A DNA stretch of 64,000 bases, from NCBI RefSeq assembly GCF_018449605.1, contig NZ_JAAVUW010000008.1, positions 62,001 through 126,000 on the forward strand, given 5' to 3'. This document shows, piece after piece, positions 1 through 64,000 of the stretch. The notes beneath the pieces are model-generated. The model saw nothing but the letters and a program-made list of their open reading frames with translations, was not told where the DNA came from and did not search any database. The first letter of the stretch is position 1; each line of letters begins with the position of its first letter. A program made the position numbers and the translations under genes. This DNA is from Luteibacter sp. dw_328 (lineage in GTDB: Bacteria; Pseudomonadota; Gammaproteobacteria; Xanthomonadales; Rhodanobacteraceae).

Positions 1-1089
1 GAACAGGCGGGTCATGGCCTTTGCCAGCATCACGTAGGAAAGTACGAACGACGCAATCTTGACCACGTCGCCCACCAGTTGCGGTGCGTAGAGCCCTTCG
101 GCCGACGTGAAGTCCGCACTGAAGAGAATCCGCGTCACCCAGTCGCGGGCCACGTACACCAGGGCGGCAAGCACGAGCACGACCGGCAGGATGTGCCGGT
201 AGGCATTACGCAACTCGCCGACCAGCGCTCCACGTTCACTGATCGAGGCGAGCTTTGGCAGGTAGTAGATATTGATCGCCGCGGTGAGGAACAGCAGGTA
301 GGCGTCCGACACCTTGCTCACGGCCTGCCAGTTGCCGACCTGTTGCCAGCCGAACTGGAGCGCGAGGTGATCGCGTACCGCGATGTTCACCAGCGGCGGA
401 AGCAAGGCCGAACTGATCGTCATCAACGAGAAGGCGGCGAGCCGGCCGTTCATTTCGCGATCGAAGCGCAGCCGCGGCAGGCTCTGGCGGAAGTACGGGC
501 TGCGCCACCACGAGGGAAGGGCCACGGCGAGCCACGCCAACTGGCCCAGGACGAGGGCGAGCAACGCGCCGTAGAGCTGGAAACGACTGGCCAGCCACGC
601 GGCCATGGCGATGCCGAGCACCGAACCGATCACCTGGATGAAAGCCAGGCGCCGCACGTCCATGAAACCATTGATCACGGCCAGCACGTAGTTCACGGCA
701 GCGATCCCCAGTTGGGCGACTGCGAGAACGCGGATAAGGCTCTCGAAACCGGCGTCGCCGAGAATCCAGACGGCCAACTGCCGGCTGAACACCAGTGCGG
801 CCAACCCCATCAGGCACGATGCGCAAAGCGCGTAAGAAAGCGCCGCGGCGAGCAGGCGCGAAAGGCGCTGCGGGTCGCCGCGATACTCGGCCACATACTT
901 GACGATGCCGGCGCTGATACCACCGCCGGCAAGCACCGCCAGCAGCGACATCAGGCTCATGAACTGCCCCAGCCGGCCGACGCCTTCGGGCCCGGCGAAC
1001 CATGCCACCAGCTTGATGACGACCAGGCCGGCCAGCAGCCGCGCGGCGGTGCCTATCGCTGAATAGAAACCGGCGCGCGCCAGGCTCAT
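1..1089 (-). CDS. Lipid-linked oligosaccharide flippase, WzxE-like (3' end outside window)
   Basis: Multi-pass inner-membrane protein of the polysaccharide transporter (MATE/PST) superfamily that would flip an undecaprenyl-linked oligosaccharide to the periplasm. Translation of the minus strand from ATG at 1089 starts [20 protein letters not shown] and continues open to the window edge, so the C-terminus is missing. Hydrophobic helices recur throughout, and stretches such as [20 protein letters not shown] and the [20 protein letters not shown] region resemble E. coli WzxE. Its ATG overlaps the stop of fdtB by 4 bp, so the two are translationally coupled. Together with fdtA and fdtB this suggests a glycan containing 3-amino-3,6-dideoxyhexose (O-antigen or an ECA-like polymer). 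The family is clear; the exact substrate is inferred from the neighbours. Confidence 0.85.
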
Positions 1090-2198
1090 GTCGACGGCCG
1101 GAAGCTCATGCACGCCCGAATGACGTGTTCGACCGCCTCGTCGCCGAGTGTCGGTCCGATCGGAAGACTCAGGACTTCGTCGTGCAGACACTCCGTCAGG
1201 GGCAAGCTCACAGGCAACGCTCCGGCATAGGCCGGCTGCCGGTGCGGCGCCTCGGGATAGTGAACCTGGGCATGGACACCCTCGGCCAGCAGGTGCGCCT
1301 GCAACGCATCGCGCTGGGCGCTGCGGACGACGAACAGGTGCCACGCGTGGCGTTCTTCGCTCGCGAGTGCCGGCAAGCCGATCGCGGGATGTCGGATCGA
1401 CGCGAGGTAGCGCCGTGCGATCGCCCGACGACGGGTGACATCCGCATCCACGTACTTGAGTTTCACGCGCAGCATCGCCGCCTGCATTTCGTCCAGCCGT
1501 GAATTCACGCCCTGGTAAAGATGGCGGTACTTCTCCAGCGACCCGTAGTTGCGCAACGCCGCGACACGCGTGGCGAGTTCGGCATCGGCGGTGACGACCG
1601 CGCCGCCGTCACCCAGCGCACCCAGGTTCTTGGCTGGAAAAAAGCTGAAGGCCGCGGCATCGCCGAAGGCTCCCGCACGACGCCCCGACCAGGTGGCGCC
1701 ATGGGCTTGCGCCGCGTCCTCGATCACCAGCAGGCCATGCCGGTGGGCGACGGCGGTGATGGCAGGCATATCGGCCAGTTGGCCATACAGGTGCACAGGC
1801 ATGATCGCGCGCGTCCGCGGTCCGATGGCCGCCTCGATGGCCGCGGGATCGAGATTGAAGGTGGACGGGTCTGGCTCGACGGCAACGGGTACCAGTCCGC
1901 TTTGCGTGATCGCGAGAAAACTCGCGATGAACGTATTGCCAGGAACAATCACCTCGTCGCCATCGGCTAACCGGCCGAGGGATTTGCAGGCACGAAGGAT
2001 CAGTGACAACGCATCCAGCCCATTGCCCACACCGACAGCGTGCGGCAGACCGCACCATCGAGCGAACTCGCTTTCGAAGGCGGCCAGTTCCTGGCCGAGC
2101 ACGTACCAGCCCGAGTCGATGACGCGCCCCGCGGCGGCCTTCAGTTCGTCGGCATGGCGTGCATTGATGGCACGCACATCGAGAAAAGGTACGTCCAT
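1086..2198 (-). CDS. fdtB: DegT/DnrJ/EryC1/StrS-family sugar aminotransferase, FdtB-like
   Basis: PLP-dependent transaminase of 370 aa, the normal size for the family. It would aminate C3 of a dTDP-3-keto-6-deoxyhexose. PLP-binding features are [10 protein letters not shown] (about 56-65), the [11 protein letters not shown] segment (158-168) and [15 protein letters not shown] with the likely Schiff-base lysine K190. It follows the 3,4-ketoisomerase gene fdtA after only 13 bp and overlaps the flippase gene by 4 bp. That order matches dTDP-Fuc3N/Qui3N pathways. No N-acetyltransferase (FdtC) is inside the window. WecE (4-amino transaminase) is an alternative, but the FdtA partner favours 3-amination. 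Confidence 0.85.
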
Positions 2199-2211
2199 TA
2201 CGCGGGCTTCG

Positions 2212-2637
2212 TCACAGGGCCAGCCCTTCCACGTAGCGCGTGCCCTGCACTTCCCGCAGGAACTGCGCGTAGTCGGTGATGTAGTCGGCGGGGTCGTAGA
2301 ACTGATCCGCCAGCACCATCAGGACGCAGTCGTCGCTGAAATCGTAGAGCTCGCGCCAGACCATGCTGCCCAGGAGCAGGCCTTGCGTGGGATCGTCGAG
2401 CACGACGGTCGCCGGACCGGTGCCGTCGTCAAGCAACAGCGTGACCGAGCCCCGCACGGGCACCGCCAGCTGCGTGAGGTGGCGATGGGCATGTTGACCG
2501 CGATGCACATCCGGCGTGTTGGCGAATATGTAGTACACCCGCCGGATTTCGAACGGCACGTTCCGGTTCTGCTCCAGGGAAACGAGCATGCCCCGGCTAT
2601 CGCCGTGCTTCTGTAACTGGATTCGCTCGATTTCCAT
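2212..2637 (-). CDS. fdtA: dTDP-4-keto-6-deoxyglucose 3,4-ketoisomerase (WxcM/FdtA family)
   Basis: Single cupin domain of 141 aa from ATG 2637 ([20 protein letters not shown]). It moves the keto group of dTDP-4-keto-6-deoxyglucose from C4 to C3, giving the substrate of the aminotransferase. The cupin histidines lie in [10 protein letters not shown] (H45, H49, H51), the catalytic region known for FdtA/QdtA. An in-frame start 99 bp further upstream is possible, but the family starts where I place it. First gene of the fdtA-fdtB-wzx set. FdtA (galacto product) and QdtA (gluco product) cannot be told apart by eye. Confidence 0.83.
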
Positions 2638-2774
2638 GGTGTCGGCCAGGCACTGTTTCGTTGATGGCGTCGTACGAACTTGAGTGCCGGCCCTGTCACC
2701 AAAGGTTGCGGCAACCTTCCGCCGCCCACGCGGCACTCAATCGCATTGGCAGCGATGTGAAGGGCAGCTCGGGC

Positions 2775-3383
2775 ATGGGACTGAATCCACTGACACCGTT
2801 GAGAGGCGGTCCCGTGAGGGGCAAACCGGCAAGGGGCTCGGGCCAGGCTGCCCTGACACCCCTGCCGCGACGGCTGCGCGTCATGCACTGGCTAACGGTG
2901 ATCTGCGTGGTGATGGCAGCCGCTTTCATCCTCACCCGTGACCAGCTCGATGGACGCAACGTGCGCCTGTGGTTGCTGGAGGGGCACCGCCACTTCGGCC
3001 TGTTCGTACTCGCGCTGTTCGTCATCCGCGTGTTCGTTCGCCTGCGGGTCGGCAAACTGCCCTCGTCAGGTGAGGCTCCCTGGCCCATGCGCGCCGCCGC
3101 CGGCCTGACCCATATCGCCCTCTACGCCCTGCTGGTCACCCTGCCCCTGCTCGGCTGGGCGCTGAGCAGCGCGGAAGGCAAACCCGTGCATCTCTTCGGC
3201 GCCACGCTGCCCAACTTCGTGGCGGCCGACGAAGACCTCGCCGACACCCTGCAGACCTGGCACCTCAATGCCGCCTGGGTGCTGCTGGGACTGGTGTGCC
3301 TGCATATCGCCGCCGCGCTCTGGCACCACTTCGTCATGCGCGACGGCGTGCTCCGCCGGATGTGGCCCAAACGCCGTCGCTGA
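2775..3383 (+). CDS. Cytochrome b561-family protein
   Basis: About 202 aa, four predicted membrane helices, ATG at 2775 preceded by AGGG. Histidines suited to axial haem b ligation lie in MHW (helix 1), EGHRHFG, LTHIALY and the last helix LVCLHIAAALWHH. Proteins of this family pass electrons between quinol or periplasmic donors and acceptors in the inner membrane. An in-frame GTG/ATG region upstream (2661) would add a basic, non-conserved extension. It heads a plus-strand block with an outer-membrane cytochrome-porin 23 bp downstream and a soluble cytochrome c, so it is a plausible inner-membrane terminus of that chain. Confidence 0.85.
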   Translation: MGLNPLTPLRGGPVRGKPARGSGQAALTPLPRRLRVMHWLTVICVVMAAAFILTRDQLDGRNVRLWLLEGHRHFGLFVLALFVIRVFVRLRVGKLPSSGEAPWPMRAAAGLTHIALYALLVTLPLLGWALSSAEGKPVHLFGATLPNFVAADEDLADTLQTWHLNAAWVLLGLVCLHIAAALWHHFVMRDGVLRRMWPKRRR

Positions 3384-3406
3384 CCACACGAAAACAAGGA
3401 ACTGTC

Positions 3407-4750
3407 ATGTTGTCCCATCTGATCCGACGCGTTGCCCGCTGGGCTCGCTCAGCACATCTTGGCTGGGCCGTCGCGGCACTGCTGATGCTCGCCAGCACGG
3501 CCGCCCAGGCGATTCCCGCCTATGCGCGGCAGACCGGCTCGGCGTGTGCCGATTGCCACGCCGGTTCGTATGGTCCGCAACTCACGCCCTACGGCATGCG
3601 CTTCAAGCTCAACGGCTATACCGACACCGACGGCAAGGGCTTCAAAGTGCCGGTATCGGGCCAGCTGAAGGAAACCTACACGAATCCGGCGACGGGCAAG
3701 AGCACGACGGACCTTACCGAGGGTGACCTCTATGTGGCCGGACGCCTTACCGACCAGATCGGCGGCTTCGTGAAGGTCGAGGCCGATCGCACCGGACACG
3801 ACACGTACAACACGCGGTTGAGCAACGTGGACCTGCGCTTCGTCGCCAAGGAGCTGAAGCTCGGCGGCAAGGACCTCACCCTGGGTGTGAGCGTCAACAA
3901 CAGCCCGGGCTTCCAGGATCCCATCGCGGCGTTGCCGAATGCCTCGTTCATCTCGCCGGTCGGCGTGACCGGCTCGCTGCTGAGTCTCGCCACCCCGAAC
4001 GCACCGACAGACCGCGTGATCGGCGCGACGATGTACGCCCTCTACGACCAGAACTGGTATAGCGAAGTGGGCACCTACCGCTCCCTGCCCACGTCGACCC
4101 AGGATCACCTCGGATACAACATCGCCAGCGACCCCGGCAAGCTGCACGACACGGGCTATTTCCGCTTCGCATACATGAAGGACATGAAGAAGCAATTCTT
4201 CTCGGCCGGTGTCGTTGCACTGACCACACATCGGTCGCTGCCGAGGTCCGGGCCCAGCGACAACCTGACCGATCTCGGCTACGACCTCACGTACCAATAC
4301 CTCGGCAACCGCGAACACATCCTCCAGCTGGCCTACGTCAACATCCTCGAGCAGCGTCACTACGGGGCGGATCTGTTCGGACCCGGCGGCATCGCCGCGC
4401 CGAACCGCGGTGATGTCCGCGACCAGACGCTCAGCGCCACCTATACGTTCCACCAGACCTACAGCCTCTCGGTGTCGCACATGCTCAGCACCGGCACCCG
4501 CGACGACGTGCGCTACCCGCCCTTCGGTGACCCGGACGCCACCAGCAACGTCATCACGCTGTTCTGGGCGCCGTTCGGCAAGGACGATTCGTACACCACC
4601 ATCGCCAACCTGAAGCTCGCTGCCACCTGGTATCGCATCACGAATTTCAATGGTCGCGGGCACAACATCTTCGGCGCTCCCCCCGGCGCCCAACCTATCA
4701 ATGCAGGAGATCTGAATGCATTCACCCTTTCCACCAGCCTCGCGTTCTGA
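3407..4750 (+). CDS. Fused monohaem cytochrome-porin, Cyc2-like outer-membrane protein
   Basis: 447 aa with a signal peptide ending near QA-IPAY. It has one haem c motif, CADCH (C47, C50, H51), inside IPAYARQTGSACADCH, followed by the PQLTPYGMRFKLNGYT segment. This matches what I know of the N-terminal signature of Cyc2, the outer-membrane Fe(II) oxidase of iron-oxidising bacteria, in which a short cytochrome domain is fused to a beta-barrel. The remaining roughly 380 residues alternate short amphipathic strands and end in Phe (STSLAF), as in barrels. Start chosen at ATG 3407 behind AAGGA. The next gene overlaps its 3' end by 35 bp. Cyc2 homologues also occur in bacteria not known to oxidise iron, so Fe(II) as substrate is a hypothesis. 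Confidence 0.75.
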   Translation: MLSHLIRRVARWARSAHLGWAVAALLMLASTAAQAIPAYARQTGSACADCHAGSYGPQLTPYGMRFKLNGYTDTDGKGFKVPVSGQLKETYTNPATGKSTTDLTEGDLYVAGRLTDQIGGFVKVEADRTGHDTYNTRLSNVDLRFVAKELKLGGKDLTLGVSVNNSPGFQDPIAALPNASFISPVGVTGSLLSLATPNAPTDRVIGATMYALYDQNWYSEVGTYRSLPTSTQDHLGYNIASDPGKLHDTGYFRFAYMKDMKKQFFSAGVVALTTHRSLPRSGPSDNLTDLGYDLTYQYLGNREHILQLAYVNILEQRHYGADLFGPGGIAAPNRGDVRDQTLSATYTFHQTYSLSVSHMLSTGTRDDVRYPPFGDPDATSNVITLFWAPFGKDDSYTTIANLKLAATWYRITNFNGRGHNIFGAPPGAQPINAGDLNAFTLSTSLAF

Positions 4751-5144
4751 GGCTCACCGCGGCCGCTGGCTGCACGGGGTTGCGCTGGCCGGGCTGGCCC
4801 TCGGCTGGCTCGCGGCTTCCCCCGCCGTTCGGGCCGGTGACGCGACAGCCGGTGCCGATGTCTTCAAGTCCGAATGCGCCGAGTGCCATACCGTGAAGGA
4901 GGGCCGCAACAAGAAAGGCCCCAGCCTCTTCGGTATCGTCGGGCGGCAGTCGGGCAGCATCGCCGACTACAGCTACTCCGATGCGCTCAAGCAGGCGAAC
5001 TGGACGTGGACCGCGGACAAACTCCACTGGTACCTGTCCCAACCGGCCAAACAGGCCAATCCAGGCACGAAGATGAAATACGATGGACTCACTGACGCCA
5101 AGCAGCTGGACGATCTCCTGTCTTACCTGAGCAGCGTGCACTGA
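4716..5144 (+). CDS. Periplasmic class I c-type cytochrome
   Basis: 142 aa. An N-terminal signal peptide (about 1-40, cleavage after AVRA) is followed by a single haem domain with CAECH (C54, C57, H58). The probable distal ligand is M120 in NPGTKMKY, the usual spacing for c550/c2-type proteins. ATG 4716 has AGGAGA just upstream and lies inside the end of the cytochrome-porin gene in another frame, so translation is probably coupled. It would shuttle electrons across the periplasm between the outer-membrane cytochrome-porin and inner-membrane carriers such as the b561. Confidence 0.9.
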   Translation: MHSPFPPASRSEAHRGRWLHGVALAGLALGWLAASPAVRAGDATAGADVFKSECAECHTVKEGRNKKGPSLFGIVGRQSGSIADYSYSDALKQANWTWTADKLHWYLSQPAKQANPGTKMKYDGLTDAKQLDDLLSYLSSVH

Positions 5145-5165
5145 CGACATCTGTATGACGACGTG

Positions 5166-5945
5166 ATGCGGCAAAGCCACCCCGGGTCCACACACAGGGG
5201 TATGCGGTCGGCACGGTGGTTCGCCACCCTGCCGACGGGTACCTGTGTGCGGCTCGGTATCGTTGTGTCGGCGCTACTGCTCGGCACTTACGGGGTGGCT
5301 GCGCACGCGCAATCGTCGAGTTTTGGCGGGGTGGTCGCGGTCAGCAACCAACTCGTCGATCGCGGGCTGGCGGTCACGCCCAAAACCCCTGTCCTCCAGG
5401 GCGCCCTTTCCTGGACGACGCCCTCGGGCTGGTCGCTCGGCCTTTCGGCCAGCACCGAAACGCGCGCACCGGGGAAGATCGTCGAGGCCCTGGCCCAGGC
5501 CTCGTATGCGTGGTCGCTGTCCGCCGACTGGCAGATGCAGACGAGTCTGCTCTATTACCGCTACGGCAACGATTCCCACTGGCGCATCTACGATCGTGTG
5601 GAACTGGGCGCCAGCTGGATCTACCGCGACGTCCTCACCGTCGGCGTCTCTGCGGCCCAGCTCGTTCATACGGGCGGTCGCGGACCGCGCGGGGCCGCCG
5701 ATATCGGCTTCCGCTGGCCGCTGGCCTGGAAGCTTGCGGTGTCGGCCGGTGTCGGCACGGCCCAGTACCTCATTCCGCCCTACAACCGCGACTATCCTCG
5801 CTACCAATACGGGCATGCCGGCCTCATATGGGAGAGTGAAAGGTGGCGGGTCGAGCTCAATCACATCATGACCCGGCACGCACCGCGGCCTGACGGGTCT
5901 CCCGCGGTCTCACCGTGGAATGCGACTGTCTCGCGCTCGTTCTGA
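5166..5945 (+). CDS. Outer-membrane beta-barrel protein, TorF-like putative porin
   Basis: About 259 aa with a signal sequence ending at AAHAQ, then alternating aromatic/hydrophobic strands and a terminal Phe (NATVSRSF), which fits a small outer-membrane barrel. The start is uncertain: GTG 5163, ATG 5166 and ATG 5202 are in frame, none has a clear ribosome site, and 5202 gives the most normal signal peptide. It lies 21 bp after the cytochrome c gene and so probably belongs to the same transcript. I cannot assign a ligand. Confidence 0.65.
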   Translation: MRQSHPGSTHRGMRSARWFATLPTGTCVRLGIVVSALLLGTYGVAAHAQSSSFGGVVAVSNQLVDRGLAVTPKTPVLQGALSWTTPSGWSLGLSASTETRAPGKIVEALAQASYAWSLSADWQMQTSLLYYRYGNDSHWRIYDRVELGASWIYRDVLTVGVSAAQLVHTGGRGPRGAADIGFRWPLAWKLAVSAGVGTAQYLIPPYNRDYPRYQYGHAGLIWESERWRVELNHIMTRHAPRPDGSPAVSPWNATVSRSF

Positions 5946-6011
5946 GCCAGCGCAACCTTTCCCCTCTAAAGGGGTACTCACGCTGGCCTCCCGACTTGCT
6001 CCGACGAAACC

Positions 6012-6596
6012 ATGAATGACGCGGACACCGACGCCGACACCACCGACCGCCTCCTGCTGCAACGGATGGCGGCGGGCGACCGCACGGCACTCAGCGTGCT
6101 CTACCGCAGCTACCACGGGCGCTTGTCCCGTTTTCTGTCGCGCCTGACACGCCGCGCGGACATCATCGAGGAAGTCATCAACGACTGCCTGTGGATCACC
6201 TGGCAGAAAGCCGGCAGTTTCCACGGCGACTCGCGCGTCTCCACCTGGATCATGGGCATCGCCTACCGGTGTGGACTCAAGGCGCTGCGCCAGCATGGCA
6301 GCGAACCGGTGGATGAGGATTCGGTCCCCGAAGATCGCATGCCCTCCCACGATCCCGATGAAGACCGTGAACTGCGCGACTGGCTGGGCAAGGGGCTGGA
6401 CCGCCTCACGGCAGACCAGCGGGTCGTGGTCGAACTCGTTTACGGCGTCGGCCACAGCCTGGACGACGTCGCCGTCATCATGCAGTGCCCGGTCGGCACC
6501 GTGAAAGCACGCCTGTTCCACGCCCGCGTGAAACTGCGTAACGTGCTTCCGGGCCTTGCCGGTGTCACATCCGCTACAAAGGAGAATGCGCCATGA
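6012..6596 (+). CDS. ECF-family RNA polymerase sigma factor
   Basis: 194 aa with sigma region 2 (about 30-95, including VLYRSYHGRL, DIIEEVINDCLWITWQ and STWIMGIAYRCGLKAL) and region 4 (about 125-180, LDRLTADQRVVVELVYGVGH then a helix-turn-helix around VIMQCPVGTVKARLFHAR). Region 3 is absent, as in ECF factors. Its stop overlaps the ATG of the anti-sigma gene by 4 bp, and that gene in turn overlaps a subtilase gene. An AACCTTT-N-TACTC arrangement at 5954-5979 could be an autoregulated ECF promoter, but this is weak. The target regulon is unknown; the cytochrome block just upstream is a candidate. Confidence 0.93.
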   Translation: MNDADTDADTTDRLLLQRMAAGDRTALSVLYRSYHGRLSRFLSRLTRRADIIEEVINDCLWITWQKAGSFHGDSRVSTWIMGIAYRCGLKALRQHGSEPVDEDSVPEDRMPSHDPDEDRELRDWLGKGLDRLTADQRVVVELVYGVGHSLDDVAVIMQCPVGTVKARLFHARVKLRNVLPGLAGVTSATKENAP

Positions 6597-7231
6597 GGAT
6601 GCCGACGGATACCGGCCGCGATTGCGCCCGCGCCTGGGAAGCCATGCCCTGGGTACTCCAGGACAGCGCGGCTCAGGAACAGACCGAGTGGCTGATGAGC
6701 CATCTGTCCGAATGCGATGGCTGCCGCGCCGAATTCGAACAGCAGAAGCGCCTGCGCCTGGCGATGTCGCTGCCGGCGGATGTGTCCATCGATCCCGAAC
6801 TCGGCCTGCGCCGACTGCTCGCCCGCATCGATGCGCCGGTGATGGAGACCGCGCCCTCACGCGGCGCCGGCGGGAGCTGGCTGACCCGTGCACTGGTGGC
6901 GGCGGTCCTCATCCAGGCGGTCGGGCTGGGTACGCTGGGCGCCCGGTTCTGGGCCGAAGGCACGCCGCAGCCGGCCTACCGCACCTTGAGCCAGGAGGCT
7001 GCGCACGTGCCGGCGGGTGCCATACACGTCGTTCCCGATACCGGCATGAAGCTCGCCGACTGGAACACGTTGCTCCGTTCGATGCAGTTGCAGGTGATCG
7101 GTGGCCCGAATGACGTGGGCGCGTACACGGTCATGCCTGCGGGCGGTGCCGCGGCATCGACCCAGGTGGTGCAGCGCCTGCGCACGGCGCATGGTGTGCG
7201 CCTCGCCGAGCCGGTGAACGCCAGTCCATGA
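6593..7231 (+). CDS. Membrane anti-sigma factor with propeptide-like periplasmic tail
   Basis: 212 aa. The cytoplasmic N-terminus has a zinc anti-sigma (ZAS) motif HLSECDGC (H37, C41, C44). One membrane helix lies at about 98-117 (LTRALVAAVLIQAVGLGTLG), followed by a periplasmic part of about 95 residues. The final 50 residues (about 158-209, including LQVIGGPNDVGAYTV and VVQRLRTAHGVRLAEPV) resemble the propeptide-like segment of the adjacent subtilase (LIAALQKDERVQLAQPL) in hydrophobic pattern and in the closing V-x-LA-x-P. The ATG overlaps the sigma stop, and the stop overlaps the protease start. It should hold the sigma factor inactive until a periplasmic signal releases it. Confidence 0.88.
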   Translation: MRMPTDTGRDCARAWEAMPWVLQDSAAQEQTEWLMSHLSECDGCRAEFEQQKRLRLAMSLPADVSIDPELGLRRLLARIDAPVMETAPSRGAGGSWLTRALVAAVLIQAVGLGTLGARFWAEGTPQPAYRTLSQEAAHVPAGAIHVVPDTGMKLADWNTLLRSMQLQVIGGPNDVGAYTVMPAGGAAASTQVVQRLRTAHGVRLAEPVNASP

Positions 7232-8526
7232 AGATCGGGGTCGCCGCGCTGTTGGGGCTGCTCGTAACGCTGTCGGCGTGCGCGCCGGCACGGCCCCTTC
7301 CGTCGATCGATTCGAGCGTGAACGCGACGCCGGCTAGCGCGGTCGATCGCATGGACAGCCGTCGTGACATCGTGCTCGCGGTAGCCAATCCGCTCGCGCC
7401 CGCCTCGACCCACGCCGGCTCCAGCCTGCTCGGCTACGCCCCTTCCGCGCACTACGGTGCAGGCCAACGGGCCGTCTCCGAACTCACGGACCTGAAAAAA
7501 CGCTACGGCCTGCAGGAAGTGAGCGGCTGGCCGATCAAGGCCCTCGACCTTTACTGCGTCGTGCTCCATCCGGAGCCGGGTGTCGATCGCGATGCGCTGA
7601 TCGCCGCCCTGCAGAAGGACGAGCGCGTGCAGCTTGCGCAGCCGCTGCAGGATTACTCGGTGTACTCCACCGACACCGGCGACGCGCACAAGTACAACGA
7701 TCCCTACGCCGACCTGCAGCGCGGTTTCGTGGAGACCGACGCTGCCCTGGCGCACAACGCGAGCCAGGGCGAAGGGGTTCGTGTCGCCATCGTCGATACC
7801 GGCGTGGACATGACCCACCCGGACCTGCGCGGCCACATCGGCGATACCCGCAACGTCGTGGACGATGACACCTCCGCCTTCGACCACGACAGCCACGGGA
7901 CCGAAGTCGCCGGCATCATCGCCGCCATCGGCGACAACCACCAGGGCATGGTCGGCATCGCGCCCAAGGCCAGGCTAAGCGTCTACAAGGCCTGCTGGTA
8001 TCCCCCCGAATCGCAAGGTGGCGCGCGCTGCAACTCGTTCACCCTGGCCAAGGCACTGGCTGCGGTGAACGATACCGACGCGCGCATCGTCAACCTTAGC
8101 CTGGGTGGTCCCGCCGACCCGCTACTGACCCGGCTTCTCGCCAAGATCCTCAGCGAAGGCCGCATCGTCATTACGGCCATGCCACCGGATGGCAAGCTGA
8201 GCGGCTTCCCCGACGGGGCGCCCGGCGTCATTGTTGTGCGCACCAGTGCCACGACGCCTGCACCACCCGGCGTCGTCAGCGCCCCCGGCAACGACATCCT
8301 GACCACCCAACCCGGTGGCGGCTACGACTTCAGCTCCGGCTCCTCCATGGCCACCGCCCACGTCAGTGGCATCGTCGCCCTGATGCTCGCCCTGGCGCCG
8401 GGGCTCGACCCCGCCTCGATCCACGCCATTCTGCTGAGCAGCAGTGCGACCAAGCACGGGATGCTGGAAGTGAATGCCGCGGGCGCTGTCGCTGCCCTGA
8501 AGAAGAGCGGCAAAGCCCCTCGCTGA
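7228..8526 (+). CDS. S8 (subtilisin-like) serine peptidase lipoprotein
   Basis: 432 aa. The lipobox LSAC (C18) implies lipidation. Residues about 85-141 look like an I9-type inhibitor propeptide, and about 180-425 form the subtilase domain. The triad is D190 (VDTGVD), H223 (DSHGTEVAG) and S373 (SGSSMATAHVSG). Where most subtilases have the oxyanion-hole Asn in an AGN-x-G motif, this protein reads ITAMPPDGK, so that Asn seems to be missing. Third gene of an overlapping sigma/anti-sigma/protease operon, which argues for a role in sensing or in cleaving the anti-sigma factor rather than in nutrition. Peptidase family is certain; activity and partner are inference. Confidence 0.9.
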   Translation: MKIGVAALLGLLVTLSACAPARPLPSIDSSVNATPASAVDRMDSRRDIVLAVANPLAPASTHAGSSLLGYAPSAHYGAGQRAVSELTDLKKRYGLQEVSGWPIKALDLYCVVLHPEPGVDRDALIAALQKDERVQLAQPLQDYSVYSTDTGDAHKYNDPYADLQRGFVETDAALAHNASQGEGVRVAIVDTGVDMTHPDLRGHIGDTRNVVDDDTSAFDHDSHGTEVAGIIAAIGDNHQGMVGIAPKARLSVYKACWYPPESQGGARCNSFTLAKALAAVNDTDARIVNLSLGGPADPLLTRLLAKILSEGRIVITAMPPDGKLSGFPDGAPGVIVVRTSATTPAPPGVVSAPGNDILTTQPGGGYDFSSGSSMATAHVSGIVALMLALAPGLDPASIHAILLSSSATKHGMLEVNAAGAVAALKKSGKAPR

Positions 8527-8568
8527 GCCTGCGTCAGAGCCCCCGACACCCTGCTGTCGCGGATCGCG

Positions 8569-8574
8569 TAAAAT
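8569..8574 (+). promoter_or_regulatory. Candidate -10 element of a leaderless dusB transcript
   Basis: TAAAAT ends 6 bp before the dusB ATG, so transcription would begin at or next to the start codon and give a leaderless mRNA. No Shine-Dalgarno sequence is visible before dusB. No good -35 hexamer is at the right distance. Confidence 0.35.
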
Positions 8575-8580
8575 CGCCCC

Positions 8581-9567
8581 ATGCGTATCGGTCCCTACTC
8601 CATCGCGCCCGGCGTGGTGCTCGCGCCCATGGCTGGCGTCACCGACAAGCCCTTCCGCCTCCTCTGCAAGCGCATGGGGGCCGGGCTGGCCGTGTCCGAG
8701 ATGACGACCGCCGATCCGCGCCTGTGGAATACGACCAAGTCGCTGCGCCGCATGGACCACGACGGTGAGCCGGAACCCGTAAGTGTCCAGATCGCCGGGT
8801 ACGACCCCGGCATGCTCGCCGAGGCCGCGAAGTACAACGCGGACAACGGCGCGCAGATCGTCGACATCAACATGGGCTGCCCGGCGAAGAAGGTCTGCAA
8901 TGTCTGGTCGGGCTCCGCCCTGCTCCAGGACGAACCCCTGGTGGCGCGCATTCTCGCCGCGGTCGTCAAGGCCGTCGACATTCCGGTCACCCTGAAAATC
9001 CGCACCGGCTGGGATCGTGACAACCGCAACGCCCTGACCATCGCCCGCATCGCCGAAGAGGCCGGCATCGCTGCGCTCGCCGTGCACGGACGCACGCGCG
9101 CCGACAAATACGAAGGTGACGCCGAGTACGCGACCATCGCCGCGGTGAAAGCCAGCGTGCGCATCCCGGTCATGGCCAACGGCGATGTCGTCACACCCGA
9201 GAAGGCGCGTGAGGTACTCGCGGCGACGGGTGCCGATGCCATCATGGTCGGCCGCGGTGCGCAGGGGCGTCCGTGGATCTTTCGCGAGATCGCCCATTTC
9301 CTCGAGACCGGCAAGCACCTCGCCGAGCCGACACCGACCGAAGTGCGCGACATCCTGTGCGGCCACCTCGAACATCTCTACGCGTTCTATGGCGAGAAGA
9401 TGGGCGTTCGCATCGCACGCAAGCACCTGGGCTGGTACGCGAAGGACCGCCCGGAAAACGCGGCCTTCCGCGACGTCGTCAATCGTGCCGAAGACGCCGC
9501 CACGCAGACGCGCCTCACCCGCGACTACTTCGATGCCCTCGCCGCCGGGACCTCGCTGGCTGCCTGA
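8581..9567 (+). CDS. dusB: tRNA-dihydrouridine synthase B
   Basis: 328 aa FMN-dependent TIM-barrel enzyme that reduces specific uridines in the tRNA D-loop. Family signatures are LAPMAGVTDKPFR (14-26), the catalytic Cys100 in DINMGCPAKKV, LKIRTGWD, AVHGRTR and the FMN phosphate site MANGDVVTPEKA with GADAIMVGRGAQGRPWIFRE. In enterobacteria dusB is followed by fis; here a REP element and the convergent dctA follow instead. The start at 8581 matches the family N-terminus. Confidence 0.97.
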   Translation: MRIGPYSIAPGVVLAPMAGVTDKPFRLLCKRMGAGLAVSEMTTADPRLWNTTKSLRRMDHDGEPEPVSVQIAGYDPGMLAEAAKYNADNGAQIVDINMGCPAKKVCNVWSGSALLQDEPLVARILAAVVKAVDIPVTLKIRTGWDRDNRNALTIARIAEEAGIAALAVHGRTRADKYEGDAEYATIAAVKASVRIPVMANGDVVTPEKAREVLAATGADAIMVGRGAQGRPWIFREIAHFLETGKHLAEPTPTEVRDILCGHLEHLYAFYGEKMGVRIARKHLGWYAKDRPENAAFRDVVNRAEDAATQTRLTRDYFDALAAGTSLAA

Positions 9568-9587
9568 GCAGTGCATCGACCCTGCTC

Positions 9588-9669
9588 GGTAGGATCCGAT
9601 TCATCGGCGATGAGTGCTTGCCATGACCTGCCCCGCTGCCGCGGGATCGCCGATGAATCGGCTCCTACA
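9588..9669. repeat. REPIN: two inverted GTAG-type REP units
   Basis: Left arm GTAGGATCCGATTCATCGG and right arm ATCGCCGATGAATCGGCTCC form an inverted pair around a variable centre with its own GC-rich hairpin. Each arm has the REP layout of a GTAG head and a short palindrome (GCCGAT-TC-ATCGGC). It lies between the 3' ends of convergent dusB and dctA, a typical REP position, and could act as a bidirectional transcript end. Confidence 0.8.
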
Positions 9670-9701
9670 GACTGAAGGCGGTGCAGGCCGAAAGGGTTTG
9701 A

Positions 9702-10997
9702 TCAGGCAGCGTCGAGGACCGCCTTCAACTTTTCCCGGTCCAGTTCCTTCTCCCAGGCACACACGACGATCGCCGCGACGCCGTTGCCGACAAGATTCGT
9801 CATCGCCAGGCCGGTACCCAGGAACCGATGGATGCCGAGGATGAGCACCATCCCCGCGACGGGTACCACGGGCACCACGCTCAGCGTCGAGGCGAGCATG
9901 ACCAGCGCCGCGCCGGCGACGCCGCTCGCGCCCTTCGACGTGAGCATGCCGACGATGGCCACGGTGATCTGCTGCTCGAGCGTCAGATCGATGTTCAGCG
10001 CCTGCGCGATGAACAGGATCGCCATGGTGAGATAGATGTTGGTGCCATCGAGGTTGAACGAATAGCCGGTCGGCACAACCAGGCCAACCGTTTCCTTCGG
10101 GCAACCCAGTTCCTCCATCTTGCGCATCAGCGGCGCCAGCACGACTTCCGACGAGCTCGTGCCCAGCACGATCAGCAGCTCGTCGCGTATATATGCGCAG
10201 AAACGCAGGATGCTGAAGCCCGCGAAGCGCGCGACGATGCCGAGCACCACGACCACGAAGAGCACGCAGACCAGGTAGAAACTGCCGATCAGTTCCATCA
10301 GCGGCACCAGCGACACCACGCCGTACTTGCCGATGGTGAACGCCATGGCGCCGAAGGCGCCGATGGACGACACGGCGGTGATGTAGTGCACGATCTTGAA
10401 GAACACCTGCGCACCGGCTTCGATCACATCGTACACAGGCTTGCCTCGATCCCCCGTCGCGGCCAGTGCGCAGCCGAACAGGACCGAAATGAGCAGGATC
10501 GAAAGCACGTCGCCCTTGGCGAATGCGCTGATGAAGGTGTTCGGGATGATCGCAAGAAGGAACTCGATCGACTCGATGTTGTGTCCCTGGGCGACGAGAT
10601 TGCCGATCTCCCCGGACTTCAACGTGGTGGGATCCACGTTAAAGCCCGTGCCCGGATGGAAGATGTGCCCGGCGACGAGGCCGAAGAACAGCGCCACCGT
10701 CGAGATCATCTCGAAGTAGAGCAGCGCCTTGCCACCCACGCGACCGACCTTGCGCATGTCCCGCATGCCGGCGATGCCGGTCACCACGGTGCAGAAGATG
10801 ATCGGCCCGATGACCATCTTGATCAGCGCGATGAACGCGTCGCCCAACGGTTTCATCTTCACCGCGTAAGCGGGCGACAGGTAGCCGAGGATCACGCCGA
10901 TCACCACCGCGACCAGCACCTGGATGTAGAGCTGCCGGTAGAAGGGCTTGCGCGGCTTCGGCGGCGGAAGGCTGTTGGCGGTGGTGACTGGGGACAT
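9702..10997 (-). CDS. dctA: C4-dicarboxylate/amino acid:cation symporter, DctA family
   Basis: 431 aa SLC1-fold carrier (DAACS family). Visible family motifs are [19 protein letters not shown], the serine-rich hairpin [14 protein letters not shown], and [20 protein letters not shown] plus [20 protein letters not shown], which form the substrate and sodium/proton sites. It is the last gene of the minus-strand set that runs from galD, 8 bp after the lactone-hydrolase gene. It probably imports a di- or tricarboxylic substrate or intermediate of that pathway, or a plain C4-dicarboxylate. Family certain, substrate inferred. Confidence 0.93.
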
Positions 10998-11005
10998 GGG
11001 AATGC

Positions 11006-11875
11006 TCAGTTGAAGTCGTACAGGCGCGCGGGGTTATCGACAAGGAGGCGCTTGCGCAGCGTCTCGTCCGGGCAGAAGCGGAACATCAGGTCGACCAGAC
11101 CGCCATCGTTGGGCATATCTTTGGAGATGTTCGGGTGCGGAAAGTCCGTTCCCCACAGCACGCGATCCGGCGCCGTTTCGATCAGGGTGCGGGCAAAGGG
11201 GATGGCATCGTCGAACGGACGCTTGCCGACGGAGACGCGCTCCGCACCGCACACCTTGACCCAGGCCAGCGGATTATCGCGCATCAACGCCACGAGCAGG
11301 CGGAACGGTTCCTGTTCAACGCCTTGCGCGGCCTGCACGCGGCCCATGTGGTCGATGACGAACGGCACGCGGATCTTCCGCAGCACGTCCTGGAGTTCGA
11401 CGATGTCGTTGGCATCCAGGTGCAGCACCACGTGCCAGCCCATCTCGGCCACGCGATCGAGGACACGCCAGAACACGCGCATGTCCGGGCGCCCGCCCAG
11501 GTGTTGCACGAAGTTGAAGCGGACCGCGCGCACGCCGCCGGCGTTCAGTTCGGCCAGACCCGTCTCGTCGATGCCATCGTCGACAATGGCCACACCACGG
11601 TAGCGGCCCTGGCCGCGCGCGATGGCATCGAGCATGGCCGTATTGTCGGTGCCGTGACAGCTCGCCTGGACAATCACGCCGCGGTCGAAGCCGAGGAAAT
11701 CATGCAGTGCCACGAGATGCTCGTAAGGTGCATCAGGGGGCGTGTAACTACGATCGGGCGCATAAGGGAAGCGATCGGCCGGGCCGAACACATGGCAGTG
11801 GGCGTCACAGGATTGCCGTGGCATGGCCTGTTCGGGCTTCGTCGGATTCGGATCGGGGGGAAGACAGGATTTCAT
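11006..11875 (-). CDS. Amidohydrolase-2 family lactonase, 2-pyrone-4,6-dicarboxylate hydrolase-like
   Basis: 289 aa TIM-barrel hydrolase. It has DAHCHVFGP near residue 24, [29 protein letters not shown] and the C-terminal WGTDFPHPN, all typical of the LigI/sulfomuconolactonase branch. LigI opens 2-pyrone-4,6-dicarboxylate to 4-oxalomesaconate, the substrate of GalD/GalB encoded next door. It begins 3 bp after the aldolase stop, so it is in the same operon; an internal ATG (11824) is an alternative start. The assignment rests on both family and context, and the exact lactone is not proven. Confidence 0.75.
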
Positions 11876-11878
11876 CGT

Positions 11879-12571
11879 TCACTCGTTGGGGAGGTCGTCG
11901 ACATAACGCAGCCCGGCCTCGGCCAGGCGCTCCCGCATGTCGTAGATATCGAGACCGAGTTCACCGGCGGCGAGACGCGCACGCTTGGCTTCCTCGTTGA
12001 GCACGCGCTTGCGCGACGCGGAGATGACCGTATCGACGGTGGCAAAGGGAACGACGACGATGCCATCGTCGTCCGCGACGATCGCGTCGCCGGGCCTGAT
12101 GTACTGGCCGCCGACGACGACGGGCACGTTGACCGAACCCAGCGTCGCCTTGACCGTGCCGCGCGCATGCACGGCACGCGACCACACGGGAAAGCCCATG
12201 CGACGGAGCTCGGAGGTATCACGCACGCCCGCGTCGATGACCAGGCCGGCCACGCCGCGGGCCATCAGCGAGGTCGCGAGCAGGTCGCCGAACATGCCGT
12301 CTTCGTTCTCCGTGGTACAGGCGACGACCAGTACGTCGCCCGCCCGGCATTGCTCCACGGCGACGTGAAGCATCCAGTTGTCACCCGGTTGCGCGAGGAC
12401 GGTGACCGCACTGCCCGCGATAGCCACATCCTGCTGGATCGCACGGATCGGCGGTTGCAACAGGCCGGTTCGACCCTGTGCCTCGTGGACGGTGGCCACG
12501 CCCATCGCCGCGAGCGTGGCGGCCTGGTCGTCGCTGATCTCCGGGCGGTTACGCACGACGACGCCGATCAT
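11879..12571 (-). CDS. ligK: 4-carboxy-4-hydroxy-2-oxoadipate aldolase / oxaloacetate decarboxylase
   Basis: 230 aa RraA-fold class II aldolase that splits 4-carboxy-4-hydroxy-2-oxoadipate into pyruvate and oxaloacetate, the last step of the gallate/protocatechuate 4,5-cleavage route. It has the early [13 protein letters not shown] motif, the metal/substrate region [18 protein letters not shown], the [14 protein letters not shown] segment and [18 protein letters not shown] 12571 overlaps the stop of galB by 4 bp. Called galC in Pseudomonas putida. Confidence 0.9.
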
Positions 12572-13290
12572 GCCAGCGCCCCCTGGGTCACGTGCGGGAA
12601 CACCCGCTGAAACGCTTCCGCATAGGTGATCTTGAAGTCCGAGTTGCGCGAAGCCTGCGCGCCGCGCTGGAGGCCAACGCGGGTGTAGTACTCCCACAGG
12701 TGTTCCTGCGCGCGCATGGTCTCGAAGGCGGCACGCTTCTTCTCCCACACCGGCGTGATGTCGAGAAACAACTCCGGCTTCCACTCGCACTGCTCGGGCT
12801 GGTGCGGTTCGAAGAGGAACACGGGCGGTGCGCCGATCACCGGCACCTGCGGCTCATGGCCGTGCGCCTGCGCGACCACGCGCGCCTCCTGGGCGATATG
12901 CGTAGCCAGCGGATGATCGAAGTTATACGGATCTTTCAGCGAGTGGCTCAACACGAAGGAGGGGCGAAGTTCGCGGTACACCCCGGCCAGATGAAAGACC
13001 ACATCGAGATCGGCACGCATCGGATAGTCGCCGATGTCGAGGAACTCGACACTGGCGCCGAGGATGCCGGCGGCTTCTTCGGCCTCGGCGCGACGGTCGG
13101 TCTTGACGCGGTCCATGGTCATGCCGGCCTGGCGCCACAGCTTGGCGGACTCGCCGCGCTCGCCGTAGGAGAGACAGACGATGTGCACGCGCCAGCCTTG
13201 CGCCACATGCAGCGCGATGGCGCCACCGGCACGCCAGACGAAGTCGGCGGAATGGGCGCTCACGACGAGCGCGGTCTTCGTATCGGACAT
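12568..13290 (-). CDS. galB: 4-oxalomesaconate hydratase (PIG-L/LmbE fold)
   Basis: 240 aa. The zinc-binding N-terminal motif [19 protein letters not shown] is characteristic of GalB, a hydratase built on a deacetylase-type PIG-L fold. It adds water to 4-oxalomesaconate to give 4-carboxy-4-hydroxy-2-oxoadipate. Also visible are [15 protein letters not shown] and [14 protein letters not shown] with a probable zinc histidine. It lies 23 bp downstream of galD and overlaps the aldolase gene, in pathway order. Confidence 0.9.
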
Positions 13291-13313
13291 GGGTTACTGC
13301 TCCAGGGAGGGAA

Positions 13314-14396
13314 TCAGGCGGCGGGACCGCGCCAGATCGAGGGGGAGATGGGTACGCTGCCGCGCATGAGTAGCCGGGCCGTTCGCAGCAAGGCCGCGCG
13401 GATGACGCGCGTGCCCTCGAGCCCGACCTCGACGCTGAACTCGCCGCTCGGGTGCTCGATCGACAACGTGCGAAGGTCGCCTTCACCGGCGACCGCCAGG
13501 TCATAGGCGACGGTGCCCGGCAAGACCACGGCCGTGGCGACGGTGACCGCGCCCAGCACGCCGATCGAGCTATGGCAGTCGTGTGGAATGAAGGTGCGCG
13601 TGCCGATGGCACCGCCAGCACGCGGTGCGGACACCAGGGTGATCTTCGGAATCGGCTTCTTGCTCACATCGCCGAGATTCATCATCGGCCCGGCTTTCAG
13701 CCGCAGCGTTTCGATGCGCGCCTTCAGCGCCGTGTCGGCATCGAGCGCTTCCGGGCGCTCATCGCCGCACACGCCGAGATCGCTTGCCGCGATGATCATC
13801 ACCGGCATGCCGTTGTCGATCAGGGTGACGGCAATACCGTCGATGGCGTCGCGCAGGTTGCCGGTCGGCAACAGGCTCCCCGCGACCGAGCCTTCGGTGT
13901 CGAGGAAGCCGCAGCTCACCGGTGACGCCGGTCGCGGCACGCCGTCGATACGGGCGTCGCCGTCGTAGAGGGGACTTCCGAACGGCGTCTCGATGGTGAT
14001 CTCGGCGATCACCCCCGTGTTCACCGTGCGTACGCGGCGCGTCGTGCTGCCGTGGTCGCCCGCAAGCAGCCCCGCCTCGATGGCCGCCGGCAACGCCGCA
14101 GCGAGCATGTTGCCGCAGTTCGGTGTGGTGTCGACGCTGGCGTCGGCGATACCTACCTGGGCGAAAAGGAAGTCCAGATCCGCCGACCCATCCTCGGTAA
14201 GGGAGAGGATCCCTGCCTTGCTGGTAAGGGTCCGCGCGCCGCCGAGCCCATCGATCTGGCGTTCGTCGGGGGAGCCCATGACCGCAAGGATCACGGCATC
14301 GCGCGTGGCCTTGTCGCCGGGGAGGTCGCTGGCGAGGAAGAACGGCCCTTTCGACGTGCCGCCACGCATGTACCAGCAGGGAATCTCATGAGCCAT
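13314..14396 (-). CDS. galD: 4-oxalomesaconate tautomerase (PrpF family)
   Basis: 360 aa with the PrpF/diaminopimelate-epimerase-like double fold. It starts MAHEIPCWYMRGGTSKGPFF, and the WYMRGGTSKG motif is typical of PrpF-type isomerases. Conserved features include DANCGNM-like TTPNCGNMLAA with a catalytic Cys and GCGG-type VTLIDNGMP. It converts keto/enol forms of 4-oxalomesaconate for GalB. An in-frame start 12 bp upstream is possible. First gene after the promoter region that holds the candidate LysR site. Confidence 0.88.
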   Translation of the reverse strand: MAHEIPCWYMRGGTSKGPFFLASDLPGDKATRDAVILAVMGSPDERQIDGLGGARTLTSKAGILSLTEDGSADLDFLFAQVGIADASVDTTPNCGNMLAAALPAAIEAGLLAGDHGSTTRRVRTVNTGVIAEITIETPFGSPLYDGDARIDGVPRPASPVSCGFLDTEGSVAGSLLPTGNLRDAIDGIAVTLIDNGMPVMIIAASDLGVCGDERPEALDADTALKARIETLRLKAGPMMNLGDVSKKPIPKITLVSAPRAGGAIGTRTFIPHDCHSSIGVLGAVTVATAVVLPGTVAYDLAVAGEGDLRTLSIEHPSGEFSVEVGLEGTRVIRAALLRTARLLMRGSVPISPSIWRGPAA

Positions 14397-14476
14397 CGCT
14401 ATCACCACGGTCTTGAACCGGGACGATGGTCGTCCTGGTGGCCAGGGCGAACAACGCGATGCGGCGCCTATCTGCT

Positions 14477-14494
14477 ATGCACAATCTTCATGAC
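14477..14494 (-). promoter_or_regulatory. Candidate LysR-type operator upstream of galD
   Basis: The 18-mer ATGCACAATCTTCATGAC contains a T-N11-A core (TGCACAATCTTCA), the general LysR-type form. The same 18-mer with one mismatch lies in reverse orientation at 16978-16995 upstream of the porin gene. A perfect 6-3-6 inverted repeat TTGCATTTGATGCAA also lies nearby at 14507-14521. Both sites sit in the 135 bp between the regulator gene and galD. Confidence 0.45.
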
Positions 14495-14531
14495 AGAGTG
14501 TGCGGATTGCATTTGATGCAATGCAGCAGGC

Positions 14532-15455
14532 TTATTCCAGCGGATCGAGCCGCCCTTCGGCGATCAGTTCGTCGACAAGGACCAGCGTGCGCTCGGTGAT
14601 GGTGCTCATCGGCCGTTGCGTGGGAGTGGCGACGACCAGCCGCGTGACGATGCTCGGCATCACGATCGGCACGGCGCGCAGATGATGTTCGCCACGTCGT
14701 GCCAGCAACGCGTTGCGTGAGAGCACACCGTATCCCACACCGCGTTCCACGAGGTCGAGGAGGGAGCGAACGGCGTCGATCTCGAGCCGGATATCCAGCG
14801 AGACACCGTAGCGCGCGGCGTCGGCTTCGATGAGCTGGCGTACCGAATGCAGGGGTGAGGGAATGATCAGCGGATACTGACCGAGCGTGGCCAGCGGTAT
14901 CTCGTCGGGTAACGTGCGTCCGTCGCGCGTGCTGCCGATCAGGTAGAGCTCCTCGGAATGCACATGGCGAAAACGCATGTTCGCGTTTACCGCGGGGTTG
15001 TACAGCAGCGCACAATCCAGTCGGCCCAGTTGCAGCCATTCCAGCAGGCTTGCGCTCAAAGCCTCGACCACGCTGATCTGCGCGGCTGGATAGCGCTCGC
15101 GGAAACGCATGACCAGTTCGACCGTCAGCAGTGAGCCCACGCTCGGCGGCACACCGATGGCGAGCTTGCCGGCCTGCACGCCGCGGGCCTGACCCAACTG
15201 CAGGCGCGCCACTTCCACCTGCCGAAGGATGCCTCGACCGTGCTCGACCAGTTCGCGGCCGGCTTCCGTGGCGACGACGCCGCGGCCGTTGCGTTCCAGC
15301 AGGTGGGTGCCCAGCTCCGTTTCCAGTTGTCGCACCTGACGACTGAGCAGCGACTGCGAAACATCCAGCGTCGCGGCGGCCCGCGTGAGGCTGCCGAACT
15401 CGACGATGCGGATAAAGCTCTGCAGGTGTTTCAGGTCCAAGGTTGCGTCGCGCAC
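14532..15455 (-). CDS. LysR-type transcriptional regulator, probable regulator of the gal genes
   Basis: 307 aa with an N-terminal winged helix-turn-helix (LKHLQSFIRIVEFGSLTRAA, TLDVSQSLLSRQVRQLETEL, up to about 60) and a periplasmic-binding-protein-like effector domain (about 90-300, starting KLAIGVPPSVGSLLTVELV). It lies immediately upstream of galD and downstream of the porin, all on the same strand. By position it matches GalR of pseudomonads. The inducer is not predictable by eye. Confidence 0.88.
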   Translation of the reverse strand: MRDATLDLKHLQSFIRIVEFGSLTRAAATLDVSQSLLSRQVRQLETELGTHLLERNGRGVVATEAGRELVEHGRGILRQVEVARLQLGQARGVQAGKLAIGVPPSVGSLLTVELVMRFRERYPAAQISVVEALSASLLEWLQLGRLDCALLYNPAVNANMRFRHVHSEELYLIGSTRDGRTLPDEIPLATLGQYPLIIPSPLHSVRQLIEADAARYGVSLDIRLEIDAVRSLLDLVERGVGYGVLSRNALLARRGEHHLRAVPIVMPSIVTRLVVATPTQRPMSTITERTLVLVDELIAEGRLDPLE

Positions 15456-15504
15456 CGGTTATCCAGGGTGATCCGATTATGGCGCGAATACGGCGCGGTC
15501 AGCG

Positions 15505-16854
15505 TCACTGGCTGCCCGGGCCGCCCATGTTCACCATGACACGCAAGCCGATCACGATCGCATTGGCCGGCACCCGCTTGACGCCCACCGTATTTCCGAG
15601 GATATCCGGGCTCACGATGTACTGCAGGTTCGGCACCAGGCTGACCACGGGAAGGAGCTTGTAGCTGTAGTTGAGTTCGGTCATCCATTCGTTGCGCGCG
15701 AAGTGGTCGTTCGTGCCGCTGTCCTTGTGGATCAGATCGTCCTCGTAACCGACAGCCTTGCGGCTGAAGCGGAACAAGGTGCCCTGGAAACCGAGCGAAT
15801 CATTCGGGCGCGCGGCAGACAGACCGGTCCACAGAAGACCGAAGGTCGATTGCAAGGTGTAGTTCTCGGCATTGTCCAGCGGGCCGGTGACCGAGCCGAA
15901 TACGGCGAGGTTACGGGTATTGCTGTTTGCATCCGGCTTCCAGACGACCTTGTCCGCCAGCACGTAGACACCGTAGCGACCCCCGTCGTAGTTCCGTGCG
16001 GTGCCACCGACGAGGCCGCGATGCAGACCCTTCGTGTTGAGTTCGGGATCGGTGAAATCGGCCGAGTTGTACCAGCCACCGATCTTCAGGTGCTTCGGAT
16101 AGGGATCGTTGGCGAAGCTCGTTTCATAACCGGCTTCCAGCGGAATCATCACGCCAGTGGCGTTGTTGAAGCCCCAGTTGAGACCGTTGTTGTTGCGCCG
16201 GTCGGGATTGACCTCGAACGCGCCAATCGACAGATATCGGGCGTCCGGCTGGTACTTCACCCGCGCGCCCCAGTTCACGTAAGGAAAGCCGCTGAAACCA
16301 CCGCTGGTGTTGGTGAGCTGATAGGGGCAATCCGGCGCGCTGACGAAACGGCAGCCGTAGGTGGACCGCGCGAACTGCCAGGTCGCGTTGAGCCGGCCGG
16401 CAAGCACATTGATATGGCTGTCGGAGAACTGCTGCTCCCAACTCAACTGGGCAAGCTGCCACTGACGCTTCGGATACCAGTAGCCCTGGATCTTCTGCAG
16501 CGTGCCGATATCGTCGGCCGCCAGGCTATGACCGTAGTAACGGGCGAAGGTGATGTGCATCTTGCCGCCGTCGATACCGGCGAGCTTGCCCATGTCGAGG
16601 TCGGCCCCGCCGACAGCGCCGCCACCGTTGGTCGCACCGAGACGCTCGCCGCCGCGCACGCTGGCCGCCCAGTCGTTGGCCCAGACGAAGCGCAACGAGA
16701 CGCCGTCGTCACGCAGACGGTCCACCGGGCCACCGCTGTCCTTCGGACTATCCGGTGTCGTCTGGCCGGGTTCCTGCGCGTCGGGAGTCGTCTGTGCCAC
16801 GGCAACCGACGTGACGAAGGCGAACAATGCAGCGATGGCAAAGCGGTGGATCAT
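15505..16854 (-). CDS. OprB-family carbohydrate-type outer-membrane porin
   Basis: 449 aa with a signal peptide (cleavage after SVAVA near 20), a low-complexity linker rich in T/P/D, then the OprB fold. Visible are LAGRLNATWQFA, NWGARVKYQPDARYLSIGAFEVNP, GLNWGFN and the C-terminal LRVMVNMGG strand. OprB porins pass sugars and also aromatic or dicarboxylic acids. Its position beside galR/galD suggests it supplies the pathway substrate across the outer membrane. A long repeated operator-like 18-mer lies about 125 bp upstream. Confidence 0.88.
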   Translation of the reverse strand: MIHRFAIAALFAFVTSVAVAQTTPDAQEPGQTTPDSPKDSGGPVDRLRDDGVSLRFVWANDWAASVRGGERLGATNGGGAVGGADLDMGKLAGIDGGKMHITFARYYGHSLAADDIGTLQKIQGYWYPKRQWQLAQLSWEQQFSDSHINVLAGRLNATWQFARSTYGCRFVSAPDCPYQLTNTSGGFSGFPYVNWGARVKYQPDARYLSIGAFEVNPDRRNNNGLNWGFNNATGVMIPLEAGYETSFANDPYPKHLKIGGWYNSADFTDPELNTKGLHRGLVGGTARNYDGGRYGVYVLADKVVWKPDANSNTRNLAVFGSVTGPLDNAENYTLQSTFGLLWTGLSAARPNDSLGFQGTLFRFSRKAVGYEDDLIHKDSGTNDHFARNEWMTELNYSYKLLPVVSLVPNLQYIVSPDILGNTVGVKRVPANAIVIGLRVMVNMGGPGSQ

Positions 16855-16977
16855 CAGTGGAGCCCCTGGAAGCCGCCGGAGGATGGCGGAGCGGGGGCGA
16901 TGCTGTCGGCCCGAAGGCCGTAGAACAATGCGATCGGGAAACTATCAGGTATGCATGAAACGCATGACTTGCATCAC

Positions 16978-16995
16978 GTCATGAATATTGTGCAT
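16978..16995 (-). promoter_or_regulatory. Candidate LysR-type operator upstream of the porin gene
   Basis: Reads ATGCACAATATTCATGAC on the minus strand, 17 of 18 identical to the element upstream of galD (14477-14494). The T-N11-A core and the AATATT centre fit a LysR-type site. It is about 125 bp upstream of the porin start. Two further short ATGC/GCATG elements lie at 16951-16975. Confidence 0.45.
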
Positions 16996-17037
16996 CGCAG
17001 CATCGGGCAAGGGACTTGAACGGGCGCCCTGCCCCGG

Positions 17038-18006
17038 TCACGCGATACGCGATTGCGGCGGTGGCACATGTGCCGCGGCGCGCAGGGATTCAGGCAATCC
17101 GCTTGGGCCGTGCTTGGCCAGGTAGTGCCCAAGCGTCCCCGCGAAGGCCTCCTCGCACGTCCAGCGACCGTGGCCGCCGGAGGCAGCGTGGTCATGGACA
17201 AAGCCGAGCAGTTCCGCGCACTCGTGCCGGTACCCAAGCTCCAGGAAGCGAGCCGCGGCACGCGACATATCCCCCAGTGGCGCGGCCGAGAAGCCCGTCG
17301 CTCCCGGGTCCTCGACCTGCAGCCCGGCCGCCGAGCAAGCCAGCTTCAGCATGAGCGCCTCGCGCAGGACGGTGTCGAAATCCTCACCGCTGTGGCGACA
17401 GCGATCGCTCCACCAGGTCCAGTAATGGATGGTGTCTCCCAACGCATGCAGGGCCGACGCAACCAGCGGGATGCCACCCTGCGTAGCGTTCTCGCTGACG
17501 ACGAGGGCAACGCTCTTGCCGGCCGTCAGGCGCACGGATAGCGTGGCCCTGCCGTCCGCCAGGGAAAGCGGGAGCGAGCAAGCGAGATGCCAGCCACCCT
17601 CGGTCGGGGCGGCGCAAGCCAGCTCGCCGTCCACTTCCCCTTCCGTGCACGTCACGATCCTCACGAAACGGCCCGCCGGAATCGACTCGGCCTGGCCGGG
17701 CCGGCCTTCGGCCAGCGCCATGAAGTCGACCACCCGCAGTTCACCCGTGGCCGTGCGGGCCGTCGATTCCAGAACATTGGTTCCCGGGACGTAGGCGTTG
17801 GTCCACACGGGGTCTCCGCTCAGCGTCATAGCGAGCAGCGGCCGCTCTGCGTCGGGCGGGCACAGGAGGCCAGCGCCCCGGTCCAGCGCCAGCTGCACCA
17901 CCGACGCATCGGCCCTGACCCGGCCAAAGCCACGCAGATCGCCAATGGGCAGGCCGTAGGCCGACGGCCGTTCCTGGGTAACGGCAGCACGTATTTGTAG
18001 GGACAC
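17038..18006 (-). CDS. Stand-alone trehalase-like N-terminal domain of GH15-type glucoamylases
   Basis: 322 aa from a GTG codon (18006) preceded by GGAAGAA. The sequence LPIGDLRGFGRVRADASVVQ, then TNAYVPGTNVLES, ELRVVDFMAL, the ALVVSENATQG region and IHYWTWWSDRC follows the order of the beta-sandwich N-domain of bacterial GH15 proteins. In those proteins an alpha/alpha-barrel catalytic domain of about 350 aa follows; here only the linker-like LREALMLKLACSAAGL part remains before a short helical tail. The glutamates of GH15 catalysis are not present. It may be a degenerate gene or a binding protein. No partner is next to it. Confidence 0.55.
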   Translation of the reverse strand: MSLQIRAAVTQERPSAYGLPIGDLRGFGRVRADASVVQLALDRGAGLLCPPDAERPLLAMTLSGDPVWTNAYVPGTNVLESTARTATGELRVVDFMALAEGRPGQAESIPAGRFVRIVTCTEGEVDGELACAAPTEGGWHLACSLPLSLADGRATLSVRLTAGKSVALVVSENATQGGIPLVASALHALGDTIHYWTWWSDRCRHSGEDFDTVLREALMLKLACSAAGLQVEDPGATGFSAAPLGDMSRAAARFLELGYRHECAELLGFVHDHAASGGHGRWTCEEAFAGTLGHYLAKHGPSGLPESLRAAAHVPPPQSRIA

Positions 18007-18172
18007 TTCGTTCTTCCAGGCGCCTTGGGGAGGGCGCCGAGCCGCGCGGAGGTTGCAGAAGCGCCTGCCAAGGCGACGTGAATCCCGGGTAAGAGCCGCG
18101 ACGACGGCTAGAGCGATTAATTACGCGGGCCCGTTTACGATTAGCCCCAGGCGTAGCGAACGAGGCGTGGCC

Positions 18173-20518
18173 ATGAGCGAGAAAGACCTCCCGGACGTTC
18201 CGGGCATCAGCGACTACGAAGGCGCTGCCGGCGGATGGGGCGCCCTCGGTGCGGTGGCGCGCGCCGTAAGCGGCCAACTCGCCCTGGGGCGCGAGTCCAT
18301 CGCACTACACCGGATGAACCAGCCCACCGGTTTCGATTGCCCGGGCTGCGCGTGGCCGGACCCGAAGGAAACGTCCTCCTTCGAGTTTTGCGAGAACGGT
18401 GCCAAAGCGGTCACCTGGGAGGCCACGGCCAAGCGGGTGAAACCGGAGTTCTTCGCCAGGAACAAGGTCGCCGACCTGTGGAACCTCAGCGACTACACCC
18501 TCGAAGGCCTGGGGCGGATCACGCACCCGATGGCCTATGACTGTGCAAGCGACACCTACCAGGCGATCGAATGGGACGAGGCCTTCCGTCGCATCGGGGA
18601 GGGGCTGCGCGCCCTGCCCGATCCGAACATGGCGGAGTTCTATACATCCGGTCGTGCCTCCAACGAGGCGGCCTTTCTCTACCAGCTGTTCGTCCGCGAA
18701 TACGGCACGAACAACTTTCCCGACTGCTCGAACATGTGTCACGAAGCCACCAGCGTGGGCCTGCCGAAATCGATCGGCTCGGGCAAAGGCACGGTGCTAC
18801 TCGAGGACTTCGACCATTGCGATGCGATCTTCTGCATCGGCCACAATCCCGGCACCAATCATCCCCGCATGCTTTCGACGTTGCGCGAAGCCTCGTTGCG
18901 CGGCGTGCCCATCGTGGTCCTCAATCCCTTGCCCGAGCGCGGACTGGAGCGCTTCACTTCGCCGCAGCACCCGGTGGAGATGCTGACCAACAGTTCGGTG
19001 CGCATCGCGTCGACGTATTACAAACTGAAGATCGGCGGCGACGTGGCCGTGCTCAAGGGCATGATGAAGTTCCTGCTCGCCGCCGACCGGGAAGCGATTG
19101 CGGCGGGGCTGCCCGGCGTGATCGATCGCGAGTTCATCGAAGCGAACACCACCGGCTACGAGGCCCTCGTCGACGATGTCGACGCCACCGGCTGGGACGC
19201 CATCGAGGCGAAGTCAGGCCTGAGCCGGGTCGATATCGAAGCTGCTGCCGATATCTACGCCAAGGCCAGCCGCGTGATCGTCTGTTACGGCATGGGTATC
19301 ACCCAGCACGCCCATGGCACCGAGAACGTGCAGCAGATCGCCAACCTGCTCCTTCTGCGCGGCAACATCGGTCGCCCGGGCGCCGGCATCTGCCCGCTGC
19401 GTGGACACAGCAACGTACAGGGCGACCGCACGGTCGGCATTACCGAGAAACCCGACGACGGGCTCAACCGCGGCATCCGTACCACCTACGGCTTCGAGCC
19501 ACCGGTGGAACACGGCCACGATGCGGTCGCCGCGGTGATCGCCATCCGCGATGGCCGGTCGAAAGCGCTGGTCGCCCTCGGCGGCAACCTCGCCGTGGCC
19601 ATGCCGGATACCGAAGAGACGTTCGAGGCGATGCGCGGGCTCGATCTGGCGGTGCACATCGCGACCAAACTCAACCGTTCGCACCTCATCCTGGCCAGGC
19701 AATCCTTCATCCTGCCCTGCCTCGGCCGCACCGAGCTGGACGTGCAGGCGACGGGTGCGCAGTCGGTCACCGTCGAGGACTCGATGTCGATGGTGCATGC
19801 CTCGGCCGGTAGCCTGAAGCCAGCCTCCGAACACCTGCGATCGGAGCCATGGATCGTACGCGGCATCGCGAAAGCGACCCTTCCGCATACGCGGGTCGAC
19901 TGGGATCGCCTGGTCGGCGATTACGACCTGATCCGCGAAGATATCGAAAAGGTTTTCCCGATCTTCTTCGACTTCAACGAACGTCTTCGCCAGCCAGGTG
20001 GCTTTCGCCTGCGCGTGGCGGCCAGCGAACGCGACTGGGCCACGCCGGACAAGCGCGCGCAGTTCCTTCTCGCGCGCGGTCTCGACGAAGACCCGGTGCC
20101 GGACGAAGGCGACCTGATGCTGACGACGATCCGCTCGCACGACCAGTACAACACCACGATTTACGGGCTGAACGATCGCTATCGCGGTGTAACGGGCAGG
20201 CGCGACGTGATCTTCATGCATGCCAAGGATCTCGCCGCCCGTGGCCTCAAGCACGGCGACCGGATCGACGTGGTCGCGACAGGTGTCAATGCCGCCGACG
20301 GCAAGCGTCGCGCCGTGGACGGCTTTGTTGCCGTCGAGTACGACATCGCAGAAGGCTCCGTGGCGATGTATTACCCCGAAGGCAATGCGCTCATCGCCCT
20401 GGAAAGCCACGACCGCCGTTCCGGCACGCCAGCCTATAAGTCCGTCCCGGTCCGGATCACCGTTTCCGCTGTACAGGGCAAGAAGAAGCCGAAGGGACGG
20501 GTCGCGCATGCCGTCTGA
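18173..20518 (+). CDS. FdhF/YdeP-family molybdopterin oxidoreductase (formate dehydrogenase-like)
   Basis: 781 aa, no twin-arginine signal, so cytoplasmic. It has the FDCPGCAWPDP motif near the N-terminus typical of the YdeP branch, then the bis-MGD domains: AEFYTSGRASNEAAFLYQLF, DCSNMCHEATSVGL, FCIGHNPGTNHPRM, ICPLRGHSNVQGDRTVGI and the C-terminal MoCo-dinucleotide domain (TTIRSHDQYNTTIYGLNDRY, YYPEGNALI). Start chosen at ATG 18173. The gene overlaps fdhD by 11 bp and faces moeA/mobA, so cofactor supply is local. E. coli YdeP has been linked to acid resistance; the true substrate here is unknown. Confidence 0.85.
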   Translation: MSEKDLPDVPGISDYEGAAGGWGALGAVARAVSGQLALGRESIALHRMNQPTGFDCPGCAWPDPKETSSFEFCENGAKAVTWEATAKRVKPEFFARNKVADLWNLSDYTLEGLGRITHPMAYDCASDTYQAIEWDEAFRRIGEGLRALPDPNMAEFYTSGRASNEAAFLYQLFVREYGTNNFPDCSNMCHEATSVGLPKSIGSGKGTVLLEDFDHCDAIFCIGHNPGTNHPRMLSTLREASLRGVPIVVLNPLPERGLERFTSPQHPVEMLTNSSVRIASTYYKLKIGGDVAVLKGMMKFLLAADREAIAAGLPGVIDREFIEANTTGYEALVDDVDATGWDAIEAKSGLSRVDIEAAADIYAKASRVIVCYGMGITQHAHGTENVQQIANLLLLRGNIGRPGAGICPLRGHSNVQGDRTVGITEKPDDGLNRGIRTTYGFEPPVEHGHDAVAAVIAIRDGRSKALVALGGNLAVAMPDTEETFEAMRGLDLAVHIATKLNRSHLILARQSFILPCLGRTELDVQATGAQSVTVEDSMSMVHASAGSLKPASEHLRSEPWIVRGIAKATLPHTRVDWDRLVGDYDLIREDIEKVFPIFFDFNERLRQPGGFRLRVAASERDWATPDKRAQFLLARGLDEDPVPDEGDLMLTTIRSHDQYNTTIYGLNDRYRGVTGRRDVIFMHAKDLAARGLKHGDRIDVVATGVNAADGKRRAVDGFVAVEYDIAEGSVAMYYPEGNALIALESHDRRSGTPAYKSVPVRITVSAVQGKKKPKGRVAHAV

Positions 20519-21398
20519 TCGACAGACGCCCCGCGGCTCGACCACGCGACCGGTCCTGCGTGTCGAACGTGGTGTCGCAACGCCGGACGACGACCGGCTG
20601 GCCGAGGAGGTACCTGTCGCGATGCACTTCGACGGCGAGCCGTTCGCGGTGATGATGGCGACGCCAATGGACCTGGAAGACTTCGCCCGCGGTTTTGCAC
20701 TGACCGAAGGTCGCGTCGACTCGATCGCGGAGATCGAGCGCATCGATGTGCAGGAGGTCCTCGAAGGGATCACCGTCAACATCCGTACCGCGAAAACCTG
20801 CAGGAACCGCTTCAGCGGCGATGGGCGCTCGCCGGAATCGTCACCGGAGCGCTCCGCAGGGGTCGCCGATGACATCGGCTCCTACAAAGAGCAGCGCCTG
20901 CCACGCGAGTTGCCAGGACGCAGTGGCTGTGGCATCTGCGGAAGCCGGGAGCTGGAAGACGTGGTGCGCCACCCTGAGCCCGTCGGTGCCGGACCGACGA
21001 TAGGCGTCGATGCGATCGAGCGGGCACTGGAGTCGCTGCGCGCATCGCAGCCGATCAATGCCTTTACCGGCTCGGTCCATGCCGCGGCCTGGGCTTTTCC
21101 CGACGGCGCCATCGTCTGTGTGCGCGAGGATGTGGGTCGCCACAATGCATTGGATAAGCTGATCGGTGCGATGCATACGGCGCACATCGACGCCAGCGAC
21201 GGTTTCGTCGTGATCACCAGTCGCGCAAGCTACGAAATGGTGACCAAGGCGGCGGTGGCCGGCATCACCATCGTCGTCGCCATTTCCGCACCGACCGCGC
21301 TGGCGGTGCATCTTGCCAGCGATTGTGGCGTCACCCTGATCGGGTTTGCCCGGCCCGGGCGATTCAATGTTTATAGCCGGCCGCAGCGCATCATCTGA
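20508..21398 (+). CDS. fdhD: Formate dehydrogenase sulfurtransferase FdhD, with REPIN-encoded insertion
   Basis: 296 aa protein that delivers sulfur to the molybdenum cofactor of formate dehydrogenases. The catalytic pair is C141-GI-C144 ([14 protein letters not shown]); other motifs are [42 protein letters not shown] and [16 protein letters not shown]. Residues about 99-127, just before the catalytic motif, are not FdhD-like. They are encoded by a complete pair of the REP units otherwise found between genes (20802-20886), read through without a stop. Without it the protein would have a usual family length. The ATG lies inside the end of the oxidoreductase gene. Confidence 0.92.
20802..20886. 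repeat. REPIN inside the fdhD coding sequence
   Basis: Left unit AGGAACCGCTTCAGCGGCGA and right unit GTCGCCGATGACATCGGCTC followed by CTAC match the two arms of the intergenic repeats (compare 27135-27228 and 54833-54912). Between them the spacer GGGCGCTCGCC resembles the GGGTGCTCGCG of other copies. It keeps the fdhD frame open and adds about 28-29 codons. Confidence 0.75.
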
Positions 21399-21419
21399 AG
21401 AGCGCTTCGACAGGGCCTT

Positions 21420-21758
21420 TCAGCTCCGGCGACGGCGCAGGCTGTCTTTGACGTCGACATCGAAACGAACCGTGGTGGCGACCGTGTCGTAACCGGGAAT
21501 GTCGAACACGAGGCCCTCCTTGCTCGGCAGGCGCGACTGCAAGGCTGCCAGTTCGGTTACCGGGACCTTCAGTCGCCACTCATGGGCATTGCCCTCGAGC
21601 GTGCACGAGGCTGCCTCCGTGGCGTCGACCGAATAACGCATGACAAAGGCCTTGCCGAAGGCCGTCGAGCCGAGCAAGGCGATGTTGCCGAGCAGCTCCC
21701 CGAGCTCATCCTCGTCGATCCGTACGCGAACCGTGTCGTTCTCCAGCTGTACCCTCAT
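21420..21758 (-). CDS. Small conserved protein, DUF7009-like
   Basis: 112 aa from ATG 21758, overlapping the mobA stop by 4 bp; an in-frame start at 21776 would add six residues. The sequence MRVQLENDTVRVRIDEDELG followed by a strand-rich, soluble domain suggests a small beta protein. No catalytic motif is visible. The DUF name is from memory. Third gene of moeA-mobA, so a role around molybdenum cofactor is possible but unproven. Confidence 0.7.
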   Translation of the reverse strand: MRVQLENDTVRVRIDEDELGELLGNIALLGSTAFGKAFVMRYSVDATEAASCTLEGNAHEWRLKVPVTELAALQSRLPSKEGLVFDIPGYDTVATTVRFDVDVKDSLRRRRS

Positions 21759-22288
21759 GCGTTCGCCTCGCGCCATTCGTCAGGGGTGTTGCAGTTAGCC
21801 AGAAGGATCGGGTCCAGCCCGCCCAGAGGCAGTGTGGTCGTGCCGATGCGCGTCTGCAAGGCAGTCACCGAACAGTCGCGACCGGTCAGCGTCATCATGC
21901 CAATGAGCGCGTCGCGTGTCGTGGCGTCGAGCGTCAGTCGCATCGGCAGCGGATGCCCCGCCCATCGCGTCGCTCGCTGGCGACGCTCGGTCAGCAAGGG
22001 CAAGAGCACGGCGCTCCCCATCCGTGGCATGTCCACCGGGACCACCAGCAACTCGGCATCGGGAAGCACCTCCGCGGCACTGGCCATGCCGCCGACCGGT
22101 CCGGCCGCCGGCCAACGGTCGGGGATGCCCCCAGGGCGCGAGCCGCTCACCGCCACCAGGCCGGCACCCATGCAGCGCAGGGTGTGAGCCGTTCGGTCGA
22201 GCATCGTCACGCCGTCGATCACCATCAGCGCCTTGTCCTCACCCATGCGAGACGACAGTCCGCCAGCGAGAATCAGGCCGATGATCAT
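21755..22288 (-). CDS. mobA: Molybdenum cofactor guanylyltransferase
   Basis: 177 aa nucleotidyltransferase that attaches GMP to molybdopterin, giving the MGD form needed by the FdhF-type enzyme encoded opposite. The signature LILAGGLSSRMGEDKALM is at the N-terminus, PVGGMASA and LLVVPVDMPRM follow (the metal-binding D in PVDMP), and LANCNTPDEW closes the protein. Overlaps moeA and the downstream small gene by 4 bp each. Confidence 0.93.
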   Translation of the reverse strand: MIIGLILAGGLSSRMGEDKALMVIDGVTMLDRTAHTLRCMGAGLVAVSGSRPGGIPDRWPAAGPVGGMASAAEVLPDAELLVVPVDMPRMGSAVLLPLLTERRQRATRWAGHPLPMRLTLDATTRDALIGMMTLTGRDCSVTALQTRIGTTTLPLGGLDPILLANCNTPDEWREANA

Positions 22289-23481
22289 GGCGCGTCGACG
22301 GGATCGAGTGGCCACGCATCAACCGACGCCGTGTACGCATCACTCGCGGACAGCCACGTGTTCGCACGCGTATACGGCTGGATGCGATAGGCCGCCTGCG
22401 AGGGCGTCATGCGGGCGACGGCGAGCCCCTCTTCGTCGCGCGAGATCTCACCCAGTCCGAAGTGCTGCATGCCCTCGCGCACGACCGATGGCGCTTCCAG
22501 ACGCACGCGCAACGGCCGCTCGGGCGGCAGCCCCGCCATCGCCCGCAGCACCGGCGCCACGAAGAAACGGTAGCCCACGGCCACGGCGATGGGATTGCCC
22601 GGCAAGGCGATGACGAGTGGCCCGTTTTTGAAGCGCGCCACCAGCAAGGGCTTGCCCGGGCGTATGGCGACTTTGTGAAAAAGTTCATGGGCACCCAGCG
22701 ACGCGAGCGCGGCTGGCACGAAGTCGAAACGTCCTGCGGACACTGCGCCGGTGGTCACGATCAGGTCGGCATGGCTGGCCAGGGCATCGCGGATTGCGAC
22801 ATGGAAGGCATCGCCATGGTCGGCAACTCGCGTGCGGCCGATCGCCTCGACACCCCAGCGCGCGAGGCTCGACGCCAGAAAGGGTCCGTTGGAGTCGTGG
22901 ATGCCGGCCAGCGGGAGCGGACCACCCGCATTGAGTTCGCTGCCGGTGTTGACGATGGCCACGCGCGGACGTCGCACGACGTCGAAGCGGTCGATGCCCA
23001 GGGCAGCGAGCAACATGATCGCCGCAGGGTCGACGCGCCTTCCGGCAAGCAAGGCGACATCGCCCACCTCGATGTCACTACCGGCATGACGCACGTTCTG
23101 TGCGCGACGCTCGTCCGCAAGGAAGCGCACGCGATCGCCCTGGCGCTCAGTGCGCTCCACAGGCACGACGGTATCGAAGCCCACCGGCATGCGCGCCCCG
23201 GTGGCAATCTCGCAGGCTTCCGCGTCGGGGTAGTCATAGGTATCGTCACCGGCCGCGTGCATGGCGGCAACGGCATAGGTGGATTCGGCAGGAATCGTTT
23301 CGCCGGGCGCGCGCACCGCATAGCCATCCATGGCCGCGTTATCGAAGCCCGGCAAAGAAGCGGGGCTGATGATGTCACGTGCCAGAAAACGTCCCGGTGC
23401 GGCGTCGATGCCGACGCGCTCACCATCGAGCGCGTCGGCTTCACCTAGTAACAGGGCCAGTGCATCGGGGTAGGAAATCAT
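22285..23481 (-). CDS. moeA: Molybdopterin molybdenumtransferase
   Basis: 398 aa from ATG 23481 (MISYPDALALLLGEADALDG), the family start; longer in-frame starts exist upstream. It inserts molybdate into adenylylated molybdopterin. Motifs are LPGFDNAAMDGYAVRA, EIATGARMPVGFDTVVPVE, IVNTGSELNAGGPLP, the MPT-binding VTTGAVSAGRFDFVPAAL and IALPGNPIAVAVGYRFFVAP. GGVS-x-G, usual in MoeA, reads GAVSAGR here. First gene of moeA-mobA-small protein, 43 bp downstream of the fusA paralogue. Confidence 0.94.
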   Translation of the reverse strand: MISYPDALALLLGEADALDGERVGIDAAPGRFLARDIISPASLPGFDNAAMDGYAVRAPGETIPAESTYAVAAMHAAGDDTYDYPDAEACEIATGARMPVGFDTVVPVERTERQGDRVRFLADERRAQNVRHAGSDIEVGDVALLAGRRVDPAAIMLLAALGIDRFDVVRRPRVAIVNTGSELNAGGPLPLAGIHDSNGPFLASSLARWGVEAIGRTRVADHGDAFHVAIRDALASHADLIVTTGAVSAGRFDFVPAALASLGAHELFHKVAIRPGKPLLVARFKNGPLVIALPGNPIAVAVGYRFFVAPVLRAMAGLPPERPLRVRLEAPSVVREGMQHFGLGEISRDEEGLAVARMTPSQAAYRIQPYTRANTWLSASDAYTASVDAWPLDPVDAP

Positions 23482-23524
23482 GGGTGAAGCGTAACCCGGC
23501 GGAGCCTCGCCATCACCCATCACG

Positions 23525-25600
23525 TCACGCCATCTTGCGCGACGCCTCCTGCACGGCCGCCGGTCGGTAGGCATGAAACGCCACCGTGGCCGAAGCGCGG
23601 CCCTGGCTCAACGAGCGCAGCGCCGTGCTGTAGCCCTCCAGCTGGGCGAGCGGCACATCGGCCTCGATCTCCGTGCGCTCCTGCGTGTCGGTCAGATTGA
23701 CGATCTGGCCACCACGACGCTGCAGGTCGCCCAGCAGGTCGCCCACCGCCGAACCCGGCGAACTCACCGAGACGCGCATCACCGGCTCCAGCAACACCGT
23801 GCCGGTCGCCTCCAGGGCCGCCTTCACACCGATCTGCGCGGCACGATGGAACGCCATCTCGTTCGAATCGACCGCGTGGGCCTGGCCGTCCGTGACCACG
23901 ACATGCGCACCGACCACCGGATAGCCACGCGGGCCTTCGATCAGGGCCGACAACACGCCCTTCTCCACCGCCGGCTGGAACTGCTTGGGAATCACGCCGC
24001 CCGTGGTCTTGTCCTCGAAGCGGTTGATCTCCTCACCGGTCGGCGTGACCGAAAGCACGACGCGCGCATACTGGCCACTGCCGCCCGTCTGCTTGGCGAC
24101 CTTTCCTTCCACGGAGCCTGACGCCGAGGCCGGGGTTTCCTGATAGGCCACACGTGGCGAACCGGTGCGGACCTGCACACCCCACTCGCGACGCAGACGC
24201 TCCACCATCACTTCCAGATGCAGTTCACCCATACCCCAGACCAGCGTCTCGCCGGTGTCCGGATCGGTACCCACGCGGAAGGACGGATCCTCCTGCGCAA
24301 GGCGCGCAAGCCCGTTGCCGAGCTTGAGCAGGTCGGCCGAACGTTCCGGCGAAAGACGCCACGACAGCACCGCCGGCTGCGCCTGGATGGTTTCCAGACG
24401 CAATGGGTGATGCGAGTCCGTCAGCGTTTCACCGGTGGCGACGTCCTTCCAGCCCGCGATCGCAACGATGTCGCCCGCCTCCGCGGCGTCGACCGCTTCG
24501 GTGTCTTCGGCGCGCACCACAGCAAGACGGCCGATGCGCTGCACGCGATCCGTGCCGCTGCGCCATACCGCGTCGCCAACGTGCAGGCGGCCCGAGTACA
24601 CACGAACGAACGCCAGGGGGCCGTGCGCCTGGTTGACCACTTTGAAGACCAGCGCAGCGAATGGCGCGTTCGCATCGGGCGCCACCGTTACGTCACCGTC
24701 GTCGGTATGTGCGACCACCGCAGGGCGATCCAGCGGCGACGGCAGGTAGGCGACGAAAGCGTCGAGCAGCGGCTCGATGCCGACGTTGCGGAATGCCGAG
24801 CCCGGCAGCACCGGCGAACCGGCGCGCGCCAGCGTGCCGCGACGCAGGGCAGCCGTGAGCGCGGCCGCGTCGATCGGTTGATCGGCGAGCCACAGTTCGG
24901 CCAGCACCTCATCGCGATCGGCCACCGCGGCGACGAGATCGGCACGCGCGCCCGCATGGGTCGCACGCTCGGTGTCGTCCCATGAGTGGATGCTCGGCGT
25001 GCCGGCATCGTCGAAGCGCCAGATCCGTTCGCCAACGAGGTCGACCAGACCCGTCATGTGCTCACCTTCGACGATCGGGCGAGCGACAACCCACGGATTC
25101 GCGCCGAGTTTGTCGCGCATCTGAGCGACGACGGCGTCGAAGTCCGCGCCGGGGCGGTCCATCTTGTTGATGAAGGCCATCAGCGGCACGCCGTGACGAC
25201 GCGCCTGGTGCCAGACGGTTTCCGATTGGGGCTGCACGCCAGCGACCCCCGAGAACACGGTGACCGCGCCGTCGAGCACGCGCAGGGAGCGCTCCACCTC
25301 GATGGCGAAGTCGATGTGGCCGGGCGTGTCGATCAGGGTCAGGCGATGCGGCTGGCCGCCGTCGGGCGTCCAGTTCGCGCGCACGGCCGCGGCGCCGATC
25401 GTGATGCCACGCTCGCGCTCGAGCTCCATGTGGTCGGTGGTGGTGGCGCCGTCGTGCACTTCGCCGGTGCGATGGATCGTGCCGGTCTTGAAGAGCAGGC
25501 GTTCGGTGAGCGTGGTCTTGCCGGCATCGACGTGCGCAATGATGCCGAGGTTGCGCCAACGGCCGACGGGAATGGTGGATTCGCGGGTGGTGGTACTCAT
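23525..25600 (-). CDS. Elongation factor G paralogue (EF-G2 type)
   Basis: 691 aa translational GTPase with G1 AHVDAGKTT, G2 region RERGITIGAAA, G3 DTPGH and G4 INKMDRPG, then domains II-V (GMGELHLEVMVERLRREWGV, YQETP, the domain IV loop around QTGGSGQYARV and the C-terminal EVMRVSVSSPGSAVGDLLGDL-like region). There is no ribosomal-protein or tufA neighbour, so this is probably the second EF-G rather than the str-operon copy. Such paralogues work in ribosome recycling, stress or specialised translocation. A possible leader with a terminator lies upstream (25764-25918). Confidence 0.9.
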   Translation of the reverse strand: MSTTTRESTIPVGRWRNLGIIAHVDAGKTTLTERLLFKTGTIHRTGEVHDGATTTDHMELERERGITIGAAAVRANWTPDGGQPHRLTLIDTPGHIDFAIEVERSLRVLDGAVTVFSGVAGVQPQSETVWHQARRHGVPLMAFINKMDRPGADFDAVVAQMRDKLGANPWVVARPIVEGEHMTGLVDLVGERIWRFDDAGTPSIHSWDDTERATHAGARADLVAAVADRDEVLAELWLADQPIDAAALTAALRRGTLARAGSPVLPGSAFRNVGIEPLLDAFVAYLPSPLDRPAVVAHTDDGDVTVAPDANAPFAALVFKVVNQAHGPLAFVRVYSGRLHVGDAVWRSGTDRVQRIGRLAVVRAEDTEAVDAAEAGDIVAIAGWKDVATGETLTDSHHPLRLETIQAQPAVLSWRLSPERSADLLKLGNGLARLAQEDPSFRVGTDPDTGETLVWGMGELHLEVMVERLRREWGVQVRTGSPRVAYQETPASASGSVEGKVAKQTGGSGQYARVVLSVTPTGEEINRFEDKTTGGVIPKQFQPAVEKGVLSALIEGPRGYPVVGAHVVVTDGQAHAVDSNEMAFHRAAQIGVKAALEATGTVLLEPVMRVSVSSPGSAVGDLLGDLQRRGGQIVNLTDTQERTEIEADVPLAQLEGYSTALRSLSQGRASATVAFHAYRPAAVQEASRKMA

Positions 25601-25763
25601 GGCTAACGGTTCCTGATGGGTCGCCAGGGGCTCGATGGTTCGTCGAGCGAGGCACTCCCCGATCCTGTTACCGCCGCCCCTGGCTGAGCGGGACGGTCAG
25701 GATCGAGGGTCGCGGCTGTTCTTCATGGCACGCTGCTCCGGTGAGGACGTTCAGATTCGAGGC

Positions 25764-25789
25764 AAAAAAAAGCACCCTTGCGGGTGCTT
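25764..25789 (-). terminator. Rho-independent terminator upstream of the EF-G2 gene
   Basis: On the minus strand an 8-bp stem (AAGCACCC/GGGTGCTT, loop of 4) is followed by eight T. It ends a transcript that starts upstream around 25920-26100, before the fusA paralogue at 25600. The 163 bp between terminator and gene contain a ribosome-site-like GGAGCAG with a nine-codon frame and no other feature I can recognise. Confidence 0.8.
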
Positions 25790-25816
25790 GTCGTGTTCTT
25801 CGAGGCCGGAGTGCCG

Positions 25817-25918
25817 TTACGTGAACGACACGCCGCCAGGCATGAGACGCGCGCACCCGCGACGCGCCCATGGGGCGATCGGTGTGACGAACATCAAATC
25901 ATGCTTGCAGCGGAACAT
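25817..25918 (-). CDS. Possible 33-residue leader or small protein
   Basis: Frame MFRCKHDLMFVTPIAPWARR and 13 more residues, ending 28 bp before a strong terminator. A weak AAGAGAG precedes the ATG at about 8 nt. The terminator needs a transcript from this region, which gives some support. It could be a regulatory leader for the EF-G2 gene, a stand-alone small protein, or no protein at all if the product is a small RNA. The remaining sequence 25919-26136 shows nothing else clear. Confidence 0.25.
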   Translation of the reverse strand: MFRCKHDLMFVTPIAPWARRGCARLMPGGVSFT

Positions 25919-26136
25919 GGCTGGGCTCTCTTGGTGAGGGGGAGATGCTACGCCCCGCCGGTGAGGGCCGGCAAGGTCGTCGCGTCTTCGCTGGGCCCTA
26001 GTTAGGGACGCCCGGGCAGGTTTCAAGGGGCGGCAGCCGCCTGGAATACAAAGAGGCCCGCAAAGAATTAAACAAGTTTCATTTCCCGCTCCCGTTTTAG
26101 GGATCACACTTCCGGCAGTCCTAACCGGAGCTCCCC

Positions 26137-27117
26137 ATGCGCTACGTGAAACTCGGCCGCACCGGCCTCGATATCTCCCCACTCGTTCTCGGTTGCATGA
26201 CCTACGGCGTCCCCGACCGCGGGAACCATGCGTGGACGATGGACGAAGAGGCGAGCCGCCCGTTCATCCGCAAGGCACTGGATCTTGGAATCAACTTCTT
26301 CGACACCGCGAACGCCTACTCCGATGGCACCTCGGAAGAAATCGTCGGCCGCGCGCTGAAGGATTTCGCGCGACGCGATGAAGTGGTCATTGCCACGAAG
26401 ACCTTCTTCCATTGGCGGAAGGGACCGAACGGCGGTGGTCTTTCGCGCAAGGCGATCTTCCACTCGGTGGACGACAGCCTCGCTCGCCTGGGTACCGACT
26501 ATATCGACCTGCTGCAGATTCATCGCGCGGATCACACCACGCCGGTAGAGGAAACGCTGGAGGCACTCCACGACCTGGTCAAGGCGGGCAAGGTGCGTTA
26601 CCTCGGTGCCTCGTCGATGTACGCCTGGCAGTTCGCGAAAATGATCTACACCTCTCGCCTGCACGGCTGGACCGAGTTCGCCAGCATGCAGGACCACTAC
26701 AACCTGCTGCAGCGCGAAGAAGAGCGCGAGATGATTCCCTTCTGCGAAGACCAGGGTATCGCCGTCCTCCCGTGGAGCCCGCTTGCGCGCGGCCGCCTTA
26801 CGCGCGACTGGGACCAGAGCAGCACGCGTCAGGAGAGCGACGTCTTCGGACGCACGCTGTACAACGCCACCGAGGATTCGGACCGCGCCATCGTCGAGGC
26901 GGTGAAAAAGGTCGCGGAACAACGGGGCGTGCCGCGTGCACAGGTCGCGCTGTCGTGGGTGGCGCATCGTTCCGGCGTCACGGCACCGATCGTCGGCGCC
27001 TCGAAACCGCACCATCTCGACGATGCGGTCGCCGCGATCGACCTGGTGTTGTCCGACGAAGAAACCGCGACGCTGGAGAAGGCGTACGGCCCGCACCCCG
27101 TCGCCGGCTTCGAGTAG
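26137..27117 (+). CDS. Aldo/keto reductase (YajO/Tas-like)
   Basis: 326 aa (alpha/beta)8-barrel NADPH-dependent oxidoreductase. The catalytic tetrad is visible as D in NFFDTANAYSDG, Y in the same motif, K in VIATKTFF and H in LLQIHRAD. The cofactor phosphate-binding end is APIVGASKPHHLDDAV. Starts MRYVKLGRTGLDISPLVLGC. It stands alone between two repeat or terminator regions. The substrate is not predictable. Confidence 0.93.
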   Translation: MRYVKLGRTGLDISPLVLGCMTYGVPDRGNHAWTMDEEASRPFIRKALDLGINFFDTANAYSDGTSEEIVGRALKDFARRDEVVIATKTFFHWRKGPNGGGLSRKAIFHSVDDSLARLGTDYIDLLQIHRADHTTPVEETLEALHDLVKAGKVRYLGASSMYAWQFAKMIYTSRLHGWTEFASMQDHYNLLQREEEREMIPFCEDQGIAVLPWSPLARGRLTRDWDQSSTRQESDVFGRTLYNATEDSDRAIVEAVKKVAEQRGVPRAQVALSWVAHRSGVTAPIVGASKPHHLDDAVAAIDLVLSDEETATLEKAYGPHPVAGFE

Positions 27118-27134
27118 CCGCCACTCTCTTGCTT

Positions 27135-27228
27135 GGTAGGAGCCGATTCATCGGCGAAGGCCGCGGCAGCGGCCACCCGTTGGCGGGGCTGTCGCGAGCA
27201 CCCATTCGCCGATGAATCGGCTCCTACG
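27135..27228. repeat. REPIN: two inverted GTAG-type REP units
   Basis: Left arm GGTAGGAGCCGATTCATCGG and right arm CGCCGATGAATCGGCTCCTA enclose a GC-rich centre with an internal hairpin (CCGCGGCAGCGG). Located between the aldo/keto reductase and the MarR gene. Confidence 0.85.
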
Positions 27229-27253
27229 GCGGAGCATGAGGCACTTGACATGT

Positions 27254-27265
27254 GTGTGTATGCAC
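27254..27265 (-). promoter_or_regulatory. Candidate MarR operator upstream of the marR-type gene
   Basis: GTGTGTATGCAC is the reverse complement of GTGCATACACAC at 27727-27738, upstream of the SDR gene. A TTGACA hexamer (27244-27249) lies just before it, so a bound repressor would cover the promoter. Paired sites before the regulator and the next gene are typical of MarR control. Confidence 0.45.
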
Positions 27266-27280
27266 GATCAGTATGGATCC

Positions 27281-27706
27281 ATGGCTACCCGTAACGACTT
27301 CTGCAACTGCTTCGCCGCCCGCCAGGCGGCGCGGGCGCTGACGCGCTCCTACGAGCGCCACCTGGCACCCAGCGGCTTGACCAGTTCGCAGTTCTCCATC
27401 CTGGTGGTGCTTGAAGACCGCCCAGGGATCGGCATGCGCGACCTCGCCGAGGAGATGGTCATGGACCGGACCAGCCTGGTTCGTGCGCTTAAACCCCTTC
27501 AGCGCGATGGTTTGATCGCCGTCGCGGCTTCGACGGAAGACGCGCGCCAACACGTCTACGTCCTCACCCCGGCAGGCCTGGCCAAGTCGGCCCAGGCGGG
27601 TCAGTTGTGGGCGGAGGCTCAGGCCGAGTTCGTCTCGAAGTTCGGTGGCGAGTCTGCTGCCGAGGCCGCACGCGACGCATTTCATCGCATGGGTCAGATG
27701 GGCTGA
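27281..27706 (+). CDS. MarR-family transcriptional regulator
   Basis: 141 aa from ATG 27281 (MATRNDFCNCFAARQAARAL); longer in-frame starts run back into the REPIN and are unlikely. Winged helix-turn-helix: LTSSQFSILVVLEDRPGIGM, DLAEEMVMDRTSLVRALKPL and the wing STEDARQHVYVLTPAG. Two cysteines near the N-terminus (FCNCF) might allow redox sensing, as in some MarR proteins. It precedes an SDR gene by 55 bp, and the two share a 12-13 bp motif in their promoters. Confidence 0.9.
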   Translation: MATRNDFCNCFAARQAARALTRSYERHLAPSGLTSSQFSILVVLEDRPGIGMRDLAEEMVMDRTSLVRALKPLQRDGLIAVAASTEDARQHVYVLTPAGLAKSAQAGQLWAEAQAEFVSKFGGESAAEAARDAFHRMGQMG

Positions 27707-27726
27707 CCCTTTTTTTGCCCACAGCA

Positions 27727-27738
27727 GTGCATACACAC
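27727..27738 (+). promoter_or_regulatory. Candidate MarR operator upstream of the SDR gene
   Basis: GTGCATACACAC repeats, in opposite orientation, the element at 27254-27265. It is followed by ACTTACAC and lies 24 bp before the SDR start. Confidence 0.45.
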
Positions 27739-27761
27739 ATACTTACACGGGATCACCATTC

Positions 27762-28574
27762 ATGAGCACCAACATTCTCGGCACAGCCCTGGTCACTGGC
27801 GCGTCCTCCGGTATCGGCGCGGTCTACGCCGACCGCCTTGCGCGTCGCGGCTACGACCTCATCCTTGTCGCACGTAGCAAGGACAAGCTCGACACGCTTG
27901 CGAAGCACATCACCAGTTCGACCGGCCGGAACGTCAGCATCGTGGCCGCGGACCTCACGCGGGACGCCGATCTTCAGCGCGTCGAGCAGGTCATCGGTGG
28001 CGCAACGGACCTCACCCTCTTGGTCAATAACGCCGGCGTGGGCGCGACTGCCCCACTGCTGCAGGCGGACATCGGCAAGATGACCGATCTCATCACGCTG
28101 AATGTGACCGCTCCGACACGCCTGGCGTACAAGGCCGTGCCGGGCTTCGTTGCACGTGGCAAGGGCGCCGTGATCAACATCGCTTCTATCGTTGCCATCG
28201 CGCCGGAGCTGCTCAATGGCGTATACGGCGGAAGCAAGGCATTCGTGCTGGCGCTGAGCCAGTCAATGCATCACGAGCTCGCCGATAAGGGCGTCAAGGT
28301 ACAGGCCGTCTTGCCGGGCGCGACCGCGACCGATTTCTGGCCGGTTGCCGGGTCCGCCGTGGCGAATCTTCCGCCGGATTGGGTGATGAGCGCCGAGGAC
28401 ATGGTCGATGCGTCGCTGGCTGGTTTCGACGCGGGTGAACTGGTGACGATTCCTTCGGTGGAAACGACGTCGCTTGTCGATGCCCTGGAAGCGGCGCGTC
28501 GTGCCTTGTTCCCGGAGCTGTCGAAGTCGGTGCCGGCGTCGCGGTATGGCGTCAGGGCGAAAGTCGCGGCGTAA
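27762..28574 (+). CDS. Short-chain dehydrogenase/reductase
   Basis: 270 aa classical SDR. It has the nucleotide motif TGASSGIG (13-20), NNAG (in LLVNNAGVG), a catalytic Ser in INIASIVA and the YGGSK dyad (Y and K). Start ATG 27762. Located behind the MarR gene and probably its target. The substrate is unknown; such pairs often respond to reactive aldehydes or quinones. Confidence 0.92.
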   Translation: MSTNILGTALVTGASSGIGAVYADRLARRGYDLILVARSKDKLDTLAKHITSSTGRNVSIVAADLTRDADLQRVEQVIGGATDLTLLVNNAGVGATAPLLQADIGKMTDLITLNVTAPTRLAYKAVPGFVARGKGAVINIASIVAIAPELLNGVYGGSKAFVLALSQSMHHELADKGVKVQAVLPGATATDFWPVAGSAVANLPPDWVMSAEDMVDASLAGFDAGELVTIPSVETTSLVDALEAARRALFPELSKSVPASRYGVRAKVAA

Positions 28575-28576
28575 AC

Positions 28577-28603
28577 GCGAGCACCCATCGCCGATGAATC
28601 GGC
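28577..28603. repeat. Single REP unit
   Basis: GAGCACCCATCGCCGATGAA followed by TCGGC is the right half of the repeat family, without the GCTCCTAC end. It lies between the convergent SDR and glycosyltransferase genes. Confidence 0.65.
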
Positions 28604-28621
28604 GAACGCGCGTCTGCGGGC

Positions 28622-29911
28622 CTACTTCCGCAGACGCCGCGCAATCGCCTGCTCGATAACATCCGCCGCGACACGCGCACCGTTCTCCGCACGAATGACC
28701 GCCGCAGCACGCTGCGCTCGCGACGCGACACCCTCGTCGCTCAACAGGGCGCGCAATAGCGTCGTAGCCGCGTCTGCGCGATAGCGCGACGCGGGCAACA
28801 CATCGCCCACGCCAAGGCGGACAATCCGCGCCGCGTTGTCCGGCTGGTCGAAGCCATGGGGCACGACCAGCTCGGGGCAGCCCGCGCGCAACGCCTCCTG
28901 CGTGGTTCCGATCCCGCCGTGATGCACCACCGCCGCCGCGCGTGTGAACAGTGCGCCGTGCGGTGCGTAGTACGCTGCGAACACCTCGCCGGGTAACGTG
29001 ACGGGCAAGCGCGCACGCATCTCGGGCGATCCTGTCAGGAGTACGGCGCGACGACCCAGCGCGGCCGCCGTCGTCATGCTTTCGCGAAGGAAGGCCTCAC
29101 CGGCGTGCACCGCGGCCGAGCCAAGGGTGAACACCAACGGAGCGTCCCCGGCATCGAGGAACGCGGCCATATCTGGCGGAAGCACATCCCCCGACGGCAC
29201 GTAGCGGCAATAGCCCGTCGCCACGGTGTGTGCGGGTGAATCCGGTGGTGGGCGGCCCAGCAAGGGCGAGTACATGGCCAGCACGCCATCGCGCGCGTGC
29301 TGACCACGATGAAACGGATCGCCCCACGCGGACACCGTTGCGAGCCCCAGCGATTGCCGGAAGCTTCGCACCGCTTTCGTCCAGGGCGAGGTCACCGTTT
29401 CGCCGATGCGACGCACCCAGGCACCACGCCGGGGCGACGATCGCAGGAACCGGTCCAGCCACTCGATGCCCGTGGCGGGTGGATCGAAGGCAGAAAGAAA
29501 GACGGCAGGCGACAGCGCCGCCGATAGCCAGGTGATCCGTCGGGTCTCGCCAAGGATCTGTCCGGCGAACGCCAGCGTGGAGGTGACGATGGCATCCGCA
29601 TCGGCACAAACGGGCGCGAGCGCCGCATAGCTGCTCGCGACGTCCGCGGCGGCGAGGTCGCGAACCACGAAGCGCGGTCCGCGCCAGGGATGAAAGGCCC
29701 TCGCCGCGAACGCCGCCTTGTCTTCGGGCTCGGCGATGCCGCTGGCCAGCACGAAATCGAGCCCCGCCTCGCCCACGGCGTCCCGATGAATGCCTTGGGC
29801 GCCAATCGTCACGCGATACCCGCGCTGCCGAAGCTCCCGCCCCGCGGCCAGAAACGGGAAAAGGTCGCCCTGCGAGCCGACCGTCGCCATCACGATGTGT
29901 CTTGCGGTCAT
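28622..29911 (-). CDS. GT1-family glycosyltransferase (UGT/MGT-like)
   Basis: 429 aa GT-B fold enzyme. The N-terminal acceptor domain begins with VMATVGSQGDLFPFLAAGRE. The C-terminal donor domain has the hallmark [20 protein letters not shown] then PHGFDQPDNAARIVRLGVG, as in macrolide, sterol and natural-product glycosyltransferases. ATG 29911 has AGGGAG at good distance. No biosynthetic partner is adjacent. Confidence 0.88.
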   Translation of the reverse strand: MTARHIVMATVGSQGDLFPFLAAGRELRQRGYRVTIGAQGIHRDAVGEAGLDFVLASGIAEPEDKAAFAARAFHPWRGPRFVVRDLAAADVASSYAALAPVCADADAIVTSTLAFAGQILGETRRITWLSAALSPAVFLSAFDPPATGIEWLDRFLRSSPRRGAWVRRIGETVTSPWTKAVRSFRQSLGLATVSAWGDPFHRGQHARDGVLAMYSPLLGRPPPDSPAHTVATGYCRYVPSGDVLPPDMAAFLDAGDAPLVFTLGSAAVHAGEAFLRESMTTAAALGRRAVLLTGSPEMRARLPVTLPGEVFAAYYAPHGALFTRAAAVVHHGGIGTTQEALRAGCPELVVPHGFDQPDNAARIVRLGVGDVLPASRYRADAATTLLRALLSDEGVASRAQRAAAVIRAENGARVAADVIEQAIARRLRK

Positions 29912-29976
29912 GTGGCGCTCCCTGGGTGTCGGCACATGGTCGCCGCCAGGATGTCGAGGCGATGCATCGCCATCGA

Positions 29977-30005
29977 TTGACTTCAGGCGTCCATACGGCT
30001 AATTT
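29977..30005 (+). promoter_or_regulatory. Candidate metE promoter
   Basis: TTGACT (29977-29982) and TAATTT (30000-30005) are spaced 17 bp, giving a start near 30012. The 32-bp inverted repeat (30022-30053) and the riboswitch lie just downstream. Confidence 0.6.
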
Positions 30006-30021
30006 TCCGCCCGTCAGCGGT

Positions 30022-30053
30022 CTTTATCTCTTTATTCGAATAGAGCGATAAAG
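30022..30053 (+). promoter_or_regulatory. Inverted-repeat operator candidate before metE
   Basis: Two 16-bp halves, CTTTATCTCTTTATTC and GAATAGAGCGATAAAG, match at 14 of 16 positions. The left half is almost identical to the sequence before metK (TTTATCTCTTTAT at 32921-32933). It starts about 10 nt after the predicted transcription start, a roadblock position. Confidence 0.55.
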
Positions 30054-30205
30054 CTAAGAGGGAAGCCGGTGTCAATCCGGCGCTGCCCCGCAGCGGTATG
30101 TGGAGACGAGTCCGTCACAGGCACTGGATCGAACGGGATCCGGGAAGCGACGAACAAGGCGGCACCAGCCCGGTGCCACATCCACGAGCCCGAAGACCTG
30201 CCGCC
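30046..30205 (+). ncRNA. Cobalamin riboswitch in the metE leader
   Basis: The conserved core GGGAAGCCGGTGTCAATCCG followed by GCGCTGCCCCGCAGCGG, then a variable middle, then the B12-box end GAGCCCGAAGACCTGCC, are all in order. It senses adenosyl- or methylcobalamin. Control of metE (cobalamin-independent enzyme) by this switch is known in bacteria that also have MetH. The expression platform downstream contains a long GC hairpin (about 30207-30241) and a stem hiding the ribosome site. Confidence 0.93.
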
Positions 30206-30387
30206 GACCGGACCGTCCGCGCCGTCATGGGCGCGGGCGGTCCGCCCGACCTGGATGGGCGCCCCGCAAGGGGCGGCATCCGGTTCGCCCGCGGGGGCGA
30301 AGGTCGACGGCTAGCCTGCATCACGCCCCACGCCTGCCATGCCTCGTCGCGGCAGTGCGCGTGCGTTCGCGACCAGCCGCCCTTCCC

Positions 30388-30408
30388 TCCTCTTTGCCAC
30401 GAAGAGGA
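30388..30408 (+). promoter_or_regulatory. Stem-loop covering the metE ribosome-binding site
   Basis: TCCTCTT (30388-30394) and AAGAGGA (30402-30408) form a perfect 7-bp stem with a 7-nt loop. The right arm is the metE Shine-Dalgarno sequence, 7 nt before the ATG. This fits translational control by the riboswitch. Confidence 0.6.
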
Positions 30409-30415
30409 ATCATCC

Positions 30416-32707
30416 ATGCCACACGTAACTTACCCGGGCTTCCCCCGTATCGGCCGACGCCGCGAACTCAAGCGCGCCCTCGAGAGCCACTGGAAGGGAG
30501 AGAGCCGCGCCGACGAACTGCTCGCCGTCGCGCGCGAACTGCGCCAGCGCCACTGGAAGCTCGCTCGCGACGCCGGGGCCGACAGTGTCCCGGTAAACGA
30601 CTTTTCCCTCTACGACCACGTGCTCGACGCCGCCGTGCTGGTCGACGCCATCCCCGCGCGCTACCGCGAACTCGCCTCCCGCGACCCCCTGGCGGGCTAT
30701 TTCGCGATGGCCCGCGGCCATCAGGACGGCGATGTGGATCTGCATGCCCTGGAGATGACCAAGTGGTTCGACACGAACTACCACTACATCGTCCCGGAGC
30801 TCGAGGCGGGACAATCCTTCACGGCACGCCCGGACAAGGTCGTCGCCGAATACCGCGAGGCCATCGCCGCCGGTCACGTCGCGCGCCCTGTCCTGCTCGG
30901 GCCCGTCAGCTTCCTGCGCCTGTCCAAGACCGTCGATGGCAGCGATCCGCTGGCTCTTCTCGACGCCCTGTTGCCGGCATGGTTGAGTGTCATCGATGCC
31001 GTCGCAGCGGCAGGCGCCGATTGGGTGCAGGTGGATGAGCCGACGCTCGTGCTCGATCTGGACGCGGAGTGGCGCGAGGCTTTCCGGCGCACCTACGCGG
31101 CTATCGCCGCACACGGCCGCGTGCGCGTCCTGCTCGCCACCTACTTCGGTGAGCTCGGTGCCAATCTCGAACTTGCCACATCGTTGCCGGTTCCCGGCCT
31201 GCACGTCGATCTTGCCCGTGCGCCCGACCAGCTGGACGCCGTACTCGATGCCCTGCCGGCCGACCGGGTCCTTTCCGCCGGCGTCCTCGATGGCCGCAAC
31301 ATCTGGCTGAGCGATCCGGCGACCATCCTTCCCCGCGTGGACCGCCTGCTCGCACGCCTCGGCAGCGATCGCCTGTGGCTGTCGACGTCGTGCTCCCTGC
31401 TGCATGTGCCGATCGACGTTTCCGAAGAAAAGCACCTGCCGTCACACCTCGCCGAATGGCTGTCGTTCGCGCGGCAGAAGATCGCCGAGCTGCGTCGCTA
31501 CGCGGATGCCGTCGCGGGCGACGAAGCCGCGCGGAAAACGCTGAATCGCCAGCACGAGATCGTCGTCGGCCGCCAGAGCTCTGGCGAGGTAGTCCGTGCC
31601 GACGTTCGCGCCCGCGTACGCCAGCTCACCCCACAGTTCGGCCAGCGTCGTTCGGCCTTCGCCTTCCGCGCGGCCGTGCAGCGTGAGCGCTTCGACCTTC
31701 CCGACCTGCCCACGACGACAATCGGCTCGTTCCCGCAGACCAACGACCTGCGTATCGCCCGCGCCGCCCACCGTTCGGGCAAGCTCGACGACGATGCGTA
31801 CACCGGCATCCTGCGCGACGAAGTGCGGCGTGTCGTTCGCTTCCAGGAAGAGGCCGGCATCGACGTGCTGGTGCACGGCGAGCCTGAGCGCAACGACATG
31901 GTCGAATACTTCGGCGAGCAGCTGGCCGGTTATGCGTTCACGTCGCTCGGCTGGGTGCAGAGCTACGGCTCGCGCTGCGTCAAGCCGCCGATCATCTATG
32001 GCGATGTAGCGCGTCCCGCACCGATGACCGTGGCGTGGTCGGCGTATGCACAGTCACTCACCGACCGACCCATGAAGGGCATGCTCACCGGCCCGGTAAC
32101 GATGCTGCAGTGGTCGTTCGTGCGCGACGACCTCCCCCGATCGGACGTTTGCCGGCAGATCGCCCTGGCCTTGCGCGACGAAGTGCACGACCTCGAGAAG
32201 GCCGGTATCGGCATCGTCCAGATCGACGAACCGGCGTTGCGTGAGGGCCTGCCCTTGCGTCGCGCGGATTGGGACGCCTACCTCGCCTGGGCGGTCGATG
32301 CGTTCCGCATCACGGCCGGTGGGGTCAGCGACGCGACCCAGGTGCACACCCACATGTGTTACTCGGAGTTCAACGACATCATCGAGGCCGTGGCCGCCAT
32401 GGATGCCGATGTGATCTCGATCGAGACCAGCCGGTCACGGATGGAGTTGCTCGACGCGTTCACCCGCTTCAAGTATCCCAACGGGATCGGTCCGGGTGTC
32501 TACGACATCCATTCACCCCGCGTGCCGACCGAGGTCGAAATGGCCGACCTGCTCGCCCGGGCCCTCCAGGTGCTCCGACCCGACCAGCTCTGGGTGAACC
32601 CCGACTGCGGATTGAAGACCCGAGGCTGGCCCGAGGTCTCCGAGGCCCTGAAGGGCATGGTGGCGGTGGCAAAGGCCGCCCGGGAGCGCCTGGCCGCCGT
32701 GGCCTGA
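30416..32707 (+). CDS. metE: Cobalamin-independent methionine synthase
   Basis: 763 aa double-barrel enzyme that transfers the methyl of 5-methyltetrahydropteroyl-glutamate to homocysteine. The N-domain starts HVTYPGFPRIGRRRELKRAL; the C-domain carries the zinc ligands in THMCYSEFND (H and C), the E of ISIETSRS and C in NPDCGLKTRGW. GSFPQTNDLR opens the catalytic half. Controlled by the upstream riboswitch and probably by an operator. metK follows after 250 bp. Confidence 0.97.
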   Translation: MPHVTYPGFPRIGRRRELKRALESHWKGESRADELLAVARELRQRHWKLARDAGADSVPVNDFSLYDHVLDAAVLVDAIPARYRELASRDPLAGYFAMARGHQDGDVDLHALEMTKWFDTNYHYIVPELEAGQSFTARPDKVVAEYREAIAAGHVARPVLLGPVSFLRLSKTVDGSDPLALLDALLPAWLSVIDAVAAAGADWVQVDEPTLVLDLDAEWREAFRRTYAAIAAHGRVRVLLATYFGELGANLELATSLPVPGLHVDLARAPDQLDAVLDALPADRVLSAGVLDGRNIWLSDPATILPRVDRLLARLGSDRLWLSTSCSLLHVPIDVSEEKHLPSHLAEWLSFARQKIAELRRYADAVAGDEAARKTLNRQHEIVVGRQSSGEVVRADVRARVRQLTPQFGQRRSAFAFRAAVQRERFDLPDLPTTTIGSFPQTNDLRIARAAHRSGKLDDDAYTGILRDEVRRVVRFQEEAGIDVLVHGEPERNDMVEYFGEQLAGYAFTSLGWVQSYGSRCVKPPIIYGDVARPAPMTVAWSAYAQSLTDRPMKGMLTGPVTMLQWSFVRDDLPRSDVCRQIALALRDEVHDLEKAGIGIVQIDEPALREGLPLRRADWDAYLAWAVDAFRITAGGVSDATQVHTHMCYSEFNDIIEAVAAMDADVISIETSRSRMELLDAFTRFKYPNGIGPGVYDIHSPRVPTEVEMADLLARALQVLRPDQLWVNPDCGLKTRGWPEVSEALKGMVAVAKAARERLAAVA

Positions 32708-32717
32708 CGGCACCCGC

Positions 32718-32804
32718 CTGGTAGGAGCCGATTTATCGGCGATCCCGCGCCATCGGGCAACGCCCTGGCGCACCCGGATCGCCGCTGAAGCGGCTCCCAC
32801 CAGG
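32718..32804. repeat. REPIN: two inverted GTAG-type REP units
   Basis: Left arm GGTAGGAGCCGATTTATCGG, right arm GATCGCCGCTGAAGCGGCTC then CCACC. The right arm carries the GCCGCT/AGCGGC version of the palindrome, a paired change that keeps the hairpin. Between metE and metK. Confidence 0.8.
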
Positions 32805-32902
32805 CACCCCGCAGCCGTTCGGACGCCCCGGGCGCCTGAACATCCATGCAATCGTCACCACCCCGGCGTACCCTTCCCTCTGCAAACCCGGCAAAGGCCG
32901 TG

Positions 32903-32950
32903 TATCATGGCGCGCCCCCATTTATCTCTTTATCCGTAAAGAAGGATATA
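32903..32950 (+). promoter_or_regulatory. metK promoter -10 and operator candidate
   Basis: TATCAT (32903-32908) is a likely -10. About 12 nt on lies TTTATCTCTTTATCCGTAAA (32921-32940) continuing GAAGGATATA. It contains the inverted repeat TCTTTA-TCCG-TAAAGA (32927-32942), and its first 13 bases equal those of the metE element. The position relative to transcription start is the same as in metE. Confidence 0.5.
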
Positions 32951-32958
32951 TACCTGCG

Positions 32959-34179
32959 ATGAGCAACTTCCTCTTCACCTCCGAGTCGGTCTCCGAAGGC
33001 CATCCGGACAAAATCGCCGACCAGATCTCGGACGCCGTTCTGGACGCCATCCTGGCCCAGGACCCGCGTGCCCGCGTGGCCTGCGAGACGCTGGTGAAGA
33101 CCGGCGTCGCCATCGTCGCGGGTGAAATCACCACCAGCGCCTGGATCGACCTCGAAGCGCTGACCCGCAAGGTCATCCTCGACATCGGCTACAACTCCTC
33201 GGAAGTCGGCTTCGACGGCGAAACCTGCGGCGTGCTGAACCTCATCGGCAAGCAGTCCCCGGACATCAACCAGGGCGTGGACCGCAAGAAGCCGGAAGAA
33301 CAGGGCGCTGGCGACCAGGGCCTCATGTTCGGCTATGCCACCAACGAGACCAGCGAATACATGCCGGCGGCGATCCACTACGCCCATCGCCTCGTCGAGC
33401 AGCAGACCAAGGTCCGCAAGAAGAAGAACTCGCCGCTGCCGTGGCTGCGCCCGGATGCCAAGAGCCAGGTCACCCTGCGCTACGAGAACGGCGAAGCCGT
33501 CGCCATCGACGCCGTCGTGCTCTCGACCCAGCACGATCCGGACGTGAAGCAGAAGGACCTCATCGAAGGCGTGCGCGAGCTGATCCTCAAGCCCGTGCTG
33601 CCGGCGAAGCTGCTGCACAAGGGCACCAAGTTCCACATCAACCCGACCGGCAAGTTCGTCATCGGTGGCCCGGTGGGCGATTGCGGCCTGACCGGCCGCA
33701 AGATCATCGTCGACACCTACGGCGGCTGGGCCCGTCACGGTGGTGGCGCGTTCTCGGGTAAGGATCCGTCCAAGGTCGACCGTTCGGCTGCCTATGCCGC
33801 GCGTTACGTCGCCAAGAACATCGTCGCGGCCGGCCTCGCCGACCGTTGCGAAATCCAGGTCAGCTACGCCATCGGCGTCGCCGAGCCGACGTCCATCTCG
33901 GTGACCACCTTCGGCACCGGCAAGATTGCCGACGAGAAGATCGAGAAGCTGATCCGCAAGCACTTCGACCTGCGTCCGTTCGGCATCATCAAGATGCTCG
34001 ACCTGGTGCACCCGATGTACCAGCAGACCGCTTCGAACGGTCACTTCGGCCGCAAGCCCTACGAAATGACTGACAAGAACGGCAACACGTTCACGGCGTT
34101 CTCGTGGGAGAAGACCGACAAGGCCGAGATCCTGCGCGATGCCGCGGGTCTTGGCGTGAAGGCTGCTCGCAGCAAGTAA
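32959..34179 (+). CDS. metK: S-adenosylmethionine synthetase
   Basis: 406 aa, three-domain MAT that makes SAM from methionine and ATP. Signatures: [20 protein letters not shown] (the H of GHPDK binds triphosphate), [56 protein letters not shown]. Somewhat longer than E. coli MetK through a loop near [10 protein letters not shown]. Downstream of metE and under the same type of operator; a terminator follows. Confidence 0.97.
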
Positions 34180-34204
34180 GCGGTTCGCGACAGGTGACAC
34201 GAAG

Positions 34205-34234
34205 ACGGGCGCCAATTTGGCGCCCGTTTTTTTT
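34205..34234 (+). terminator. Rho-independent terminator of metK
   Basis: Stem ACGGGCGCC/GGCGCCCGT with loop AATTT, followed by eight T (34227-34234), 25 bp after the metK stop. Confidence 0.92.
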
Positions 34235-34279
34235 GTGCCGTGCGAGCGTCAGGACGGTTGTCGGCGACATCGTGATCCC

Positions 34280-34771
34280 TCAGGCGGCCGTTCGCGAGGC
34301 AGCAAACCAGCTTCTCACGTCGGCAACCACGGCGGCCCGATGGGACTCGTCACTGAAGGCACGCTGCGGAACCACCATGGCGTTTCCGTTGGCTCCTACG
34401 ATGACCAAGCCTTCAGGCGTGTCCGCCATGCCGCGGATTTCCTTCCAGGGCTTCGACCCGGACTTGCGTCCAATCGTGGTGGACCATCCCTCCGGCGTCA
34501 GGTGCAACGTGCGCTCCTGAGGCTTGAACATGATCTGGGGAAATACCGCGAGGCAGATAACGACGACGGGGAGCCAAACCGCAAACCACAGTGCCATCGA
34601 CACCAGTGTGTTGTTGCTGCAAAGCCAGGCAAGGTCGGCGGCGACAATCACATGGATCACCCAGAACTTCTTTCTCCAGGCGCGCCAGTAGATCCGCCAG
34701 ATCTCGACGCGAGACGAGCGGTAGCGCAACGTATGCGTGTCGTTGTCCGGCACGATGTCCATGGTCGTCAT
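34280..34771 (-). CDS. Membrane protein with YcxB-like C-terminal domain
   Basis: 163 aa from ATG 34771 behind GGAGGGG; longer in-frame starts lack a ribosome site. Two hydrophobic helices (about 35-75, FWVIHVIVAADLAWLC and MALWFAVWLPVVVICLAVF) precede a soluble part with EGWSTTIGRKSGSKPWKEIR and VPQRAFSD, the arrangement of YcxB-like proteins. Function unknown. Stand-alone, convergent with metK. Confidence 0.72.
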   Translation of the reverse strand: MTTMDIVPDNDTHTLRYRSSRVEIWRIYWRAWRKKFWVIHVIVAADLAWLCSNNTLVSMALWFAVWLPVVVICLAVFPQIMFKPQERTLHLTPEGWSTTIGRKSGSKPWKEIRGMADTPEGLVIVGANGNAMVVPQRAFSDESHRAAVVADVRSWFAASRTAA

Positions 34772-34909
34772 AGGCCCCTCCCCGGGCAGCATCGTACCCG
34801 GCGCTAGCCTGCACGCGCCAGATCGCCCGTGGAAGCCACTTAGCCGCGGATGTGACGTTCGAATCATCACCTGTGGCACAGTGCAGTGAATCCGACTGGA
34901 AGCAGACTC

Positions 34910-35845
34910 ATGGCTCGTTTTTTATGCGCCGCGATACTACTTGCTGCACTTAGCCTCCCAGCGATAGCCGATGTCAGGCCGTTTCCAGCGTCCTTCCGCG
35001 TCCAGGACATCCCTACCGACGGTGCCACCATCCATGTCCGCGTTGGCGGCAAAGGTCCGGCCGTCGTGCTGCTGCACGGCTTCGGCGATACCGGCGACAT
35101 GTGGGCGCCGCTTGCCGAGAACCTCGCCCGGGACCACACCGTCGTCGTGCCCGATCTCAGGGGCATGGGCCTGTCGTCACATCCGGACGGTGGCTACGAC
35201 AAGAAGACCCAGGCGGGGGACATACGCGCGGTCCTCACCCGGCTCGGCATCGACCGGGCCGTCGTCGTCGGCCATGACATCGGCACCATGGTGGCCTATG
35301 CCTACGCAGCTCGTTATCCGGACAAAACCGAGCGCCTGGTCGTGATGGATGCGCCCGTTCCCGGCATCCCTCCCTGGGACCAGATCGTGCGCTCGCCATT
35401 GCTTTGGCACTTCGATTTCGGCGGTCCCGACATGGAGCGCCTGGTCGCCGGACGCGAGCGAATCTATCTGGATCGATTCTGGAACGAGTTCGCCGGCGAC
35501 CCGAGCAAGATAGACGAGGGCACGCGTCGGCACTATGCCGACATTTATGCCCGCCCGGGCGCGATGCATTCCGCGTTCGCCCAGTTCCGCGCCATTCGCC
35601 AGGATGCGGACATCAACCAGGCGTCGTTGGCGACGAAACTGCCCATGCCTGTGCTCGCTATTGGCGGAGAGAAGTCATTCGGGGCAAACGAGGCCATCGT
35701 CATGCGCAGTGCAGCAGGGAACGTCACGGGCCTGGTCATTCCCGGCGCAGGCCACTGGCTGATGGAAGAAGCGACGGACACCACGGTAGCCGCCATACGG
35801 AGTTTCGTCGACGGTAAGCCGGTTGTCGGAGCGATGGCGAATTGA
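34910..35845 (+). CDS. Exported alpha/beta hydrolase, epoxide-hydrolase-like
   Basis: 311 aa with a signal peptide (FLCAAILLAALSLPAIADV). Oxyanion motif LLHGFGDTGDMW, and the nucleophile elbow VVGHDIGTMVA with Asp rather than Ser, as in epoxide hydrolases and haloacid dehalogenases. The catalytic His is in GAGHWLMEE. It would act in the periplasm. The start at 34910 follows GGAAG. Substrate unknown. Confidence 0.85.
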   Translation: MARFLCAAILLAALSLPAIADVRPFPASFRVQDIPTDGATIHVRVGGKGPAVVLLHGFGDTGDMWAPLAENLARDHTVVVPDLRGMGLSSHPDGGYDKKTQAGDIRAVLTRLGIDRAVVVGHDIGTMVAYAYAARYPDKTERLVVMDAPVPGIPPWDQIVRSPLLWHFDFGGPDMERLVAGRERIYLDRFWNEFAGDPSKIDEGTRRHYADIYARPGAMHSAFAQFRAIRQDADINQASLATKLPMPVLAIGGEKSFGANEAIVMRSAAGNVTGLVIPGAGHWLMEEATDTTVAAIRSFVDGKPVVGAMAN

Positions 35846-35947
35846 GCTGGCAGGCCGTGAGGGCCGTCCTTTCGAGGCACCACCTTTCGGTCACAGCCAT
35901 TTCATGGCTCGGGTGCGACATCTGAGACTCGTCTACGGAGATTCACC

Positions 35948-36475
35948 ATGTCACGCACCCTGCCCCGCCTCATGGCCACCGCCTTCCTCGCCGCTGCCCT
36001 ACCCATGGCCGCCCTCGCCCAGCACACCGATTCCAAGGGCGGCACACCGACCGACGCGGGTTTCGTCACCAATGCCAGCGGCGCCGGCCTCGCCGAGATC
36101 GAAGCCGGCAAGCTGGCCGAGACGAACGCCGGCTCGGACAAGGTCAAAGCCTTTGCGCGGCAGATCGTGGCCGATCACACCAAGGCGGGTGAGGAACTGA
36201 AGACGCTCGCAGCGGGCGACCGCGGCTATGCCACCGCCGAATCACCGCCGCCAGCGAACCAGAAGGACATCAACGCGCTGAAGATGCTTAACGGCGCGGC
36301 GTTCGACAAGGAGTTCGCCAAGATCATGGTGGCTGACCACCAGAAGGCTGTCGCGATTTTCGAGGTCGAGGCGGAGAAGGGGTCGAACAAGGATCTGCAG
36401 GCGTTTGCGACGAAGACGCTGCCTACGTTGAAGGAGCATCTGAAGATGGCTCGGGCTTTGAATACGGGGAAGTGA
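35948..36475 (+). CDS. DUF4142 periplasmic protein (ferritin-like helical)
   Basis: 175 aa. Signal peptide cleaved after AALAQ, then a four-helix DUF4142 domain with repeated helical segments FVTNASGAGLAEIEAGKLA, ARQIVADHTKAGEELKTLA, FAKIMVADHQKAVAIFEVEA and LKEHLKMARAL. DxH pairs (VADHTKA, VADHQKA) recur as usual in the family. GGAGATTCACC precedes the ATG. Function not established; such proteins are often stress-induced. Confidence 0.85.
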   Translation: MSRTLPRLMATAFLAAALPMAALAQHTDSKGGTPTDAGFVTNASGAGLAEIEAGKLAETNAGSDKVKAFARQIVADHTKAGEELKTLAAGDRGYATAESPPPANQKDINALKMLNGAAFDKEFAKIMVADHQKAVAIFEVEAEKGSNKDLQAFATKTLPTLKEHLKMARALNTGK

Positions 36476-36493
36476 TTGCGAAACGCAACGGGA

Positions 36494-36571
36494 TCGCTAG
36501 CACCCATCGCCGATGAATCGGCTCCTACAGGAGCATGCCTCGCTTATGTAGGGGCCGATTTACCGGCGATG
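36494..36571. repeat. Two REP units in outward-facing order
   Basis: GCCGATGAATCGGCTCCTAC (about 36509-36529) is followed by GTAGGGGCCGATTTACCGGC (36548-36567). The order is reversed relative to the REPINs, so two neighbouring half-elements. Between DUF4142 and the convergent small gene. Confidence 0.75.
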
Positions 36572-36572
36572 T

Positions 36573-36950
36573 CTACGGAGCGCTGCGTCGGACGAACCCG
36601 CGCAACGTCAACCCCGGCGAGGTCACGAACTCGACCGGCCGCGGCATGCCCTCATCCCCTGCGATGAAGACGAACGAATCGCCGTCAAGCTCATAGCTCG
36701 CAGGTAAAAGCTTCCCGGCATCGTCGCCCATGCTGTCGATCCAGGTGATCGAACGCGGGGTAGTGCTGGCGTCGAGGATGAAGCGGCCTGCGAGCAGGAG
36801 TTCGCCATCGTCCAGACGCACGGCGAAGGTATTGCCTTCGATGGTGGTGATCGCGCCGTTGCCGCCGTGGACGTCAGGGGGATCGATGACGCCGTTTTCT
36901 TCGAAGCGGCTTTGGGTCCAGGTGCCCTGGAGACGTTCTAGGTCATTCAT
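36573..36950 (-). CDS. Lipocalin-like TIGR03067-type protein
   Basis: 125 aa from ATG 36950 (MNDLERLQGTWTQSRFEENG), preceded by GGAAG; no signal peptide. The pattern LQGTW at the start, then EGNTFAVRL, LLAGRFILDASTTPRSITWID and YELDGDSFVFI matches the TIGR03067 family of about 110-residue beta proteins of unknown function. Confidence 0.75.
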   Translation of the reverse strand: MNDLERLQGTWTQSRFEENGVIDPPDVHGGNGAITTIEGNTFAVRLDDGELLLAGRFILDASTTPRSITWIDSMGDDAGKLLPASYELDGDSFVFIAGDEGMPRPVEFVTSPGLTLRGFVRRSAP

Positions 36951-36974
36951 TTTTCTTCCGTGAAAAGTTTTGGC

Positions 36975-37049
36975 TAGCACCCGTTCGCCGATGAATCGGC
37001 TCCTACAAGGAGCGTGATCGCGCTCTGTGTGGGAGCCGATTCATCGGCG
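36975..37049. repeat. Two REP units in outward-facing order
   Basis: Unit ending GATGAATCGGCTCCTAC (up to 37007) and unit GTGGGAGCCGATTCATCGGC (37029-37048). Lies downstream of xylH, at the end of the xylose operon. Confidence 0.75.
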
Positions 37050-37066
37050 TTGCTTTTGGCGACGGA

Positions 37067-38212
37067 TCAGCCGTTGCGGTTGGAGCCAGAAAGTACGTCA
37101 ACCCAGACGGCCAGGACGAGGATCACGCCCTTGATGATCATCTGCCAGGAGTTGTCGACGTCCATCAGCTGCATGCCGTTGTCGAGGCTGGCCATGACCA
37201 GTGCGCCGATCAGCGCGCCGTAGACCGTGCCCGAGCCGCCGCGCATGGAGGTGCCGCCGATGAAGCAGGCCGAGATCGCGTCGAGCTCGCCACCGGTACC
37301 GGCGGACGGTGAACCCGAGCCGGTACGCGCCACGGTAATGATGCCGGCGAAGGCGCACATCAGGCCCATGATCGCGAACACCACGAGTTTGACGCGTGCC
37401 ACGTTCACGCCGGAAAGGCGCGTGGCTTCCATGTTGCCGCCCACCGCGTAGATGTGACGACCGAACACGGTCTGCGTGGAGACGTAGGTGAACACGGCAA
37501 GCAGGCCGAGCAGGATCATCACCGGAATGGGGATGCCGTTGGCGTCGTTGAGCATCCGCACGAAGCCGAAGATGAACGCACCGATCGCCACGATCTTCGC
37601 CACGTCGATCCACAAGGCGCCTTGCTGCAGACCAAGCTTGGCGCGGCGTACACGACGGCGCGCGGTCAATGCCACCATGGCCAGGAAGATCAGGCCACCG
37701 ATCCACACCGACACGCCAGGTGGGACGAAGCCCTGGCCGATCGCGATGAGGTTATCTGGTGCTGGCGCGATCGTGGAACTGCCGGTAATGAAGAGCACGA
37801 TGCCGCGGAAGGCGAGCATGCCGCCCAGGCCGACGATGAACGAAGGCACGCGCATTTTGGTGACGATGTAGCCGTTGACCGCGCCGATCAGCAGGCCGAG
37901 TACCAGCACCGCACCGATGGCGGGCCAAGTGCCCCAGCCCTGGTTCACGGTGAGGATGGCGACCACGCCACCGAGGAGGCCGAGCTGCGAACCGATCGAC
38001 AGATCGATCTCGCCGGCGATGATGACGAACACCATGCCGCAGGCAAGCATGCCGGTGATCGCCATCTGTCGGAACAGATTGGACAGATTGCCTGGCGTGA
38101 CGAAGGCTGCATCCGTCTTGATGTGGAAGAACAGCCAGATGAGCGCGACGGCGATGAGCAGCGCGAGGATCTTGTAACGGACGAACAGTTGCTGGATTTG
38201 CTGCGACTGCAT
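37067..38212 (-). CDS. xylH: Xylose ABC transporter permease
   Basis: 381 aa, about ten membrane helices, BPD_transp_2 family. Motifs include GMVFVIIAGEIDLSIGSQLGL and GGTSMRGGSGTVYGALIGALVM, the EAA-like loop contacting the ATPase. Last gene of xylA-xylB-xylF-xylG-xylH, 39 bp after xylG. Forms the membrane channel of the high-affinity xylose importer. Confidence 0.95.
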   Translation of the reverse strand: MQSQQIQQLFVRYKILALLIAVALIWLFFHIKTDAAFVTPGNLSNLFRQMAITGMLACGMVFVIIAGEIDLSIGSQLGLLGGVVAILTVNQGWGTWPAIGAVLVLGLLIGAVNGYIVTKMRVPSFIVGLGGMLAFRGIVLFITGSSTIAPAPDNLIAIGQGFVPPGVSVWIGGLIFLAMVALTARRRVRRAKLGLQQGALWIDVAKIVAIGAFIFGFVRMLNDANGIPIPVMILLGLLAVFTYVSTQTVFGRHIYAVGGNMEATRLSGVNVARVKLVVFAIMGLMCAFAGIITVARTGSGSPSAGTGGELDAISACFIGGTSMRGGSGTVYGALIGALVMASLDNGMQLMDVDNSWQMIIKGVILVLAVWVDVLSGSNRNG

Positions 38213-38251
38213 GGAGGAGCTTCCCTGGTAACGCGTGAATAGGTTTGAGGA

Positions 38252-39799
38252 TCAGGCCGCGTGTGCGGGCCCCTCGGCGGCATGCGAGATAGCGGCGGCG
38301 AGCACCTGCTCCTGCGTCAGGCCGACGTTCTTGAAGTCGCCACGCAGCTTACCCTCGCCGACGACGAGGACGCGATCGCTCACGCCGAGCACCTCGGGCA
38401 TTTCCGAGGACACCATGATGATCGCGACGCCCTTGGCGGCCAGTTCGAACATGAGTTTATAGATGTCGTACTTGGAGCCGACATCGACGCCACGGGTGGG
38501 CTCGTCCAGGATCAGGACCTTGGGCCCGGGCAGCAGCATCTTGGTCAGCACGGCTTTCTGCTGATTGCCGCCGGAAAGGCCCATGATGGCAAGCTCCGGA
38601 CTGGCCGTCTTCACGCGAAGGCGCTTGATCTCGGCGTCGACCACCTGCAGCTCGGCCTGGCGGTCGATCTGACCGGCATGCGCGTAATGCGAGAGGGTCG
38701 CGAGGGTGATGTTGTCGCCCACGCCCAACAACGGAACGATACCCTGGCGCTTGCGGTCTTCAGGCACGAGCGAGAGACCGGCCTTGATCGCCTGCTCAGG
38801 GCTCTTGATCTTGATCGGCTTGCCTTCGAGGACCAGTTCGGCCTCGTAGCGACCCGGATAGGCGCCGAAGATCGCGGAGACAAGCTCGGTACGGCCTGCG
38901 CCCACAAGACCGGCGATGCCGAGGATTTCGCCCCGCCGAAGCTGGAAGGAAATATCGTCCACGCGCTTGCGGTTCGGGTTGGCGAGGTCCCAGCAGGTGA
39001 CGTGCTTCGCTTCGAAGATCACATCACCGATGTCGTGATCCACCTTCGGGAACAGGTTCTCGATATCGCGGCCGACCATCGCGGTGATGATCGAATGCGT
39101 GGTCATCTCGCTCATCGGCTTGGTGACGATGTGCTTGCCATCGCGGATCACGGTGACGGTATCGCAGACGCGGGCCACTTCCTCGAGCTTATGCGAGATG
39201 TACACGCAAGCCACGCCATCGTGCTTGAGGTCCTCGATGATCGCCAACAGCGTGTCGGTCTCGGAGGAGGTCAGCGATGAGGAGGGCTCGTCGAGGATGA
39301 GCAGACGTGCATTCTTGGCCAGCGCCTTGGCGATTTCGAACAGCTGCTGGTAGCCGCCGCCGTAGTTCATCACGGGTGCCGCGACGTTGACGTCCTTCAG
39401 CTTGAGCCGCGCAAGCAAGGCATCGGCTTTCGCATACATCGCGTCGTAATCCATCACACCGCCGAACTTGCGGATCTCGTTGCCGAGAAAAATATTCTCG
39501 GCAACGGAGAGCTGCGGAACCAGCATCAGCTCCTGGTGGATGATGACAATGCCGGCCGCCTCGCTGTCACGCACGGATGCCGCGCGCAGGGGCTTGCCGT
39601 CAAAAAGAATTTCGCCTTCCCAGGTACCGTAGGGGTACACGCCGGAGAGGACTTTCATCAGGGTCGACTTGCCGGCGCCATTCTCGCCGCACAGGCCGAC
39701 GCATTCGCCTGGCCGCACAGCCAGGTCGATGCCATTGAGCGCGCGTACGCCGGAAAATTCCTTGACGATATTGCGCATCTCGAACAGGTATTCGCTCAC
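38252..39799 (-). CDS. xylG: Xylose ABC transporter ATP-binding protein
   Basis: 515 aa with two ABC domains. The first has Walker [13 protein letters not shown] and an [10 protein letters not shown] Walker B; the second has [26 protein letters not shown] and [18 protein letters not shown] start at 39799 with AAAGGAAATATCG upstream. Energises xylose import with XylH. A strong stem-loop lies in the 71 bp between it and xylF. Confidence 0.95.
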
Positions 39800-39817
39800 C
39801 GATATTTCCTTTGGCAG

Positions 39818-39849
39818 GACGACGCCCCGCCATCAGGCGGGGCGTCGTC
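39818..39849 (-). promoter_or_regulatory. Intra-operon stem-loop between xylF and xylG
   Basis: Perfect 14-bp stem (GACGACGCCCCGCC/GGCGGGGCGTCGTC) with a 4-nt loop and no T-run. It could stabilise the xylF message or partly stop transcription, so that binding protein is made in excess over XylG and XylH. Confidence 0.7.
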
Positions 39850-39870
39850 GATCTTACGCCTAACGCTAGC

Positions 39871-40884
39871 TTACGGGCCGACCTGCGCCTGGGTGTAGAA
39901 GCCGTCCTTCACCACGAGGTCGACGTTCTGCTTGGTCAGCAGGGTCGGGGTGAGCAGGATGGTGTTGATGTCACCCTTGCCGTTGTTCATCTTGGAGGTG
40001 AACTGCGGCGCGGTGCCCTGGGCCAGGTCGATGGCCAGGTTGGCGGCATCGGTGGCGATCGTCTTGATCGGCTTGTAGACCGTCATGGTCTGCGTGCCGG
40101 CCTTGATGCGCTTGATCGCGGCGAGATCGGCATCCTGGCCCGACACGGCCACCTTGCCAGCCAGCTTCTGGCCGGTCAGGGCGGCAATGGCGCCGCCAGC
40201 GGTGCCGTCGTTCGAAGCGACGATGCCCTGGATGTTGTTCTTGTTCGCGGTAAGCGCGTTCTCAATGATCGACTGCGCGTTCGAGGCAAGCCATTCGTTG
40301 GTCCACTGCTGGCCGACGATCTTGATGTCACCCTTGTCGACCAGCGGCTTGAGCACCTTCATCTGGCCCTCGCGAAGGATCTTCGCGTTGTTATCGGTCG
40401 GGGCGCCACCGAGCAGGAAGTAGTTGCCCTTCGGAGCCGCGTTGACCACGCCCTGCGCCTGCATCTGGCCAACCTTGTCGTTGTCGAACGAGATATACGC
40501 GTCGACGTCGGCATTGAGGATCAGGCGGTCATACGAAATGACCTTGATACCGGCCTTCTTCGCTTCGCCGACCACCGTGGTGAGCGTCTTGGCGTTGAAC
40601 GGCACGATGACGATGACGTCGACCTTGCGGGCGATCAGCCCTTCGATCTGCGAGATCTGCTTCTGTTCGTTGGCGTCGGCGGACTGTACCGAGACGGTGC
40701 CACCCTTGGCTTCGACAGCGGCCTTGAAGTAGTCGCGGTCCTTGGTCCAGCGCTCGACGCGCAGATCGTCGATGGAGAAGCCGATGACCGGCTTTTCCTT
40801 GCTGGCGTGCGCCTGCGGAGCGGCGAACACGCCTGCGGCGACCATCGATACGGCGAGGACCGTGTATAGAGCCTTCTGCTTCAT
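39871..40884 (-). CDS. xylF: D-xylose-binding periplasmic protein
   Basis: 337 aa from ATG 40884 behind GGAGA, with a signal peptide ending HASKEK. Ribose/xylose-type binding fold: VIGFSIDDLRVERWTKDRDY, LIARKVDVIVIVPFNAKTL, ISYDRLILNADVDAYISFDN, GIVASNDGTAGGAIAALT and VSGQDADLAAIKRI. It captures xylose for XylGH. Confidence 0.95.
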   Translation of the reverse strand: MKQKALYTVLAVSMVAAGVFAAPQAHASKEKPVIGFSIDDLRVERWTKDRDYFKAAVEAKGGTVSVQSADANEQKQISQIEGLIARKVDVIVIVPFNAKTLTTVVGEAKKAGIKVISYDRLILNADVDAYISFDNDKVGQMQAQGVVNAAPKGNYFLLGGAPTDNNAKILREGQMKVLKPLVDKGDIKIVGQQWTNEWLASNAQSIIENALTANKNNIQGIVASNDGTAGGAIAALTGQKLAGKVAVSGQDADLAAIKRIKAGTQTMTVYKPIKTIATDAANLAIDLAQGTAPQFTSKMNNGKGDINTILLTPTLLTKQNVDLVVKDGFYTQAQVGP

Positions 40885-40913
40885 GCTTATCTCCGTGCTT
40901 ATGGAATCGCCCC

Positions 40914-42401
40914 TCAGGAAGGGCGGAAATCGTCGCCGCGAGCGGCGTCGGTAGTCAGGGACTTCAACTGCTCGTAGGTACGGCGGAACAAAGGGTGGCG
41001 CGTTTGCAGGAAATAAGCATGACGCGCTGCATCGGGCTCGTAAGTGGCCGTCACGGCGGGCATCGGGCAAACCTCTTCCAACGTGGCCGTGGGATCCGCC
41101 GCGAGGTGGGCCAGACGGGCCGCGCCAAGCGCCGGACCGACCTCGCCACCGCTGCGCAGGACCAGCCGCTTGCCGAGAATGTCAGCCAGCATGCGGATCC
41201 AGTAGGCACTGCGTGAACCACCGCCGATCACCGTGATCTCTTCGGCCACCAGGCCGGTGGATTCCACCGCGAGCAACCCGTCCAGAAGGCCGAGGCCAAC
41301 GCCTTCGAGCGTCGCATTGGCGAGATCGGCGCGATCGGTCTCCGGACCCAGGCCCGTGAAGGAACCCCGGGCATGGGCGTCGTTGTGGGGCGTGCGCTCA
41401 CCCGTGAGATAGGGCAGGAACAGGGGACCGTCGGGCTTGAGGCCGCTCGCCTCGGCTTCGGCGAGCAACGCCGGCACGTCCTTCTGGCCGGTAAGGCGTG
41501 CCGTGAAGTCGAGGCAACTGGCGGCATTGAGCATCACCGACATCAGGTGCCAGGTATCGGGCAAGGCATGGCAGAAGCTATGCACGGCCTGCTCTGGACT
41601 CGAGCGGAAGCCATCGGAGACAGCGAAGTAGACACCGGACGTGCCCAGCGACAGCATGGCCTGGCCATCGCGAACGATACCGACACCGACCGCGCCTGCC
41701 GCGTTGTCACCGCCTCCGGCAGCCACCGGCACCGTGTCCATGCCCCAGCGCTCGGCCAGCTCCTTGCGCAGCCGGCCAGCGGGCTGGCTGCCTTCGAACA
41801 CCTGCGGCATGTGCGAACGGTCAAGCCCCGTGGCCGCGAGCATGGTGTCGTTCCACTGGCGCTTTGCCACGTCCAGCCAGAGCGTACCGGCAGCATCCGA
41901 GGCATCCGTCATGTACTCGCCGGTGAGCAGCAGGCGCAGGTAATCCTTCGGCAGCAACACCTTGGCGACCCGACCGAACACCTCGGGCTCGTGCTTGCGC
42001 ACCCAGGCCAGCTTCGGTGCCGTGAAGCCGGGCATGGCAAGGTTGCCGGTGATCTCGCGGAAGCCAGGGACCCTTTCCAGCTCGGCACATTCCACATCCG
42101 AACGGCCGTCATTCCAGAGAATGGCGGGCCGCAGGATGTTGTCGGACTTATCGAGCAGCGTGGCTCCGTGCATCTGCCCCGAGAGACCGATGGCCGCCAC
42201 GCGGCGGGCATCGGTTCCCTTGAGGACATCCGCAACGGCGGCCTCGGTCGCCGACCACCAGGTCGCGGGGTCCTGTTCGGACCATCGCGGCCTGGGATGG
42301 GATACCTCGAGCGGGCTGGTGGCGCTGGCGCGCACCTCTCCCGCGTCATCGACGAGCACCGCCTTGACGGAGGAGGTGCCGAGGTCGATGCCGAGGTACA
42401 T
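40914..42401 (-). CDS. xylB: Xylulokinase
   Basis: 495 aa FGGY kinase that phosphorylates D-xylulose. Start set at ATG 42401 (MYLGIDLGTSSVKAVLVDDA) from family comparison; in-frame ATGs at 42419 and 42431 would add 6-10 residues, the latter overlapping the xylA end. Motifs: phosphate-1 DLGTSSVK, IGLSGQMHGATLLD, and the adenosine region VIGGGSRSAYWIRMLADILG. Second gene of the xylose operon. Confidence 0.95.
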   Translation of the reverse strand: MYLGIDLGTSSVKAVLVDDAGEVRASATSPLEVSHPRPRWSEQDPATWWSATEAAVADVLKGTDARRVAAIGLSGQMHGATLLDKSDNILRPAILWNDGRSDVECAELERVPGFREITGNLAMPGFTAPKLAWVRKHEPEVFGRVAKVLLPKDYLRLLLTGEYMTDASDAAGTLWLDVAKRQWNDTMLAATGLDRSHMPQVFEGSQPAGRLRKELAERWGMDTVPVAAGGGDNAAGAVGVGIVRDGQAMLSLGTSGVYFAVSDGFRSSPEQAVHSFCHALPDTWHLMSVMLNAASCLDFTARLTGQKDVPALLAEAEASGLKPDGPLFLPYLTGERTPHNDAHARGSFTGLGPETDRADLANATLEGVGLGLLDGLLAVESTGLVAEEITVIGGGSRSAYWIRMLADILGKRLVLRSGGEVGPALGAARLAHLAADPTATLEEVCPMPAVTATYEPDAARHAYFLQTRHPLFRRTYEQLKSLTTDAARGDDFRPS

Positions 42402-42432
42402 ACGTGCCGAAGCTTCCATGTCGGGTTTCATA

Positions 42433-43749
42433 TCACCCATAGATATAGCGGTTGACGATGTTCTCGAGCAACTCCTGTCCGCCCGACACGTGCTTCGGGT
42501 GGATGTCGCGGGAGATGGCCTCGTCCGAAAGCGAAGCGAGGGTGAAGCCGCCCTGCAGGATCTTGCTACCGAAGTCCGCATCCCAGCCGGCATAGCGCCT
42601 GGCCTTGAAGTCGGCCAGTGCGTCGCGCTCGATCATCTTTGCCGCCCGCTCCAGGCTGAGCGCCAGCGCGTCGATGGCGCCAATGTGGCCGTGGAAGAGG
42701 TCTTCCGGTGCGCTGCTCTGGCGGCGAACCTTGGTGTCGAAGTTGTAACCGCCCGTGGTGAAACCGCCGGCCTTGAGGATCTCGTAGGTGACGAGGGTGA
42801 GCTCTTCGACACTGTTCGGGAACTGGTCGGTGTCCCAGCCGTTCTGCGGATCGCCGCGATTGGCGTCGATCGAGCCGAACAGACCCAGCGCGATCGAGGT
42901 GGCGACCTCGTGCTGGAACGAGTGACCGGCGAGCGTGGCGTGGTTGGCTTCGAGGTTGGTCTTGACCTCGTTCTCCAGGCCGAAGTCCTTGAGGAAACCG
43001 TAGACCGTGGCGCTGTCGTAATCGTACTGGTGCTTGGTCGGCTCCTGCGGCTTGGGTTCGATCAGGATCGTGCCCTTGAAGCCGAGCTTGTGCTTGTGCT
43101 CCACCACCATCTGGAAGAAGCGGCCGAGCTGGTTACGCTCGCGCTTGAGGTCGGTGTTGAGCAGGGTCTCGTAACCCTCGCGGCCGCCCCACAGCACGTA
43201 ATTCGCGCCGCCGAGGCGATGCGTGGCTTCCATGGCGTGACGGACCTGGGTTGCCGCATAGGCGAAGACTTCCGGCTGCGGATTGGTCGCGGCGCCCGCG
43301 GCATAACGCGGGTTGCTGAATACGTTGGCCGTGCCCCAGAGCAGCTTCACGCCGGTCTCGGCCTGCTTCTTCTCGAGGACGTCGACCATCGCAGCGAAGT
43401 TGTTCTTGTATTCGGCGAGGTTGGCGCCTTCCGGGGATACGTCGGTGTCATGGAAGGTATAGAACGGCGTACCCAGGCGGGTGAAGAAATCGAACGCCGC
43501 GTCGGCCTTCTCGCGTGCCTTGTCCATCGGGTCGCCGGCCGTGTGCCACGGGCGGTCAAAGGTGCCGGCACCGAACACGTCCGAGCCCGGCCAGACGAAG
43601 GTGTGCCAGTAGCACACGGCCAGGCGCAGGTGCTCGGCCATGCTCTTGCCCAGGACCTGCTTATTGGCATCGTAGTGGTGAAACGCCAGCGGGTTATCCG
43701 AGCCGGCGCCTTCGAAGGCGATCTTGGGGATGTTGGAAAAGTACGACAT
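42433..43749 (-). CDS. xylA: Xylose isomerase
   Basis: 438 aa TIM-barrel isomerase of the class II (E. coli-like) length, converting D-xylose to D-xylulose. Catalytic and metal regions: [14 protein letters not shown] (His and Asp), [34 protein letters not shown] and [19 protein letters not shown] 43749 with AAGGAA upstream. First gene of the operon, divergent from xylR. Confidence 0.97.
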
Positions 43750-43903
43750 AACAATTCCTTGACGAACGTGGGGACGAATCCCGACGATGCTGACGATCAA
43801 GGGCCATGCGGCGCAATTGCGATTTCCCTCGCCGTTCCCGTGGTTTTCTTTGCCGCGGTGCGTCATGACCGGTTTAACGCGCGGCGTGGTAATTTCCACG
43901 GTC

Positions 43904-45082
43904 ATGGCACCCCATCGCATCGCCCTTCTTTTCAACGCGAACAAGGTTTATGACCGTCAGGTCATCGCCGGCATTGGGCATTACCTCAACAGCACGCGCG
44001 TCGAGTGGGACCTCTTCATGGAAGAGGACTTCCGCAGCCGCATGCGCGATATCCACCAGTTTCGCGGCGACGGGGTCATTGCCGACTTCGACGACCCCGA
44101 GGCACCGGACATGTTGAGCGACCTCCACATTCCCGTGGTGGCGGTGGGCGGCTCGTATCACGACCCGGCCAACTACCCGACCGACGTGCCTTACATCGCC
44201 ACGGATAACGCCCGGCTGATCCGCCTCGCCTACGACCACCTGATTGAGCAGGGCCTGACGCGTTTCGCTTTTTATGGCCTGCCACCGCACCCGACCAGCC
44301 GCTGGGCCCATGAACGCGAGCACGCGTTCCGCGCCATCGTGGACGAAGAATCGGTCGAAGGACTGGTCTACCAGGGCTCTCCGACCAGTGCCGGCGGCTG
44401 GGGGCAGGCCGTCGAAGAGCTGGTGACCTGGCTGGCCGAGCTGCCCAAGCCCATCGGCATCGTGGCAGTCACCGATGCGCGCGCCCGGCAATTGCTGCAG
44501 GCCTGTGTGATGGGCGGCATCGCGGTACCTGAGCAGATCGCCATCGTCGGTATCGACAACGACCCGATGGCCCAGCTGCTCACGCGCATCCCGCTCACTT
44601 CGGTGATTCAGGGCGCGGAGGAAATGGGCCGCACCGCGGCCCATCTGCTGCACCAGATGCTGCGTGGCATGGACTGCGCTGGCACCCGCGTGCTCGTGCC
44701 ACCGGTCGGTATCAACGTGCAGGCGTCGAGCAAGTTCCATCCGATACGCAGCCCGCATGTGATGCGCGCCAGCCATTACATCCGCCAGTACGGTTGCCTC
44801 GGCATCAAGACCGAACAGGTTGCCGACTACGTGGGCGTATCACGCACCGTGCTCGAAGAACACTTCAAACGCGAGCTTAAACAGACCGTGCACCAGGTGA
44901 TCCTCACGCACAAGCTGGATACCGCCTGCGATCTCATCGCCAACTCGGACGTATCGCTCGCCGACATCGCGTTGCGCTGTGGCTTCACCTCACTGCAATA
45001 CATGTATGCGGTATTCCGGCGCGAATACGACTGTACGCCGCGCCAGTACCTCGACCTCCATCGCAAGACGGCCGCAACCTGA
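43904..45082 (+). CDS. xylR: Xylose operon activator, AraC-type with sugar-binding domain
   Basis: 392 aa from ATG 43904 ([20 protein letters not shown]), closely resembling E. coli XylR. A LacI/PBP-like xylose-binding domain (about 1-270, with [42 protein letters not shown]) is joined to a C-terminal AraC HTH domain (about 285-390, [20 protein letters not shown] and [20 protein letters not shown]). The 154-bp gap to xylA holds GAAA/GGGAA repeats about 10 bp apart on the minus strand (43821-43850) that may be its sites; this is tentative. Confidence 0.95.
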
Positions 45083-45109
45083 TCGTTGCCCGCAGGGATC
45101 GCTTTATCC

Positions 45110-46153
45110 ATGCCCGTATTCAACGCCACCGCCTGGGGCCAGCTTCCCGACGGCCGACCGCTCCACCGCTGGACCCTGCGCAACGCGAGCGATGCGCAGA
45201 TCGACATCACCGATCTCGGCAGCACCTTGCTCGGCTGGCAATCGCCCGATCGCCAGGGGCGCCTGGGCGAGGTGTTGCTCGGCCATGCCACGGCGCAGCA
45301 GTACCTCGACTCGAATGCCTACATGGGCGCCATCGTCGGTCGCTGGGCCAACCGCATACGCGGCGGGCGTTTTCGCCTCGATGGCATCGACTACAAGGTA
45401 GACCGCAATGACGGTGGCAACCATCTGCATGGCGGGCAGTACGGTTTCCACCTGCAGCGCTGGGACGTGGAAGCGGACGGCGAGTCGCTGGTGATGCGCC
45501 TGGTTTCACCTGAGGGCGACGGCGGCTTCCCGGGCGAGGTACGCGTGGAACTCCGCTGCCGTTTCGACGACGACGGCACGCTGGACCTCCAGTACGAAGC
45601 CACGTCCGATGCGCCGACCCCGCTGAGCCTCACCGCCCACCCCTATTTCAATCTCAATGACCGTCGGCCCGATATCCGCGACCACGTCATCCGGATCGAT
45701 GCGGACGAGTTCCTTGCCATCGACGCGGGGGCGATTCCGGTCGGCCGGCAGCACGTGGCGGGCACCGCGTTCGATTTCCGCGACGCGGCGCCGATCGGAT
45801 CGCGCCTGCATTGGCCCGATCCACAACTTCGCCTCGTCGGCGGGTTCGATCACTGCTACATCCCGCGTGGACCGACGGGCTCGGCGATGCGAACGGTGGC
45901 GGTCGTCAGTGAACCCTCGAGTGGTCGTCGCCTGACGGTTGAGACGGATCGGCCGGGCTTGCAGTTCTACAGTGGCCAGAAGCTCACCGGCCAGCCCAGC
46001 CGCGACCCGGAGCCGTACGGCCCGTTCGCCGGCTTCGCCCTGGAGGCCCAGGCCTTTCCCGACCAGGTCAACTCGCCGGAGTCCGAAGGAGCGATCCTGC
46101 GGCCCGGGGTCACCTGGCGCCAGCACACGCGTTACAAGGTCGATACCGCCTGA
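45110..46153 (+). CDS. galM: Aldose 1-epimerase (mutarotase)
   Basis: 347 aa beta-sandwich epimerase that interconverts alpha and beta sugar anomers. Catalytic His residues are in NHLHGGQYGFHLQRWD and SLTAHPYFNLND, and the catalytic Glu region is FALEAQAFPDQVN. ATG 45110 lies 27 bp after xylR, so it is probably co-transcribed and serves xylose, although galactose or glucose are usual substrates. Confidence 0.93.
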   Translation: MPVFNATAWGQLPDGRPLHRWTLRNASDAQIDITDLGSTLLGWQSPDRQGRLGEVLLGHATAQQYLDSNAYMGAIVGRWANRIRGGRFRLDGIDYKVDRNDGGNHLHGGQYGFHLQRWDVEADGESLVMRLVSPEGDGGFPGEVRVELRCRFDDDGTLDLQYEATSDAPTPLSLTAHPYFNLNDRRPDIRDHVIRIDADEFLAIDAGAIPVGRQHVAGTAFDFRDAAPIGSRLHWPDPQLRLVGGFDHCYIPRGPTGSAMRTVAVVSEPSSGRRLTVETDRPGLQFYSGQKLTGQPSRDPEPYGPFAGFALEAQAFPDQVNSPESEGAILRPGVTWRQHTRYKVDTA

Positions 46154-46166
46154 TCGGACCTACCTC

Positions 46167-46249
46167 TGTAGGAGCCGATTCATCGGCGATCCCGCGCCAG
46201 AGGGCAAGGTTGCCTCAAGCACCCATCGCCGATAAATCGGCTCCCACAA
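46167..46249. repeat. REPIN: two inverted GTAG-type REP units
   Basis: Left arm GTAGGAGCCGATTCATCGGC, right arm ATCGCCGATAAATCGGCTCC followed by CAC. Between galM and uup, directly upstream of the uup promoter. Confidence 0.82.
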
Positions 46250-46272
46250 GAGCCTTGAGGGCCCCGGGCGGG

Positions 46273-46278
46273 TAGAAT
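46273..46278 (+). promoter_or_regulatory. Candidate -10 element of a leaderless uup transcript
   Basis: TAGAAT lies 6 bp before the uup ATG, the same spacing as before dusB. No Shine-Dalgarno sequence is present. Confidence 0.35.
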
Positions 46279-46284
46279 GGGCGG

Positions 46285-48159
46285 ATGTCCCTTATCCAAC
46301 TCCTCAATGTCGACTACAGCGTCGGCGGCCCGCTCCTGCTCGAACAGGTCAATCTTTCCCTCGATGCCGGCGAGCGTGTCTGCATCGTCGGGCGCAACGG
46401 CGCCGGAAAGTCCACCCTGCTCAAGCTGATCGCCGGCGAAATCCATGCCGACGACGGCGAGATCCGCCTGCAAGGCGGCACCCGCATCGCCCGCCTGACC
46501 CAGGAAGTGCCGCAGGACACCACGGGCAGCGTGTTCGACGTCGTGGCCGATGGCCTGGGCGAGTTGGGTCATCTGCTCGCCCGCTACCATCACGCGCTCG
46601 AAGCGGGCGACATGGACGCGCTGGGCGAAGTCCAGACGAAGATCGAGACGCTGAACGCCTGGGACCTCGAGTCGCGCGTAGAGCAGGTGATCGAGCGGCT
46701 GGAACTACCCGCCGATACCGATTTCGCCGACCTCTCCGGTGGTATGAAACGGCGCGTGCTACTGGGTCAGGCACTCGTGCGGGACCCCAACCTGCTCCTG
46801 CTCGATGAGCCGACCAACCACCTCGACATCGAGGCGATCGCCTGGCTCGAAACCTTCCTGAAGAACTTCAGCGGCAGCATCGTCTTCATCACCCATGACC
46901 GCAGCTTCCTGCGTTCACTGGCCACGCGCATCGTCGAGATCGACCGCGGCAACGTGACCAGCTGGCCGGGCGACTACGACAACTACCTGCGCCGCCGCGA
47001 AGAGCGCCTGCATGCGGAAGCCCAGGCCGTCGCGCACTTCGATCGCAAGCTGGCCCAGGAAGAAGTCTGGATCCGCCAGGGCATCAAGGCACGACGGACC
47101 CGTAACGAAGGCCGCGTGCGCGCGCTGAAGGCGCTGCGCAACGAGCGCGCCGAGCGTCGTGAGCAGTCGGGTACGGCCAAGATCACGCTCGCGGTTGCGC
47201 AGGCGGGTGGACGCAAGGTGGTCGACGCCAAGCACATCACCCAGGCCTACGGCGGCCGCACGCTGCTGGGCGATATTTCGACCACCATCATGCGCGGCGA
47301 CCGCGTTGGCATCATGGGACCGAACGGCGCGGGCAAGTCCACGCTACTGAAGATCCTGCTTGCCGAGCTCAAACCTCAGCAGGGTGAAGTGACGCTCGGT
47401 ACGGGCCTGCAGATCGCCTACTTCGACCAGCACCGCTCCACCCTCGACGACACCCTGAACGCGCTGGACAACGTGGCCGAAGGCCGCGAGTACATCGAGC
47501 TCAACGGCCAGCGCAAGCACATCATCGGCTACCTGCAGGACTTCCTGTTCTCGCCGGAACGTGCGCGCGCGCCGATCACCCGTCTCTCCGGTGGCGAGCG
47601 CAACCGCCTGCTGCTGGCCAAGCTGTTCGCCCAGCCGTCCAACCTGCTGGTGATGGATGAGCCGACCAACGACCTCGACGTGGAAACGCTGGAACTGCTC
47701 GAGGAGCTGCTCGGCGATTACACCGGCACGCTTCTGCTCGTGTCCCATGACCGCGACTTCATCGACAACGTGGTGACCAGCACCCTGGTGCTCGAGGGCG
47801 ATGGCCAGGTCGGCGAGTACATCGGCGGCTACACCGAGTGGTTGCGCCAGAAGCCGATCATCGCCGCGGCGCGCGCATCGAATGCGAAGTCGGCACCGGC
47901 GCCCGCGCCGACACCGGCACCCGTGGTTGCCACCGCTCCGAAGAAGAAGCTGTCGTTCAAGGAACAGCGCGAGCTGGATCTCCTGCCGGCGAAGCTGGAG
48001 CAACTCGAGGCCGAAATCGCGAAACGCACGGCGGCGATGAACGATCCGAAGTATTTCCAGCAGGATGCCGCGGCGATCACTCGCGGCAACGAGGAACTGG
48101 CGAAGGTTCAGGCCGAGCTGGATACCGCTTTCGCGCGGTGGGAAGAGCTGGAAGGTTGA
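46285..48159 (+). CDS. uup: ABC-F ATPase Uup
   Basis: 624 aa with two ABC domains, each with Walker A (GRNGAGKST and GPNGAGKST), signature (LSGGMKRRVLLGQAL and LSGGERNRLLLAKLF) and Walker B (LLLDEPTNHLDIEAI and LVMDEPTNDLDVETL). The P-site tRNA interaction linker lies between the domains. An Ala/Pro-rich hinge leads to a C-terminal coiled coil (about 550-624), which is specific to Uup and binds DNA in E. coli. ABC-F proteins act on ribosomes. Confidence 0.93.
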   Translation: MSLIQLLNVDYSVGGPLLLEQVNLSLDAGERVCIVGRNGAGKSTLLKLIAGEIHADDGEIRLQGGTRIARLTQEVPQDTTGSVFDVVADGLGELGHLLARYHHALEAGDMDALGEVQTKIETLNAWDLESRVEQVIERLELPADTDFADLSGGMKRRVLLGQALVRDPNLLLLDEPTNHLDIEAIAWLETFLKNFSGSIVFITHDRSFLRSLATRIVEIDRGNVTSWPGDYDNYLRRREERLHAEAQAVAHFDRKLAQEEVWIRQGIKARRTRNEGRVRALKALRNERAERREQSGTAKITLAVAQAGGRKVVDAKHITQAYGGRTLLGDISTTIMRGDRVGIMGPNGAGKSTLLKILLAELKPQQGEVTLGTGLQIAYFDQHRSTLDDTLNALDNVAEGREYIELNGQRKHIIGYLQDFLFSPERARAPITRLSGGERNRLLLAKLFAQPSNLLVMDEPTNDLDVETLELLEELLGDYTGTLLLVSHDRDFIDNVVTSTLVLEGDGQVGEYIGGYTEWLRQKPIIAAARASNAKSAPAPAPTPAPVVATAPKKKLSFKEQRELDLLPAKLEQLEAEIAKRTAAMNDPKYFQQDAAAITRGNEELAKVQAELDTAFARWEELEG

Positions 48160-48180
48160 TCGCGCAACACGCGTGATCGC

Positions 48181-48267
48181 GAGCACCCTTCGCCGCTGAA
48201 GCGGCTCCTACCGAGCAGGTCGCAGTATCCCGCTCGGTGGGGGCCGATTCATCGGCGATGCTCCTAC
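48181..48267. repeat. Two REP units in outward-facing order
   Basis: CGCCGCTGAAGCGGCTCCTA (48191-48210) with the compensated palindrome, then GGGGGCCGATTCATCGGCGA (about 48239-48258) followed by TGCTCCTAC. Between convergent uup and the chemoreceptor. Confidence 0.75.
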
Positions 48268-48284
48268 TCGGCGGTGCTCCTCCG

Positions 48285-50267
48285 TTACAACCGAAACACT
48301 TCCACCACCCGCGCCAACTCACCCGCCTGATCCTCCAGGCTCTTCGCCGCGGCAGCGGCCTCCTCCACCAGCGCGGAGTTCTGCTGGGTCGAATCGTCCA
48401 TGCGCGAGACGGCGTGGTTGATTCGGCCGATCTGTTCGGACTGATCGTTCGTCGCCCGGCTGATGCTGCCCATCAGGTCGGCCACGTCACGAATACGGCC
48501 GAGCACCGTCGTCATGTTGCGGCCCGCTTCGGTGACCAGGCCGTGGCCGGCGTCAACCTGCTCGACCGATTCGGTGATCAGCGATTCAATCTCCTTCGCC
48601 GCCGTCGCACTGCGCTGGGCGAGGTTGCGTACCTCCTCCGCTACGACGGCGAAGCCCCTGCCCTGCTCGCCGGCGCGAGCGGCCTCGACAGCCGCATTCA
48701 ACGCCAGGATGTTGGTCTGGAAGGCGATCCCGTTGATGATGCCAATGACGTCCGCGATACGCTGGGCGGAGGCCTGGATGCCGTTCATCGCCTCCACCGC
48801 CCCCTGCATCGCTCCCGCCTCCTGCTGTACGGCGACGCTGGCATGTTCGGCCAGCGTACTGGCGCGCGCCGCATTGCCGGCGTTGTCACGCACGGTACGC
48901 GTCAACTCGTCGAGGCTCGACGCCGTCATCTGCAACTCGTGCGCCTGGGTTTCGGTGCGCGTGGACAGATCGGCGTTACCCGCCGCGATTTCCGACGTGC
49001 TTCCCGCCATACTCGCCGCCGCCTTGCGCACGGAGCGGGCGATGTCGCCGAGTCCGTCGCCGATGCCGTCGATGGAACGCATCAACTGACCGATTTCGTC
49101 GCCACGCGTGGTCTCCAGGCGTGCCGTAAGGTCACCCTCGGCAAGCCGCCTGGCCGCTTCGACCGCGTGCGACAGCGGCCGGGTGATACGCGCACGGATC
49201 GCGATGAAGAGCAGCAGGCAAAGCACGGCGACCATGCCGATAGCGGTACCGATCGCAACCATGCGCAGATGTCGCACCGGCCCATACAGTTCGTCCATGT
49301 CAACGGTGCCGGCGACCAGCCAGCTCCAGGCCGGATCGGTGGCATAGACGGCAAGACGATCCACCGTATGGCCGTCCGCGCTGGCGCTGTAACGCAATTC
49401 GCCCTGCTTGCCTGACAGCATGCGGCCGAACACCGGCTGACCGTCCACATCCATCACTTTCAGCGCCGCACCGTCGATCCGGGCGGCGGCATCCTTCATC
49501 ATCGGATCCACGATGAACGTGCCGTAGCGCTTGCCGGCGCTGGCATCGATAACCGAGTAATAGCCGCTTTGGCCGATGTGGATCGAGGCGATCTCCTGGG
49601 AAAGATTGGCCATCTCACTGGTGATCTCGACACCAACGAACCAGGCGCCGATCACGTTGCCGGACGCGTCGTGGATCGGCTCGTAACGCGTGATATACGG
49701 GCGATCGAACAGGACCGCGGGGCCACCGTACGATTTATTGGACAGCAACTGCGGGAAGGCCGGGTGGGCGTGGTCGATCGACGTACCGACTGCGCGTGAG
49801 CCGTCTTCCTTCTTGAGCGACGTACTGACCCGAATGAAGTCCGGCCCGTCGCGGACGAACAGGGTCGCGACCACATGCGCCCGCGACGAGAACTCGTCCA
49901 CTTGGCCGAACTCGCCGTTGAGCACCTTGCCGTCATGCAACAGGGTAGGCACGGTATGCCCGCCCATCGTCACGCGGTGCTTGTCATCCACCGAGAACGT
50001 GCCCGGGTAATAGCTCTCGAACAGGCCGAGGAAGCGATCCGATTCGGCGAGCAACGCACCGCTGAAGGTGTTTACCGTCGCGATGATGGCCCGGTTGCCC
50101 CGCGCGAGGTCGTCACGTGCGCGCGTCTCCAGCTCCCGCGAGACCATGGTGGTCACCACGATCGTGAGTGCCGCGACACCCAGGGCCACGATGCCGACGA
50201 CGAGCAGCGTCAGGCGGGCGCCCACGCTCATGCTGCGCGCAAAGGCGCGACTACCGATCCTGTTCAT
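48285..50267 (-). CDS. Methyl-accepting chemotaxis protein with periplasmic Cache domain
   Basis: 660 aa from ATG 50267 behind AAAGG (an ATG at 50288 would add seven residues). TM1 ([20 protein letters not shown]), a large periplasmic Cache-type sensor (about 40-300, with [31 protein letters not shown]), TM2 ([20 protein letters not shown]), HAMP, then the signalling coil with the conserved tip [20 protein letters not shown]. No C-terminal CheR/CheB pentapeptide. Ligand unknown; the Cache_3-Cache_2 type often binds organic acids. Confidence 0.93.
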
Positions 50268-50375
50268 ATGAAGCCTTTGCGAAGTCATCGGGCATCCCTT
50301 GCGGACACCCTTACACCGGCGTTGTCGGCAGACTTCCGGCGGACTTTAGGCCTTGGCGCGCATTCTCCCGGGCTG

Positions 50376-50439
50376 GTGAGACGGCGAAAACCGCCGTCTC
50401 ACCGATTTGTCTGGCAAATCGTTCTTGTCTGGCAAATCG
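50376..50439 (-). promoter_or_regulatory. Hairpin and 15-bp direct repeats downstream of ppc
   Basis: TTGTCTGGCAAATCG occurs twice (50407-50421, 50425-50439) just after the ppc stop; with preceding bases the first copy also forms CGATTTG/CAAATCG. Next is an 11-bp stem GTGAGACGGCG/CGCCGTCTCAC (50376-50402). No T-run follows, so it is at best a weak terminator or a 3' mRNA stabiliser. Confidence 0.5.
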
Positions 50440-50440
50440 C

Positions 50441-53164
50441 TCAGCCGGTGTTCTGCAGACCCTGGGACACCCCATTGACGCAGGCCACCAGCGCGTTGAG
50501 CAGGGCATCGTCCTTGCCGCCCGTGGCGCGCCAGCGCCTGAGCAGGTCGACCTGGAGAAGGCTCATGGGGTCCACGTAGGGATTGCGCAGGCGGATCGAC
50601 GTGGCCAGGCGCGGATCGCCTGCAAGCAATTCGTCGGCACCCTTGAGCTTGAGGACCCAGGCCACCGTTCTTTCAAACTCCGCGCGGATCATCGGAAAGA
50701 AGCGCTCGTGCAGGGGGCCGGCAAGTCGGGAGAAGGCTTCGGCAATGTCGATGTCTGCCTTGGCCAGCACCATTTCCACGTCGTCCAGCATGGTCGAGAC
50801 GAAGGGCCACTCGCGTGCCATGTTCACGAGATGCTCTTCCCCGCACTCCTTCGCCACGACATCCAGAGCACTGCCCAGGCCGTACCACCCGGTGAGCACG
50901 GCGCGGCACTGTGTCCAGGAGAATACCCACGGAATGGCGCGCAGATCTTCGACGCCCTTCATGCTGCGACGGCGCGCGGGACGCGAGCCGAGCGTCATGC
51001 GCTCGATCACGTCGATGGGGGTGGCGCCACGGAAATAATCGACGAAGCCTTCGGTATCGACGAAGGCGCGATACGCCTTGCGGCTTTCCGCCGAGAGCTT
51101 CGCCATGGTGTCCTTCCAGCCCGGCTCGCGTACTTCCACGTCGCGCGGGCGCAGCGAGGCGCGCATCACCGCGCCCAGCGTCTGCTCGAGGTTGCGCACG
51201 GCCAGCGCGCGAATACCGTATTTGCGATGAATCACCTCGCCCTGCTCGGTGACGCGCAGCACGCCGCCGACGGAACCCCGCGGCGAGGCCATCAGGGCCG
51301 GCGTGATGCGTGAACCGCCACGGCTGGCCGAGCCGCCGCGACCATGAAAGAAGGCCACACGGATGCCGGCCTTCTCCGCTACCTCGAGCAGATCGACCTG
51401 GGCGCGCTGCAGGCTCCACTTCGACGCCAGCGTGCCCCCGTCCTTACCGCTGTCCGAGTAGCCGAGCATCACCCACTGGCGATCGCCGCGGGCCTTCAGG
51501 TGCTCGCGATAGACCGGGTCGTCGAGCAGGGCCTGCAGGGTTTCCGCACCGCCGGCGAGATCGTCGATAGTCTCGAACAAGGGCGCGACGTCGAGCGGCA
51601 CGCGTCCGTCTTCGACCAGTCCGCCGCGCCGCGCCAGTGCCAGCACGGCGAGCACGTCCGCCGCGCTTTCGGCCATGCTGATGATGTACAGGCCTGTAGC
51701 CTCCTGGCCGTAACGCTTGCGCGAATCCGCCAGGGTGGCGAATACATCGCGCAGCATCGTCGCGGCCTCGTTGCCATCGCCGGCGACGAAACTGCGCTCG
51801 CCGGCGGCGTAGGGACGCAGCATCTTTACCCGGGTGGGCGTGTCGTGGTTCGCGAACTCCGCGTCGTCGAGCAGTGCGGACAGCGCTTCGTCATGCACAC
51901 GCGCATCCTGGCGTACGTCCAGACGAGCCAGGTGGAAGCCAAACGTACGCGCGCGCCAGAGGAGGCGCCCGACAGCGTAGGCACCGGCATGCTTGCCGCC
52001 GTGCGCGACAAGGCTCTTCTGGATCAGCGCGATGTCGTCGATGAACTGGTCTGCCGAGGCATAGGCCGCGGGCTCTTCATGCAGCGTCGCTTCGAGGCGT
52101 GCGGCGACGAACTTCAGGAAGCTTCGGTACGGCATATCCGCATGGCGCGGACGGATAGCCGCCGCGGCGGCGGGGAGTTCGTCGTGGTAGCGCTCCAGCC
52201 GGCGAACGAGCTGGTCGTCGAGCGCCACGCGGTCGTCGGTCTGGCTGAGCAGCCGACCCAGTTCGCCGGCGTCGTCAAGGTAACGCTCCAGCACCAGGGA
52301 ACGCTGCGCACCGAGCGTTGCCGCGATGGTCTCGGCATTGACGTTCGGATTACCGTCCATGTCACCGCCGACCCAGGTGGCGAAACGCAGCAGACGCGGA
52401 AGGGTCACGCCTTCACCGTAGGTCTCCGCGATGGCCTGCTCCAGCGCTTCGTAAAGCGCCGGCAGCACACGGTAGATCGGTCGGGCGATATAGAAGCCCA
52501 CATGATCGAACTCATCCTGCACGCTCGGCCGTACCGGCGAGGCCTCCGCCGTCTGCCAGCCGGCGGACAGCGCCATCAGGATGCGTGCGTCGTCGTCGCG
52601 AAGCTCCTGCGGCGTACGCGTCGGGTCGAACTCGTCGACCAACGCGCGCACGATCTCCTGCTCCTTTTCCAGCAGCGAGCGGCGGACGGCCTCGGTGGGA
52701 TGCGCGGTGAAGACCGGCTCGACATCCAGGCGGCCGAGCAGCGCGGTGAGCTCCTGGCGACTGACCCCGTCCTTCTTGAGTCGGGTCAGCACGGCGGCCA
52801 GTGACTCCGGCTGGGGCGCGCCGCCTTCCCGTTGGTAGTCGCGACGACGGCGAATGCGATGAACGCGCTCGGCCGTGTTCACCGCCTGGAAGTAGGTGGC
52901 AAAGGCGCGGGCCAGCGATTCGGCGTCGGCCGCCTCCAGGCCGGTCAGCGGCTCGGCAAGGGCATCCACGGCGGCGCCACTGCGCCGGCGGTGGATGGCC
53001 GTCGTCCTTACATGTTCCACGCGCTCGTAGAAGGCCTGGCCGCCCTGCTCGGCGAGCATCTGGCCAACCAGGGTACCGAGGCGGCGCACGTCCTCGCGTA
53101 GGGGGCCGTCGTGGGGCAGGAATTCGGGATCGCGTGCGGCTTCCATCGGGCGCTCTGCAGTCAT
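50441..53164 (-). CDS. ppc: Phosphoenolpyruvate carboxylase
   Basis: 907 aa from ATG 53164 ([20 protein letters not shown]). It refills oxaloacetate from PEP and bicarbonate. Catalytic motifs [13 protein letters not shown] (His), [29 protein letters not shown] and [14 protein letters not shown]; the C-terminus ends in the invariant QNTG. Monocistronic, divergent from ahcY. Confidence 0.97.
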
Positions 53165-53220
53165 CGGAACCCCGAGAGTACCTAAAAAAGTGTGTTCATC
53201 CCTGCATCCGGATTCCGCGA

Positions 53221-53226
53221 TACAAT
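53221..53226 (+). promoter_or_regulatory. Candidate ahcY promoter -10
   Basis: TACAAT lies about 14 bp before the predicted 5' edge of the SAH riboswitch. No clear -35 is present. Confidence 0.4.
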
Positions 53227-53239
53227 GGGAGACCGTTTT

Positions 53240-53318
53240 GCCCGCCGAGGGGCGCTGCGACCATGGGGTCCCCCATAGGCCAGGCTCGGCGCGGCCTCCT
53301 GTACAACGGCGCCCCCGT
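53240..53318 (+). ncRNA. S-adenosylhomocysteine (SAH) riboswitch
   Basis: The core CCGAGGGGCGCTGCGACC, then CCAGGCTCGG, matches the SAH riboswitch consensus. Pairings: GCCGAG (53244-53249) with CTCGGC (53285-53290); GACC/GGTC (53259-53270); and GGGGCGC (53249-53255) with GCGCCCC (53309-53315), the pseudoknot-forming element. SAH binding turns on ahcY. The ribosome site TCGGAG (53325-53330) lies just behind. Confidence 0.9.
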
Positions 53319-53339
53319 AACCAATCGGAGCTACGCCCC

Positions 53340-54770
<1,431 letters not shown>

Positions 54771-54793
54771 TCGATCGCTTCATTGCGATATCG

Positions 54794-54820
54794 AAGGCGC
54801 CCCTCGGGGCGCCTTTTTTT
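54794..54820 (+). terminator. Rho-independent terminator of ahcY
   Basis: Stem AAGGCGCCCC/GGGGCGCCTT followed by a T-run to 54820, 23 bp after the ahcY stop. Confidence 0.92.
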
Positions 54821-54832
54821 GTCCGGGCTGTC

Positions 54833-54912
54833 GTAGGAGCCGATTCATCGGCGAATGGGTGCTCGCGACGACCTGGCCGCTGCCGCGGGATCGCCGATGA
54901 ATCAGCTCCTAC
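54833..54912. repeat. REPIN: two inverted GTAG-type REP units
   Basis: Left arm GTAGGAGCCGATTCATCGGC, right arm ATCGCCGATGAATCAGCTCC followed by TAC. The centre GGGTGCTCGCGACGACCTGG is closely related to the one at 9588-9669 read on the other strand. Between ahcY and metF. Confidence 0.82.
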
Positions 54913-54957
54913 AGGGGCCACGCAAGTCGGCCGGGGGCCAGTCGATACCGAATAGCC

Positions 54958-54988
54958 ATCTTTCCATCTGGATGGAAAGATATATACT
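54958..54988 (+). promoter_or_regulatory. Perfect inverted repeat and -10 before metF
   Basis: ATCTTTCCATC-TG-GATGGAAAGAT (54958-54981) is a perfect 11-bp inverted repeat. TATACT (54983-54988) directly follows as -10, so the repeat covers the -35/spacer region, a good repressor position. The stretch GATATATAC also occurs before metK (32945-32953). Confidence 0.6.
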
Positions 54989-55015
54989 CAGGTCATCGTA
55001 CCGGGAACCGCACCC

Positions 55016-55846
55016 ATGCCCGCCATCAGCTTCGAGTTTTTCCCGCCCAAGACCGACGAGCAGCGCGCCCAGCTCGACGCGGCCGTCGCCCGTCTCAAAC
55101 CGCATGCGCCCGACTACGTCTCGGTCACCTTCGGTGCCGGGGGCTCGACCCTGAGCTATACGGACGAGACGGTGAAGCGCCTGCGCGTCGAGCATGGCCT
55201 GTCGGTGGCACCACACCTGTCCTGCATGGGTGGCACCCGCGCCGAGATCGCCGCCCTGCTCGACCTCTACAAAGCCACCGATTGCCGCCGCATCGTCGCG
55301 CTGCGTGGCGACCTGCCCTCGGGCATGGCGTCCCCCGGTGACTTCCGCTACGCGGCAGAGCTCGTCGCCTTCATCCGCGAGCACAGCGGCAACCACTTCC
55401 ACATCGAAGTGGCCGCCTACCCGGAAACGCATCCCCAGGCCGAAAACGCCCTCCACGACTTGCACCACTTCAAGGCAAAGGTCGACGCGGGTGCCGACGG
55501 TGCCATCACCCAGTACTTCTTCAATGCCGACGCCTATTTCCGCTTTATCGATGACGTGACGAAGCTGGGCGTGAAGGTCCCGATCGTGCCGGGCATCATG
55601 CCGATCGCAAACTTCAGCCAGCTGCGCCGTTTCTCCGAGCAATGCGGCGCGGAAATTCCGCGCTGGATCGTCAAGCGCATGCAGGCCCATGGCGACGACG
55701 CAGCCGCCGTACGCGACCTCGGTGCCGACGTGGTGGCCGAACTCTGCCAGCGCCTGCTCGACGGCGGCGCGCCCGGCCTGCACTTCTATACGATCAACCG
55801 GGCCAAGGCGACGATCAGCGTGCTGGAGCGACTCGCCGCGCGCTAA
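55016..55846 (+). CDS. metF: Methylenetetrahydrofolate reductase
   Basis: 276 aa FAD TIM-barrel enzyme that makes 5-methyl-THF for MetE/MetH. Motifs: SFEFFPPKTDEQR at the N-terminus, VSVTFGAGGST, ALRGDLPSGM, the catalytic region AAYPETHPQA, ITQYFFNADAYFRF and PGIMPIANFSQL. With metE, metK and ahcY it completes the methionine cycle in this window apart from MetH. Confidence 0.97.
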   Translation: MPAISFEFFPPKTDEQRAQLDAAVARLKPHAPDYVSVTFGAGGSTLSYTDETVKRLRVEHGLSVAPHLSCMGGTRAEIAALLDLYKATDCRRIVALRGDLPSGMASPGDFRYAAELVAFIREHSGNHFHIEVAAYPETHPQAENALHDLHHFKAKVDAGADGAITQYFFNADAYFRFIDDVTKLGVKVPIVPGIMPIANFSQLRRFSEQCGAEIPRWIVKRMQAHGDDAAAVRDLGADVVAELCQRLLDGGAPGLHFYTINRAKATISVLERLAAR

Positions 55847-55919
55847 ACGTGCGCACCGTCACTCTCCGCTGAAGCGCGTACGCGGATGATGGCGCACCAT
55901 CGCCACGCGTGCCGCCCTC

Positions 55920-56426
55920 GTGAAACGTGTCCTCGTCCTGCTGTTGCTCCTGATCGCCCTGCCTGCCGCCGCGCAGACGACGATCCACCGCTGCGTCGGC
56001 ACGGACGGCCGCCCCGTGTTCTCCGACCAGCAGTGCACGAGCATCGGCGCGACATCCATCATGCCGCCGCCGGTTCCGGCAGCCAGCTCCAGCGCCGCCG
56101 ACGCGCCTGCCGGACCCAGCACCGGCCTCCTGTGTGCGAAAGACGTAGCCGGTCTACGCGAGGGCATCGCCCAGGCCTTCGCCAACCGCGATGCCAACCG
56201 CATCGGCGGGCTGATCCTGTGGAACGGCTACGGAAGCGGTGGCGCGGTAGAGAACATCCGAAACATGGAGGCGCTGGTCCACCAGCCCCTGTTGGCGGTG
56301 GAGGGCAATGAAGCCGGGGGGCTCGACGCCGTGACCTCGCGGCCCGGCAACGACGCCGCCACCCGCCGCGCCCATTTCAGCGTGGTGCGAGACTCCGGCT
56401 GCCTCTGGCTGCGCCCGCCGGCCTGA
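55920..56426 (+). CDS. DUF4124-type exported protein
   Basis: 168 aa from GTG 55920. A signal peptide (VLVLLLLLIALPAAAQ) is followed by the short DUF4124 motif IHRCVGTDGRPVFSDQQC with its two cysteines, a Pro/Ala/Ser linker and a C-terminal domain of about 90 residues with a further Cys pair. The ribosome site is poor. Function unknown. Confidence 0.75.
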   Translation: MKRVLVLLLLLIALPAAAQTTIHRCVGTDGRPVFSDQQCTSIGATSIMPPPVPAASSSAADAPAGPSTGLLCAKDVAGLREGIAQAFANRDANRIGGLILWNGYGSGGAVENIRNMEALVHQPLLAVEGNEAGGLDAVTSRPGNDAATRRAHFSVVRDSGCLWLRPPA

Positions 56427-56479
56427 GCCTGGTGGCGCCCGTTGACGCGTCGCGCCATGGCCTCGCTGGCGCCGCGCGT

Positions 56480-56485
56480 TATCAT
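56480..56485 (+). promoter_or_regulatory. Candidate ilvE promoter -10
   Basis: TATCAT, 25 bp before the ilvE ATG, leaves room for a short leader containing GGAG. No convincing -35. Confidence 0.35.
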
Positions 56486-56510
56486 GGGCGGTCCCCTGGA
56501 GAGCGAACCC

Positions 56511-57425
56511 ATGCAGAACTACCCCGATTGGATCTGGCAGAACGGGCAGATCAAGCCCTGGCGCGATGCCACCGTTCACGTCATGGCGCATGCGCTGCAC
56601 TACGGATCCTCGGTGTTCGAGGGCATCCGCAGCTATGAGACACCGGACGGCGCGGCCATCTTCCGCCTCACCGACCACCTCAAGCGCCTGTACATGTCGG
56701 CCAAGATCTACGACATCGAGATCCCCTACTCGATCGACGAGCTCGCCGCGGCGTGCCGCGACGTAGTCAAGAAGAACGACCTCAAGGCCGCTTACCTGCG
56801 CCCCGTCGCCTTCCGCGGCCTGGGCGGTTTCGGCCTCTCGGCCGAGTGCCCCACCGACGTCGCCGTGGCTACCTGGCCCATGGGCCCCTACCTCGGTCCC
56901 GAGGCGCTGGAGAACGGCATCGACGCCTGCGTGTCCAGCTGGCAGCGCTTCGCGCCGAACACCATTCCGGCCGGTGCCAAGGCGGGCGGCAATTACCTTT
57001 CAGGCCAGCTGATCGCGCGTGAAGCGCGTCGTCTCGGCTTCGGCGAAGGCATCGCACTGGCCTCGACCGGCCTGCTCAGCGAAGGCGCCGGCGAGAACCT
57101 GTTCCTCGTGTTCGAAGGTGTGCTGCATACACCGCCGGCGAGCGCGTCGATCCTCACCGGTATTACCCGCCACACGCTCATGACCCTCGCCCGCGAGGAC
57201 GGCATCGAGGTGGTCGAGCGCGACCTGCCGCGCGAGTACCTGTATCTCGCCGATGAAATCCTGATGTGCGGCACGGCGGCGGAAGTCACCCCGATCCGCG
57301 CGGTCGACGGCAAACAGATCGGAAACGGCAAGGGCGGCCAGATCACCCGTCGCCTGCAGGAGCTTTACTTCGGCCTGTTCAGCGGAAAGACCGCCGACCG
57401 CTGGGGCTGGCTCGAGGCACTCTAA
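56511..57425 (+). CDS. ilvE: Branched-chain amino acid aminotransferase
   Basis: 304 aa class IV PLP transaminase from ATG 56511 (MQNYPDWIWQNGQIKPWRDA) with GGAGAG upstream. Motifs: HALHYGSSVFEGIRSYET, LRPVAFRGLGG, the PLP lysine in IPAGAKAGGNYLSGQLIARE, and LSEGAGENLFLVFEGVL plus CGTAAEVTPIRAVDG. Last step of Val, Leu and Ile synthesis. Confidence 0.96.
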   Translation: MQNYPDWIWQNGQIKPWRDATVHVMAHALHYGSSVFEGIRSYETPDGAAIFRLTDHLKRLYMSAKIYDIEIPYSIDELAAACRDVVKKNDLKAAYLRPVAFRGLGGFGLSAECPTDVAVATWPMGPYLGPEALENGIDACVSSWQRFAPNTIPAGAKAGGNYLSGQLIAREARRLGFGEGIALASTGLLSEGAGENLFLVFEGVLHTPPASASILTGITRHTLMTLAREDGIEVVERDLPREYLYLADEILMCGTAAEVTPIRAVDGKQIGNGKGGQITRRLQELYFGLFSGKTADRWGWLEAL

Positions 57426-57512
57426 GCCCCCTCCTCCGTAGCGCACGGACGCGCTACGATGCCCCCGCCAGGGAACGAGCCAACAGGACTGGCTAATCAA
57501 CAGGGGGAACAC

Positions 57513-58340
57513 ATGAAGATCCGTCATATCGCCGTTGCGGCGATCGTCATTGCGTGCCTGGTCAGTGGGTGCGCCAGTGTCAACAAGGCTGGCCGCGATG
57601 CCAGCGAACAAGCAAAGACGTTCTCGCCGATCACCGACAAGGCCGTCGTCTACATTTATCGCGACGAGATCCTTGGCTCGGCCATCAAGCTGCACGTGAG
57701 TGTCGACGGTACCGCCGTTGGCGACACCGGACCGAAGAGCTTCCTGCAACTCGCCCTGCCGCCTGGCCCGCATACCATCACCTCCAGGGGCGAAAAGATC
57801 TCGTCGCTCTCGCTGGATACACAGGCTGGCAAGACGTATTACGTTTGGCAGGAAGTGAAGATGGGCATGTGGTCCGCGAATAGCATGCTGCACCAGGTCG
57901 ACACCGACAAGGGGCAGGACGGCGTTCGCGAGTGCGCTCTACTACGCACCGACGCACCGGCGTTCCGCTTGCCGGACGACAGCACGCCGAAGGTCGCCGC
58001 ACCCGTCGCTTCCGCCCGCGCTGTTGAAGCGACTCCAGCGTCGGCTCCGGCCGAAGCAGCACCCGCTTCCATCAGCGCGCAGACCGCTGACGCGACCGCG
58101 CCCGCCGTCGGGACGGTCCAGGCAGAAGGTGGTCCAGCCTCCCTCGATCCGCGCGTGACCGTACCGATGTTCAACGCCGCACAGAACCTCGCCGCCATCC
58201 ATCAATGCGACCGCATGATTCGCGTCCGTAGCGTCGATGGAGATAACGCACGCCTGTACAGCACGTGCCCGGCCGGCGGAAGTGCGCTGGAGATCGTCTG
58301 CAATGGGGCGAACTGCCACGAAGGCGCGCCGCAGGGGTAA
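57513..58340 (+). CDS. DUF2846-type lipoprotein
   Basis: 275 aa from ATG 57513 behind AGGGGGAA. Lipobox LVSGC (lipid-modified Cys 20). The DUF2846-like part (about 45-135) has AVVYIYRDEILGSAIKLHVS, LALPPGPHTITS and TQAGKTYYVWQEV, followed by an Ala/Pro/Thr-rich linker and a Cys-containing C-terminal part (QCDRMIRVRSVDG, YSTCPAGG). Function unknown. Confidence 0.82.
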   Translation: MKIRHIAVAAIVIACLVSGCASVNKAGRDASEQAKTFSPITDKAVVYIYRDEILGSAIKLHVSVDGTAVGDTGPKSFLQLALPPGPHTITSRGEKISSLSLDTQAGKTYYVWQEVKMGMWSANSMLHQVDTDKGQDGVRECALLRTDAPAFRLPDDSTPKVAAPVASARAVEATPASAPAEAAPASISAQTADATAPAVGTVQAEGGPASLDPRVTVPMFNAAQNLAAIHQCDRMIRVRSVDGDNARLYSTCPAGGSALEIVCNGANCHEGAPQG

Positions 58341-58346
58341 GACAAA

Positions 58347-58420
58347 GCATCGCCGACAAGTCGGCTCCTACCGAGCGGGGTGTCGCCTTGCTCGGTAGGA
58401 GCCGATTCATCGGCGATGCT
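58347..58420. repeat. Two REP units in outward-facing order
   Basis: ATCGCCGACAAGTCGGCTCC followed by TACC (58349-58372), with a GCCGAC-AA-GTCGGC palindrome, then GGTAGGAGCCGATTCATCGG (58394-58413). Between the lipoprotein and convergent CYTH-like gene. Confidence 0.75.
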
Positions 58421-58431
58421 CTCGATCCCGC

Positions 58432-59307
58432 TTAGTTGCAAAACCCGTTCGGGTACGAAGACGACCGATAGGCATAAAGCCAGCTCGTCTTCCCACCATC
58501 GTTGGCGATATTCCAGTTGTTGCCGATTGATCCGATCGCCGTGTTCAGCGTCTGCGACCGCGTGAGGATGGGTGTGGTGAAGTACTTGTCCGCGTCCGCG
58601 TCGACACGGAACGACAGCTCGGCCAGCGCCGGCGTCGTGGCGCCATCGATGTACCACAAGGTCAGGGTGAACTCTGCCACGGACTCACCGATGTCGGACA
58701 CGGGGCCGTCGTATTCCTGCTGGGTCACCGTGACACCAGCCACCTTCGACAGCGCAGAGGTGGATACGTCGGACAGCGTCGTTGCACCCGGGAATAGCTT
58801 GATCAGCGCGGCGACCGTCGTCGGCGTGGTGGTCGCGTCCTGCTTGGTCGAATGCGCCAGCACGAGGTTGCCCGGCGTCACGTCGGTCTCGAGCTTGGTC
58901 GACTTGTTCTTGCCCGCACCCGACACGTCCGTCCAATAGGACAGTTCTTCGTCCGCATGGCGAAACTTGAACTGGATGTCGGTATCGTCACCGGCACGCG
59001 TACGCAGCGAGTAGCCGCGCTTGTTCAGTGGGCACGTTCCCGGCGTGTCGTAGTAAGCCAGCGTGTCGCGGTTGCCAGCAGCGAAGTTGCCGGTGACGGT
59101 CTTGTCGAAACCGAGAGCCGACAGGCGGGCGGAAAGATTGGTCAGCAAGGTAGCCGCCGCGCTCGACGGATTGCTGGCGAAGCGCGTGGGGTCGACCAGG
59201 ACCTTGTATTCCTTGCTGTCGACGTAAGCCGGCGTATTGGCATGACTGGCGATCGAACCCAGCATGAGGGTTGCCGACAGCAGCGAAAGAACCGTACGTT
59301 TCATCAT
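58432..59307 (-). CDS. Exported CYTH-like protein
   Basis: 291 aa from ATG 59307 (MMKRTVLSLLSATLMLGSIA) with AAGGG 8 nt upstream. A signal peptide cut near SHANT is followed by a CYTH-like domain: KEYKVLV, LAYYDTPGTCPLNKRGYSLR, TDIQFKFRHADEELS and AELSFRVDADADKYF alternate charged residues on strands as in tunnel enzymes. CYTH/VTC-type proteins act on triphosphate or polyphosphate; an exported version is unusual. Last gene of the receptor/phytase-like operon, 12 bp from its neighbour. The full ExExK motif is not present, so activity is uncertain. Confidence 0.62.
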   Translation of the reverse strand: MMKRTVLSLLSATLMLGSIASHANTPAYVDSKEYKVLVDPTRFASNPSSAAATLLTNLSARLSALGFDKTVTGNFAAGNRDTLAYYDTPGTCPLNKRGYSLRTRAGDDTDIQFKFRHADEELSYWTDVSGAGKNKSTKLETDVTPGNLVLAHSTKQDATTTPTTVAALIKLFPGATTLSDVSTSALSKVAGVTVTQQEYDGPVSDIGESVAEFTLTLWYIDGATTPALAELSFRVDADADKYFTTPILTRSQTLNTAIGSIGNNWNIANDGGKTSWLYAYRSSSYPNGFCN

Positions 59308-59319
59308 GCGCATAACCCT

Positions 59320-60861
59320 TTATCGGTGGTTGAAGGCGGCGGTGGAACGCATGCCCGGCAAAGTCAGCCGGTACACGAGGATGCGGTTGTCGTTGTCGAT
59401 GGGCGAGTCGCAGTTCTGCCCGTCCATGACGCAATGCTTCGCGATGAAGTCGTTGTCGTTGCCGACGAGAAGGAACCAGTCGTCGGGACGCGCCGGATCC
59501 AGCACGGGAAGGAGGTCCATGGCCTCCCACTTTTCGGAGAGCTGGGCCCTGCCCGTAACGTCGGCATCGATGCCCAGACCGAATCGCGCCAGGTCGGGCG
59601 GATCCAGGAGATTGACCAGCGGCGTCCACGCCGCGGCGCGGATGTCGCTGCGCAGCTCGCCATCCTTGCCCAGCACCGACCTCGTCGACGTCTCGTAGGT
59701 CGTCCTGGCAAGGTTGCTCGCGCCATCGGTGTCGACCAACAGCACGCTCTTGTACACGAGGGGCTTTCCACCATCGGCGCCGTAGCCGTTGCCGTCTCGC
59801 GAGAGCATGAGGAAGGTGTGGTTGTCGAGGACGCGGATTTCGCTTTGCGCCGCCGTTTTGTTGGGAGCGCTTCCATCACCGCGGTCGGCGTATACAGGCA
59901 GCCGAACGACGTAGTGCCCCAGCGGCGTTTTCGGTACGTCGTTACGACTCACGTCGTAAACGAGCACGCGGGTTAGCGAGCGCCCGGACGCGTCGCCCGG
60001 TGCCTCGCGGGTCGCCGTGTCCTGGATCAACGCGCTCTGCAACACAACGAACAGACGTGTGCCGTCCGGCGATAACGCCATCCCTTCGACACCCTGGTTG
60101 TTGCGTCGTCCGGTTACCGGCGGCCTCAGCGACGTAAAGTCCGGCTTGCCGTCCGCGTCCAGCGGACGCACGGCTCTGGGCGGCACGATCACCCCGGTGA
60201 GTTTCCCCTTCGCGTCGAACCGGTACACGTTTGCCGCGTACTCGTCACCGACGTAGAAACCGCCATCGTGAGTGAACTGCAGCGACTCCGCGTCCAGTGA
60301 GACCTTCCCTGCACCGATACCACTGGCCGGCGAAGGAAGGACGATAGCGCGCTCCGTCCGTAGTCCCTTCGCAGGCTCGGCGCCGGTAAACGGCTTCCCA
60401 TCGAAGTCCCGCAAAGCAAGCCCGCCATCAACCACCAGCGACACGCTGCCCCCTGTGGGAGCCGCTTCAGCGGCGATCCCAGCCTGCGCCAACGTCAACG
60501 TGAACCTGAACCGATGTAACCGCCCCTCATAATCGAAGAACACATTATGTTCGGGATCGTTCCTCCCACGATCGGGCAAGGTCCAGAGCACCCCCGTATA
60601 GGTGTCCCCGTCGCGTTTCCAGCTACCCGGCTCGATCATCAACGACGAGAACGACCCCAGCGTGTCGCCGAGAAAATCTATGGTCCCCGCGGGCAATGAT
60701 CCCGCGGCGACCAGCCCCTGATTGACATACGTCTTCCCGCCGAACGTGACCGAGCGCGGCAGCGGCGCCTGCGCGACATCCGCCGTACGAACATCGACGG
60801 TCTGCGCCGACGCGCTGCCCAGAAGTAGCATCAAGCCCAGACCGACGATGCGGCGAGCCAT
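59320..60861 (-). CDS. Esterase-like activity of phytase family protein
   Basis: 513 aa with signal peptide (cut after GSASA), then a beta-propeller-like phytase-like domain: SFSSLMIEPGSW, VLWTLPDRGRNDPEHNVFFD, LDAESLQFTHDGGFYVGDEY, GVEGMALSPDGTRLFVVLQS and LLVGNDNDFIAKH. ATG shares one base with the receptor stop. Residues about 128-137 ([10 protein letters not shown]) are encoded by a single REP arm on the other strand. It might release phosphate from organic phosphates in the periplasm; only family and context support this. Confidence 0.8.
   Translation of the reverse strand: MARRIVGLGLMLLLGSASAQTVDVRTADVAQAPLPRSVTFGGKTYVNQGLVAAGSLPAGTIDFLGDTLGSFSSLMIEPGSWKRDGDTYTGVLWTLPDRGRNDPEHNVFFDYEGRLHRFRFTLTLAQAGIAAEAAPTGGSVSLVVDGGLALRDFDGKPFTGAEPAKGLRTERAIVLPSPASGIGAGKVSLDAESLQFTHDGGFYVGDEYAANVYRFDAKGKLTGVIVPPRAVRPLDADGKPDFTSLRPPVTGRRNNQGVEGMALSPDGTRLFVVLQSALIQDTATREAPGDASGRSLTRVLVYDVSRNDVPKTPLGHYVVRLPVYADRGDGSAPNKTAAQSEIRVLDNHTFLMLSRDGNGYGADGGKPLVYKSVLLVDTDGASNLARTTYETSTRSVLGKDGELRSDIRAAAWTPLVNLLDPPDLARFGLGIDADVTGRAQLSEKWEAMDLLPVLDPARPDDWFLLVGNDNDFIAKHCVMDGQNCDSPIDNDNRILVYRLTLPGMRSTAAFNHR
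60455..60480. repeat. Single REP unit inside the phytase-like gene
   Basis: GTGGGAGCCGCTTCAGCGGC followed by GATCCC equals the left arm of the intergenic repeats (compare the compensated form at 48191-48210 and 32781-32800). Read antisense, it encodes residues about 128-136 without a stop. Confidence 0.6.
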
Positions 60862-63215
60862 CAGAACCGTACATCCAGCGTCGCGAATACCTGCAGGGGC
60901 GCGGATGCGTGGAACACATAGGCGGTACCGGCCGGGTCGCTGGGCACAAAGGCGCTCGAGTCGAAGTTGCTGGCATAGCGCTTGTCGGTGAGGTTAGTCA
61001 CGTTGAGCGAGAGGCGCACGTCCTTCGCCACCGAAAGCGGGCCGAAGTCATAGCCACCCGACACGTCCCACGTGGTGAATCCACCAAAGCCCTGGTCGTT
61101 CGTATAGGTGTAGTAACGCTTGCCGGTGTACTTGCCGCGTAGCGAGGCGAACCATGGCCCCTGCGTCCAGTCGATCTGCGTCGCGAACAGCTTGGTCGGC
61201 GTGTCGGTCTGGATCTTGCCGCTGGTGTGCTGGACGACACCGGCCTGCACGTAGTCACTGGCATACGTCGAGCGGTTGAAGGAGGCCGAGTTGTACCAGC
61301 GCAGGTGACTGGTCGGCTGCCACACGAAGGTCAGTTCAACGCCGTGGCTGTTCACGCCACCGACGTTGTAGAAGCGATTACCGCAGCTCGGCCCGACCGG
61401 CTGGCGTGAGTCGCAGGGGTTGTACTGCAGCAGACGGTTGTCGAAGCGCACATTGTATGCGGCGACCGAAGCGGCCACCTGGTCCGTCTCGATGCGATAG
61501 CCGGCCTCGAGGCTGCGCGATTTCTCGGGCTTGAGGTCGCCCTGCGTGTCCCAGATGGACTGGGCCACTGCCTGCGGACCGAGCTTGAACCCACCCTGGA
61601 ACATCGCGACGTTCTTCGAGAAGCTGGTGAAGACTTCCTGGCCTTCGGCTAGCTTGTATCGCGCACCGAACTGCGGCAGCAATGCCTTGCTTGCGCTGAG
61701 CGAACCCGTGGCGAACTGGTTGTTTGAGTTAGCGGGAATCGGCTTCACGGCGTCGCCCGGCAAAGCCTCGGCGCGCGAGGTGACATGCGGGCTCTTGACG
61801 CCGACATCGATCGTGAGCGCATCGTCGAGGAAGCGCATCGTGTCCTGCAGGAAGGCCTGTCGCGTGTTCCATACCGTACGCTGGTCGAAAACGCCGAGGT
61901 CCGGCGTGGCGTCGATCGGACCACTGAGGTCCCGCGGCCCGGTGACGTAGCTGCTGTAGCGCGACGCCGTAGAGACATTGTGCTCGTACCAGACACCGCC
62001 TTCGATGTGCTGGTTCGCGATGTCCCACGCTGCCGACAGCACGGCGCCCGAGCGATTGATCGTATAGAGCGTGTTGCGGAAGATGATCGGCAACTGCTGC
62101 GGCGTGCCCGGGTAGGAATACGTGCCGCTGTTCCAGTTGTGTCCTTCGCCCGCATCCTCGTGGTGATAGACCTGGGCGTGGATGGTGACCGAGTCGCTCG
62201 GGAAGAAGTCGCCGGCGAGGTAGTAAAGATCGTCGTTGCGCAGGATCTGACCAGCGGTGAACGCACCGTCCGCGTCGGTATCCGCACCGCTCTTGTCACA
62301 GAGCTTGGCGTTGAGCGTGCCGGCATTGCAGTAAGCCTTGCCGATCGCTTTCTGCCAGTTCGGTGCCGAGCCACCCCAGTCCCAACCCAGGCCGCGCGCC
62401 AGCTCACTCTTCGACAGGTAGAAATAATCCGCCTGCGACGTGCGTGAGGTGTCTGCGAAGCCGGTGAAGCGCGCCCAGTCGAGGTCCCACACGGCCTTGC
62501 CGTTGAACTGTTTCGTCGTCGAACCGTTGTAAGCCGTCTGGTCGTTCCACAGGTCGGACGTGGTTTTCGCGCCGGACAGGTACATCGAGAAGCCGTTGTG
62601 CTCACCCGTGTCGAAGCGCGCATACGTGCGGCGATTGGCGTCGCTGCCGAAGGTCTGCGAGACGCGACCACCCATCGTCTTCGTCGGATCGTTCGATGTA
62701 TAGGCGATGGTACCGCCGAGGTTGCTGGTCGACGGGGTGCCGAGATTGCCGATGCCCTCGGAGAGTTCGGCGCCGGCGAAGTTCTCGGAGATCAGCGCGC
62801 GGTTGATCGATAAGCCGTTGTAGTTGTTGTAAGCGCTGTCACCCAGCGGCATGCCGTCCAGCGTGTACCCGAGGCGCGTGCCGCTGAAGCCGCGCAGGCT
62901 GAGCGTCATCGACTGTTCGTTGGTACCCAGCGCGTCGACCGACTGTGCATTCACACCTGGCAGTGTGTTGAGAACTTTCTGAAGACTCGTTCCGGGCGGC
63001 AGGGCCTTCTGGTCCGAGGGACGCAGGCGCTGCACCTGGCGCGTCTCGCCCGTGCCGATCACGGAGACCGCATCGAGGTCCTGCACCTTGTCGCGCCTTG
63101 TGGCGCTGGCGTTATCAGCCGGGGCGTTGGTGTCGGTGGTATCGGTGTCGGTCGCGTAGGCAACGGAAGACAGGGCCATGCCGAGGGCGATGGCCAGAAC
63201 GGTCTGCTTGAACAA
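60861..63215 (-). CDS. TonB-dependent outer-membrane receptor
   Basis: 784 aa. Signal peptide (cut after VAYAT), a short T/D-rich stretch, DLDAVSVIGTGETRQVQRLR ahead of the plug (about 75-190, LPGVNAQSVDALGTNEQSMT, RGFSGTRLGYTLDGMPLGDS, GGTIAYTS) and a 22-strand-type barrel ending in FATLDVRF with terminal Phe. It heads an operon with the phytase-like and CYTH-like genes, so a phosphorylated ligand is plausible. A Pho-box-like repeat lies upstream. Confidence 0.93.
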   Translation of the reverse strand: MFKQTVLAIALGMALSSVAYATDTDTTDTNAPADNASATRRDKVQDLDAVSVIGTGETRQVQRLRPSDQKALPPGTSLQKVLNTLPGVNAQSVDALGTNEQSMTLSLRGFSGTRLGYTLDGMPLGDSAYNNYNGLSINRALISENFAGAELSEGIGNLGTPSTSNLGGTIAYTSNDPTKTMGGRVSQTFGSDANRRTYARFDTGEHNGFSMYLSGAKTTSDLWNDQTAYNGSTTKQFNGKAVWDLDWARFTGFADTSRTSQADYFYLSKSELARGLGWDWGGSAPNWQKAIGKAYCNAGTLNAKLCDKSGADTDADGAFTAGQILRNDDLYYLAGDFFPSDSVTIHAQVYHHEDAGEGHNWNSGTYSYPGTPQQLPIIFRNTLYTINRSGAVLSAAWDIANQHIEGGVWYEHNVSTASRYSSYVTGPRDLSGPIDATPDLGVFDQRTVWNTRQAFLQDTMRFLDDALTIDVGVKSPHVTSRAEALPGDAVKPIPANSNNQFATGSLSASKALLPQFGARYKLAEGQEVFTSFSKNVAMFQGGFKLGPQAVAQSIWDTQGDLKPEKSRSLEAGYRIETDQVAASVAAYNVRFDNRLLQYNPCDSRQPVGPSCGNRFYNVGGVNSHGVELTFVWQPTSHLRWYNSASFNRSTYASDYVQAGVVQHTSGKIQTDTPTKLFATQIDWTQGPWFASLRGKYTGKRYYTYTNDQGFGGFTTWDVSGGYDFGPLSVAKDVRLSLNVTNLTDKRYASNFDSSAFVPSDPAGTAYVFHASAPLQVFATLDVRF

Positions 63216-63305
63216 GGGACTGCATCCTTACACTCGCGGACGCGTCGCGGCACACCTCCCCTGAGGGTGCCCATCACGCGCCGTGGAAGCGTCGGATAGT
63301 CGTGC

Positions 63306-63341
63306 AGTAAAATGGCAGCTTAGTGACAGCCCCTGTGACAG
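63306..63341 (-). promoter_or_regulatory. Pho-box-like direct repeat and -10 before the receptor operon
   Basis: On the minus strand CTGTCAC occurs twice (63335-63341 and 63323-63329), then 11 nt on TTTACT (63311-63306). Pho boxes are CTGTCAT/C repeats about 11 bp apart with the -10 about 10 nt away; here the period is 12. Confidence 0.5.
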
Positions 63342-63364
63342 GACGCCTGGACGTCCGTCTTCGC

Positions 63365-64000
63365 TCAGCGGAAATCGATCGTCGAAATCGCGCCGGCCAT
63401 GTCGGCCCGCGGTCGCAGGGAAACGTCCCAGTCGTACAGTTCGCACAAGCGACGCACGATCGCGAGGCCTAGGCCCGCACCACCGCCCGTGGCACTTTCG
63501 CCGCGAATACCGCGCTGGAACAGCTTCTCGGCGTCTTCCGGCTTGATGCCGGGGCCGGTATCGATCACGTCCACGCGGCCGTCGAGCACGCGCACCGTGA
63601 CCTTGCCTTCCATCGTGTACTTGATCGCGTTGCCGATGAGGTTGGTCAGGGCCACCGAAAGCACCGAGGCCGGCGCGTTTACCGACACCGACCCATCGGA
63701 CACCAACTCGATCTCGATGGGCTTGCCGCCCATCTGCGGGCGCTGGCTTTCGATCACATCCGAGGCGACCTTGGCCACGTCGGTGGTTTCGCCGCGCGTG
63801 GGACCTCGACGTTCGGCGCGCGACAGCAGCAACAGGGCTTCGATCATCTCGGTTGCCTGGCGCGATGCGCGCTCGATGCGCTTCAGTCGCTCGCGCAACT
63901 TGTCTGTCAGATCGGGCGAGCCCTGCAGGAGCTCCGTCGTGCTGGCGATCACTGCGAGCGGGGTGCGCAGCTCGTGGCTCACGTCCGAGTTGAATTCGCG
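63365..64000 (-). CDS. Sensor histidine kinase, C-terminal part (5' end outside window)
   Basis: The visible 211 residues are open at the window edge (frame reads REFNSDVSHELRTPL). Dimerisation/phosphoacceptor H-box SHELRTPLAV, N-box LTNLIGNAIKYT, G1 DTGPGIKPED and G2 GGGAGLGLAIVRRL are all in place, so the catalytic core is intact. The sensor and membrane parts lie outside. It ends 149 bp upstream of the TonB receptor on the same strand; whether it controls that operon is unknown. Confidence 0.93.
   Translation of the reverse strand, partial: REFNSDVSHELRTPLAVIASTTELLQGSPDLTDKLRERLKRIERASRQATEMIEALLLLSRAERRGPTRGETTDVAKVASDVIESQRPQMGGKPIEIELVSDGSVSVNAPASVLSVALTNLIGNAIKYTMEGKVTVRVLDGRVDVIDTGPGIKPEDAEKLFQRGIRGESATGGGAGLGLAIVRRLCELYDWDVSLRPRADMAGAISTIDFR

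Follow-up and report, generated by a model that had tools for sequence, protein, structure and literature searches.

Gene content of the locus

In the 64,000-nucleotide stretch of Luteibacter sp. dw_328 DNA analyzed here (the window), genes for a cytochrome b561, a Cyc2-type cytochrome-porin and a cytochrome c lie side by side, with a polysaccharide cluster diverging from them and a regulatory gene group downstream:

1086..2198, minus strand: DegT-type sugar aminotransferase of the divergent polysaccharide cluster (PF01041, 1.5e-111)
2212..2637, minus strand: WxcM/FdtA-like sugar-modifying protein, first gene of the same divergent cluster, presumably starting at MEIERIQL (PF05523, 7.4e-45)
2775..3383, plus strand: dihaem cytochrome b561, CybB/superoxide-oxidase-like, with haem and quinone-site residues (PF01292, 9.6e-28; best PDB match 5oc0, E 4.4e-21)
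3407..4750, plus strand: Cyc2-type fused cytochrome-porin, 447 aa, ATG start (homology, motifs, structure prediction, tree)
4716..5144, plus strand: soluble class I cytochrome c, 142 aa, ATG start (PF00034, 3.8e-10)
5163..5945, plus strand: TorF-like putative porin, probably the last gene of the same operon, with no promoter-like motif before it (TIGR02001, 7.4e-12, 45.3 bits against a cut-off of 47.15; in 60/60 Xanthomonadales loci)
6012..6596, plus strand: ECF sigma factor (PF08281, 2e-11; PF04542, 4.6e-8)
6593..7231, plus strand: probable anti-sigma factor with a zinc-finger-like N-terminus (NF052375, 3.8e-7, 30.3 bits against a cut-off of 100; PF13490, 0.024, below cut-off)
7228..8526, plus strand: S8 subtilase with a lipoprotein-type signal, LSAC, read from the sequence (PF00082, 7.5e-33)

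The b561 frame, counted from the ATG at 2775, comprises 202 aa, and the cytochrome c gene starts 35 bases inside the 3' end of the cytochrome-porin gene. An earlier note on this DNA had described this three-gene arrangement, which is confirmed by the frames and by the PF01292 and PF00034 matches; the strings IPAYARQTGSACADCH and PQLTPYGMRFKLNGY that it quoted are found in the 447-aa protein, which also ends in Phe (...LSTSLAF), as the note had read it. Third-position GC is 78-83% in the three genes, 52 of 197 genomes from the same family carry (by row count) a form of the 447-aa protein at 59-100% identity, and the order b561-Cyc2-cytochrome c is kept from Xanthomonas to Thauera. Because of this coding bias and conservation we regard the three frames as real and reject an origin by chance or artefact. 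In the Xanthomonadales loci, the module is followed by the TorF, ECF sigma, anti-sigma and subtilase genes, with median identities by genus of 73-82% for the sigma factor.

The cytochrome-porin and its place among Cyc2 relatives

The N-terminal part of the 447-aa protein carries two short motifs:

3509..3535, plus strand: Cyc2 signature AIPAYARQT, residues 35-43
3545..3559, plus strand: haem c attachment motif CADCH, residues 47-51

The published Cyc2 signature, AXPXFAR[Q/K][T/Y] before CXXCH (PMC8406198), is matched at 8 of 9 positions, with Y replacing F; the same-locus orthologues L036, L042 and L043 carry F at that position. CADCH is the single CXXCH of the protein and holds its only cysteines, C47 and C50. 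These two, H51 and the surrounding ARQTG and GP.LTP.G..FK are invariant in 61/61 sequences of an alignment of 60 of the 79 module loci plus the window (A3; a smaller alignment, A5, holds 35 of these loci plus the window). A further published Cyc2 trait is PXL four residues downstream of CXXCH; here PQL follows with five residues between (CADCH-AGSYG-PQL). The length of 447 aa lies above the Cyc2 criterion of at least 365 aa, and a hydrophobic segment followed by AQA, read by eye as a possible signal peptide, precedes the haem segment.

The AlphaFold2 model places a 16-strand barrel after the haem segment, in agreement with the roughly 16 strands anticipated in the earlier note. The haem segment itself (residues 23-77) has a pLDDT under 50 and no resolved fold, and a modelled betaproteobacterial homologue likewise lacks a resolved fold in its haem segment. 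The family alignment shows no conserved His or Met that could serve as second axial haem ligand. Searches with the 447-aa protein returned nothing in Pfam at E 1, one non-significant line in NCBIfam (E 0.1) and nothing among PDB sequences at E 10.

The protein is homologous over most of its length to many proteins with the Cyc2 signature and to a rus-operon Cyc2 (27% identity over 392 aa, E 1e-26). Against a zetaproteobacteria-like group, about the first third alone aligns, and the similarity lies mainly in the haem part. These two references stand in for A. ferrooxidans Cyc2 and Mariprofundus Cyc2PV-1, with which the protein shares an N-terminal monohaem CXXCH with an ARQT signature, a length of about 450 aa, a predicted 16-strand barrel and a periplasmic cytochrome c partner. 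It differs from them in this limited similarity, in the Y of its signature, in its b561 and ECF neighbours, and in that its Fe(II) activity is only putative. In the search for rus references, genome G786 gave a rusticyanin match over the cut-off and no Cyc2 match; G840 gave rusticyanin-like matches of 137 bits, below the cut-off of 146.7, together with a pair of Cyc2 matches, of which one heads a rus-like series of genes.

The published Cyc2 tree has three clusters. Our tree was built from 71 author-chosen rows (the window, 27 of the 79 module loci, 37 loci of further genomes and 6 plasmid loci) with author-set group labels, which leave L046 in no group and L171 and L051 outside the b561 group; L100 gave no frame under the filter and was left out. 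The stem of the clade with the window protein is long (0.98 changes per column), and the rus-operon Cyc2 and the zetaproteobacteria-like group lie outside this clade. By its sequence, the 447-aa protein is a cytochrome-porin of the Cyc2 type whose branch is separate from both tested iron-oxidizer-type groups, so that Fe(II) oxidation is only a putative function. The identification as a Cyc2-type fused cytochrome-porin in the earlier note stands on signature, barrel and homology, and its designation as an outer-membrane Fe(II)-oxidizing protein is not upheld, given the long stem, the 27% identity and the restricted alignment to the zetaproteobacteria-like group.

A true Fe(II) oxidase would let dissolved Fe(II) enter the barrel and reduce the haem, the cytochrome c would pass the electrons to a cytochrome oxidase, and the b561 would be a side branch to quinone. 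The signature, the predicted barrel and the rus-operon homology are consistent with such a function, and since the genome has four haem-copper oxidase genes, a downhill route to oxidase may exist. We nevertheless consider it rather unlikely: neither a RuBisCO large subunit nor a rusticyanin-like match was found in the host genome, the protein belongs to its own long-stemmed clade, and Fe(II) oxidation would not require a dedicated b561. Luteibacter, Dyella and the other host genera are, besides, known as heterotrophs.

Partner cytochromes and distribution of the module

Five His and one Asp are invariant in 77/77 b561 sequences, and we assume the pairing of the haem histidines. The protein retains the quinone-site residues of E. 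coli superoxide oxidase as named in PMC11869295, including the equivalents of H158 and D164 when aligned to 5oc0. It scores 89.1 bits against the CybB equivalog NF008566, under the 170-bit cut-off, and is therefore filed as CybB-like and not as CybB. It resembles CybB (5oc0) as a dihaem b561 with its haem histidines and quinone-site residues; unlike CybB, it is encoded in one operon with a cytochrome c and with a cytochrome of the outer membrane, which makes the cytochrome c its probable electron partner. In the cytochrome c, C54, C57, H58 and M120 are invariant in 80/80 sequences.

The b561-Cyc2-cytochrome c set is conserved in Luteibacter, Dyella, Rhodanobacter, Xanthomonas, Lysobacter and Betaproteobacteria (79 loci), with b561 present in 77 and cytochrome c in all 79. 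Orthologue L046 keeps a close cyc2-like gene without b561 and cytochrome c, and the Zoogloeaceae locus L171 is without b561, so that b561 can be dispensed with. In four relatives (L071, L072, L079 and L080) a cytochrome c was found and no b561 within the sequence examined (about 1.5 kb of flank for L079 and L080), so the cytochrome c may pass electrons to oxidases instead.

The generalization that every Cyc2 has a b561 was rejected on 20 same-family loci with distant forms (L051-L070). Sixteen of these show neither b561 nor cytochrome c; L052 has the order b561-cyc2-cytochrome c, L051 a cytochrome c and no b561, and b561 lies about 0.9 kb downstream in L068 and more than 5 kb away in L065.

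It is very improbable that the haem segment is a relic on an ordinary porin whose operon is retained for other reasons. This would agree with the lack of a resolved fold in both models and with the altered haem spacing of L046, which has no partner genes. The invariance of C47, C50, H51, ARQTG and GP.LTP.G..FK in the 61 sequences, and that of the haem ligands in both partners, argue against it.

Promoter-like motif and proposed electron route

Three ECF-type promoter-like sites, of a kind with the general form CAACCTT-N14-GNACTCA, lie around these genes:

2681..2708, minus strand: CAACCTT-N14-GGCACTCA, facing the divergent WxcM/DegT polysaccharide cluster (like site in 55/60 Xanthomonadales loci)
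2712..2739, plus strand: CAACCTT-N14-GGCACTCA, 35 bases upstream of the b561 start codon (like site in 55/60 Xanthomonadales loci)
5953..5980, plus strand: CAACCTT-N14-GGTACTCA, upstream of the sigma gene (like site in 53/60 loci)

Across 60 Xanthomonadales loci, 163 of 165 motif matches fall before b561, the sigma gene or the divergent polysaccharide cluster, and seven control patterns gave 0-2 matches. Box spacings of 13 and 15 account for 3 matches each of 174. The exact motif is absent before b561 in 5/60 loci and before the sigma gene in 7/60, and it was found in none of 19 betaproteobacterial modules. In Luteibacter a similar site lies upstream of ccmC, missed in 3 of 16 at the threshold used (3, 4 and 5 mismatches), a count within one genus that ignores kinship.

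A single reading of the own genome gave further motif sites at two TonB receptors, the sdh region, a radical SAM/ABC pair and two more places. Near one TonB receptor, the exact site is some 300 bases upstream of the frame, and nothing is drawn from it.

What the sequence itself gives is the content, order and conservation of the genes, haem and quinone-site residues that are all in place, a predicted barrel and a common promoter-like motif. The reading that best fits them, to which we give a probability of roughly 0.6, is an ECF-controlled, quinone-linked trans-envelope electron conduit in heterotrophs. The outer-membrane barrel would hold its monohaem cytochrome c segment at the periplasmic mouth, a Cyc2-like placement, the class I cytochrome c would act as soluble periplasmic carrier, and the inner-membrane dihaem b561 would trade electrons with the quinone pool. 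We infer that the motif is the promoter of the sigma factor, which, restrained by the anti-sigma factor, would turn on the conduit genes, its own operon and the divergent surface-polysaccharide cluster, as well as, in Luteibacter, the haem-ligation genes from ccmC onward.

Electrons would leave from quinol via b561, cytochrome c and barrel haem to a presumed extracellular oxidant. We lean slightly towards this outward flow, since for electrons the step from quinol to a high-potential class I cytochrome c runs downhill and reverse electron flow is of no need to a heterotroph; inward flow appears the less probable direction.

The same genes could also form the antioxidant branch of an envelope-stress regulon, in which b561 and cytochrome c exchange electrons with superoxide, peroxides or lipid peroxyl radicals at the surface, as in CybB or LcoA-BcnA. 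An ECF sigma factor with an anti-sigma factor and an envelope protease is the typical make-up of stress systems, the surface polysaccharide appears to be co-regulated, and the b561 is CybB-like with its quinone site kept. In Burkholderia, the LcoA b561 and the BcnA lipocalin are reported to guard against lipid peroxidation (PMC9113575). There too a b561 is genetically linked to an envelope partner and a quinone-linked redox role is proposed; unlike here, the partner is a lipocalin and not a haem protein, and no barrel is involved. A fused haem-porin would be an odd antioxidant, and no catalase, peroxidase or repair gene was recognized at the motif sites read in the own genome, so we regard this function as unlikely.

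The proposed trans-envelope conduit shares with MtrCAB, MtoAB and PioAB the idea of electron passage through the outer membrane at a barrel. Those systems use a separate porin and a decahaem cytochrome, whereas a single haem is fused to the barrel here, and thus no haem wire would cross the membrane.

The conserved b561-Cyc2-cytochrome c set, the promoter-like motif shared with ECF sigma genes and the b561 quinone-site residues are new here. No description of the operon was found among the papers listed in the literature searches, and none of the matches listed in a further literature search mentioned Cyc2. The occurrence of Cyc2 homologues in bacteria not known as iron oxidizers is acknowledged as an open question in two publications (PMC8406198; PMC5566968).

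Overall, the gene set of this heterotrophic soil bacterium suggests, at the level of sequence, a passage of electrons through the outer membrane in bacteria that are not known for iron-based life. The module is widespread in heterotrophic genera and adjoins an ECF sigma factor as its likely controller. More tentatively, and at less than even odds, a dedicated ECF sigma regulon of Xanthomonadales may, along with surface polysaccharide and a haem ligation supply of its own, build an outward conduit running from quinol over b561 and cytochrome c to the Cyc2-type haem barrel. Monohaem extracellular electron transfer would then be commonplace among aerobic heterotrophs and plant-associated bacteria, apart from iron lithotrophy. 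For the question of Cyc2 homologues outside the known iron oxidizers, the operon is a tractable subject: its hosts are culturable heterotrophs, its fixed redox partners point towards the quinone pool, and the promoters that its regulator likely targets can be spelled out. If the conduit works, genes with a Cyc2 signature in metagenomes should not be taken as iron oxidation without checking their neighbours.

A cytochrome-porin relative and its neighbouring genes

The window, a portion of contig 20 of the host genome (5.05 Mb), carries the following genes:

2775-3383, + strand, cytochrome b561, open frame
3407-4750, + strand, 447-aa protein with one CXXCH, open frame
4716-5144, + strand, class I cytochrome c, open frame, its start within the 3' end of the gene for the 447-aa protein
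5163-5945, + strand, TorF-like putative porin
6012-6596, + strand, ECF sigma factor
6593-7231, + strand, probable anti-sigma factor
7228-8526, + strand, S8 subtilase with a lipoprotein-type signal
minus strand, WxcM/FdtA-like gene
minus strand, DegT aminotransferase

The earlier note had read the 447-aa protein as Cyc2-like, bearing the signature of the Fe(II)-oxidising cytochrome-porin Cyc2, with its own b561 and cytochrome c. The open frames bear out that arrangement, with both partners flanking the protein and the cytochrome c starting inside the end of its gene. Sequence comparison lends good support to a kinship with the Cyc2 cytochrome-porins, although two details of the signature deviate; a place among iron oxidases is a possibility. 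The closest named relative is found in Luteibacter sp. OK325 (90% identity), which makes Luteibacter the most likely genus of the host. Within the same family, some homologue occurs in 112 of 197 genomes and a form 59-100% identical in 52 of the 197, while the remaining full-length matches are 28-42% identical. Across the phylum, a family profile matched at E 1e-10 in 78 of 398 genomes, 56 of which belong to one family code (f39), taken as Zetaproteobacteria; the f39 match spans approximately the first third only, where the sequence is AIPAFARQTGAACLSCHFQSFPTLNAFGRAFK or close to it. In another genome (G840), a Cyc2 gene whose product is 27% identical to the window protein heads a series of cox genes, ctaA, ctaB and rusticyanin (named from frames, not profiles) that resembles rus operons as described; its rusticyanin-like genes score under the family cut-off.

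A maximum likelihood phylogeny built on a selection of 71 rows places the 17 rows of the Xanthomonadales form in a single clade (100/100, stem 0.98). This clade unites at 100/96 with a set of 15 rows that are mostly betaproteobacterial, and at 100/99 with the loci L079 and L080; the six f39 rows and the two G840 rows fall outside this grouping. The presence of adjoining b561 and cytochrome c genes required 3 changes on this tree (4 with every row counted) versus a shuffled mean of 12.0, and 0 of 500 shuffles were as low.

Other genomes hold further Cyc2-type genes. One of the same family (G104) carries four homologues on contigs C1, C28, C43 and C46, and b561 and cytochrome c adjoin the C1 copy only. 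On plasmid CP084173.1 of Acidithiobacillus ferrooxidans YQ-N3 (L072, 5974-8270), a Cyc2-signature gene is followed by a c-type cytochrome; the gene has an equal-scoring match on a plasmid of Acidiphilium cryptum and is possibly a mobile cytochrome-porin.

A constant three-gene core

A 13-row profile scan of named-genome contigs gave 217 relatives, the best 80 of which were kept, corresponding to 79 loci. Among these best 80 of 217, a cytochrome c lies downstream of the cyc2-like gene in all 79 loci and BLAST placed b561 upstream in 76; of the other three, L163 starts part-way through the cyc2-like gene, L178 carries a PF01292 gene overlooked by BLAST, and L171 lacks b561. The Xanthomonadales contribute 60 of the 79 loci (25 Xanthomonas, 20 Dyella, 7 Luteibacter, 5 Rhodanobacter, 1 Lysobacter, 1 other Rhodanobacteraceae and 1 Lysobacterales MAG). 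TorF, ECF sigma and anti-sigma genes are each present in 60/60 of these, and the subtilase in 59/60, the contig ending in the remaining one; none of the four was found in the 19 non-Xanthomonadales loci. An OmpR-type response regulator and a 2CSK_N sensor kinase instead occur near b561, each in 19 of 24 loci compared (those 19 plus five others, with frames read and families assigned for a few). Since the regulatory genes differ between the groups and the core is kept, the regulator appears to have been swapped around a constant three-gene core. As to gene order, the OmpR-type regulator and 2CSK_N kinase lie upstream in L168, L171, L172 and L173, and the ECF sigma gene downstream in Xanthomonadales.

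In the family sample, both partners stand beside the cyc2-like gene in 19 of 20 close-form loci, the exception being L046, with neither alongside; L033 is without sigma, anti-sigma and subtilase matches. In the close orthologue of L046 (genome G039, 5965-7320) the haem spacing is extended (CAVCHSSAFGGGDNGP). The genes for TorF, the ECF sigma, the anti-sigma and the subtilase persist there despite the absent partners, which is possibly a case of decay.

The partner haem proteins are likewise conserved. Cytochrome c residues C54, C57, H58 and M120 are kept in 80/80 sequences, and b561 residues H38, H71, H163, H177, H184 and D190 (from the ATG at 2775) are invariant in 77/77. The b561 matches E. 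coli CybB (5oc0) at E 4.4e-21 and scores 89.1 bits against an NCBIfam CybB equivalog cut-off of 170, and we thus call it CybB-like rather than CybB. Its H177, H184 and D190 align to CybB H151, H158 and D164, which PMC11869295 describes as lying at the cytoplasmic-side quinone site.

A promoter-like motif and the polysaccharide cluster

Alignment of upstream regions revealed that b561 and the sigma gene are preceded by the same pair of boxes. The pattern CAACCTT-N14-GNAC has 165 matches in the 60 Xanthomonadales loci, both strands counted, and 163 of them fall at three sites: upstream of b561 in 55 loci, upstream of the sigma gene in 53, and divergently toward WxcM in 55. Seven controls (one backward, one with its halves swapped, one with a scrambled box and four with other spacings) gave 0 to 2 matches, and the 19 non-Xanthomonadales loci contain zero matches to the motif. 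In the host genome, a longer form matches exactly at 4 sites and with one mismatch at 7, versus 1 site for the backward pattern. Among 41 relatives, the 34 exact sites (backward pattern 4) come from 15 members of the host's genus, all within its 18 carriers of the cyc2-like gene; the 5 genomes of the genus without that gene have no site. Across 12 named genomes, a 13-base form gave 39 matches (backward pattern 2), 36 of them at most about 25 kb from the module, and 8 of the 12 have one or two extra sites 14.6 to 23.8 kb off, oriented like the divergent cluster. Because of its position, spacing and co-occurrence, we read the motif as the putative promoter of the adjacent ECF sigma factor.

On contig 1 of the host genome, TonB-dependent receptor genes are preceded by an exact motif (L210, 4943-4970) and by a one-mismatch motif (L213, 4007-4034). 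The subtilase (7228-8526), with its lipoprotein-type signal, closes the sigma/anti-sigma operon and might cleave the anti-sigma factor.

The 20 kb beside the module in the host, mostly but not entirely on the divergent strand, encode a Polysacc_synt flippase, Wzz, two GT1 glycosyltransferases, DegT, WxcM, two B12-radical SAM proteins, two methyltransferases, an amidohydrolase, an ABC exporter, an HPr-kinase-like protein and an NTP_transf_5 protein. The Xanthomonas arboricola cluster additionally has GT2 and a GNAT protein. Matches in the host stretch were found for 11 of 17 frames of X. arboricola and 11 of 15 of Rhodanobacter sp. Soil772, as called by a crude gene finder.

In Luteibacter, counted as genomes sharing the host's genus code, a motif-related site lies 27 to 33 bases upstream of ccmC; in the host it falls in the gap that separates ccmC from the frame before it. 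With at most 2 mismatches it is present in 13 of the 16 carriers of the cyc2-like gene versus 0 of 3 genomes without (Fisher one-sided p 0.02, uncorrected for kinship), and these 13 are the sole matches among 118,704 positions of the 16 ccmC loci (shuffles approximately 0.4). CcmC, here a PF01578 match, is part of haem delivery to cytochromes c, in keeping with a conduit built from c-type haem proteins.

Proposed electron flow and implications for the module

In the mechanism we propose, the haem of the barrel would exchange electrons with a dissolved substance outside the cell, the cytochrome c would ferry them through the periplasm and b561 would link them to quinone. A high potential is usual for class I cytochromes c with His/Met ligation, so that the step from quinol to cytochrome c would run downhill. 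Inward flow would agree with the inward electron movement of CybB itself and with verified Cyc2 proteins, which accept electrons from Fe(II); entry via the cytochrome c is possible given the oxidases in the genome, where four haem-copper oxidase genes and no RuBisCO large subunit were found. With the quinol step downhill and a heterotroph having no need of reverse flow, we lean toward outward flow, with Fe(III) chelates or oxidants as possible acceptors.

A similarity network in PMC10654088 ties Cyc2 of A. ferrooxidans to homologues from Rhodanobacteraceae, and PMC8406198 mentions several Burkholderia, Ralstonia and Xanthomonas sequences taken out before its tree; the homologue as such is therefore already known. 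A search of open-licence papers turned up no account of the b561-cyc2-cytochrome c operon, its ECF control or the polysaccharide link. Overall, the module is real and widely conserved, and it is probably under its own regulator.
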